Assembly: GCA_902800325.1 (NCBI GenBank) | Contig: CADCDW010000035.1 | Span: forward strand, 1 to 33,833 | Direction of reading: 5' to 3' | DNA length: 33,833 nucleotides | Source: an uncultured Lachnospiraceae bacterium | Lineage (GTDB): Bacteria; Bacillota; Clostridia; Lachnospirales; Lachnospiraceae | Shown here: positions 1-33,833 of the stretch, piece by piece | How the letters are laid out: every line of letters begins with the position of its first letter | Position numbering within the stretch: position 1 is the first letter of the stretch | Notes under the pieces: model-generated | The model's input: only the letters and a program-made list of their open reading frames with translations | Database searches by the model: none | Told to the model about the DNA's origin: nothing | Position numbers and translations under genes: made by a program

Positions 1-6
1 CAAGGT

Positions 7-176
7 GCGACCATCTTATAGGTAATATTTCCGTTGATCAGTCTTATATAATTTGTGATTTACCTATAAGCACTCAAGATGCGACCGTCTTATAGGTAAT
101 ATTTCCGTTGATCAGTCTTATATAATTTGTGATTTACCTATAAGCACTCAAGATACGACCGTCTTATAGGTAAATC
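7..176. repeat. 74-bp tandem array A (2 full units plus a partial)
   Basis: Two full units (7-80, 81-154) and the beginning of a third (from 155) repeat with an exact 74-bp period and almost no divergence. Each full unit contains an inverted repeat, CTTATAGGTAA paired with TTACCTATAAG (for example 15-25 with 60-70), so the DNA or an RNA from it can form one hairpin per unit. No gene is seen in it. The array may continue to the left of the window. Confidence 0.9.
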
Positions 177-189
177 ATATAACGAGCTG

Positions 190-798
190 TCTGATAATGC
201 TTTGATGTTCTATAAGTCGGTAACAATCCCTGCCTTTTTGCAGCTTTTGTTACCGTTTTATCTTCTATTGATGCTTGGATTTTCTATGAGCCGGTAACAA
301 TTCCTGCCTTTTTTCAGCTTTTGTTACCGGTTTATAGTCTATTGATGCTTTGATTTTCTATAAGTCGGTAACAATTCCTGCCTTTTTGCAGCTTTTGTTA
401 CCGGTTTGTCTTCTTTTAATTCTTGGATTTTCTATGAGCCGGTAACAATTCCTGCCTTTTTGCAGCTTTTGTTACCGATTTATAGTCTATTGATGCTTGG
501 ATTTTCTATGAGCCGGTAACAATTCCTGCCTTTTTGCAGCTTTTGTTACCGATTTATAGTCTATTGATACTTGGATTTTCTATGAGCCGGTAACAATTCC
601 TGCCTTTTTGCAGCTTTTGTTACCGGTTTATCTTCTTTTGATGCTTGAATTTTCTATGAGCCGGTAACAATTCCTGTATTTTTTCAGCTATTGTTACCGG
701 TTTATAGTCTATTGATACTTGGATTTTCTATGAGCCGGTAACAATTCCTGCCTTTTTGCAGCTTTTGTTACCGGTTTGTCTCTTTTTTGATGCTTTTA
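190..798. repeat. 74-bp tandem array B, eight hairpin units
   Basis: Eight 36-bp cores start at 219, 293, 367, 441, 515, 589, 663 and 737, exactly 74 bp apart. Each core begins GGTAACAA and ends TTGTTACC (8-bp arms). Most have a nested CTGC/GCAG stem around a T-rich loop, separated from the outer stem by a symmetric 3x3 internal loop. The 38-bp sequences between cores are also alike, so this is not a CRISPR array. The start of the core (GGTAAC-A-TTCC) matches array A at 10 of 12 positions, so the two arrays look related. The stretch 799-877 holds nothing recognised, and no gene is seen in 1-898. Confidence 0.92.
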
Positions 799-877
799 TG
801 GTGTCTTATAGCCTGCCTTGCACATACCATGCACAAAAGTACTTGACACTTTATAACCCATGACTCTGTAATCGACC

Positions 878-901
878 CTTCCCCCGATAAACCGTAATTT
901 A
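878..901 (-). other. 24-nt element anchored on the chemoreceptor stop codon
   Basis: Read on the minus strand, the 24 nt beginning with the TAA stop of the chemoreceptor gene match 20 of 24 positions of the segment starting at the TAA stop of the polyphosphate:AMP phosphotransferase gene (21337-21360). The shared core is CGGTTTA-N-CGGGGGAAG. Function is unknown; it has only a short self-complementary part and is not a typical terminator. Confidence 0.6.
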
Positions 902-2359
902 TTTGAGTTCGTTTACGGACGCTGAAAGTCGTTCGATGCTTGACTTCATATCGTCCGAAAGCTGTACATTCTTTTGAGCCATTTCGTGAGCCTGCTGACT
1001 GGTTGCCGTAACCTCTTCGCTTATTGCTGAGATAGTCTCAACGCTTGAGACGAGCTCTGTATTGACTGCAAGAAGGTTCTCGATTGATTCTGCTTCCTGT
1101 TTTGCATTTTCTGCAACATCTGAGATAGTGTCTCTAATTTGCTCAAAGGTCATACGGGTACTAAGTATCAGACTGTTCTGATTAGCTCCTGCTTCAACCG
1201 CATTATCCACTGCCTCGCTTGCTGCATTGGCACCCGAAGTGAGTCTGCTAAGTAAATCACCGATATTTTCTGTTGCATCAGAAGTCTGCTGAGCAAGATT
1301 ACCGATTTCATCTGCTACGACTGCAAAGCCACGTCCTGACTCACCTGCTCGAGCTGCCTCTATGGAAGCATTGAGTGCAAGAAGATTGGTCTGACTTGCT
1401 ATATCCTGAATAATCTGAATGATATTTAATGCCTGATCCGCCTGCTCAACAAGAGCTGTCATCTCATCATTTAAGTCTTTGTTTATCTTATCTACATAGG
1501 CTGCGCTCTCAGTAAGAGAGTCCATATTATTTACACCGGTTTCAATATTCTTGTAGCTGTCCTTAATCATAACCTGCATATTTTCTGCAGCATTATTGAC
1601 TTCTTCAATGATACTCTGAATCTGTTCAGTCTGTGAAAGCTGTTCCTGAATAGATGTAGAAGTCTGACTTGTACCGGTTGTGATTTCTTCCATATTGTTG
1701 GCTGTGATATTCGAAGAATCCGAAACCTGATTGACCATTGAAAGAACCGACTGAGTCTCTCTTGTAACGCTGTCCGCTACCTGAAGTATATGGTTGAGCG
1801 TATTTTCTGCCTGCTTCTCCTGCTCGATAACTTTACCCATTCTTTCATCGTTAATATCCTTTTGAAGTTTGGTTGAAGTATATAAAAATATAACAAACAA
1901 TGATAAGGCAAGTATCTGGATTTCGTAATCTGCTATATTGTTAGCGGAAGTTTCACCAAGAACTGCTGCCTTATACGCAACAGCGGCGACATTGGCCAAT
2001 ATAGTCCAGATAGCTGTAAACTTCAAAAGTTTAGGATCAGCACATACGATAAGGTAACTCATCGGAATAACTATATATATGCTTACCATAGGTGTATCAC
2101 CTGTAAATACAACCATAGTATACATCGCTATGTATCCGAGCGTCGCTATGTATCGGCATGCATCCGAATCAGGGTTCGCCTTAAGTGACGTCCACGCGAT
2201 TATAAGAGGCACAAGGATAAGCACTGCCAAAACCCCATAATATGGCACTGTACGTTCCCCTTTTATAACCTCAAGAAGATAAGCTCCAAGTATCAAAGCG
2301 TCAGGTATAGTAACTGCCATAAGCAAAGCACGACTGACGCGATTCTTTTCAATTCCCAT
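899..2359 (-). CDS. Methyl-accepting chemotaxis protein, six-TM membrane type
   Basis: This is a chemoreceptor that would feed signals to CheA/CheW. About six hydrophobic helices fill residues 10-165 with only short loops, so there is no sizeable outside ligand domain; the membrane bundle itself may sense. A long cytoplasmic coiled coil follows directly, without an obvious HAMP domain. The conserved hairpin tip ([21 protein letters not shown]) lies near residue 335 and the return helix runs to the C-terminus. The start is set at the second in-frame ATG (2359). The first ATG (2365) directly abuts the AGAGGAGG ribosome site at 2366-2373, whereas the second has a 6-nt spacing. The gene stands alone between the 74-bp arrays and the SRP RNA. 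The ligand cannot be told from the sequence. Confidence 0.9.
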
Positions 2360-2453
2360 ATACATCCTCCTCTTATGTTAATAATTTTAAATTGCATATA
2401 ACAATGTACACATTTATGGTGATTAAATTATTTAATTAATCTATAAAATAATA

Positions 2454-2716
2454 CCGTGCGGCTGACTTCGTGATGCTCTCATAAGCGTTACCTCAGCAGT
2501 TAACTCAGCCCAGGCTGCCTCGCGGCACACAGAAGGTCCTGCTTAGTGCTGCTTCGTTCCCGACCTGACACGGTTCACAGGTTCCTGTCGCGCAAGACCC
2601 AAACATCAACGCCACTTACCAAGGGCAGCCTCACAAGAAAACACCCCTAGGTCAACCATCACTCCTGCTGTAGCGGATTGCAGGTACAGGGCACCGCTAA
2701 CTCCCCAGCTGCACGG
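2454..2716 (-). ncRNA. ffs: Signal recognition particle RNA (large bacterial type)
   Basis: The minus strand carries the SRP RNA domain IV signature, with GTGTCAGGTC, a GGGAACGAAGCAGC apical segment and AGCAGCACTAAG. The 5' end (CCGTGCAGCTG) pairs with the 3' end (CAGCCGCACGG), which defines a 263-nt closed RNA, the size expected of the large Bacillus/Clostridium form with an Alu-like domain. It binds Ffh and directs membrane-protein targeting. A strong promoter lies just upstream (2721-2749), and tadA lies further upstream on the same strand, the same tadA-SRP RNA neighbourhood known from Bacillus. The sequence after the 3' end is T-rich on the transcript strand. Confidence 0.95.
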
Positions 2717-2720
2717 AAAT

Positions 2721-2749
2721 TTTATAACAAATTCATATGAATCTGCCAA
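2721..2749 (-). promoter_or_regulatory. Promoter of the SRP RNA
   Basis: On the minus strand, TTGGCA, a 17-nt spacer, then TATAAA, with the mature RNA 5' end starting 4 nt after the -10 box. Nothing clear is seen between here and the 27-bp array except an inverted repeat, TTTTGGT/ACCAAAA, at 2768-2789. Confidence 0.8.
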
Positions 2750-2885
2750 ATTAATGCAATACATATGTTTTGGTATGTTTAAACCAAAATCGCATCTATT
2801 CTTATGTTTTTATACATTACAGCAAATTCACAGTATATCTATATTAGTATATAGAAATTATCGCTTTTAGTCAAGTAAAATAAGG

Positions 2886-3006
2886 TTAATGTTTTTCAAC
2901 AATAAAATAAAATTAATGTTTTTCAACAATAAAATAAAATTAATGTTTTTCAACAATAAAATAAAATTAATGTTTTTCAGCATAAAATAAGTTTAATGTT
3001 TTTCTA
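2886..3006 (-). repeat. 27-bp tandem array overlapping the tadA stop codon
   Basis: Units start at 2886, 2913, 2940, 2967 and 2993 (27, 27, 27 and 26 bp apart). On the minus strand each unit reads TGT, a stop codon, then AAAAACATTAA and an AT-rich tail. The first unit contains the real Cys-stop end of tadA (TGT TAG), and the later ones carry TGT TGA. The array therefore looks like serial copies of the tadA 3' end including its stop. Confidence 0.85.
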
Positions 3007-3468
3007 ACACTTTTTATCTGCCCTTAATTTTGCGAAAAAATCTTTCAACATACCGGAACACTCATCTTCAAGTACACCTTTTTTTACATCAACCTGATGA
3101 TTAAATTCCTTTATATCAAGGATATTTAGTATCGAACCGGCACACCCCGCCTTAGGATTCATACATCCTATCACGCACTTTGGTATACGCGCCTGAACTA
3201 TGGCGCCCGCACACATCTGACATGGTTCAAGTGTAACGTACAGTGTGCAATCCTCCAGACGCCAGTCTCCGATTACCTTTGAAGCTTTTTTTATGGCAAT
3301 TATCTCAGCATGAGCAAGAGTTGTCTTGTCCACATTGCGTCTGTTATAACCTCTGGCGATAATCTTTCCCTCATAAACTATCACGCACCCTATCGGCACA
3401 TCGCCATTGGCAGCCGCTTTTTTCGCAAGTTTTATCGCCTGCCTCATGTATCTTTCATCTTCATCCAT
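3004..3468 (-). CDS. tadA: tRNA adenosine(34) deaminase TadA
   Basis: TadA deaminates adenosine to inosine at the wobble position of tRNA-Arg(ACG). The 154-residue protein has the zinc-dependent deaminase signatures: HAE (in LAHAEIIAIKKA, near residue 53) for the zinc-binding His and catalytic Glu, and PCQMCAGAI (near residue 82) for the two zinc-binding Cys. The length is typical of the family. An AGGACGG ribosome site sits about 6-8 nt before the ATG. Its position upstream of the SRP RNA on the same strand is a familiar Firmicutes arrangement and strengthens the assignment over a general nucleoside or guanine deaminase. The 3' end is copied into a 27-bp tandem array. Confidence 0.95.
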   Translation of the reverse strand: MDEDERYMRQAIKLAKKAAANGDVPIGCVIVYEGKIIARGYNRRNVDKTTLAHAEIIAIKKASKVIGDWRLEDCTLYVTLEPCQMCAGAIVQARIPKCVIGCMNPKAGCAGSILNILDIKEFNHQVDVKKGVLEDECSGMLKDFFAKLRADKKC

Positions 3469-3518
3469 ATATCTATCCGTCCTTAATCATTTGTATTTCC
3501 TTTATAAATTATCTTATT

Positions 3519-3640
3519 TTAACTTACTTGATTTCTTATTTTAACTTACTTGATTCCCTTTTTTAACTTACTTGGTTTCTTATTTTAACTTACTTGATTC
3601 CCTTTTTTAACTTACTTGATTCCCTTTTTTAACTTACTTG
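3519..3640. repeat. 22-bp tandem array, six copies
   Basis: TTAACTTACTTG occurs at 3519, 3541, 3563, 3585, 3607 and 3629, an exact 22-bp period (about two DNA helix turns). The linkers come in a few variants (ATTTCTTATT, ATTCCCTTTT, GTTTCTTATT). The array fills the divergent gap between tadA and the acetyltransferase gene and ends directly at the -35 box of the latter. Confidence 0.9.
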
Positions 3641-3641
3641 G

Positions 3642-3670
3642 TTGATTTTGAATATTTTACATTATATAAT
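3642..3670 (+). promoter_or_regulatory. Promoter of the GNAT acetyltransferase gene
   Basis: TTGATT, a 17-nt spacer, then a perfect TATAAT, ending 28 nt before the start codon. The TTGATT -35 box resembles the TTGATT found in several of the preceding 22-bp repeats, so the promoter may have arisen from, or be controlled through, that array. Confidence 0.75.
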
Positions 3671-3698
3671 ATTTTCAAACACTTAAAAGGAGCTTGTC

Positions 3699-4256
3699 AT
3701 GGGACCATCTGTTTTATATACAGAAAATCTTATACTCAAAGTTGAAAATGAATCAAAGGCCGGAGCGGTTTTGGACCTTTATAAAAGAAACAGTATCATT
3801 TTTGAAAAATTCGAGCCTACCCGCCCCGCAGGTTTTTATACAAAAGACTACCACATAAACCATCTAAGAAGCGAATATAACGCATACCTCGGTGGAAATT
3901 TTCTTAGATATTATATCTATACCGCAAACCGCACCGACAGAATAATCGGTTCGGTTAATTTCAACATCAAGAAAGGTACTAACGGCATATACTCCGAGAT
4001 AGGCTACAAGCTCGATTTACTTTATCAAGGTCGCGGTTTTGCTTACGAAGCATGCTATAACGGAATTGTGGTTATGCAAAAACATTATGGCATAACTATG
4101 ATTGCAGCTCATATAGCACCGGACAATGAGCCTTCCATCAGACTTGCCGGAAAGCTTGGTTTCATAAAGATAAAAACAAATGAAATGTGCGCAAATGTAA
4201 ATGGTCGCGACATCTACCTTGACCTTTATGCTCTTGATACCTCAGATATCCAATAA
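3699..4256 (+). CDS. GNAT-family N-acetyltransferase (RimJ/RimL-like)
   Basis: Acetyl-CoA-dependent N-acetyltransferase of 185 residues. The RimJ/RimL pattern is visible: a central segment (IYSEIGYKLDLLYQGRGFAYEA, about residues 103-125) with the acetyl-CoA-binding turn QGRGFA, followed by APDNEPSIRLAGKLGF (about residues 146-162), the typical N-x-x-S-x-x-x-x-x-K-x-G-F helix. AAAAGGAG at 3685-3692 sets the ATG. The last 31 nt overlap the end of the convergent minus-strand gene. The substrate (ribosomal protein N-terminus, small amine or antibiotic) cannot be told. Confidence 0.85.
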   Translation: MGPSVLYTENLILKVENESKAGAVLDLYKRNSIIFEKFEPTRPAGFYTKDYHINHLRSEYNAYLGGNFLRYYIYTANRTDRIIGSVNFNIKKGTNGIYSEIGYKLDLLYQGRGFAYEACYNGIVVMQKHYGITMIAAHIAPDNEPSIRLAGKLGFIKIKTNEMCANVNGRDIYLDLYALDTSDIQ

Positions 4257-5158
4257 CCAAATTTACCTGTCATCAGTCTGTCCTTTTTCACGGGTATAAA
4301 TCGTCCAAATCCAAACATATTGGCCAGATACCTTTCTTTATTGGAAAATACTCCCGGCACGCCTATTACAACAGTCTCCTTTTCATTATTCAGTTTTACT
4401 TTTCCAAGCATTATATATCTATACTGATAAAAACCATGTGATAAAAAACTGTTTTCTCCGAGTTTCCAGTTATTCATATGAAGTTTGCCGATATCCTGCG
4501 GCTTTATTTTCACACATTCAGTTATCTGACTATCTGCAAAAAGTGCAAGTTTTGGATAAGTGTTTAACATTTCTTCGCATGCGTCATTATACTCTTCTCT
4601 CATTTTTATGGTTGGTATTTCTTCTACCTTATCAACCACATCGCTCTTATTAACCACATCGTCCTTTTCAACATCTATTGCGGACTTTTCAATTCCGTCA
4701 TTATCATTGTCCTTATGTTCTGTCAAAGGACTTTTCTCTTCTTTTTTATCCAGTCTTTCAACTCTTGAAATAATAATATCTTCAGGGCTTACACACTTAT
4801 CGTCCCATATCCCAAGCAGTTGCTCACCATCATCACAAAGGAAAAAAAGTCCCGAATACTCATCAAGCCTAACATAGTCACCCAAAGGATTATCCCATGG
4901 CACAAACATCCGCTTCATAATAGTATCTCTTTCTCTTGCACAAAAATTGATATCTGTCAGGAAACGTCCCGTATTACCATGTAACAGATATACCGCACAC
5001 CTGCACTCTATTCTTTTATATAATTTAAGTCCTATCTGTATCCTTGCCTGATTTTCATTTCCGTTTGAAACACACTGAATCTTTATAAAACCTGTGTTTT
5101 CACATCTTTCATTATCTCTGTAACGGTATATATATGATACACATCTTCCCTTTCGCAT
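4226..5158 (-). CDS. DUF6128-like hypothetical protein
   Basis: A 310-residue protein without signal peptide or membrane segment. The C-terminal part (about residues 190-310) has the pattern I associate with the Lachnospiraceae DUF6128 family: NNWKLGENSFLSHGFYQYRY, then VIGVPGVFSNKERYLANMFGF and a final GYWISEV. The middle (about 135-185) is charged and repetitive in Asp, Glu and Lys, probably an unstructured linker. The N-terminal part is beta-rich and its role is unknown. It follows rsmA on the same strand after 81 nt and may be transcribed with it. A GAGGAACG ribosome site precedes the ATG. Its 3' end overlaps the acetyltransferase gene by 31 nt. Confidence 0.7.
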   Translation of the reverse strand: MRKGRCVSYIYRYRDNERCENTGFIKIQCVSNGNENQARIQIGLKLYKRIECRCAVYLLHGNTGRFLTDINFCARERDTIMKRMFVPWDNPLGDYVRLDEYSGLFFLCDDGEQLLGIWDDKCVSPEDIIISRVERLDKKEEKSPLTEHKDNDNDGIEKSAIDVEKDDVVNKSDVVDKVEEIPTIKMREEYNDACEEMLNTYPKLALFADSQITECVKIKPQDIGKLHMNNWKLGENSFLSHGFYQYRYIMLGKVKLNNEKETVVIGVPGVFSNKERYLANMFGFGRFIPVKKDRLMTGKFGYWISEVSRA

Positions 5159-5239
5159 AATCGTTCCTCACTTTTTTCATAAACATATATATAATATATG
5201 CGAAGGCTTGACCATTTATACCCGATAGTTTAAGTGTTT

Positions 5240-6100
5240 TTATCTGTTTTTTAAGAGCAGGTCACTCAGATTTGCGAACTCCGAAAGCGTCAGTGTTTCA
5301 CCTCTTACATTCTCGTTTTTTCCAAGTTCCTTCAATGCATCTGCAACCTGTTCCTTGGTAAAATTCAAATCCGGCGAATTGTTTATTCCGTTTTGTAAAG
5401 TTTTTCTTCTTTGGTTAAAGGACGCTCTTATAATTTTAAACATCAGCTTCTCATCTTTCACCTCAACAGGTGGTTTTGAAAAGCTTGTAAGTCTTATAAC
5501 AGCAGAACCCACATTGGGTCTGGGCATAAAACAGTTAGGAGGAACATTTGCGGCTATATATGGTTCGGCGTAATACTGCACCGCAAGAGAAAGTGCTCCG
5601 TAATCCTTGCTTCCCGCTCCCGCCTGCATACGCTCAGCAACTTCTTTTTGCACCATAACGGTAATCGATTTTGCCGGTATATGGTTTTCCAAAAGTCCCA
5701 TGATTATCGGTGTCGTTATGTAATAAGGAAGATTGGCAACCACCTTTAGATTACCCTTTTCTTCCTTTATGAGTTCACCGATGTCAAGCTTCAAAATATC
5801 CTCATTTATAACTGTTACATTGTCATAATCCGACAACGTGTCCTCAAGTATAGGTATAAGGTTTTTATCAATTTCAACGGCATATACCTTACCTGCAGTT
5901 TCCGCCAGATACTGAGTCATAGTTCCTATACCCGGACCTATCTCAAGTACGACATCATCCTTTGAAATGTCTGCCGCCCTGATTATTTTTTCTATAACAT
6001 GGCCATCTATGAGAAAATTCTGACCGAACCTTTTTTGAAAAGCAAAATTGTATTTTTTTATAGTTTCTATCGTAACCTGTGGGTTGCTTAATTTTTCCAT
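5240..6100 (-). CDS. rsmA: 16S rRNA dimethyladenosine transferase RsmA (KsgA)
   Basis: RsmA dimethylates two adjacent adenosines in the helix-45 loop of 16S rRNA during small-subunit assembly. The 286-residue protein begins with the family motif KRFGQNFLID, followed by the SAM-binding motif VLEIGPGIGTMTQYLAE (about residues 48-64) and the catalytic NLPYYITTPI (about 122-131). The C-terminal substrate domain includes RPNVGSAVIRL and FNQRRKTLQNGI. Its length is normal. It follows tatD on the same strand; the RNase M5 gene often found between these two is absent. The gap to tatD is occupied by copies of the tatD 3' end. Confidence 0.96.
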   Translation of the reverse strand: MEKLSNPQVTIETIKKYNFAFQKRFGQNFLIDGHVIEKIIRAADISKDDVVLEIGPGIGTMTQYLAETAGKVYAVEIDKNLIPILEDTLSDYDNVTVINEDILKLDIGELIKEEKGNLKVVANLPYYITTPIIMGLLENHIPAKSITVMVQKEVAERMQAGAGSKDYGALSLAVQYYAEPYIAANVPPNCFMPRPNVGSAVIRLTSFSKPPVEVKDEKLMFKIIRASFNQRRKTLQNGINNSPDLNFTKEQVADALKELGKNENVRGETLTLSEFANLSDLLLKNR

Positions 6101-6160
6101 ATATTAATATCCCTTTAAATGTTTTTCTGATATCATTTAATCTATTATTTTTTTAATATT

Positions 6161-6269
6161 TATCAATCTTATACATTTTTACTGCATTATTTTAATGTTT
6201 ATCAATCTTATACATTTTTACTGCATTGTTTTAATGTTTATCAATCTTATACATTCTTGTGGCATTGTT
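6161..6269 (-). repeat. 39-bp in-frame duplications of the tatD 3' end
   Basis: TATCAATCTTATACAT occurs at 6161, 6200 and 6239, exactly 39 bp (13 codons) apart. The copy at 6239 is the true C-terminus of tatD. The two downstream copies would read NNAVKMYKIDKH-stop and NNAVKMYKIDKY-stop in the same frame, close to the real ending NNATRMYKIDKH-stop. They lie after the first stop and so are not translated without readthrough. Confidence 0.9.
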
Positions 6270-7028
6270 CCATGTCACTTCATATACCTCATCAACAGAT
6301 ATACCTTTTATATCAGCTATCTTTTCTGCCACATAAGGTATATATAATGAGCTGTTTCTTTTCCCGCGAAATTCCTGTGGTGCAAGATACGGACTATCCG
6401 TTTCAAGGACTATTCGATCCAAAGGAGTATATTCAACTGTCTCAACCAGTTTTCTTCCGTTTTTAAATGTAAGAACTCCACCGACGCCTATGTAAAATCC
6501 CATATTTAAAAATATCTTTGCCGTTTCAACCGAATAAGAATAACAATGAACCACACCGCCTATTTCTTCCGCCTTTTCATCTTTCATTATATCAACGGTA
6601 TCCGCTGCGGCATCCCTGCTATGAATTACAACCGGAAGCTTGATCTTTCTTGCAAGCTTCAACTGCTTTCTAAACCATTTTTCCTGAAGCGGCTTATCTG
6701 CGTCCTCATAGTGATAATCAAGTCCAATCTCTCCTATGGCAACTACTCTTTCTGAAGAATTTGCCATATCCAAAAGGAGCTTAATTGCTCTATCCTCGTC
6801 CCCTATCTCATCAAGGCAATCAACATCAGAAGGGTGCACACCAACTGCACCATAGAAAAAATCATATTTTTTTATAAGCCCCAAAGTATTTTGGGAACTT
6901 TTTAAGTCTGCTCCTATATTGGTTACAGCGTAGATTCCGTTTTCCTTAAATGAATCAATCAACGTCTCTCTGTCGCCGTCAAAAGCATCATCATCATAAT
7001 GCGCATGTGTATCAAATATTTTTATCAT
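6231..7028 (-). CDS. tatD: TatD-family metal-dependent hydrolase / deoxyribonuclease
   Basis: TIM-barrel metal hydrolase of the TatD family, with reported 3'-5' exonuclease activity and a role in DNA repair or quality control. Metal-ligand motifs are all present: DTHAHYDD near the N-terminus, GEIGLDYHYE (about residue 97 onward), PVVIHSRDA, GGVVHCYSYS and the late LETDSPYLAP. The ATG at 7028 is chosen, giving MIKIFDTHAHYDD as in the family. A longer reading would need a TTG at 7046, whereas GGAG stands 10 nt upstream of the ATG. The gene is followed by rsmA on the same strand, a common Firmicutes pair. Confidence 0.93.
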   Translation of the reverse strand: MIKIFDTHAHYDDDAFDGDRETLIDSFKENGIYAVTNIGADLKSSQNTLGLIKKYDFFYGAVGVHPSDVDCLDEIGDEDRAIKLLLDMANSSERVVAIGEIGLDYHYEDADKPLQEKWFRKQLKLARKIKLPVVIHSRDAAADTVDIMKDEKAEEIGGVVHCYSYSVETAKIFLNMGFYIGVGGVLTFKNGRKLVETVEYTPLDRIVLETDSPYLAPQEFRGKRNSSLYIPYVAEKIADIKGISVDEVYEVTWNNATRMYKIDKH

Positions 7029-7100
7029 CTTACTTATTCTCCGCAAAAGAGGACGAAAGCTTTAAACCTCCGCCCTCAAATTCTTTAATTAATTTAATTC

Positions 7101-7895
7101 TTAATTTGCTGTGTTGAACTTAAGCTCTGTTAAGCCGTTAATTACATTTGAAATGCTGTTTACATTGTTGGAAATCTCTTTATTGAGCTCGGTACAGCTC
7201 TTTGCAAGCTTTCCGACTTCATTTGCAACGACCGTAAAGCCCTTGCCGGCTTCACCGGCACGAGCAGCCTCTATGGAAGCATTGAGTGCAAGTATATTTT
7301 GTTTTCTTTGTATAGCATCCAGATTTTTAGTATTATTTTTTATGTTGGTTACATAATCCTCACACTGCTTTACACCATCGGTAAGACTATCGATTATTGT
7401 TCCGTTATATTTGGCATTGTATTCCGCATTTATAAAGTTATTCATAACCTGTCCGAGAAGATTTGCAGAAGCCGTTATTTCCTCTTCGGTCTTAACATTA
7501 ACCTTGTTAAGTGCATCTATATACTTATCCTCATCTATCCCAAGCTCTCTCGCGGTCTGCCTGAACTTATCTTCATCCGGATTTTCAGGTAGAACCTGCC
7601 CTCCGATAACGGAGCCAAGAACAGTACCATCATACAGCTTAAGCGGTATACCAAAATCGACAAGACCTGCATGACAGTGATAAACCCCCTGACCTTCAGC
7701 ATCGCATTTCTCACATCTTCTGCAGCCCTCTGCACTGCCTCTGGTAAGCTTTATACAAAAATCTGTAAAATTATAACAATCTGAAATATATTTACCATCA
7801 GCTCCAACTGCAACGGTAGCAAGTCCTGTAGCCTTAGCCCAGTTACTCATAATAGCCTCAAACTGCTCCATATTTGCAAAATCTTCAATCTTCAT
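7101..7895 (-). CDS. PocR-domain soluble mini-chemoreceptor
   Basis: A 264-residue cytosolic protein with no membrane segment. Residues 1-165 form a PocR-type sensor domain: [19 protein letters not shown] at the start, then a Cys-rich core (Cys47, Cys58, Cys61, Cys64, Cys74), [12 protein letters not shown] and [12 protein letters not shown]. PocR domains are predicted to sense small alcohol or hydrocarbon derivatives; the founder responds to 1,2-propanediol in enteric bacteria. Residues 175-264 hold a very short chemoreceptor hairpin with an intact tip ([20 protein letters not shown]). There is no HAMP and no room for usual methylation helices. It lies 99 nt downstream of fucO on the same strand, with its own possible promoter. 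Confidence 0.85.
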
Positions 7896-7918
7896 ATGTA
7901 TACCTCACTTTTCATGCT

Positions 7919-7947
7919 ATTATGCCGCTATCAAAACATTTTGTAAA
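7919..7947 (-). promoter_or_regulatory. Possible promoter of the PocR mini-chemoreceptor
   Basis: On the minus strand, TTTACA, a 17-nt spacer, then CATAAT, in the fucO-PocR gap. No terminator is seen between the two genes, so both a joint transcript from fucO and separate initiation here are possible. Confidence 0.5.
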
Positions 7948-7994
7948 AAACAATTCTTTAAATAAAGCTTTGATAATCAACTTAATATAATTAA

Positions 7995-9140
7995 CTACAT
8001 CAACTTCTTAAACATCTCTCTAAACTGTTCTAAGCTTGCAGGCCTTGGATTACCCGGAGCACATGCATCTGCTGCGGCTGATTCACATAAGAAGTCAAGA
8101 TCCTCCTCCTTAAGCTTATCTAACTTCGTAGGAATTCCTACATCAACAGAAAGCTGTCTTACTGCATCTATAGCAGCCTTTCTATATTCCTCCTGACTCA
8201 TTCCCTCTGTGTTGATATCAAAGGCTTCCGCGATATATTTGAACTTATCGCCGGTTGCCTGGGCATTGAATTCCATAACGATAGGAAGCATCATCGCACA
8301 GGCTACCCCATGAGGAGTATCATATACCGCACCAAGTGTATGTGCCATAGAATGTGCTATACCAAGACCAACATTTGAGTAAGCCATAGCTGTTACATAC
8401 TGTGCAAGAGCCATACCCTCACGTCCGTCAGGATCATTGTCTACAGCCTTTCTTAAATTCTTTGCGATAAGTTTAATTGCCTCAAGATTAAGGCAGTCTG
8501 AAAGCTCCCACGCAGCCGCTGTAGTATATCCCTCGATAGCATGTGTCAAAGCATCCATACCTGTTGAAGCTGAAAGTCCTTTAGGCATAGAAGCCATCAT
8601 ATCAGGGTCAACCACTGCGATATCAGGTATATCATTAGGGTCTACACATACAAATTTACGTTTCTTTTCAACATCTGTGATAACGTAGTTGATAGTCGAC
8701 TCAGCGCCTGTTCCACCTGTTGTAGGCACAGCTATTGTAAATACTGTACGATTCTTTGTCGGAGCAACTCCCTCAAGAGAACGAACATCCGCATACTCAG
8801 GGTTATTAACGATAATTCCTATACCCTTACCGGTATCCATAGATGAACCGCCACCGATGGTAATCATAAAATCTGCACCTGAAGCCTTGTAAGCTTCAAC
8901 ACCGCTCTTTACATTTTCGATAGTAGGATTTGGTTTGATATCAGAATAAACCTCATACGCGATACCATTTTGATCAAGTAAATCCGTAACCTTTGCAGTA
9001 ACCCCAAACTTTACCAAATCAGGATCGGATGCAACAAATGCTTTCTTAAAGCCCTTTGACTTGATAATTCCCGGAATTTCATTTATAGCGCCATGTCCGT
9101 GATAAGAAATTCCATTCAATACAAAACGATTAACTCCCAT
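7995..9140 (-). CDS. fucO: Lactaldehyde reductase / 1,2-propanediol oxidoreductase (FucO-like)
   Basis: Iron-dependent group III alcohol dehydrogenase of 381 residues that matches, from memory, the E. coli FucO pattern over its full length: NRFVLNGISYHGHGA, ITIGGGSSMDTGKGIGI (nucleotide binding), ADVRSLEG, INYVITD, KRKFVCVDPNDIP, GMDALTHAIEGYT, and HSMAHTLGAVYDTPHG. Metal ligands (one Asp, three His) are in the last three regions. FucO converts L-lactaldehyde to (S)-1,2-propanediol with NADH in fucose and rhamnose fermentation. Other Fe-ADHs (1,3-propanediol or butanol types) are alternatives, but ADVRSLEG and KRKFVCVD favour FucO. An AGGAGG site precedes the ATG and a strong promoter lies at 9214-9242. 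No fucose or rhamnose catabolic genes adjoin it. Confidence 0.82.
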   Translation of the reverse strand: MGVNRFVLNGISYHGHGAINEIPGIIKSKGFKKAFVASDPDLVKFGVTAKVTDLLDQNGIAYEVYSDIKPNPTIENVKSGVEAYKASGADFMITIGGGSSMDTGKGIGIIVNNPEYADVRSLEGVAPTKNRTVFTIAVPTTGGTGAESTINYVITDVEKKRKFVCVDPNDIPDIAVVDPDMMASMPKGLSASTGMDALTHAIEGYTTAAAWELSDCLNLEAIKLIAKNLRKAVDNDPDGREGMALAQYVTAMAYSNVGLGIAHSMAHTLGAVYDTPHGVACAMMLPIVMEFNAQATGDKFKYIAEAFDINTEGMSQEEYRKAAIDAVRQLSVDVGIPTKLDKLKEEDLDFLCESAAADACAPGNPRPASLEQFREMFKKLM

Positions 9141-9180
9141 TAATAATTACCTCCTATTACTTACATATTTATATATTTAG

Positions 9181-9195
9181 GTACATAAAATGTAC
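9181..9195 (-). promoter_or_regulatory. Inverted repeat in the fucO leader
   Basis: GTACAT-AAA-ATGTAC, two perfect 6-bp arms with a 3-bp centre, about 19 bp downstream of the fucO -10 box and 41 bp before its start codon. Position and symmetry suit a repressor operator; no regulator is identified. Confidence 0.45.
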
Positions 9196-9213
9196 TGCTA
9201 ATTTGAGAGCTTA

Positions 9214-9242
9214 ATTATAACATATTTTACTATTATCGGCAA
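9214..9242 (-). promoter_or_regulatory. Promoter of fucO
   Basis: On the minus strand, TTGCCG, a 17-nt spacer, then TATAAT. The divergent gap 9141-9466 holds this promoter, the leader palindrome and the opposing promoter of the PAS chemoreceptor; nothing else is recognised in it. Confidence 0.7.
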
Positions 9243-9326
9243 TTATTAAAAGCACTCAAATTAAGCTTGAAAAACGACAAATAAGGATATTTTTTGTGCA
9301 TTATGACGAAAATATACGTTTTGCCT

Positions 9327-9354
9327 TTTGTTTATTTGTTATTCGTGATATAAT
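9327..9354 (+). promoter_or_regulatory. Possible promoter of the PAS chemoreceptor
   Basis: A perfect TATAAT at 9349-9354 with a weak TTTGTT 16 nt upstream. It is about 110 nt before the start codon. No sigma-28 type promoter is seen for this gene. Confidence 0.45.
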
Positions 9355-9466
9355 TTAGCTTTGGTAGTACTTTAAATGCATAATTCGTAATTTAAAGTTT
9401 GATATATTTATTTTTTTACTAACAGGGGAATTTATTTGTAAGGTACAAAACACAAGGAGGATTATT

Positions 9467-10876
9467 ATGTTTGGAAAGAAGCAAAGCTATACACAGGAAA
9501 GCAGCAATGAAATTAATGCACTTATGGATGAAGTAGCAAAAAACAAATATGAAGCTGAAAAGAATTACCGTATGCTTGAATCGGTTAATAATACGGCTCA
9601 TTTATCCTTATGGATGTCTTATTTCGACGAAAAGGGAGAACAGATAGCTGTAAGGTTTACTGATGAAATGAGACGTGTACTTGGTTACAGCTATAATGAA
9701 CTTCCCGATACCATAGATTCCTTGGGAAAGCTCATACATCCTGATGATTCGGAAGCTGTATTTGCCGCATACGGAAATGCCGTTGCAGACAGAAATGCAA
9801 AATATGATATAGATTACAGACTGCTCGCCAAAAATGGTGAATACCGTATGTACCATGCAGTCGGCGAATGTTTAAGACGTCCTAACGGAACACCGGAAGT
9901 ATTTATCGGAACCTTTATAGATATTGAAGATAAGCTTAGAACTGAAGCCAAACTTGAGCATGACCAGAGAAGGCAATATGCCGTTGACAAGATGATGCTT
10001 GAAGGCACCTGGAGACTTGAAATAACAAAAGGCGCCATAGATGACCCCAATACCCCTATGGTATTTTCGGATCAGTTCAAAAAACTTCTTGGATACAGCA
10101 ACTCCGTTGATTTTCCTGACGTTATGATATCCTGGTTATCTAAGATACATCCTGATGATGTAAACAAGGCATCAGAGGCTATGGCCAAGCAAATGGCTGA
10201 TCCTACAGGAAATACTGTATTTGATATGGAATATCGTATCCAGCATAAGAGTGGTGAGTACAGATGGTTCAGAGCGTCCAGTTATGTGGTATTTTCAAAG
10301 ACTCACGTTCCACTTATGGCTGCCGGAACGATTCTGGATATAACCGAAGAAAAAGAGCACAGAGTAAGATTTGAATCAGAGCTTGCTCCTGATATAGAAA
10401 GCCTTGAAGTAAAGATAGCAGATGTATCAAAAACCGTTGATGATGCCGCAAGCGAGATGCAGGATGTAGCTTTAAGACAAACCGAAATCGCAGAAGCATC
10501 ACAGGAAATTGAAGCTTCTGTAGACGCTTCCATGGAGATTATCCAAAGCATCCAGAGCATAGCGGCGCAAACTAACCTTCTTTCACTTAACGCAAGTATA
10601 GAGGCCGCAAGAGCCGGTGAAGCCGGTAAGGGCTTTGCAGTAGTTGCAAGCGAAGTTCAAAATCTTGCCAATTCTACCAAAGAGACTACCAACAATATCT
10701 CTCATATACTCGGTGAGATGAACACTTCAGTTAAAAATGTTATGCAGAAAATCAATCAGATAAATGACAGTATCACATCACAAAGTGCCAATATGGAAGA
10801 GATTAATGCAACAATGGAGGAGCTGCATTCACTCGCCCTTGAGATAGGTGATATGACGTCTCATCTGTATTCATAA
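9467..10876 (+). CDS. Soluble PAS-PAS chemoreceptor
   Basis: A 469-residue cytosolic chemoreceptor without membrane segments. Two PAS domains of the PAS_3 type lie at about residues 45-155 and 180-297; each has the LGYS and IHPDD motifs, a [KN]GEYR turn ([18 protein letters not shown]) and a closing GT-(F/L)-D-I segment. The chemoreceptor signalling domain spans about 315-465, with the tip [21 protein letters not shown] near residue 380. PAS domains of this kind may bind heme, flavin or small ligands, but no diagnostic residue can be named here, so the signal (redox, oxygen or energy) is inference. AAGGAGG precedes the ATG. It is divergent from fucO and followed by another chemoreceptor-type gene. 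Confidence 0.92.
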
Positions 10877-10929
10877 ACTGTTAATCGGATAATTTGCACG
10901 AAAAAATATTATTTTTTCTATATTTTATG

Positions 10930-10958
10930 TTGAAATTTTAGCAATTTTTTTATACAAT
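10930..10958 (+). promoter_or_regulatory. Promoter of the second mini-chemoreceptor
   Basis: TTGAAA, a 17-nt spacer, then TACAAT, 50 nt before the start codon. Upstream at 10900-10918 there is an A/T-only perfect palindrome (GAAAAAATA-T-TATTTTTTC) that could weakly terminate the preceding gene. Confidence 0.7.
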
Positions 10959-11008
10959 ATATATTAGTCGTTATAACAAAAAACTTAAACAGATTAGGGG
11001 GATATCAT

Positions 11009-11602
11009 ATGGCAGTAAGCGATTACTTAGATATTGAATTATTAGACGAACTTTTAGTTGACTGGTCAGCAGCAACCGGCATGATTGCAGTTGTACTTGA
11101 CGATGAAGGAAATTTCCTTTCCAATAAATTAGGTTTTTCACGTGACAATATCGAGGCCTTTGGCGAAGATATCGAAGTAGATGATGTTGTTGTTGCTTCA
11201 ATTGTCGGCGGTCCTTTGGATGAAGATGCGCCTGAAGAACAGGTTGAGGCGGCCTCTAAGTTGCTTGTTTCTTCCATAACAAACCTCATGGAAAGATATT
11301 ATGAAAAGAAACAGTTAGACAGCATACGAAGTGATTTTGCCGGTCAGATAACGGATGCTGCCGGTTTAATAAGAGAGCTTACTTTAAAGTCTCAGGGACT
11401 TAAGAAGATTGAAAATAAGCAGAACATTCTTGCACTTAATGCTTCCATCGAAGCCGCAAGAGCCGGTGAAGCCGGTAAAGGCTTTACTGTAGTCGCTCAT
11501 GAATTCGGTAAGATGGCTCATGAGTCCGGTGTTATAAATGACGCCATTCAAAAGACATTAAAACAGCTTGATACTTCCATGAAAGAATTAGGAGCAAATT
11601 AA
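11009..11602 (+). CDS. Mini-chemoreceptor with a shortened PocR-like domain
   Basis: A 197-residue soluble protein. Residues 8-43 ([20 protein letters not shown] and on) resemble the start of the PocR domain of the 7101-7895 protein. Residues 61-70 ([10 protein letters not shown]) match its [10 protein letters not shown]. The 47 or so residues in between, which hold all the PocR cysteines, are replaced by a 17-residue acidic linker. The protein contains no Cys. The signalling hairpin has the conserved tip [20 protein letters not shown] at about 138-157 and only about 40 residues on the return side. It has its own promoter, an AGGGGG ribosome site and a strong terminator. It may act as a ligand-free scaffold, as a decoy, or as a sensor of something different. 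Confidence 0.8.
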
Positions 11603-11706
11603 TTTTTAGAACCAATTTTTCACAATTAGGACATAATTTGAACACAATTTTATGTTAGATTATATTCTGTAAAGAGCTTTTCATATATTTGAATCCTCTC
11701 TCCCCT

Positions 11707-11757
11707 AAATGAGTGATGAATAAATCCCTCCCCGGTTTGGTTCATCACTCATTTTTA
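11707..11757 (+). terminator. Rho-independent terminator
   Basis: AAATGAGTGATGAA (11707-11720) pairs perfectly with TTCATCACTCATTT (11741-11754) across a 20-nt loop, followed by a T-rich run. It ends the mini-chemoreceptor transcript about 105 nt after its stop codon. Confidence 0.85.
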
Positions 11758-11780
11758 TTTTATAAGCAAGCTTATAAAAT
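11757..11780. promoter_or_regulatory. Near-perfect palindrome before the aminotransferase gene
   Basis: ATTTTATAAGC and GCTTATAAAAT, 11-bp perfect arms with a 2-bp centre, 50 bp before the aminotransferase start. It could be an operator or a second, reverse-direction terminator hairpin. No clear -35/-10 pair is seen for the aminotransferase gene. Confidence 0.4.
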
Positions 11781-11829
11781 AAAATTATAAAATAAAACAT
11801 AATACATTTAACCAATAAGGAGTTTTATT

Positions 11830-13017
11830 ATGATTAATGAAATGTACAAGGATATGACCGGAAAAGGTTCCGTCATAAGAGAATTTTTTACTTACGCCAA
11901 TAAAAAAGCAGCAGAAATAGGTGCCGAAAATATCTATAATTTTTCTATAGGCAACCCTTCTGTTCCAACACCGACAGAATTTACAGATAGTCTTATTAAG
12001 ATGCTTCAGACCAAAAACCCGGTAACACTTCATGGCTACAGCCCTTCTCTCGGTATTGATTCAACCAGAGAAGCCATTGCTGTTTCTTTAAATAAAAGAT
12101 TTGGAATGAACTATACAAAGGACGAGATTTTTATGACAACCGGTGCTGCAGGAGCCATAGCACACGCTATAAGATGTGTAGTAAAAGACGGTGATGAGGT
12201 TATCACATTTGCACCTTATTTTCCTGAATATGTTCCATATGTAACAGGTACAGGAGCAAAACTTACCATTGTTCCCGCTGATATAGATACATTTCAGATT
12301 AATTTTGATGAGTTTGAGAAAGCACTGAATCCTAATGTTCAGGCAGTGTTAATAAACTCTCCAAACAATCCTTCCGGTATCGTTTACTCAACTGAGACCA
12401 TCAAAAAACTTGCAGATATACTTGATAAAAAGCAAAAGGAATACAGTCATGACATCTACCTTATATCCGATGAACCGTATAGAGAAATTGTTTTCTCCGG
12501 CACCGATGCACCTTTTGTATCTAAATTTTACGATAATACCATATGCTGCTATTCTTTTAGTAAATCCGTATCTCTTCCGGGTGAACGAATCGGCTATGTA
12601 GCCGTAAATCCTGCCTGCAAGGACGCTAAGCTTATAGTCTTAATGTGTGGACAGATTTCAAGATTTACAGGTCACAACTGCCCTCCTTCGCTGATTCAGC
12701 TAGGGATAGAAAGCATTCTTTACAAGACCAGCGATCTTTCAATTTACGAAAAGAATAAAGAGATTTTATATAAAGAATTAACAAGAATAGGCTATCATGT
12801 AGTTGAACCGGGCGGAACATTTTATATGTTTCCACGTACTCCAATCGCAGATGCTAACGAGTTTTGCTGGAAAGCTGCAAAAGAATACAATCTCATCATT
12901 GTTCCGGGTGACAGCTTTAACTGTCCGGGGCATTTTAGGATTTCCTATTGTGTTACAACGGATATGGTCGAAAAATCCATACCTTTATTTGAAAAACTCT
13001 ACAATTCATACAATTAA
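11830..13017 (+). CDS. PLP-dependent class I/II aminotransferase
   Basis: A 395-residue fold-type I aminotransferase. Visible family features are NFSIGNPSVPTP (substrate side), HGYSPSLG, TTGAAGAI, the SPNNPSG motif (about residue 178), ISDEPYREIV, and the PLP-lysine region CYSFSKSVSLPGERIGY, with Lys near residue 245. Near the C-terminus, PGDSFNCPGHFRISYC carries the carboxylate-binding Arg. Such proteins in Clostridia are usually annotated as aspartate or general amino acid aminotransferases; the substrate is not decided. AAGGAG sits 8 nt before the ATG. It is monocistronic or read into malQ, which has its own promoter. Confidence 0.88.
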   Translation: MINEMYKDMTGKGSVIREFFTYANKKAAEIGAENIYNFSIGNPSVPTPTEFTDSLIKMLQTKNPVTLHGYSPSLGIDSTREAIAVSLNKRFGMNYTKDEIFMTTGAAGAIAHAIRCVVKDGDEVITFAPYFPEYVPYVTGTGAKLTIVPADIDTFQINFDEFEKALNPNVQAVLINSPNNPSGIVYSTETIKKLADILDKKQKEYSHDIYLISDEPYREIVFSGTDAPFVSKFYDNTICCYSFSKSVSLPGERIGYVAVNPACKDAKLIVLMCGQISRFTGHNCPPSLIQLGIESILYKTSDLSIYEKNKEILYKELTRIGYHVVEPGGTFYMFPRTPIADANEFCWKAAKEYNLIIVPGDSFNCPGHFRISYCVTTDMVEKSIPLFEKLYNSYN

Positions 13018-13021
13018 AGCA

Positions 13022-13050
13022 TTGTTTTTTATATGATTTTTTTGTATAAT
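13022..13050 (+). promoter_or_regulatory. Promoter of the malQ operon
   Basis: TTGTTT, a 17-nt spacer, then TATAAT, 40 nt before malQ. No terminator separates it from the aminotransferase gene, and no cre-like catabolite site was recognised. Confidence 0.6.
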
Positions 13051-13090
13051 TTAGATTGTATGTGTAATAAAAAATTGGGAGGATGAAATA

Positions 13091-14635
13091 ATGGCAGAGC
13101 CTATGATAACAGGTTTTAGAGAAAAAAAGCCAAAAAGATATGCAGGAATTTTATTACACCCTACTTCTTTTCCGGGTCCGTACGGTATAGGAGATCTCGG
13201 TAAGGGTGCTTATGATTTTATAAATTTTTTAGAGCGTTCAGGTCTTAATACCTGGCAGGTGCTTCCGCTTGGACATACAGGCTTCGGTGATTCACCGTAT
13301 CAGCCTTTTTCAGCATTTGCCGGTCAACCGCTTATAATAAGTCCCGATCACTTAAAAGAGCTTCATCTTTTGTATGACAGCGATTTTTACGATATGCCTC
13401 AGTGGAATCCCGAGCAGGTTAACTACGGTGAGCTTATATCATTTAAAACACGTCTCCTAAAAATTGCGTATGAGAGATTTACAGATGATGATGTATCGGA
13501 TGGAATATCCACAAGTCCTGAACTTATGGAACAGTATAAAGGTTTTTGCGATGCTAACGCTTACTGGCTTGATGATTATGCTTTATTTATGGCAGGCAAG
13601 GATTACCACGATGGTTTGCCTTGGTATATGTGGGAGGATGATTTAAAAAAACCGACCAAAAAGCAAAAAGAAGCATGGTTCAAAAAGCTCGATAAAGAAA
13701 CAGGTTATTATAAATTTATACAATTTTTATTTAACGTCGAATGGCTCGATTTAAAGAAATATGCCAATGACAAGGGTATCTCAATTGTTGGCGATATTCC
13801 TATATTTATGGCGTGGGACAGCGTTGATGTATGGGCCAATCAAAAGCTTTTCCTGCTTGACAGCGATGGTTATCCGACTGTTGTTGCGGGAGTTCCACCG
13901 GATTATTTTTCGGCTACAGGTCAGCTCTGGGGTAATCCACTCTATAATTGGAAGAAACATACCGAAACAGGATACGAATGGTGGCTCAACCGTATAAAGC
14001 ACCAGCTTACACTGGCAGATTTTTTACGTATCGACCATTTCCGTGGTTTTGATAAATTTTGGGCAGTTCCATACGGAGAAGAAACTGCCATAAACGGTAA
14101 ATGGGTTAAAGCTCCGGGTATAAACTTCTTCACCCAGCTTGAAGCAACTCTTGGTTATCATCTTCCTATAATCGCTGAAGATTTGGGTGAGATAGATGAG
14201 TCGGTTGCAGAACTCAGGGATAAATTTGGCCTGCCGGGTATGAAGATTCTTCAGTTTGCATTTGAAAATCCTGAGGAAAATGATTTTCTTCCTCATAATT
14301 TTATAAGAAACTGTGTATGTTATACCGGAACACACGATAATGATACCACTCTCGGCTGGTATAAGCATGCTTACGAGGCATCCAAGGATAAGCTGAGAAG
14401 ATATTTTTCAACGGACGGCAATGATATATGCTGGATTTTAATAAGAGCATGCTTTGGTTCAGTTGCCAACATGGCTATAGTTCCGCTTCAGGATGTACTT
14501 TGTCTGGATTCATGGGCACGTTTTAATACACCCGGCGTAGGCGAAGGAAACTGGGCTTGGCGATATAAGCAGGAAGCTCTTACCAACGAGCTTGCCGCAA
14601 GATTATATGAAACCTGCAAGATGTACGGAAGGTAA
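13091..14635 (+). CDS. malQ: 4-alpha-glucanotransferase (amylomaltase)
   Basis: GH77 enzyme that transfers alpha-1,4-glucan segments, used in maltodextrin or glycogen metabolism. At 514 residues it is the usual size of the compact bacterial form. Motifs seen: GILLHPTSFPGPYGIGDLG at the start, QVLPLG and DSPYQPFSAFAG, the nucleophile region FLRIDHFRGF, the acid/base region PIIAEDLGEI and YTGTHDNDTTLGW. GGGAGG precedes the ATG. It heads a tight run with plsC (18-nt gap), a membrane protein and a CPBP protease, an unusual set of neighbours for malQ. No maltose transporter or glycogen phosphorylase gene is nearby. Confidence 0.95.
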   Translation: MAEPMITGFREKKPKRYAGILLHPTSFPGPYGIGDLGKGAYDFINFLERSGLNTWQVLPLGHTGFGDSPYQPFSAFAGQPLIISPDHLKELHLLYDSDFYDMPQWNPEQVNYGELISFKTRLLKIAYERFTDDDVSDGISTSPELMEQYKGFCDANAYWLDDYALFMAGKDYHDGLPWYMWEDDLKKPTKKQKEAWFKKLDKETGYYKFIQFLFNVEWLDLKKYANDKGISIVGDIPIFMAWDSVDVWANQKLFLLDSDGYPTVVAGVPPDYFSATGQLWGNPLYNWKKHTETGYEWWLNRIKHQLTLADFLRIDHFRGFDKFWAVPYGEETAINGKWVKAPGINFFTQLEATLGYHLPIIAEDLGEIDESVAELRDKFGLPGMKILQFAFENPEENDFLPHNFIRNCVCYTGTHDNDTTLGWYKHAYEASKDKLRRYFSTDGNDICWILIRACFGSVANMAIVPLQDVLCLDSWARFNTPGVGEGNWAWRYKQEALTNELAARLYETCKMYGR

Positions 14636-14653
14636 TATGTCAGGAGGGGTTAT

Positions 14654-15385
14654 ATGAAAAGTTTTTTAGCCTATATGGCACTGTTTTTCTCATCATTTTT
14701 TATAGTACCTTATCATTGGTATCTGCAAAAGCTTGCCAAGAAAAATCCCAAAGAAGCATGGGAACGCTCTTATCGGCTCGTAAAAGGATTTTTCAATGCC
14801 GAACTTAAGCTTGTCGGCTGTAAGATAACTGTACTTGGAGAAGAAAATATTCCCAAAGACACAGCTTGTCTTTTTGTCGGAAATCACAGAAGCTATTTTG
14901 ATATACTTGTGTCCCACAATACTGTTGGTTTTCCTGCAGGATTTATAGCAAAAGCAGAGATGCGAAAAGTCCCTTTACTTCGTCTTTATATGAAAGATAT
15001 AGGCTGTCTTTTCTTGGATCGTGACAACATCAAACAAGGACTTGAAACTATCAATAAAGGTGCAGAATATATGAAGCAGGGTCATTCTATGATTCTTTTC
15101 CCTGAAGGACACAGAAACCAGACCGATGAATTTCTTCCGTTTAAGGAAGGCGGCTATAAGATGGCTGACAAATCAGGCTGCCCTATCGTACCATTTGCAA
15201 TATCAGGAACTGATTTAATATATGAATCCGCTCCCGGCAAAAAATTTACAAAGGGCAATGTAATCATAGAATACGGAAAGCCTATCTATCCAAATGAATA
15301 TCCTATGAAGGAAAGAAAGGCCAAATATAAAGAAATACCTGATATCATTAAAGAAATGCGTTCAAAACATAAATTAAAGAAATAA
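14654..15385 (+). CDS. plsC: 1-acyl-sn-glycerol-3-phosphate acyltransferase
   Basis: PlsC family enzyme acylating lysophosphatidate to phosphatidate in phospholipid synthesis. The 243-residue protein starts with a membrane anchor (FLAYMALFFSSFFIVPYHWYL). It has the catalytic HX4D motif in NHRSYFDI (about residue 77), then KAEMRKVPLLRLYMKDIGCLFLDR and FPEGHRNQ (the FPEGTRS-type glycerol-phosphate motif, with His replacing Thr). The closing VPFAISGTD is also typical. AGGAGGGG precedes the ATG. It is the second gene of the malQ operon. Confidence 0.92.
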   Translation: MKSFLAYMALFFSSFFIVPYHWYLQKLAKKNPKEAWERSYRLVKGFFNAELKLVGCKITVLGEENIPKDTACLFVGNHRSYFDILVSHNTVGFPAGFIAKAEMRKVPLLRLYMKDIGCLFLDRDNIKQGLETINKGAEYMKQGHSMILFPEGHRNQTDEFLPFKEGGYKMADKSGCPIVPFAISGTDLIYESAPGKKFTKGNVIIEYGKPIYPNEYPMKERKAKYKEIPDIIKEMRSKHKLKK

Positions 15386-15403
15386 TTACGGAGGATCAAC
15401 ATT

Positions 15404-16009
15404 ATGCCTTGGTGGGGAATATTACTTATAGTTATTGTAGTTGCACTTGGTATACTATTTGCACTATATAAAGTCGGAGACAAGCTCCAAAAGAAACAGA
15501 TTGAACAAAAAGAACAGATGGCAGATGCAGCTCAGCCTGCAACCATGCTTATAATAGATAAAAAATATCTGCCCATGAAGGACGCAGGGTTGCCTAAAAT
15601 GGTTATGGAACAGACTCCAAAAAAATACCACAAAGCTAAGCTCCCTATTGTCAAAGCAAAGGTCGGCCCACAGATTATGAATTTTATATGTGACGATGCT
15701 ATATTTGAAGATGTACCTACCAAGGGTGAGGTTAAAGCCATGGTAAGCGGTATATACATAGTAAGCGTAAAGAGTGTACGTGGCAAGAAAAAAGCAGCCC
15801 AGGTTGAAGAAGAAACAAACGGTAAGAAAAAGAAGAAGAGCATGCGTCAGCGTATGCAGCAACGTCAGGCTGAATACCAGAAGCAGATTAATGATGAGAT
15901 ATTAGCTAAAAAGCAAAATAAAGCTAAAGGTATAGAGCAGGAAAAGACAAAAGAGCAGATTAAGAAAGAAAAAGAAAGAGCAAAGAAGATTAAAGATGGA
16001 ATCAAATAA
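15404..16009 (+). CDS. Single-pass membrane protein with Lys-rich tail, unknown function
   Basis: The family is not recognised with certainty. The 201-residue protein has one N-terminal membrane helix (WWGILLIVIVVALGILFALY), a middle part with short beta-rich segments (residues 45-130), and a C-terminal third that is almost all Lys, Glu, Gln and Arg (about 130-201), probably a long basic coiled coil in the cytoplasm. The basic tail could bind nucleic acid or the membrane surface; this is inference. GGAGG precedes the ATG. It is 18 nt after plsC and its last 14 nt overlap the CPBP protease gene, so the two are likely translationally coupled. Confidence 0.8.
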   Translation: MPWWGILLIVIVVALGILFALYKVGDKLQKKQIEQKEQMADAAQPATMLIIDKKYLPMKDAGLPKMVMEQTPKKYHKAKLPIVKAKVGPQIMNFICDDAIFEDVPTKGEVKAMVSGIYIVSVKSVRGKKKAAQVEEETNGKKKKKSMRQRMQQRQAEYQKQINDEILAKKQNKAKGIEQEKTKEQIKKEKERAKKIKDGIK

Positions 16010-16910
16010 TCGAATCAGGAATATAATAAATATATTCATACCATGTATAATTGCTCTGTTCCTTCAGGTTGTGGTTATCTTTGGCGATATAGTCGGAATA
16101 TTTATAAAAAACTGCCTTTCCAAAGAAAAAACCGTAGCGACAAGAACAATAGAAACTATTCTTTCACAAGACTACACCCAACCTATGAACAAAGCAATCA
16201 TATCGGCAGCTCAGTTTATCTTGTATATACTGGTCTTTGGACTTTGGTTTTACAAACTAAAAAAGCCTTCTTTAAAAGAAGGCTTTTTTGGCATTATCAA
16301 GCCGCCGATCATCATAGGTCTTATAATGGCCGGTATATCCGGACAGTTTTTTGTTGACAGCATATTATCACTTATAAGACCTATATTTAAAACAGCATTT
16401 GAATCCTATGATGAACTTGTTTCAAATGTGACAGGTGTATCTTCATCGTGGCTTATGTTTTTGGCAGTTTTTTTGCTTGCACCTATCGCAGAAGAGCTGC
16501 TGTTTCGAGGTCTCATACTTATATATGCAAAAAAATGTATGCCTGCTATGCTTGCCATAGTTATTCAGGCACTCATATTTGGTATATATCACGGCAATTT
16601 GATACAGGGTACTTATGCATTTTTACTTGGCATACTGCTTGGCTTTATCGCACATAAAACAAACAATCTTTTTACGGTAATAGTCTTTCATATGGCGCTT
16701 AATACAAGTATAATCGCCATACCGGGTGATATATTCAATAGTATGGCATCACGAGTTTTGACAGCCTGCATATCTGCTGTTATACTGACACTAAGTATAT
16801 ATTTTGTATTTAATATAAATAAATTAATACGAAAGCCTGATACCAAATCCAAAGGTAAAAAGATAAAAAACAAAAGTATTAATAAAACCGACTCAAATGA
16901 TATAGAATAA
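15996..16910 (+). CDS. CPBP-family intramembrane metalloprotease
   Basis: Multi-pass (about eight helices) Abi/CAAX-type protein of 304 residues. The family motifs are present: PIAEELLFRGLI (EExxxR, about residue 165), IFGIYHGNLIQGTYAFLLG (second motif His), and VIVFHMALN (third motif). Members are glutamic-type intramembrane proteases or bacteriocin-immunity proteins; the target here is unknown. It ends in a Lys/Asn-rich cytoplasmic tail. The start lies inside the previous gene (14-nt overlap). Oddly, bases 16259-16289 inside this gene form a textbook intrinsic terminator hairpin. Confidence 0.88.
   Translation: MESNNRIRNIINIFIPCIIALFLQVVVIFGDIVGIFIKNCLSKEKTVATRTIETILSQDYTQPMNKAIISAAQFILYILVFGLWFYKLKKPSLKEGFFGIIKPPIIIGLIMAGISGQFFVDSILSLIRPIFKTAFESYDELVSNVTGVSSSWLMFLAVFLLAPIAEELLFRGLILIYAKKCMPAMLAIVIQALIFGIYHGNLIQGTYAFLLGILLGFIAHKTNNLFTVIVFHMALNTSIIAIPGDIFNSMASRVLTACISAVILTLSIYFVFNINKLIRKPDTKSKGKKIKNKSINKTDSNDIE
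16259..16289 (+). terminator. Terminator-like perfect hairpin inside the CPBP gene
   Basis: A perfect 15-bp inverted repeat with one central base. The left arm is AAAAAAGCCTTCTTT and the right arm AAAGAAGGCTTTTTT, which ends in six T. It has every property of a Rho-independent terminator, yet it lies in frame in the coding sequence (about residues 88-98, LKKPSLKEGFFG). Active translation would be expected to melt it. Confidence 0.7.
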
Positions 16911-17019
16911 GCCGACTCAGGGAAATCAGATTTAAATTAAAAATAATAATCAATGTGTACTTAAATGATACAGCGGAAACTTTTAATTATCTTCATTATA
17001 TCAAAAGGAGAGCTATAAT

Positions 17020-17823
17020 ATGAATGCTTCGATAGGCGTTTTCGACTCCGGTGTCGGAGGATTAACGGTTGTGCGCGAAATTATGCGTCAACTGCCGAGT
17101 GAAAATGTAATATATTTTGGTGATACTGCCAGGGTTCCTTACGGTAGCAAATCCAAGAATACAATACTTAAGTTTTCAAGACAGATAGTACGTTTTTTGC
17201 GTACCAAAAATGTCAAAGCTATAGTCGTTGCATGTAACACCGCAAGTGCTCTTGCGCTTGAGGATATGCGTGACGAAATAGACATACCTGTTATAGGTGT
17301 AGTTAGACCCGGTGCAAAAATGGCTGTTGCAAAGACGAAAACAAAACATGTGGGAATCATAGGAACAGAGGCTACTATCAAATCCGGTATATACACTGAT
17401 TACATAAGACAACTTGATGAAGAGGTAAATGTTATAGGTAAGGCATGTCCGCTGTTCGTTCCACTTGTTGAAGAAGGACTCTTAGAAGATCGAATTACTG
17501 ATGATATGATAGACAGATATCTGTCAGAGCTTAAGCCGTATAACGTTGATTCACTTGTTTTAGGCTGTACCCACTATCCTCTCTTATTTAATCCTATCAA
17601 AAGATATATGGGCGATTATGTAACACTTATAAATCCAGCCTATGAAACAGCCAAGGAATTAAAACAGATACTTGATGAAAAGGGCCTTTTAAACAGCCGA
17701 AGCAATATCCCTTCATATGAGTTTTATGTAAGTGACGGCATGGATAAGTTCAAGGCCTTTGCAGACAGGGTTCTTCCGATAAATGTTGAAAATGTAAACG
17801 TAATTGATATCGAAAGCTATTAA
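17020..17823 (+). CDS. murI: Glutamate racemase
   Basis: MurI interconverts L- and D-glutamate to supply peptidoglycan precursors, acting in the cytoplasm without cofactor. The 267-residue protein has IGVFDSGVGGLTVVREI at the start, YFGDTARVPYGSKS, the first catalytic Cys in VVACNTASA (about residue 71), and the second in LVLGCTHYPLL (about residue 183). AAAGGAG stands 10 nt before the ATG. It leads a set with the DUF1934 gene (28-nt gap) and a methyltransferase gene. Confidence 0.96.
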   Translation: MNASIGVFDSGVGGLTVVREIMRQLPSENVIYFGDTARVPYGSKSKNTILKFSRQIVRFLRTKNVKAIVVACNTASALALEDMRDEIDIPVIGVVRPGAKMAVAKTKTKHVGIIGTEATIKSGIYTDYIRQLDEEVNVIGKACPLFVPLVEEGLLEDRITDDMIDRYLSELKPYNVDSLVLGCTHYPLLFNPIKRYMGDYVTLINPAYETAKELKQILDEKGLLNSRSNIPSYEFYVSDGMDKFKAFADRVLPINVENVNVIDIESY

Positions 17824-17851
17824 TGTACTATAACGAACATTTGAGGTTTTT

Positions 17852-18277
17852 ATGAGAGTTAAAATAATTATAGAAAGCACAGACCAGGATGGTTTAAAAA
17901 ACACAAGTGAAAATACCGCCATAATATCCGAAGAAAAAAGCGGTTATAGATTAACCTACAGCGAGGACTTGTCCGGTGAAGGTGTTTTGACCAAAACTAC
18001 TATGTATGTTTCTCCAACCGAGCTTCGTATCATAAGACGCGGCGAACTTATAACAGATTTTATCTACGGCGAATCGCTAACGCACAACACCACATATGAA
18101 ACACCTTTTGGCAATATCCCCGTAACCCTTATAACAAAAAGCTATGAGTATCTTGATATGCTTCATGAACCGGAAACCGGTATAAATATAAGTTCATCTT
18201 ATACACTTGATATGGGCGACTCGCTAATGCCTCCATCAAGTATGAGTATGACAATAATTATAAAAAAAGAAGCATAA
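17852..18277 (+). CDS. DUF1934 (YwiB-like) beta-barrel protein
   Basis: A 141-residue cytosolic protein resembling the DUF1934/YwiB family, a small calycin-like beta barrel of unknown function. The evidence is the pattern of alternating strands with GYRLTYSEDLSGEGVLTKTTMYV, LRIIRRGELITDFIY, TYETPFGNIPVTLITKS, and a closing SSSYTLDMG. It lies 28 nt after murI, a pairing I have seen in Clostridia. A GAGG ribosome site precedes the ATG. No catalytic residues can be proposed. Confidence 0.75.
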   Translation: MRVKIIIESTDQDGLKNTSENTAIISEEKSGYRLTYSEDLSGEGVLTKTTMYVSPTELRIIRRGELITDFIYGESLTHNTTYETPFGNIPVTLITKSYEYLDMLHEPETGINISSSYTLDMGDSLMPPSSMSMTIIIKKEA

Positions 18278-18374
18278 ATCTGAAAGCATTTTTAAGCAAA
18301 ACCTATGTATGCGATTTAGTAAGAGATTTTTAAGAGATTTTAAAATCATCTTAAATACGCAAGGAGCACAACCC

Positions 18375-18977
18375 ATGAGTAAAGAACGAATCTACGATGA
18401 CTTTTTTGGTATATTTACAAACCACAAAAAACTAAATGAGCTTACTCCTCTGCCGGATTTTGAAATACATGAGTCAACCGACTACGAGGTTTTGATGCGC
18501 ATCTTTGAAGATGTCTACATCAATCCCGATGATACCATAGTTGACTTTGGCTGCGGCATGGGTAGAGTTTTGTTTTATTGCAACAACCGTTTTTTCTGCA
18601 ACGTAACCGGCATAGAGAACAACTCATCCGTCTATAACAAGCTTTTTGAAAACGCAGAAAGCTATCACGCAAAATTTATGGAGCAGCGTGAAAAATTTTC
18701 TCTTCTAAACATACATGCAGGAGAATACGAAATCTCTCCTACTGACAACTTCTTTTATTTTTTTAATCCATTTTCAGCAGAAGTATTAGAAAGCATAATC
18801 AGAAAAATAATGAAGTCTGTACACGAAAACCTACGCCAAATCACCATCATCCTCTACTACTGCACCTTTGAAATGATGAGTGTAATCCGCAAATTTCCTC
18901 TTCGTCTCGAAAAGGTCATCAAGCTTCCCGGCTACGAAGAAGATCCGGACGAAAAAGCCTATATATACAGACTTTGA
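18375..18977 (+). CDS. SAM-dependent class I methyltransferase
   Basis: A 200-residue Rossmann-fold methyltransferase. Motif I is TIVDFGCGMGRVLFYC (about residue 55 of the chosen frame), followed by the acidic GIENNSS after strand 2. The later FFYFFNPF occupies the motif IV position. The start is put at the ATG at 18375, preceded by AAGGAG at the right distance. A longer reading from 18309 has no ribosome site and adds a basic 22-residue stretch. The substrate is unknown. It is the last gene of the murI run and its 3' end abuts an acyltransferase remnant on the other strand. Confidence 0.8.
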   Translation: MSKERIYDDFFGIFTNHKKLNELTPLPDFEIHESTDYEVLMRIFEDVYINPDDTIVDFGCGMGRVLFYCNNRFFCNVTGIENNSSVYNKLFENAESYHAKFMEQREKFSLLNIHAGEYEISPTDNFFYFFNPFSAEVLESIIRKIMKSVHENLRQITIILYYCTFEMMSVIRKFPLRLEKVIKLPGYEEDPDEKAYIYRL

Positions 18978-19256
18978 TTTTTTGCTTATAGAATTTGAAA
19001 AATCCAAATACTCATGTGCCAAACAAAATAATGCCGGTATTCCAAATGAAAAAGCAAGATAATTACAAACCGTATTTATTATTTGATATTTTTCAATATA
19101 TACAAACAGTAATATATTTATTGCTGAGGCTATAATCCACCCACCAACCAGAAACCATCTTAGACTTAGAATCTTATTTATTATTCTTTCTCCTGAAACC
19201 AGATAATATCCGAGCAAATATACACAAAGATAAGCAGGAATTTTTTTCCATAAAAT
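18951..19256 (-). pseudogene. Remnant of a multi-pass membrane acyltransferase
   Basis: The minus strand encodes an uninterrupted hydrophobic stretch typical of acyltransferase-3 (O-acetyltransferase) proteins. It begins with IPAYLCVYLLGYYLVSGE, followed by two further membrane helices and an FSNSISKKSKS turn. It lacks the N-terminal catalytic part and the C-terminus. The frame is closed upstream by TAA at 19257-19259 without a start codon or ribosome site, and downstream it runs into the end of the methyltransferase gene. This fills most of the gene-free gap 18978-19310; the rest holds nothing clear. Confidence 0.5.
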
Positions 19257-19310
19257 TTATCCTTTTAAAAAATTCTAATTCCAATTTGATTTTTATATTT
19301 TTATTTGGTT

Positions 19311-19952
19311 TTATAACAAATTTATTTCCTTCTCTATCAGCCTGTAAACGTTTGCCACGAGGAAGCCGTCTGCTATTGCATGATTCAGGCGAACACTAAC
19401 CGGCATCATCAGCCTGCCGTTTTCTTCCCGGTATTTACCCCAGTTGACGATTGGGGCAAAATGCAGATAGCCGTCCGGCAGTTCAACATTAAGTGAATCG
19501 TATGACAGCCATGATATATAAGATGCATCAAACCAGTTCGGATGATTCATCATATCCAGCCTATATTCCCTTGTTTGCTTTGCATTCTCCACATCCTTTA
19601 CGGCATTCCGGTAAAACACTTCATATTCTTCATAATATGTCGTATAGACCGGCGTACAAGTTTCCGTATCATCATGAAAGACATACTGTATCGGATTTAT
19701 CCTGTCATAGCAGATCAACTCCTCCGACTGCCAGAGATATCCCATCTTGTAGTCATCCCGCGAGTTCAACACCTTTGAAAGAATATACAGAAAGTTGATG
19801 TAAAACTTAGTATCTGTTATCTTGGAATACTCCACCAGATTCGTAACATCTATCCTTGCTGTCATGGACGTGGAGCACTTGCAATCCTCCGTAAAATGTC
19901 GGAACACCCCGCTTCTGTAATATTTTTCTTTGTCTATAACTCTGTAATTCAT
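19311..19952 (-). CDS. Chloramphenicol acetyltransferase-like protein
   Basis: A 213-residue protein of the CatA fold. The catalytic region is PVSVRLNHAIADGFLVANVY, with the HxxxDG motif (catalytic His and structural Asp). The usual preceding His of the HHAVCDG form is Asn here, and Cys is Ala. SYISWLSYDS corresponds to the ISWxSF region of classical enzymes, and STSMTARIDV and YVFHDDTETCT also fit. The enzyme would transfer acetyl from acetyl-CoA to a hydroxyl; whether chloramphenicol is the natural substrate is not known, as many gut Clostridia carry such genes without proven resistance. An AAAGGGGC ribosome site precedes the ATG. It sits in an accessory-looking patch between two gene remnants. 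Confidence 0.8.
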   Translation of the reverse strand: MNYRVIDKEKYYRSGVFRHFTEDCKCSTSMTARIDVTNLVEYSKITDTKFYINFLYILSKVLNSRDDYKMGYLWQSEELICYDRINPIQYVFHDDTETCTPVYTTYYEEYEVFYRNAVKDVENAKQTREYRLDMMNHPNWFDASYISWLSYDSLNVELPDGYLHFAPIVNWGKYREENGRLMMPVSVRLNHAIADGFLVANVYRLIEKEINLL

Positions 19953-20187
19953 ATATCAATGCCCCTTTTGTCCCATTTTTTAATATTATACTTCAACAAC
20001 GAATTATTCTCAGTAGTGCGAAAAAATTTTTATACTTATTTTCCGTATCTCTTACATTGTAAAATAAATATCTTTCTTTTAATCCGCTTTTCGATTGCTC
20101 ACGCGTTCAAGAAGGTCGGCGACTTCCATATGATATGTTTGCAAATTACTTTTTTCCACTTCATAACAATAAGGCAAACCATTTTTA

Positions 20188-21120
20188 TTATACCAAGAAC
20201 AGACTCTCCTGCATGTCAATCCAGGATTCCTGTGGCACCTCATGTATCTTATCACCTTCCATATAATTTCCGATCAGAAACGGTGAAGTCTTATCATGTA
20301 ATCTGTTCTGTGCATATATTACTTCCGGTTCAGCATTTGCATAACAATATTTACAAAGATGAAGACAGGTGTTGTAAGCCCCTATATCACATGACAGATA
20401 ACAGGCACATTCAGCCCTTGCCCCTTTCTTCTTAGGTGCTGTAAGTCTTTTGCCGATAGCCTTTTCGTAATCACTGATCTTCATACATCCACTGCAATCA
20501 GCTCCGTACTCCGCCAGTTCATTTCCTTCTGCACACGGCTTAACGAGCATACCACATTCAGTTGCGATTTTTATCATCTCTTGCCCAAGTTCTAATCTGT
20601 CACTATGCAAAACTTCTCTTGCCTCCGGAAAATTCTTTCTTACTTTTGGATACAAATCGATAAAACTGATAACCACAGTCTTCGTATATCCCTTCAGACT
20701 TTCCGCTATTTGTTTGAAAGCATGTAAATGGTACTCCAAAGAGTATTTATCCGATAAAAATATAGGGTCATATCTCCAACCTACAGAATTTACTCCTACA
20801 ATATCGGATAGTGTTTTAAAATTCTCTATCAAACGATGCTTATCCGGAACATTTGGCTCAATATCCCGTCCATACGGAGTGAGTGTTACAAACCAGTATT
20901 GACCGAAATCCTTTATTAAATCCATATATGGAAACATAGGTGCAGGATTTTTTGTACAGAATCCAATCACATCAACCACGGATGGATCCAGCCTGTACCT
21001 GCTCACCTGATTCAGATTATAAGGATTGCGAACACAAACAAAACCCTCTTTTATTCTATTTGAAAACCACTCAGCATAGAATGCCGGTATATCTGTTCTT
21101 TGTCCTGTATTGATTATCAT
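20188..21120 (-). CDS. DUF1848 protein, Cys-rich C-terminus
   Basis: A 310-residue protein of the DUF1848 family. The N-terminus INTGQRTDIPAFYAEW and the segments VDVIGFCTKNPAPM and FVTLTPYG are family features. The C-terminal third has many cysteines (GADCSGCMK, then CACYLSCDIGAYNTCLHLCKYCYAN), which suggest an iron-sulfur or zinc site; a radical-SAM-like relation has been suggested for the family but no standard CxxxCxxC is seen at the N-terminus. The ATG at 21120 is chosen because it gives the family start; the ribosome site (GAAAG) is weak. The reaction is unknown. It precedes the CAT-like gene on the same strand by 235 nt, in which only a possible TATAAT box is seen. Confidence 0.82.
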   Translation of the reverse strand: MIINTGQRTDIPAFYAEWFSNRIKEGFVCVRNPYNLNQVSRYRLDPSVVDVIGFCTKNPAPMFPYMDLIKDFGQYWFVTLTPYGRDIEPNVPDKHRLIENFKTLSDIVGVNSVGWRYDPIFLSDKYSLEYHLHAFKQIAESLKGYTKTVVISFIDLYPKVRKNFPEAREVLHSDRLELGQEMIKIATECGMLVKPCAEGNELAEYGADCSGCMKISDYEKAIGKRLTAPKKKGARAECACYLSCDIGAYNTCLHLCKYCYANAEPEVIYAQNRLHDKTSPFLIGNYMEGDKIHEVPQESWIDMQESLFLV

Positions 21121-21162
21121 ATTGCGTTCTTTCAAGACTTTTATAATTCTTTCACTGATCTC

Positions 21163-21261
21163 CTACTTCTCTTTAATATCCTGATTCTCTTTCGTTACCT
21201 CAGGACAATATTTTATAATTATATCAAGAAGAAGCCTTGCACATCGTGCCTTCTGCTTTTG
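21163..21261 (-). pseudogene. Short coding remnant, C-terminal tail of an unknown protein
   Basis: On the minus strand, an open stretch of 32 codons ends in TAG. It has clear protein character (KARCARLLLDII followed by KYCPEVTKENQDIKEK) but no start codon, and is closed upstream by TAG. It resembles the tail of a small helical regulator; this is a guess. It fills part of the 21121-21357 gap. Confidence 0.3.
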
Positions 21262-21336
21262 CTAATAATTCAAATTGAGTTATTTTCCTTGCTCTATGCG
21301 ATAAACCAAATCCCATTATACAGGAGACTTACATAT

Positions 21337-21360
21337 CTTCCCCCGCTAAACCGGCGTTTA
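21337..21360 (-). other. 24-nt element anchored on the pap stop codon
   Basis: Partner of the element at 878-901. Reading from the TAA stop on the minus strand, 20 of 24 bases are identical, with the core CGGTTTA-N-CGGGGGAAG at the same distance from the stop. The two genes are otherwise unrelated. Confidence 0.6.
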
Positions 21361-22842
21361 TTTTACTTCCGTAAGTTTTTTTTCGATTGCCTTTATGACT
21401 GTTTTTAATGCTTTGATACGCGCATATTTTTTATCATTTGATTCAAGAACGTGCCAAGGTGCAAACTTGGTGCTTGTTTTTTGAAGCATCTCATCAACTG
21501 CTACCTCGTATAAATCCCATTTTTCTCTGTTACGCCAATCCTCATCGGTAATCTTCCACTGCTTCTCAGGAGTATTCTGACGGTCTGTAAATCTTTCAAG
21601 TTGCGTATCTTTATCAATTTGAACCCAGAACTTGACTATGACGGCATTCCAGTCAGCAAGCTCTTTTTCAAATTCATTGATTTCATTGTAGGCTCTCTGC
21701 CAGTCATTTTCAGAACAAAAGCCCTCCAGACGTTCAACCATCACCCGTCCATACCATGTTCTGTCAAATATAGCTATATGACCATCTTTAGGCAATCTGT
21801 TCCAGAATCTCCACAGATAATGTCTTGCCTTTTCTGCCGGTTCAGGACTGGCTATAGGATGCACCTCATAGCCTCGTGGATCCAAAGCCGCCGCCAGACG
21901 TTTGATATTGCCACCCTTTCCGGCAGCATCCCAGCCTTCGTACGCTATGATTACAGGAATCTTCTTGTGATAAAGTTCATTGTGAAGCTCACCCAGACGA
22001 GCTTGCAGGACGTCAAGCTCCTTTTTATATTCCTCATCGGTAAGCGTTTTGTCAAGAGGTATATCCGCAAGCTTTGGAGTATTTTTCATAGGAAATGTAT
22101 TTTGAAGCAAAGGTGCTTTTTGCTCGGTTTCCGCATTGGCTATGGCGGTATCTATACTTGCGATAAGAATTTCAGTCATCTGAAGTTCTGCCCATTTCTT
22201 GCTGGAAGAATCTATAAAATACCATGGCGCCACGAACTGATTTGTAGCCTCTATGTACTCATCATATACATTCAGACATTTTTCGTAATGCTTGTTCTGC
22301 CACAGGTCTTTTTCAGAAACGCGCCACTTGGTATATGTGTCACTTTCAAGCTCTTTTAGTCTCTTTTTTTGAGTTTTTTCATCTATCTGAAAAAAGAATT
22401 TTACTACAAGATATCCGTTGTCATTTAACTGTCTCTCAAAACGTTTTATACTTGTAAGACGCGATTTATACCTGCTTTTACTTATATCCCCCTGCAAGTA
22501 CTGCGACGTTACCTCACCCATCCAGCTTCCATCAAAAAATGAAATCTTACCCTGCTTTGGGATTCGTACAAAGTACCGATATAAAAACGGTCTTCTTAAT
22601 TCTTCTTCAGTAGGCTTTGTAAGTGTTTCACACTTAAAAAATCTCGGATCAAGATTCTTTATAATTCTTCCCAAAACACTTCCTTTACCTGCTGCACCCC
22701 AACCATCCATTACAACAAGTACCGGTAAATTTTTTTCTTTAATTGCCATCTGCCTTTTCGAAAGTTCAAGTCTTGCTTTTTCAAGCCTTATCGAAAGTTC
22801 TTCATCATTTGGCTTTTCTTCTTTTACCCATTCTTTCAGCAT
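21358..22842 (-). CDS. pap: Polyphosphate:AMP phosphotransferase (two-domain PPK2)
   Basis: A 494-residue fusion of two PPK2 kinase domains, the class II arrangement that phosphorylates AMP to ADP with polyphosphate. Domain 1 has the Walker A DGWGAAGKGS (about residue 46) but a changed lid (FDGSWMGEV instead of DRSWY). Domain 2 (from about residue 275) has EGWDAAGKGGNIKRL and an intact lid, FDRTWYGRVMVERLEGF. This fits the rule that only the second domain is catalytic. WVQIDKDTQLERFTDRQ and KQWKITDEDWRNREKW are family segments. AAGGAGG sets the ATG. It stands alone, with no polyphosphate kinase gene near. The 3' end carries the stop-anchored element shared with the chemoreceptor at 899. Confidence 0.92.
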   Translation of the reverse strand: MLKEWVKEEKPNDEELSIRLEKARLELSKRQMAIKEKNLPVLVVMDGWGAAGKGSVLGRIIKNLDPRFFKCETLTKPTEEELRRPFLYRYFVRIPKQGKISFFDGSWMGEVTSQYLQGDISKSRYKSRLTSIKRFERQLNDNGYLVVKFFFQIDEKTQKKRLKELESDTYTKWRVSEKDLWQNKHYEKCLNVYDEYIEATNQFVAPWYFIDSSSKKWAELQMTEILIASIDTAIANAETEQKAPLLQNTFPMKNTPKLADIPLDKTLTDEEYKKELDVLQARLGELHNELYHKKIPVIIAYEGWDAAGKGGNIKRLAAALDPRGYEVHPIASPEPAEKARHYLWRFWNRLPKDGHIAIFDRTWYGRVMVERLEGFCSENDWQRAYNEINEFEKELADWNAVIVKFWVQIDKDTQLERFTDRQNTPEKQWKITDEDWRNREKWDLYEVAVDEMLQKTSTKFAPWHVLESNDKKYARIKALKTVIKAIEKKLTEVK

Positions 22843-22989
22843 AAAAACCCCTCCTTTAAGTCATATATATAGAATATTTTTAATAATTGTCCATCTGAAA
22901 TATGCAAAAATCGACACACACATTTTAAAAAAAGATGATTTTGCAATGAATCAAATCACATCACAAAAGCATCCTTTTAATAAAAACAA

Positions 22990-23493
22990 CTATTTCTTTT
23001 TAAAGGTCATACTCATACCATCTTCTTCAATGGTAATCGTTTTATCCTTCTTACTGTACTTACCTTCGATTGTTTCACCCTCAGCAGTAAGCTCAACCTT
23101 GCTACCCTTGAACTTTATAGTACCTTTCTGAGACTCAGTCTCTCCAAAAGCACTCATCGTAAGCGTAAAATCACTACCCTTAACTTCAAGAGTTACATCC
23201 ATACCAAACGAAGCATAATCATCACATACATACTTTCCGTTTTTGCTTGAGAAAAGACCCAAGGCAAAACATACAATAAGCGCGATAACCGCTACAGCTG
23301 CTACTGCGATACCGATGATCAACCCTGTTTTCTTTCCACCACCCTGAGGTGCCTGATACTGTGGCTGCACACCACCCTGCTGCATAGGATCCATACCCTG
23401 TGGCATACCACCCGCTACCATAAGAGGAGCTCCACATACAGGACAGTTAGCCGCCCCATCAGCTACCTGATTTCCACAACTAGGACAATTCAT
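22990..23493 (-). CDS. Zinc-ribbon membrane protein with external beta domain
   Basis: A 167-residue protein. It begins with a double-CxxC zinc ribbon (CPSCGNQVADGAANCPVCG), then a Gly/Pro/Gln/Met-rich linker, one membrane helix (GLIIGIAVAAVAVIALIVCF) and a C-terminal beta-rich domain with an FTLTMSAFGETESQKGTIKF-type repeat of strands, probably outside the membrane. This layout is common in Clostridia proteins of unknown function. The ATG at 23493 is chosen because AAAAGGAGAAG stands just before it and it starts at the zinc ribbon; a longer reading exists but has no ribosome site. A clear promoter lies at 23580-23608. Confidence 0.85.
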   Translation of the reverse strand: MNCPSCGNQVADGAANCPVCGAPLMVAGGMPQGMDPMQQGGVQPQYQAPQGGGKKTGLIIGIAVAAVAVIALIVCFALGLFSSKNGKYVCDDYASFGMDVTLEVKGSDFTLTMSAFGETESQKGTIKFKGSKVELTAEGETIEGKYSKKDKTITIEEDGMSMTFKKK

Positions 23494-23579
23494 AATATTC
23501 TTCTCCTTTTCATCTTGTAATACGTTATCGAACAATACAACCCCTTTTATATATCTGGCGTATTGCAAGCTACAAATTA

Positions 23580-23608
23580 ATTATACGTTAAACTTAAGTA
23601 TTTTTCAA
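23580..23608 (-). promoter_or_regulatory. Promoter of the zinc-ribbon protein gene
   Basis: On the minus strand, TTGAAA, a 17-nt spacer, then TATAAT. The transcript leader is about 80 nt and holds a short inverted repeat, CAATAC/GTATTG, with arms at 23533-23538 and 23560-23565. The rest of the 23494-23839 gap is the 45-bp array. Confidence 0.75.
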
Positions 23609-23650
23609 GAAAAAAACATACAATATACACTATAATTAGTCTTTTACTAA

Positions 23651-23884
23651 TTATCCCGGTCTTTCCTAAGCCATATCTATAAGCGTATCATCATGTTATC
23701 CCGGTCTTTCCTAAGCCGTATCTATAAGCGTATCATCATGTTATCCCGGTCTTTCCTAAGCCGTATCTATAATATCTATAAGCGTATCATCATGTTATCC
23801 CGGTCTTTCCTAAGCCGTATCTATAAGCGTATCATCATGTTATCTCGGTCTTTCCTCAGCCATATCTATAAGCGTGTCGACCAG
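23651..23884 (-). repeat. 45-bp in-frame duplications of the ddl 3' end, five copies
   Basis: CGGTCTTTCC occurs at 23657, 23702, 23747, 23801 and 23846, spaced 45, 45, 54 and 45 bp; the 54 comes from a 9-bp internal duplication, also a multiple of three. The copy at 23840-23884 is the real end of ddl (DTLIDMAEERPR-stop). The four others read in the same frame as DDTLIDTA-stop-ERPG-stop with small changes: GAG became TAG and AGA became GGA. The copies are nearly identical to each other and a little different from the coding one. Confidence 0.92.
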
Positions 23885-24904
23885 CTTTTTTATGTCATAA
23901 CCCCTGGCATTCCAAAGCATAGGATACATGCTTATGCCTGTAAATCCCGGAAGTGTATTTATCTCATTAAACACTACACAGTTGGTATCTTTTTCAAGGA
24001 AGAAATCAACTCTTGAAAGACCAAATCCATCAAGTGCATTAAATATCTTAACAGCATCCTGTCTTATCTCCTCTTCTTTTCCTTCAGGGAGACTTGGACT
24101 TATGATAGTTTTGGAATCAGCATTATTATATTTGGCATCAAAATCATAAAATGCAGCTTCTTCCGCAGCAAGTATCTCGCCAACGCCTGATGCCTTAGTA
24201 TTGTCACCATATCCCATTACTCCACACTCAAGTTCTCTGCCGACTATAGCCTCCTCGACAAGAATTTTATAATCATGTTTTGACGCTTCATTTAAACCGG
24301 CTATAAGTGTTTCCCTGTCTACTGCCTTACTTACACCCTTTGAAGAACCGGCTTTTGATGGTTTTACAAATACCGGATATGATAGTTTTTCTTCCACCCT
24401 TCCAATAACCTTATCCATATCTTCAAGCTGATCGCGTAAAACCGGCACATAAACTGCCTGTCTTATATCAAGCGTATCTACTACAACCTTTGTATAAAAC
24501 TTATCCATAGATGCCGCAGATGCAAATACTCCGCATCCTACATAAGGAATGTCTGCCATTTCAAAAAGTCCCTGAATCGTTCCGTCCTCACCATACATTC
24601 CATGAAGAACCGGAAATATGGCATCAAGTTTTACATATGTATTTTTTCCGTCTTCATCTATAATAAGTTCACCCTTAGTATCCGGTGAAATAAAAGCTCT
24701 GACATTGCTTTCACGCCAGCTTCCATCCTCTATACTCGGTATATCAGCCGCCTTTAACCACTGACCGTCCTTTGTGATTCCGATTAGATATATGTTATAT
24801 TTTTCTGTGTCAACAGCCTTTGCAACTGTTACAACCGATATACAGGATACTTCGTGCTCAGATGAGCGTCCACCGAAAATTACAGCTAGATTTTTCTTAG
24901 ACAT
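23840..24904 (-). CDS. ddl: D-alanine--D-alanine ligase
   Basis: Ddl joins two D-Ala with ATP for peptidoglycan synthesis. The 354-residue ATP-grasp protein has FGGRSSEHEVSCIS at the start, FPVLHGMYGEDGTIQGLFE (about residue 90), YPVFVKPSKAGSSKGVSK (ATP-binding loop), VEEAIVGRELECGV, and FNEINTLPGFT with metal ligands near the end. The length matches Ddl rather than the slightly shorter D-Ala-D-Lac ligases, though these cannot be fully separated by eye. AAGAGGAAG precedes the ATG and a strong promoter lies at 24944-24972. The 3' end is serially duplicated downstream. Confidence 0.94.
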   Translation of the reverse strand: MSKKNLAVIFGGRSSEHEVSCISVVTVAKAVDTEKYNIYLIGITKDGQWLKAADIPSIEDGSWRESNVRAFISPDTKGELIIDEDGKNTYVKLDAIFPVLHGMYGEDGTIQGLFEMADIPYVGCGVFASAASMDKFYTKVVVDTLDIRQAVYVPVLRDQLEDMDKVIGRVEEKLSYPVFVKPSKAGSSKGVSKAVDRETLIAGLNEASKHDYKILVEEAIVGRELECGVMGYGDNTKASGVGEILAAEEAAFYDFDAKYNNADSKTIISPSLPEGKEEEIRQDAVKIFNALDGFGLSRVDFFLEKDTNCVVFNEINTLPGFTGISMYPMLWNARGYDIKKLVDTLIDMAEERPR

Positions 24905-24943
24905 GATAACTTCCTCTTTCTTAAATTAATAATAATATATGCA

Positions 24944-24972
24944 ATTATACTCCTTTTTTTTAATAAGTTCAA
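24944..24972 (-). promoter_or_regulatory. Promoter of ddl
   Basis: On the minus strand, TTGAAC, a 17-nt spacer, then TATAAT, 40 nt before the ddl start codon. Confidence 0.75.
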
Positions 24973-25005
24973 ATACATTGGTAAATATATTATATTTTAA
25001 CAGCT

Positions 25006-25041
25006 AATTGTCTACCACATTTCATATCTTGGTTGACAATT
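25006..25041. promoter_or_regulatory. Inverted repeat over the symporter -35 box
   Basis: AATTGTCTACC (25006-25016) and GGTTGACAATT (25031-25041) are complementary except for one central T-T pair. The right arm contains the TTGACA of the symporter promoter, so a protein bound here should block or tune it. No regulator gene is adjacent. Confidence 0.5.
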
Positions 25042-25061
25042 CTATTTCTTTTATATATACT
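25033..25061 (+). promoter_or_regulatory. Promoter of the sodium:solute symporter gene
   Basis: A consensus TTGACA, a 17-nt spacer, then TATACT. The transcript would have a long leader of about 160 nt that contains the 50-bp repeat. Confidence 0.8.
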
Positions 25062-25078
25062 TAAACAGTCGCGATTTT

Positions 25079-25150
25079 TTATAATATAAGTCTGAATATT
25101 TAAATTAAATACCAAACAAAGATAATTATTATAATATAAGTCTGAATATT
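25079..25150. repeat. Direct repeat, 22 bp, 50-bp period
   Basis: TTATAATATAAGTCTGAATA (plus TT) occurs at 25079-25100 and 25129-25150; the flanking bases up to about 25170 are also similar. It lies in the symporter leader. Each copy contains a TATAAT, so it may also be a duplicated secondary promoter. This, the operator-like repeat and two promoters are all that is seen in the 24905-25228 gap. Confidence 0.8.
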
Positions 25151-25228
25151 AAGGTTAAATAATAAACAAATAGATTTATTACAAAATATTGTGACAATTC
25201 TAATTCATATATTTAAGGAGTACCCAAA

Positions 25229-26593
25229 ATGAACACTGTTTTTTTAATTGCTCTCATTATTTATATCATCGTTTTCCTCTTCATAGGAATTCTTGATTTT
25301 AAAAAGATTAACAATTTTGAGGATTATGCTGCAGCAGGAAAAAGCCAGGGAAAATTTGCTGTTATAATGACTTTGCTTGCTACAATTATCGGAGCGTCAA
25401 CCACCATAGGAATAACCGATACAGTTTACAATATAGGTTTTCCGGGTATATGGTGGCTTGCTTTCGGAGGAATCGGACTTATACTCCAGGCTTTTATTAT
25501 TTCAAAAAGAGTAAGAAATATTGATGCCATTACCCTGCCTGATATGGCAGGTAAGATAGTCGGTGGCGGAGCTGAAAAGCTTTTGGCTTTTATCATAGTT
25601 ATCTCATGGATAGGGGTCATCGCCGGACAGCTTGTTGCCATGAACGGAATCATATCATTTGCACTTGGTAAAAACAGCAAGCTTTTGTTTATACTTGTTT
25701 CCGCAATTGTAATTTTATATACTCTTATCGGCGGTCAGCTCTCCGTTATAAAAACTGACCGGATACAGTTTATAATTATTGTAATCGGAGTCCTCATCTG
25801 TTGTATATATCTTTATTTTATAAAAGGTGGCAATACCTCGGATATTACATCTCATATAGAGCTTCTAAATGACAGCTATAAACCTGTAAATCTATTTACA
25901 CAGTTTTTTGTAATAGGCGGTGTATATTTCTTAGGACCTGATATTATATCCAGAAACTTTATATCCAAAGATAAAAAAACGGCCAAAAGCTCTGCACTTA
26001 TAGCCGGAATATCATTATTTTTCTTTGCATTGATCATAACCTTAATCGGAATGTGGGTAAGATATAACGTAACTGCCGAAGAGTTAAACGGCAGTAAAGC
26101 ACTTATGTATGTAATCGGCATAGTACCGAAATTTGTTGGAATATTGCTTATATTTGGACTTCTTTCAGCGATACTTTCATCTACTGACACCTGTATCGTA
26201 AATGCTTCAAGCATATTTGTAAAGGATATACTCGGACGAGACAGCATATTACTTGTAAGAATCACCGTAGCTGTAATCGGCTTTTTGGCTGCATTATTTG
26301 CCATAAGCGGCAACAGCGATATTATTACGCTACTAACAAATGCGTACTCTATCTATACTCCGGGTGTAATCTTTCCACTTCTGGTTGCTATTCTTTCGTA
26401 TGGTAAGCGTCATATCAGAAAGGTTGTATGGTTTGCAGCAGTTATACTTGGTGGACTCTTTGGTCTTGCAGGCGCATTTTTACCTGACAAGCTCATAAAC
26501 CTCGGTGTACCTGCAAAGCTTCTTTCTTACTTCACACTTATAGGCATGGGAATATCGTTGATAGTTGCACTCTTGTCTATAGAAAGAAAATAA
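25229..26593 (+). CDS. Sodium:solute symporter family transporter
   Basis: A 454-residue membrane protein of the SSS family with about 13 helices. Typical features are the N-terminal DFKKINNFEDYAAAGKSQGKF (the yxxAGR-like entry of SSS proteins), the helix-1 region TLLATIIGASTTIGITDTVYNIGFPGIWW, and the later FGLLSAILSSTDTCIVNASSIFVKDI, with the Ser/Thr cluster that normally helps bind sodium. The substrate (amino acid, sugar, organic acid or vitamin) cannot be told. TAAGGAG precedes the ATG. It has its own promoter with an operator-like repeat and faces a converging gene. Confidence 0.9.
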   Translation: MNTVFLIALIIYIIVFLFIGILDFKKINNFEDYAAAGKSQGKFAVIMTLLATIIGASTTIGITDTVYNIGFPGIWWLAFGGIGLILQAFIISKRVRNIDAITLPDMAGKIVGGGAEKLLAFIIVISWIGVIAGQLVAMNGIISFALGKNSKLLFILVSAIVILYTLIGGQLSVIKTDRIQFIIIVIGVLICCIYLYFIKGGNTSDITSHIELLNDSYKPVNLFTQFFVIGGVYFLGPDIISRNFISKDKKTAKSSALIAGISLFFFALIITLIGMWVRYNVTAEELNGSKALMYVIGIVPKFVGILLIFGLLSAILSSTDTCIVNASSIFVKDILGRDSILLVRITVAVIGFLAALFAISGNSDIITLLTNAYSIYTPGVIFPLLVAILSYGKRHIRKVVWFAAVILGGLFGLAGAFLPDKLINLGVPAKLLSYFTLIGMGISLIVALLSIERK

Positions 26594-26625
26594 GAGTGTA
26601 CATTTAGTTAATTTCAGAATTGTAT

Positions 26626-26686
26626 TATACAAGGCGTTTGATGGAGATGATGCGGTAGCATCGTTGACCGGAAACAACGCAGTATA
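26626..26686. other. Candidate structured RNA or dispersed repeat element
   Basis: The 61-nt segment folds on paper into a closed element. TATAC pairs with GTATA and GCGTTTG with CAACGC (one bulge), and inside is a GATGC-GGTA-GCATC hairpin followed by an ACCGGAA stretch. It is richer in GC than its surroundings. It is flanked by direct copies of TAGTTAATT at 26605 and 26714, 109 bp apart. It lies between two converging genes. No known RNA family is recognised and there is no T-run, so it is not a plain terminator. Confidence 0.45.
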
Positions 26687-26735
26687 AAGCAAATCTGACA
26701 AGCAGAATGTATATAGTTAATTACGAAACGGTGTA

Positions 26736-27569
26736 TTATTCAGAAAGTCCCGCGTCTATCGCACGCTGTTTTGCCGCGTCTATCTCAGCCTGTTTTTTGG
26801 CCTCATCCTCAGCAGCTTCACGATTAAGTCTGTCTATTATCTCCTGCGCGCGTCGAAGCTGCTCATCAGTAGCACCTGACGTATCAGCTTCATTTGTTTC
26901 CGGCGAATTAACAGTTTCAGTAGCTGTGGTACCGCCCGTAGATTGCGATTCTGCTTTTGAAACGGAATCATTTTTTTCCGCAGCCATACTTCTTCCTTCT
27001 TCTATAAATGCATCAACGTCCACCTTGCCGGCATTCATTATTTCAGCTATACGTTCCTCTTCCTGTCGTTTTTTCCACTGTTTCTCAACCGCACGCTTAC
27101 GAGCCTCTTCCTTTTCTCTGTTTATTCTGTTCAGTACCTCCATCGCATCTGCTGATGTTCCTTTCGGTATTTCATGTTTGAGAAGATCAGAATTTATCGT
27201 ATGTGTTTCTGCACTCTTCTTTGATGGCATATAGCCTTGAACATTTTCCACATCATCCGACGCAGTTACAGCATCATTCAAAGCATGCCCACCACTTTCG
27301 ATAGCTCGCTCAATACTTTCTGCAGCATGCCCGATTGTACCGGCAGCCTGCTCAGTCTTACCTGCAGCATGCCCGATTGTACCGGCAGCCTGCTCAGGCG
27401 AACCTGCAGTTTGCTCAGCTAAATCGGCAGCCTGATGGTTTTGAAGGCTTCCATCGCCGCCTTCAAATCTGTCACGCCCTTTCTTGTTGTTGTTTATATG
27501 AAGAATCGGCGTTATATGAATCTGCCACCATTTTATTATATTGGAAGAAATAAAACTAAAAAAATTCAT
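26736..27569 (-). CDS. Hypothetical protein with 14-residue repeats and charged coiled coil
   Basis: The family is not recognised. The 277-residue protein has a hydrophobic N-terminus (residues 1-25). Three 14-residue repeats follow: EQAAGTIGHAAGKT, EQAAGTIGHAAESI and ERAIESGGHALNDA. The rest is a long Glu/Lys/Arg-rich helical region, broken by a Ser/Thr-rich stretch. The first two repeats share a 34-bp stretch that is identical at the DNA level (27322-27355 and 27364-27397, 42-bp period), a sign of recent expansion. The ATG at 27569 is chosen because UGAGG stands 6 nt upstream; the alternative ATG at 27581 has no ribosome site. The role could be membrane-associated or structural; there is no further clue. 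Confidence 0.7.
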   Translation of the reverse strand: MNFFSFISSNIIKWWQIHITPILHINNNKKGRDRFEGGDGSLQNHQAADLAEQTAGSPEQAAGTIGHAAGKTEQAAGTIGHAAESIERAIESGGHALNDAVTASDDVENVQGYMPSKKSAETHTINSDLLKHEIPKGTSADAMEVLNRINREKEEARKRAVEKQWKKRQEEERIAEIMNAGKVDVDAFIEEGRSMAAEKNDSVSKAESQSTGGTTATETVNSPETNEADTSGATDEQLRRAQEIIDRLNREAAEDEAKKQAEIDAAKQRAIDAGLSE

Positions 27570-27650
27570 TGAAAACCTCATTTTTATCTATAACGCAAAT
27601 TCGTTACCCGTTGGTAAAAAAATATCCCATTATCTAAAAAAATTACTATA

Positions 27651-28430
27651 TTATAACGTCCTCAGTACTTTCATAACCCCATCATTGTCATTTGAATCCG
27701 CTATATGCTTTGCTATCGCTTTAAGCTTTGGATGTCCGTTTTCCATACAATAGCTTTCTTCACACGATTCTATCAGCTCATAATCATTTAAATAATCGCC
27801 AAAAGACATAGCATTTTTTCTGTCTATATTATATTTCTTAAGTATCTCTCTGACTGCTCCGCCTTTATTGACAGATGCATTGGCGATATCTATCCAGCTG
27901 TCACCCGAAAGAACAGGCTTGATTATATCGCCAAGACCGGCAAATATATCCATAGACCTTTCAGCGCCGAAATCCTTGATATTGACAGCTATCTTTATTA
28001 TGCTGTCCTTATCAATACAGCTATATATATCATCTACAACACTAAGACTGGCATAATACATATCAACCTGCTTAAATGTATCCTCATCAGCTTTTGGCAT
28101 ATAGGCAGATTTAATTCCGCAAAGTACAGGCGTCATATCAGAATGCCTGCTGATTATATCAAGACATTTTCTTATATCTGATTTTTGCATCTCATTGCTG
28201 TATATAATCTCATCATTTTTTATAACGAGTCCACCATTTTCCGCTATAAATGTGAGTTCATTTTTGAGCATGTAAAAATCTCTTTCAAGCGTATGATACT
28301 GCCTTCCGCTTGCTATAACGGTCATAATCTCTGTATGGGCTTTTACCCATGGTATAAAATCTGAAGGAAGTCTTTTTTTACTGTCTAAAAGAGTTCCATC
28401 CATATCAAGTGCAACTAATCTAATATCCAT
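27651..28430 (-). CDS. Cof-type HAD-IIB family phosphatase
   Basis: A 259-residue HAD hydrolase, a cytosolic sugar-phosphate or nucleotide phosphatase of the Cof/YidA group. Motif I is VALDMDGTLLDSKKRLP with the nucleophile Asp near residue 8, motif II IASGRQYH, then an IIB cap, with Lys in NKGGAVREIL and motif IV MSFGDYLNDYELIE near residue 210. The substrate is unknown. AAGG is about 10 nt upstream of the ATG. It lies 117 nt downstream of the HTH-Uma2 gene on the same strand, with a hairpin between them. Confidence 0.9.
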   Translation of the reverse strand: MDIRLVALDMDGTLLDSKKRLPSDFIPWVKAHTEIMTVIASGRQYHTLERDFYMLKNELTFIAENGGLVIKNDEIIYSNEMQKSDIRKCLDIISRHSDMTPVLCGIKSAYMPKADEDTFKQVDMYYASLSVVDDIYSCIDKDSIIKIAVNIKDFGAERSMDIFAGLGDIIKPVLSGDSWIDIANASVNKGGAVREILKKYNIDRKNAMSFGDYLNDYELIESCEESYCMENGHPKLKAIAKHIADSNDNDGVMKVLRTL

Positions 28431-28472
28431 ATCCTGAAAACCTTATCTGTCTAGTCTTATAACACATGATGC

Positions 28473-28499
28473 CAGTGTCAAAAGAACCTTTTGGCACTG
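28473..28499 (-). other. Intergenic hairpin before the HAD phosphatase gene
   Basis: CAGTGTCAAAAG (28473-28484) and CTTTTGGCACTG (28488-28499) form a 12-bp stem with one mismatch on DNA (a G-U pair in the plus-strand RNA) and a 3-nt loop. No T-run follows on either strand, so termination is uncertain; it may stabilise an mRNA end or serve as a protein site. Confidence 0.5.
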
Positions 28500-28547
28500 A
28501 CATAACGCACAGATTAATTATAATATGAAATTATACAAAAAAGCAAC

Positions 28548-29411
28548 CTATTCATCCATTTCAAACATAAATTTTAATCTTTTATATATCTCCTTAAAAT
28601 CCACCTCGCATCTGCCATTCCATATACCTACCGGGACCTTGTCATCAAAGGTGTAACAGCATGGCAAATCACCTTTTTCAAATTCATAAACATTTATGGC
28701 ATTCTGCTCAGGTGATACAGTCCAATATTCCCTTACTCCTGCTGCTTTATATTTGTTAAGCTTAACGCTCATATCCATATTCCAGTTGCTTGGTGAAACC
28801 ACCTCTATTGCAAAATCAGGTGCACCGAATACACGCGCCTTCCTTATCTTTTCTCTATCACATACAACAAATACATCCGGCTGAACCATAGTTTTATCAT
28901 CGCAATCCAGTTGGACATCCGTCGGTGCTATAAACGGAACGCAAGGTCCATCATTAGTTCTGATAAAACTTTCAAACAAATAAAGTATCTCTGCTGCAAT
29001 TTTTTGATGCAATGTTGTTGGCGCTGCCATGTCATATAAATTGCCATCTATAAGCTCAACTCTTGCCCCCTCCGGAAGCTTTATATAATCCTCTATGGTT
29101 TTATTACCGATCTTACCGTTACTGCTCCAATGAACAGCTTTCTTTCCTGTATTTACCTTATAGGCCGGAGCCGGCTCCATAACAAAATGTTTAGTGAATT
29201 CTTCATCATTTATATGGTTATAAACAATCCTTCCTGCCTCCATAGGATTTAAAATTTTTTCAATTGCCTCAATGGTTTCGTAGCGAGGTGCTTTGGTTGC
29301 CCCTCCAAAAATTTTTTGAACTGTACCAAGCGGTACACCTGACAAAACAGAAATCTGCATATTGGTAAAACCATATTCTTTTTTCTTATTTTTCATTTCC
29401 TCAATCGTCAT
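28548..29411 (-). CDS. HTH-Uma2 fusion protein
   Basis: A 287-residue protein. Residues 1-60 form an Xre-like helix-turn-helix (YGFTNMQISVLSGVPLGTVQKIFGG). Residues about 100-280 form a Uma2 (DUF820) domain with a PD-(D/E)xK nuclease fold: EDYIKLPEGARVELIDGNLYDM, VQPDVFVVCD, APDFAIEVVSPSN, the Lys of KLNKYKAAGVREYW, and a final IWNGRCEVDFKEIY. The nuclease-like residues appear intact. Uma2 proteins are common but their function is unproven. GAGGGAGGG precedes the ATG at 29411; a longer reading lacks a ribosome site. The promoter at 29463-29491 has 11-bp repeats just upstream, suggesting self-control by the HTH. Confidence 0.88.
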   Translation of the reverse strand: MTIEEMKNKKKEYGFTNMQISVLSGVPLGTVQKIFGGATKAPRYETIEAIEKILNPMEAGRIVYNHINDEEFTKHFVMEPAPAYKVNTGKKAVHWSSNGKIGNKTIEDYIKLPEGARVELIDGNLYDMAAPTTLHQKIAAEILYLFESFIRTNDGPCVPFIAPTDVQLDCDDKTMVQPDVFVVCDREKIRKARVFGAPDFAIEVVSPSNWNMDMSVKLNKYKAAGVREYWTVSPEQNAINVYEFEKGDLPCCYTFDDKVPVGIWNGRCEVDFKEIYKRLKFMFEMDE

Positions 29412-29462
29412 AAAATACCCTCCCTCATAAATGAAAACCAAAACATCAGCTATCATAATTTA

Positions 29463-29491
29463 ATTATAATGTATGAAAGAGAGTACGTCAA
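29463..29491 (-). promoter_or_regulatory. Promoter of the HTH-Uma2 gene
   Basis: On the minus strand, TTGACG, a 17-nt spacer, then TATAAT, 52 nt before the start codon. Confidence 0.8.
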
Positions 29492-29496
29492 CCGAA

Positions 29497-29528
29497 TTTG
29501 GATATAGTTTGGATATAGTTTGGATATT
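29497..29528. repeat. 11-bp tandem repeat, three copies
   Basis: TTTGGATATAG starts at 29497, 29508 and 29519 (third copy incomplete). The period is about one helix turn. It lies right upstream of the -35 box of the HTH-Uma2 promoter and 3 bp after the stop of the upstream membrane-protein gene. Confidence 0.75.
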
Positions 29529-29531
29529 TAT

Positions 29532-29933
29532 TCACAACTTAAATCTTATGGTGGAAACTGCTGCAATAATAATTATAAGTGTATATATTAGCGTTTCAAC
29601 TCCCAAATTGATATTTAAAAAAACGGTTATCAAGGATACGATAAAATATATCAAGGTTGCTGCTCCGAAAATTTTTACATGTTTTAATGCGTATGCTTTT
29701 CGTCTGTCGGAACCGGCTTCTATCGCCTGCTCATAGGTTATGCCATTATACCAAAATATTTTTTCATTTATGAATATTATAAACGTAAGAGCTGTAATAG
29801 CCAGGTTTGTAAAATTAAATATTATACGTACCAATATACCTGTATTATGTATAGGCAAATACGCCATGCACATAACTGCTACCGTATAAACTATTGTCCA
29901 TATCCAAAAACCAAGATAGCTTTTCCTGAGCAT
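29532..29933 (-). CDS. Small four-helix membrane protein, unknown function
   Basis: A 133-residue protein with four predicted membrane helices (about residues 9-27, 33-54, 85-107 and 110-128). Between helices 2 and 3 is a short cytoplasmic-looking loop (FWYNGITYEQAIEAGSDRRK). The family is not recognised. AAAGGAAGTGG precedes the ATG. It stands upstream of the HTH-Uma2 gene on the same strand with a separate promoter between them. Confidence 0.75.
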   Translation of the reverse strand: MLRKSYLGFWIWTIVYTVAVMCMAYLPIHNTGILVRIIFNFTNLAITALTFIIFINEKIFWYNGITYEQAIEAGSDRRKAYALKHVKIFGAATLIYFIVSLITVFLNINLGVETLIYTLIIIIAAVSTIRFKL

Positions 29934-30046
29934 ATTTCCACTTCCTTTCCGTGTTTCATAAGCAAGGTAAAAATCAAATAATTGCGCATATATCTAATGA
30001 TAAACCAACTTATCATATCCAAATTATATACCGTGTCCGGTGCATC

Positions 30047-30247
30047 TTACTTGATATCAAGCTCCGGTGGAACATCTAATTCGTCGGATACGTATTTACC
30101 ATTCTTTTTTCTCTGCCTTACACACTCTGTCAGCAAGTATTCTATCTGCCCGTTTACAGATCTGAAGTCGTCCTCTGCCCAGGCCGCTATGGCATCATAT
30201 AGCCTGGCCGAAAGTCTAAGCGGTATCTGTTTTTTGCTGTCTGCCAT
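30047..30247 (-). CDS. Ribbon-helix-helix (Arc-like) DNA-binding protein
   Basis: A 66-residue protein. [20 protein letters not shown] is the beta strand and first helix of an Arc/MetJ-type ribbon-helix-helix domain. [18 protein letters not shown] is the second helix, with the [10 protein letters not shown] pattern typical of Arc proteins. It should bind DNA as a dimer of paired strands. The ATG at 30247 is used, with AGGAGG 8 nt upstream; an upstream GTG is less likely. It follows the SPFH gene on the same strand by 95 nt. The palindromic pair at the SPFH promoter is a natural candidate for its operator. Confidence 0.88.
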
Positions 30248-30342
30248 GCGGCACACCTCCTATCATCCAATCTGTCTTTAATCAAATATAAAATTTAGCA
30301 CGTTATAATCAACGGCTTCCAAACTTTTCGATAATTATATTT

Positions 30343-31329
30343 TTAGTATAAGCTTCCCGAATTAACAACCGGCTGGGCATCATGATTACCACAAAGTACA
30401 ACCAAAAGGTTAGAAACCATTGCAGCTTTTCTTTCCTCATCAAGTTCAACCGTATTATTTTCACTAAGTCTTTCAAGTGCCATCTCAACCATACCTACGG
30501 CACCGTCAACTATCATCTTTCTTGCGTCAATTATAGCTGAAGCCTGCTGTCTCTGGAGCATAACCGCTGCTATCTCAGGCGCATATGCAAGATATGTAAT
30601 CCTTGCCTCTACAACCTCCAAACCTGCCTCAGTCACTTTACTCTGTATCTCATCCTTTATTCTTGCAGCTACGGTTTCACTTGAGCCTCTAAGACTTCCC
30701 TCATCAGCCACACCATCACCCGTGGTATCTACATTTGGTGCCACATCATAAGGATAGATTCTTACTATATTTCTAAGTGCAGCATCACACTGAAGTGACA
30801 GAAATTCCTTATAATTATCTACATTAAACGCAGCCTTTGCAGTATCAACAACCTTCCATGTTACAGCAATTCCTATCTCTATAGGATTACCGAGGCAATC
30901 GTTAATCTTCTGTTTATTGTTATTTAATGTCATTATCTTAAGAGACATTTTCTTGTTAGCAAATTCTATGCTTGATGCAGCCGCTGCAAGTGCGGCATTT
31001 TCCTTAACATCACCACTCTGGTTAAGCTTTGTCGATGAAGCAGGATTTACTGCAACACAAAATGGATTTACAAAATAAAATCCGTCACCCTTAAGTGTTC
31101 CGACATATTTACCAAAAAGTGTAAGTACAAGTGCCTCCTGCGGCTTAAGTATCTTAAGTCCCGGCATAAGGAAACACGATACCACTAACGCCAAAACACC
31201 AACCACGATAAGTAAAGGACCATTCATAGCTCCAACTACTATCAATGCGATGCCACCGAAAAACATAAGTAATATCAGCATAAGCATCGCCATACCATTT
31301 TTACCTTTGTTTAAAATCTTTTCTTCCAT
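30343..31329 (-). CDS. SPFH/Band 7 domain membrane protein
   Basis: A 328-residue protein. Two N-terminal membrane helices (about residues 12-55) are followed by a Band 7/stomatin-like domain: KPQEALVLTLFGKYVGTL, GFYFVNPF, NPIEIGIAVTWKVVDTAKAAF, ARIKDEIQSKVTEAGLEVVEARITYLAYAPEI. The coiled end is QRQQASAIIDARKMIVDGAV. Such proteins form large oligomers on membrane microdomains. The ATG at 31329 has GAGGAGGG before it; a longer reading upstream lacks support. Its ribosome site overlaps the stop of a predicted 11-residue leader peptide. It is followed by the ribbon-helix-helix gene. Confidence 0.9.
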   Translation of the reverse strand: MEEKILNKGKNGMAMLMLILLMFFGGIALIVVGAMNGPLLIVVGVLALVVSCFLMPGLKILKPQEALVLTLFGKYVGTLKGDGFYFVNPFCVAVNPASSTKLNQSGDVKENAALAAAASSIEFANKKMSLKIMTLNNNKQKINDCLGNPIEIGIAVTWKVVDTAKAAFNVDNYKEFLSLQCDAALRNIVRIYPYDVAPNVDTTGDGVADEGSLRGSSETVAARIKDEIQSKVTEAGLEVVEARITYLAYAPEIAAVMLQRQQASAIIDARKMIVDGAVGMVEMALERLSENNTVELDEERKAAMVSNLLVVLCGNHDAQPVVNSGSLY

Positions 31330-31342
31330 AATCTTTCCCTCC

Positions 31343-31378
31343 TCATTTTTGTGACATGAAATATGCACCTTGCCACAT
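31343..31378 (-). CDS. Predicted 11-residue leader peptide of the SPFH gene
   Basis: MWQGAYFMSQK-stop, with its own GAGGAG site 7 nt before the ATG. Its TGA is the first three bases of the TGAGGAGGG ribosome site of the SPFH gene, so translation of the two is probably coupled. The leader's ribosome-site region (TGTCACAAAAAAGAGGAG) and that of SPFH (TGTCACAAAAATGAGGAG) are near-identical copies 47 bp apart, so the peptide may simply come from a duplicated start region. Confidence 0.45.
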   Translation of the reverse strand: MWQGAYFMSQK

Positions 31379-31432
31379 AAACTTACTCCTCTTTTTTGTG
31401 ACAAGGTCACATCCCTGTCACGCGCCTTTTGT

Positions 31433-31451
31433 TGATATCAAAATGATATCA
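31433..31451. promoter_or_regulatory. Operator-like palindrome pair at the SPFH promoter
   Basis: TGATATCA-AAA-TGATATCA: two copies of a self-complementary 8-mer with an 11-bp centre-to-centre distance (one helix turn). The pair covers the -10 box of the SPFH promoter. Its geometry fits a ribbon-helix-helix repressor binding as two dimers. In the leader at 31398-31410 there is another inverted repeat, GTGAC-AAG-GTCAC. Confidence 0.6.
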
Positions 31452-31471
31452 CTTTAATTTCTATTTGTCAA
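31443..31471 (-). promoter_or_regulatory. Promoter of the leader-SPFH-RHH operon
   Basis: On the minus strand, a consensus TTGACA, a 17-nt spacer, then TATCAT, overlapping the palindrome pair. Confidence 0.75.
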
Positions 31472-31588
31472 CATGTTTTATAAATATAAATTAACTGATA
31501 AGAAACATGTTCTTTCACCTTTTCCTGTTTTAAAAATACATGATATATGTTAGAATAATAAAAGCTATATTTTTTAAGGAGTTTTATC

Positions 31589-32030
31589 GTGTCAGACACT
31601 ACGAAAATTCGCAAAAAAAGAATAAACTGCCTCAGACTATCGGATTGTCATTTGCATTATTTTTAATTACGATGATAATCGGGTTTTATTTTAATGATAT
31701 TAAAGCACCGGACTATCTGGGACTACAACCTTTCATGAAATCCGAGGCACATTTTAAGGATGGTTCGGTTAAATATTTTGAAGATGGGGCGGAGACGAGT
31801 TTGTAGCCTGCGTTTTTGATAAAGAAGTCAAAGCAAAAGAACTTATAGAAGAATTTAATGAAAGACTCGCCAAAGAAGATGCAGCCGGCGTCTTCCCGTT
31901 TAAAGTTTCGGCTGCATGCGGTCACAAATATATAAACGAGGCCAACTATATAAGTCCTATCGAAGCGATACGTCAAGCCGACGCAATCATGTACGAAAAC
32001 AAAAAAATCATGAAAGTCTCCGCAGTATGA
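31589..32030 (+). pseudogene. Broken diguanylate cyclase (GGDEF) gene
   Basis: AAGGAG precedes a GTG at 31589 (MSDTTKIRKK). The frame is then lost in a run of A near 31615; in the next frame it goes on as KNKLPQTIGLSFALFLITMI, a membrane helix, to about 31780. From 31782 a third frame gives RWGGDEFVACVFDK and then a good GGDEF C-terminal half (VSAACGHKYI, IEAIRQADAIMYENKK) up to the TGA at 32030. A TGA lies in frame just before the RWGGDEF. The first half of the GGDEF domain and any sensor domain are missing, which points to a frameshift plus a large internal deletion in a former membrane cyclase. Confidence 0.75.
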
Positions 32031-32044
32031 TATAACAGAGGACA

Positions 32045-32130
32045 TTTCCGGCTGTCACATTTTATGATACACGCAAAGCACGCTTGCCGCTTAACGCTTT
32101 GCTTAGCACCAAAAATGTAATAGCCGGAAA
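32045..32130. repeat. 86-bp double inverted repeat
   Basis: Outer arms at 32045-32063 (TTTCCGGCTGTCACATTTT) and 32112-32130 are complementary in 17 of 19 positions. Inside, GCAAAGC (32073-32079) pairs with GCTTTGC (32096-32102). The element is more GC-rich than its surroundings and lies between the broken GGDEF gene and the 3' end of spoIIR. It resembles a REP-like or miniature inverted-repeat element, or a bidirectional transcript end without T-runs. Confidence 0.75.
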
Positions 32131-32142
32131 CGTCCCATCGCA

Positions 32143-32892
32143 TCAAAACCCCAGCATCTCCAGTAGTTTAAATCTTACTTCCACCTTATCATCTTTATCA
32201 AGGTCATACTTAACAAACAGTTTTTCATAGTCTTCTTCCCCCAGTACTTCTTCAAGTTTTTCGCCGTCTTCCTTTGTCACAACAGCTCCGGCTTCGTAGG
32301 GATAACACATCATAGGGTATAATATACACCAGAAGTTTTCGCCACGTGCTTCTCCTATATCTACGCGAAGTGCCTCATACTCACCGGCAGGAAGAACCAG
32401 CTCACCATACTGCCTGATAGGAAAATAATCCTTGGAAATGTATGCCTTAACTTTATAGGTATAGCCTGCCTCTCTTATACTTTTTTCCGCTATCTCCTTT
32501 ATATAATCGAGGTTATCGTTTAGATATGCCATAACATGTTCTCTTGTTTTATCTCCCTTAAGCTCACTTCCGATAGTCATAAGAATATCATCTCTGACTT
32601 TATATTTTAAAGCTATATCTTCCTCGCTATTACTGTTAGCACGAACGTGAAATCTTAAAATTGCATCTTCAAGACTGTCACAGTAAGGTGTTTCATATTC
32701 CTTAAATGCCTCAACCGCTTCCGACATACTTTCCGAATCCGAATTTTCAACAAATGATACATCTGATATCTGACGGTCTGCTTTGCTTATATTCAAAAGC
32801 CTAAAAAAATGTATTCCGTATGATATGGATATTCCTCCTACCACTCCTAAAAATATTCCGATTAGTGCCCCTCTTGCAATTCTTGTTGCCAT
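32143..32892 (-). CDS. spoIIR: Stage II sporulation protein R
   Basis: SpoIIR is the forespore signal that triggers SpoIIGA to process pro-sigma-E in the mother cell. The 249-residue protein has an N-terminal membrane/signal helix (ALIGIFLGVVGGISISYGI), a variable linker, and the conserved domain: ILRFHVRANSNSEEDIALKYKVRD (about residue 78), DYFPIRQYGELVLPAGEYEALRVDIGEARGENFWCILYP and a late VRFKLLEMLGF. A TAAGGAGG-type ribosome site precedes the ATG. The linker between helix and domain (about 35-75) is acidic. It is 26 nt downstream of the membrane-protein gene at the right edge, so the two may be transcribed together. Confidence 0.9.
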   Translation of the reverse strand: MATRIARGALIGIFLGVVGGISISYGIHFFRLLNISKADRQISDVSFVENSDSESMSEAVEAFKEYETPYCDSLEDAILRFHVRANSNSEEDIALKYKVRDDILMTIGSELKGDKTREHVMAYLNDNLDYIKEIAEKSIREAGYTYKVKAYISKDYFPIRQYGELVLPAGEYEALRVDIGEARGENFWCILYPMMCYPYEAGAVVTKEDGEKLEEVLGEEDYEKLFVKYDLDKDDKVEVRFKLLEMLGF

Positions 32893-32918
32893 AATATGCC
32901 TCCTTACAAATTATCTAA

Positions 32919-33833
32919 TCAGAATTCTTCCCCATCATACATCCTTTTAATCAGATTTCTTAATGTTATTTTTTCTTTTCCGTTTTTGTAAAAAACTTCG
33001 ACATCAACAGATTTGGTAACAGAAGGCATATTTTTAAGTTCATATACTATATCTTTCATTCTGTCATCCTCGCTGTAAAACCTTATCATCTTCAGATGTC
33101 CGAGATCCACATGATTTTCCTTAGCTTCATAATAACTATCAAGTGCTGCATCCAGTGTAGAGGCCATACATTCATAATCATCAGTTGATAAAAGTTCCTC
33201 TGAATCGCCCTTATAGTCCGATAAATCAGCTATCTCAAAATCAAACAAAAATCTGTCTTCCAAGCTTTTTTCTTTCATTTCCCTAACCGAAAGTCTCACG
33301 GCATAATCCATTGACTCAAGTGAGGACTGTCTGTCGTCAAGCCTGTTAAAATCCACCCGCTTATTGCAGCCATATAAGAAAAATGAACATCCGACCAGAA
33401 CAATCAACATTCTGATAACCCTTCTACCTATGATGACTCCGATAGGATTATCCCTTTCAACGGATTCATCAGGTTTTATCGCACTTCCGGTCACTACATA
33501 CTTTTCCTTTAACCTTGTTTTTTTGTTCCATTTTACACATAACACGAACAAAGGTATAAAAATACTAAGGGCGACGTCGAACCATATCAGATAATCCAAA
33601 AGATATGTCGAAGTATCATATAAGCTCCAAAGCCATACAAAAAGTCCTGTTAAAAGCATGACTAAAACCATAGTCCACCATTTATCCGAAACTATTTCTA
33701 TGGAATTGTTTGAAAGCTCACCCTTTTCATTTTTTTCAAAAGAGTTCCATCTCTTTGAAAATGCCACCCGCAAAAACTCTTTTGCGTAAAACATATAACC
33801 ACTTGCAACCGAGAAAACTCCTATAATCCAAGA
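32919..33833 (-). CDS. Membrane protein, 5' end cut by the window edge
   Basis: The reading frame stays open to the last base. The first Met inside the window (33794) has no ribosome site, and the 13 codons before it (WIIGVFSVASGY) form part of a membrane helix, so the start is probably beyond the window. At least 304 residues are visible, with four helices (around WIIGVFSVASGYMFYA, MVLVMLLTGLFVWLWSLY, LIWFDVALSIFIPLFVLCV and MLIVLVGCSFFLYG) and a C-terminal soluble part of about 150 residues rich in Asp, Glu and Lys. The family is not recognised. It precedes spoIIR by 26 nt. Confidence 0.7.
   Translation of the reverse strand, partial: SWIIGVFSVASGYMFYAKEFLRVAFSKRWNSFEKNEKGELSNNSIEIVSDKWWTMVLVMLLTGLFVWLWSLYDTSTYLLDYLIWFDVALSIFIPLFVLCVKWNKKTRLKEKYVVTGSAIKPDESVERDNPIGVIIGRRVIRMLIVLVGCSFFLYGCNKRVDFNRLDDRQSSLESMDYAVRLSVREMKEKSLEDRFLFDFEIADLSDYKGDSEELLSTDDYECMASTLDAALDSYYEAKENHVDLGHLKMIRFYSEDDRMKDIVYELKNMPSVTKSVDVEVFYKNGKEKITLRNLIKRMYDGEEF

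Follow-up and report, generated by a model that had tools for sequence, protein, structure and literature searches.

Phased palindrome arrays in a rumen Lachnospiraceae genome and a family of predicted nuclease-like proteins as their probable partner

Here we report two neighbouring arrays of inverted repeats, A and B, in the genome of an uncultured Lachnospiraceae bacterium (G000; 2.77 Mb, 145 contigs). The arrays are probably phased DNA sites of a nuclease-like protein and form, together with its gene, a two-part element like the REP/RAYT systems, of which the window holds an orphan A + B copy. The window, i.e. the whole stretch of DNA analysed, is an entire contig (G000:C35) of 33,833 nucleotides.

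The two arrays look like detached copies of a two-part system, so far unnamed, that combines the gene of a small nuclease-like protein with a phased palindrome array next to it and occurs in this bacterium and many related ones. Searches of open-licence PMC texts found no description of the arrays or of their link to the partner protein. The family, which Pfam and NCBIfam do not model, is now linked to a DNA element with lineage-specific arms and a unit length quantised to the helical repeat. If the proposed reading is true, sequence-specific cooperative binding becomes directly testable, and the system would represent a second, independent solution to the REP/RAYT arrangement, offer a natural set of matched nuclease-site pairs and explain the intergenic tandem repeats at which the contigs of G000 break.

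Results

Array A (TRF 1-173, 2.3 copies, 96% matches) and array B (TRF 197-777, 7.9 copies, 90% matches) both have a period of 74 without indels, which bears out the exact 74-bp period given for the two neighbours by the first-pass annotation. As inverted-repeat arrays with a step of 74 bp, they were located at 16-173 (A) and 219-772 (B). The eight B cores had been described as keeping this spacing, and their starts (219, 293, 367, 441, 515, 589, 663 and 737) are indeed each exactly 74 bp apart; the shortened inner stems of copies 2 and 7 were also recovered. Array A is truncated, because the contig begins inside an A loop. The alternating-arm scan of the window found nothing beyond A and B. 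Chance was excluded: when alternating inverted-arm arrays were searched for de novo in the window and in 3 x 400 kb of sequence from the genus, the only ones found besides those of the window were an A array and a B array of G008. The features at the start of the window are:

1..15, truncated loop of the first A hairpin; the contig begins here
16..25, plus strand, A right arm TTATAGGTAA
26..59, A spacer, 34 bp
60..99, A site 2: TTACCTATAA at 60-69, loop of 20 at 70-89, TTATAGGTAA at 90-99
100..133, A spacer, 34 bp
134..173, A site 3: TTACCTATAA at 134-143, loop of 20 at 144-163, TTATAGGTAA at 164-173
174..216, A-B linker, by eye also between the A and B sites of other G000 composites (L002, L003, L004)
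219..254, B site 1, GGTAACAA-N20-TTGTTACC
293..328, B site 2, inner stem shortened
367..402, B site 3
441..476, B site 4
515..550, B site 5
589..624, B site 6
663..698, B site 7, inner stem shortened, outer arms kept
737..772, B site 8
773..895, flank, by eye wholly or partly common to other G000 composites (L002, L003, L004)
899..2365, minus strand, gene with a methyl-accepting chemotaxis protein domain, oriented with its 3' end towards the array and not thought to be part of the system

The A frame is TTACCTATAA-N20/21-TTATAGGTAA-N34, i.e. a palindromic site of 40 or 41 bp and a 34-bp spacer. It was examined in 112 hairpins from array regions of G000, G008, G014, G020 and G024, the regions being picked by exact-pattern match and the arms then allowed two mismatches. 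The loop measured 21 bp in 90 hairpins, 20 bp in 21 and 22 bp in one, the spacer measured 34 bp in 78 of 86 cases, and the arms were exact in 101 (left) and 105 (right) of the 112. Nearly all A arrays start with TTACCTATAA and finish with TTATAGGTAA, the exceptions being the window (contig start), L082 and L088 (left arm last) and L075 (final right arm with two mismatches). Loops and spacers differ between arrays; all that they keep is a purine/pyrimidine preference at either end of the loop and A/T at either end of the spacer.

The B frame is CCGGTAACAA-N20-TTGTTACCGG-N34 or, with the flanking bases set apart, (CC)GGTAACAA-N20-TTGTTACC(GG) plus 34 bp. The 8-bp core is better conserved than the two flanking bases, which complete the plan of 10 + 20 + 10 + 34 = 74; loops measured 20 bp in 62, 19 bp in 12 and 21 bp in 2 of 76 distinct B hairpins. 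Since B units follow the plan of A, the likeness of the two is geometric (40 or 41 + 34). A common ancestry had been suggested from the shared string GGTAA-A-TTCC (10 of 12 positions), but this could not be upheld: the match pairs the right arm of A with the left arm of B, and the likeness is absent from most other copies examined.

The arms are strongly conserved. In 62 comparisons of homologous A units from five related species, in which the pairs are non-independent and a paralogous family makes up one of the five groups, arms differed at 19 of 1240 positions (1.5%), and loops (218 of 1301) and spacers (202 of 1292) at about 16%; loops were matched if equally long with at most 8 differences, spacers were counted if equally long with at most 15, and spacer length was unequal in five comparisons. 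At three orthologous A sites, each compared in one species pair, arms differed at 3 of 240, loops at 28 of 252 and spacers at 24 of 204 positions (arms versus loops plus spacers at 52 of 456, Fisher p = 2e-7), so that at such resident sites the arms evolve at roughly a tenth of the rate of loops and spacers. The 4-fold sites of the gene beside one orthologous array differ at 8 of 60, 7 of 61 and 2 of 60 positions in three species pairs; the A loops and spacers therefore look near neutral, and the arms constrained in place. The conserved spacers of the first-pass annotation are borne out for this young locus; A arrays in general do not show them.

No compensating arm change was found in the 18 deviant A hairpins (of 112), and no pairing covariation in A loops and spacers. 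In B, covariation was seen at one inner pair adjoining the arm (paired in 58 of 76 hairpins; equalled by 1 of 1000 shuffles; kinship included), and one hairpin of L047 has both arms altered to match. Uncompensated arm mutations had been named as evidence against function; such changes do occur, but their rarity points to recognition of the sequence and not to pairing of the stem. What is conserved is mainly sequence and spacing, and selection acts on these at the DNA level, not on an RNA stem.

The arrays clearly recur in the genome and its relatives, where the first-pass annotation had proposed to look for them. Among 37 genomes of the genus, tandem B sites were found in 3, paired A arms in 5 and A sites in 6, and the relatives with the same arrays are Lachnospiraceae genomes from rumen or ruminant metagenomes (RUG10816, RGIG4472). 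By their leuB genes, G000, G008, G014, G016, G020 and G024 form a tight group (97-98% identical to G000); elsewhere in the genus full-length leuB is 83-87% identical, a fragment in G023 is 98% identical, and 4 of the 37 genomes gave no match. Both arrays were absent by exact pattern from G016 (87% complete, same leuB clade) and G023 (75%). An exact-pattern scan of genome contigs gave 26 stretches; some matches in other bacteria were by eye not such arrays. Viral contigs gave no match to the A pattern and one to the B pattern (L200), which was rejected as a B array, its GGTAACAA sites being packed closely, 44 bp apart.

The arrays are intergenic and have unrelated genes as neighbours (30 neighbours scanned). 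They lie outside ORFs of at least 80 aa, except for short ORFs overlapping L083, L085 and L090, and coding potential was rejected or put lower as an explanation. Several occupy short gaps between co-directional genes, where they are probably co-transcribed. B arrays of about 90% identity, with flanks common by eye, occur at several places in G000. Filled and empty sites both occur between purC and leuB, where G016 has a gap of 18 bp, and the longer gaps of G000 (444 bp) and G008 (297 bp) contain a B array. The window pair is best read as an orphan A + B composite, one of several dispersed copies in the rumen Lachnospiraceae clade, to which all demonstrated orphan arrays belong; a 400-kb sample of G303 held one gene with one array beside it and no orphan array. 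Seven contigs of G000 (C6, C35, C39, C40, C48, C115 and C123) end in or within about 250 bp of an A or B array. Arrays thus interrupt the assembly at contig ends, and the copy numbers of A and B are lower bounds.

The genes adjacent to arrays encode one protein family of about 270-285 aa. Its members lie directly downstream of an A array (one orthologous locus in G014, G008 and G024; 284 aa), a B array (G008:C26; 272 aa) and a B-type array (G061, Eubacterium sp.; 271 aa). Identity is 60% between the two B-associated proteins and 38-39% between the A-associated protein and either of them. Searches of Pfam and NCBIfam gave no convincing match (best single members E 0.0012 and 0.0015, to unrelated models) and hence no match to a toxin family. 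The family is present in 19 of the 37 genomes of the genus, 49 of 295 sampled genomes of the order, often with several genes per genome, and 36 of 391 sampled genomes of the class, of which 10 belong to the bacterium's own family. When viral contigs were scanned with a profile, no relative was found. Partial matches were obtained in 8 plasmid records (coverage 23-49%) and 3 faecal phage records (coverage 40-79%); the faecal phage record MT839528.1 (4212 bp) carries a distant relative (79% coverage, 33% identity).

An AlphaFold model with 83 homologs (pLDDT 95.1, pTM 0.74) superseded a poor one with five sequences (pLDDT 52). With this model, Foldseek gave no match at E < 0.001; it returned several prefoldin chains (probability 0.96-0.99, E 0.1-0.5) and, weakly (E 0.09-0.2), an R2 retrotransposon protein, MunI (E 0.09) and 3ijm. 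The R2 protein carries a restriction-like endonuclease. From secondary structure and motifs, prefoldin would fit the N-terminal helix-hairpin-helix and the nucleases the C-terminal half, and the predicted fold is an N-terminal prefoldin-like coiled coil with a C-terminal PD-(D/E)XK-like domain. Invariant in the 83 homologs are R161, S162, K163, E165, P194, D195, E210, H211, G213, Y220 and E247; a PD-(D/E)XK assignment, which calls for the fold and conserved acidic residues, is matched by invariant P194, D195, E165 and E210 and by PADLOC profiles. All 83 aligned members match PDC-S68 by their C-terminal part (best 2.2e-32; the C-terminal 110 residues in the first member), 63 match PDC-S69 and 56 match HEAT_CxxC_PDDEXK at E 0.01, so that the C-terminal domain is what the family has in common with these. 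The PDC-S68 profiles have 1202-1273 positions, and the family therefore matches one domain of a large protein. A profile search of solved structures gave weak matches (best E 0.0037, to a carbon-nitrogen hydrolase; T7 endonuclease I, 0.034). The protein is thus nuclease-like by prediction and may cut DNA.

The gene and the array are linked far beyond the clade of the window. Arrays were sought with an arm-agnostic detector, which requires that a 7-bp arm recur in three or more units and its reverse complement in two or more. Of 99 homolog loci, 52 had arrays, including arrays of other arms in other genera, versus 1 of 300 control pieces of 3.9 kb, all from the same genus (G000, G006, G008); the single positive control piece was an A array. 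The 99 loci comprised 30 from the genus, 28 from the order (30 less two repeats), 40 from the order picked among the matches listed, and L208. Of 30 leuB control loci, 2 were positive, both for the B arrays at purC-leuB. A stricter detector found arrays at 37 of the 99 loci; its control counts were the same (1 of 300 and 2 of 30). Both versions miss arrays visible by eye, e.g. the home array of L222, and two loci that passed with long, doubtful periods (L234, L315) are included in the 52 but were left out when periods were tested. Held-out loci outside the order (10 returned by the search and 20 picked among the matches listed) had arrays in 18 of 30 cases. The loci without a detected array (47 of 99 and 12 of 30) may reflect weak arms, which the detector misses, or true absence. 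The array lay upstream only at 38 of 50 loci, downstream only at 10 and on both sides at 2.

Arms track the protein lineage. An arm 7-mer was common to 6 of 9 protein pairs of at least 80% identity (the other 3 had no detected 7-mer in common), 2 of 23 at 60-80%, 1 of 20 at 50-60%, 0 of 105 at 40-50%, and 4 of 1068 that were below 40% or without match. Given the scarcity of shared 7-mers below 80% protein identity, turnover of the arms is fast.

In the source genome itself, a 97%-complete assembly, no A- or B-type protein was found; its single homolog (C26) goes with a TGGCTA-type array of 74 bp. At this locus (L222; G000:C26:1-2828) the gene occupies 516-1328, and the home array, a third type and again of seven turns, consists of six units of exactly 74 bp with TGGCTA/TAGCCA arms. 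G020 (88% complete) also has A arrays, and no intact A-type protein was found in it. The A arms of these two genomes are not clearly more decayed than those of G008, G014 and G024 (deviant hairpins: 3 of 13 in G020, 1 of 11 in G000 and 14 of 88 in the other three). A arrays without an A-type protein may reflect assembly gaps, recent loss or recognition by another member of the family.

The unit lengths correspond to whole numbers of helical turns (4-8 or 10). The periods of 50 arrays cluster at 41-42, 52-54, 61-64, 71-75, 83.5-84.5 and 106-108 bp, and in a scan from 7 to 16 bp the best repeat was 10.7 bp, both for all arrays (R 0.76, n = 50) and for one array per 50%-identity protein cluster (R 0.82, n = 25); none of 5000 random sets was as good in either case. 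The phasing prediction was set down before the held-out set was scored. Its 18 periods fell at 51-54, 61-62, 73-74, 83-85 and 104 bp, with R(10.7) 0.83, a best fit at 10.44 bp, R(10.5) 0.85 and a phase of -8 degrees. Combined, 63 of 68 periods were no more than 2.1 bp off a multiple of 10.5, where a uniform distribution would give 27, and the mean phase at 10.5 was -0.1 degrees. Because related arrays are non-independent, the nominal Rayleigh p-values (4.8e-13 for n = 50 at 10.5; 3.9e-6 for the 18 held-out arrays at 10.7) exaggerate the significance; the replication in other orders does not depend on them.

As a negative control, 20 other tandem repeats of 40-110 bp from the window and sampled tracts were unphased (R(10.5) 0.08; 9 of 20 within 2.1 bp). 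In 14 of them the period is divisible by 3, and the remaining six have R 0.58 at a phase of -114 degrees, off the multiples. The idea that 74 bp is close to seven turns and puts all hairpins on the same side of the DNA is therefore supported by the wider family, in which unit lengths are multiples of 10.5 bp and control repeats are not phased; the option of a protein-binding array gains from the same whole-turn unit lengths.

Discussion

We infer a function for the arrays, with or without a benefit to the host, as rows of double-stranded DNA sites that would be bound sequence-specifically and cooperatively by proteins of the family. Each arm would be a half-site (TTACCTATAA in A, CCGGTAACAA in B), and inverted pairs combined with a whole-turn unit would place all pairs on one face of the DNA, where protein dimers could line up along the array. 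The protein would bind its home array, probably controlling its own gene as well, as the position of the home array upstream of the gene suggests. It may also have helped to spread array copies in the past: the dispersed A and B arrays of the rumen clade suggest copying away from home, as of REPs by RAYTs. Resident copies would afterwards have been kept through selection on arms and spacing, and the selection seen on resident arms suggests that binding remains in use at these sites. An extension of this reading, possible though doubtful, is that an active PD-(D/E)XK nuclease is kept in a one-sided filament along the phased array that belongs to it. This array would then act as a DNA holster and autoregulator from which the nuclease is released or redirected on a trigger, e.g. 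invading DNA or replication stress, and orphan arrays would have spread and been kept as extra docking sites.

It is unlikely that the arrays are purely selfish interspersed repeats (MITE/BOX/ERIC-like), with the protein as a mobilising enzyme only and resident copies without a role. B arrays of about 90% identity with common flanks at several places in G000, the filled and empty purC-leuB sites of different species and the lack of a theme among the neighbouring genes scanned are in keeping with such repeats, of which MITEs are marked by terminal inverted repeats, a duplicated target and a transposase acting in trans. Against this stands the roughly tenfold slower evolution of orthologous arms relative to loops and spacers, because of which resident copies must be constrained in place, unless gene conversion keeps the arms. 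Still less probable is that an ordinary host protein, i.e. a nucleoid or transcription regulator, binds the arrays and that the nuclease gene is only a frequent neighbour. The persistence of A arrays in G000 and G020 without an intact A-type protein and the dispersed intergenic placement would fit a host protein, but the arrays are linked to one protein family across genera and orders, and their arms differ by protein lineage.

The least probable of the alternatives is an RNA system in which transcribed hairpins act as an antidote of the type III toxin-antitoxin kind, as mRNA stabilisers or as processing sites. In ToxIN-type loci the array likewise lies upstream of the nuclease gene, as most arrays do here; several arrays are probably co-transcribed with the genes around them, and the covarying inner pair of B, kinship included, also speaks for an RNA. 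However, unit lengths are quantised at the DNA helical repeat, the arms are symmetric on both strands, arrays also occur downstream, and no array in the window or at 11 further loci matched Rfam at gathering thresholds. The repetitive non-coding RNA considered by the first-pass annotation is further disfavoured by the deviant A hairpins, none of them compensated, and by the lack of covariation in A loops and spacers. The preferred reading, as phased sites of a nuclease-like protein, was compared with known systems.

Type III toxin-antitoxin systems (ToxIN, CptIN) combine short RNA antitoxin repeats with a downstream gene for a nuclease of the ToxN fold. Their likeness to the present loci lies in the tandem array beside, often upstream of, a nuclease gene; unlike them, the loci have a protein of another predicted fold, DNA-phased units of 41-108 bp, and arrays that are also downstream and dispersed. 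Membership was rejected, the best Foldseek matches being to other folds (all weak) and arrays occurring downstream as well. CRISPR arrays are regular repeats with spacers, and the regular repeats separated by spacers are what the present arrays have in common with them. Their spacers, however, persist between species and diverge like near-neutral DNA; being near-identical in the window and homologous between species at the same sites, they are not unique acquired spacers, and the first-pass annotation rightly set CRISPR aside. BOX elements are built of boxA-boxB(n)-boxC modules, with internal repeats in variable number, and we know of neither a cognate nuclease nor helical phasing for them. 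The present arrays are similarly interspersed, intergenic and internally repeated, which is an architectural analogy only. Pneumococcal BOX is an interspersed intergenic element that is argued to be parasitic (PMC3049150), unlike the present arrays, whose arms are strongly selected in place.

The closest likeness is to REP/BIME sequences with their RAYT, for which PMC2817692 describes a cognate enzyme flanked by repeats, alternating units and co-evolution. In both cases, short palindromic units alternate in orientation, are regularly spaced and are dispersed between genes, and the partner gene is flanked by cognate repeats that diverge with it (here, 52 of 99 and 18 of 30 loci had arrays). Unlike the Y1/HUH tyrosine transposase RAYT, the partner here is PD-(D/E)XK-like, and unlike in REPs, the arms are 10 bp and the loops 20 bp long, and the unit length is fixed to whole helical turns. 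REP palindromes carry a GTAG or CGTC tag at one end (PMC3733652); no such tag was found in the profile of A arm, loop and spacer. Membership of REP/RAYT was rejected, there being no match to Y1_Tnp (PF01797) in the five array-rich genomes (G000, G008, G014, G020 and G024; 8 of the 37 genomes of the genus matched) and no GTAG tag.

Several minor observations were made at or near array sites. The purC-leuB gap of L173 (G020), L172 (G024), L174 (G014) and L187 (G004) holds a different, nested palindromic element, GATAATTCAT...GCAGGTAC...ATGAATT, which in L173 had no Rfam match. A solitary A site, L206 (G014:C119:2458-2498), lies just upstream of a gene that is Lrp/AsnC-like by eye, and in L075 (G024:C56) a multi-unit A array is 32 bp away from a gene of the AsnC family (Pfam). 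Since both have a TPM-domain gene (by eye) on the other side, they could be the same site, with a single unit in one species and more than one in the other.

The window also contains other tandem repeats (TRF) at 2876-3009, 3512-3643, 6147-6269, 23651-23875 and 25079-25188, with units of 27, 22/44/66, 39, 45/99 and 50 bp, respectively. A 42-bp tandem repeat at 27308-27434 lies within a predicted minus-strand ORF (26736-27581), and positions 2454-2716 on the minus strand encode the Bacterial large SRP RNA (Rfam RF01854, 187 bits).
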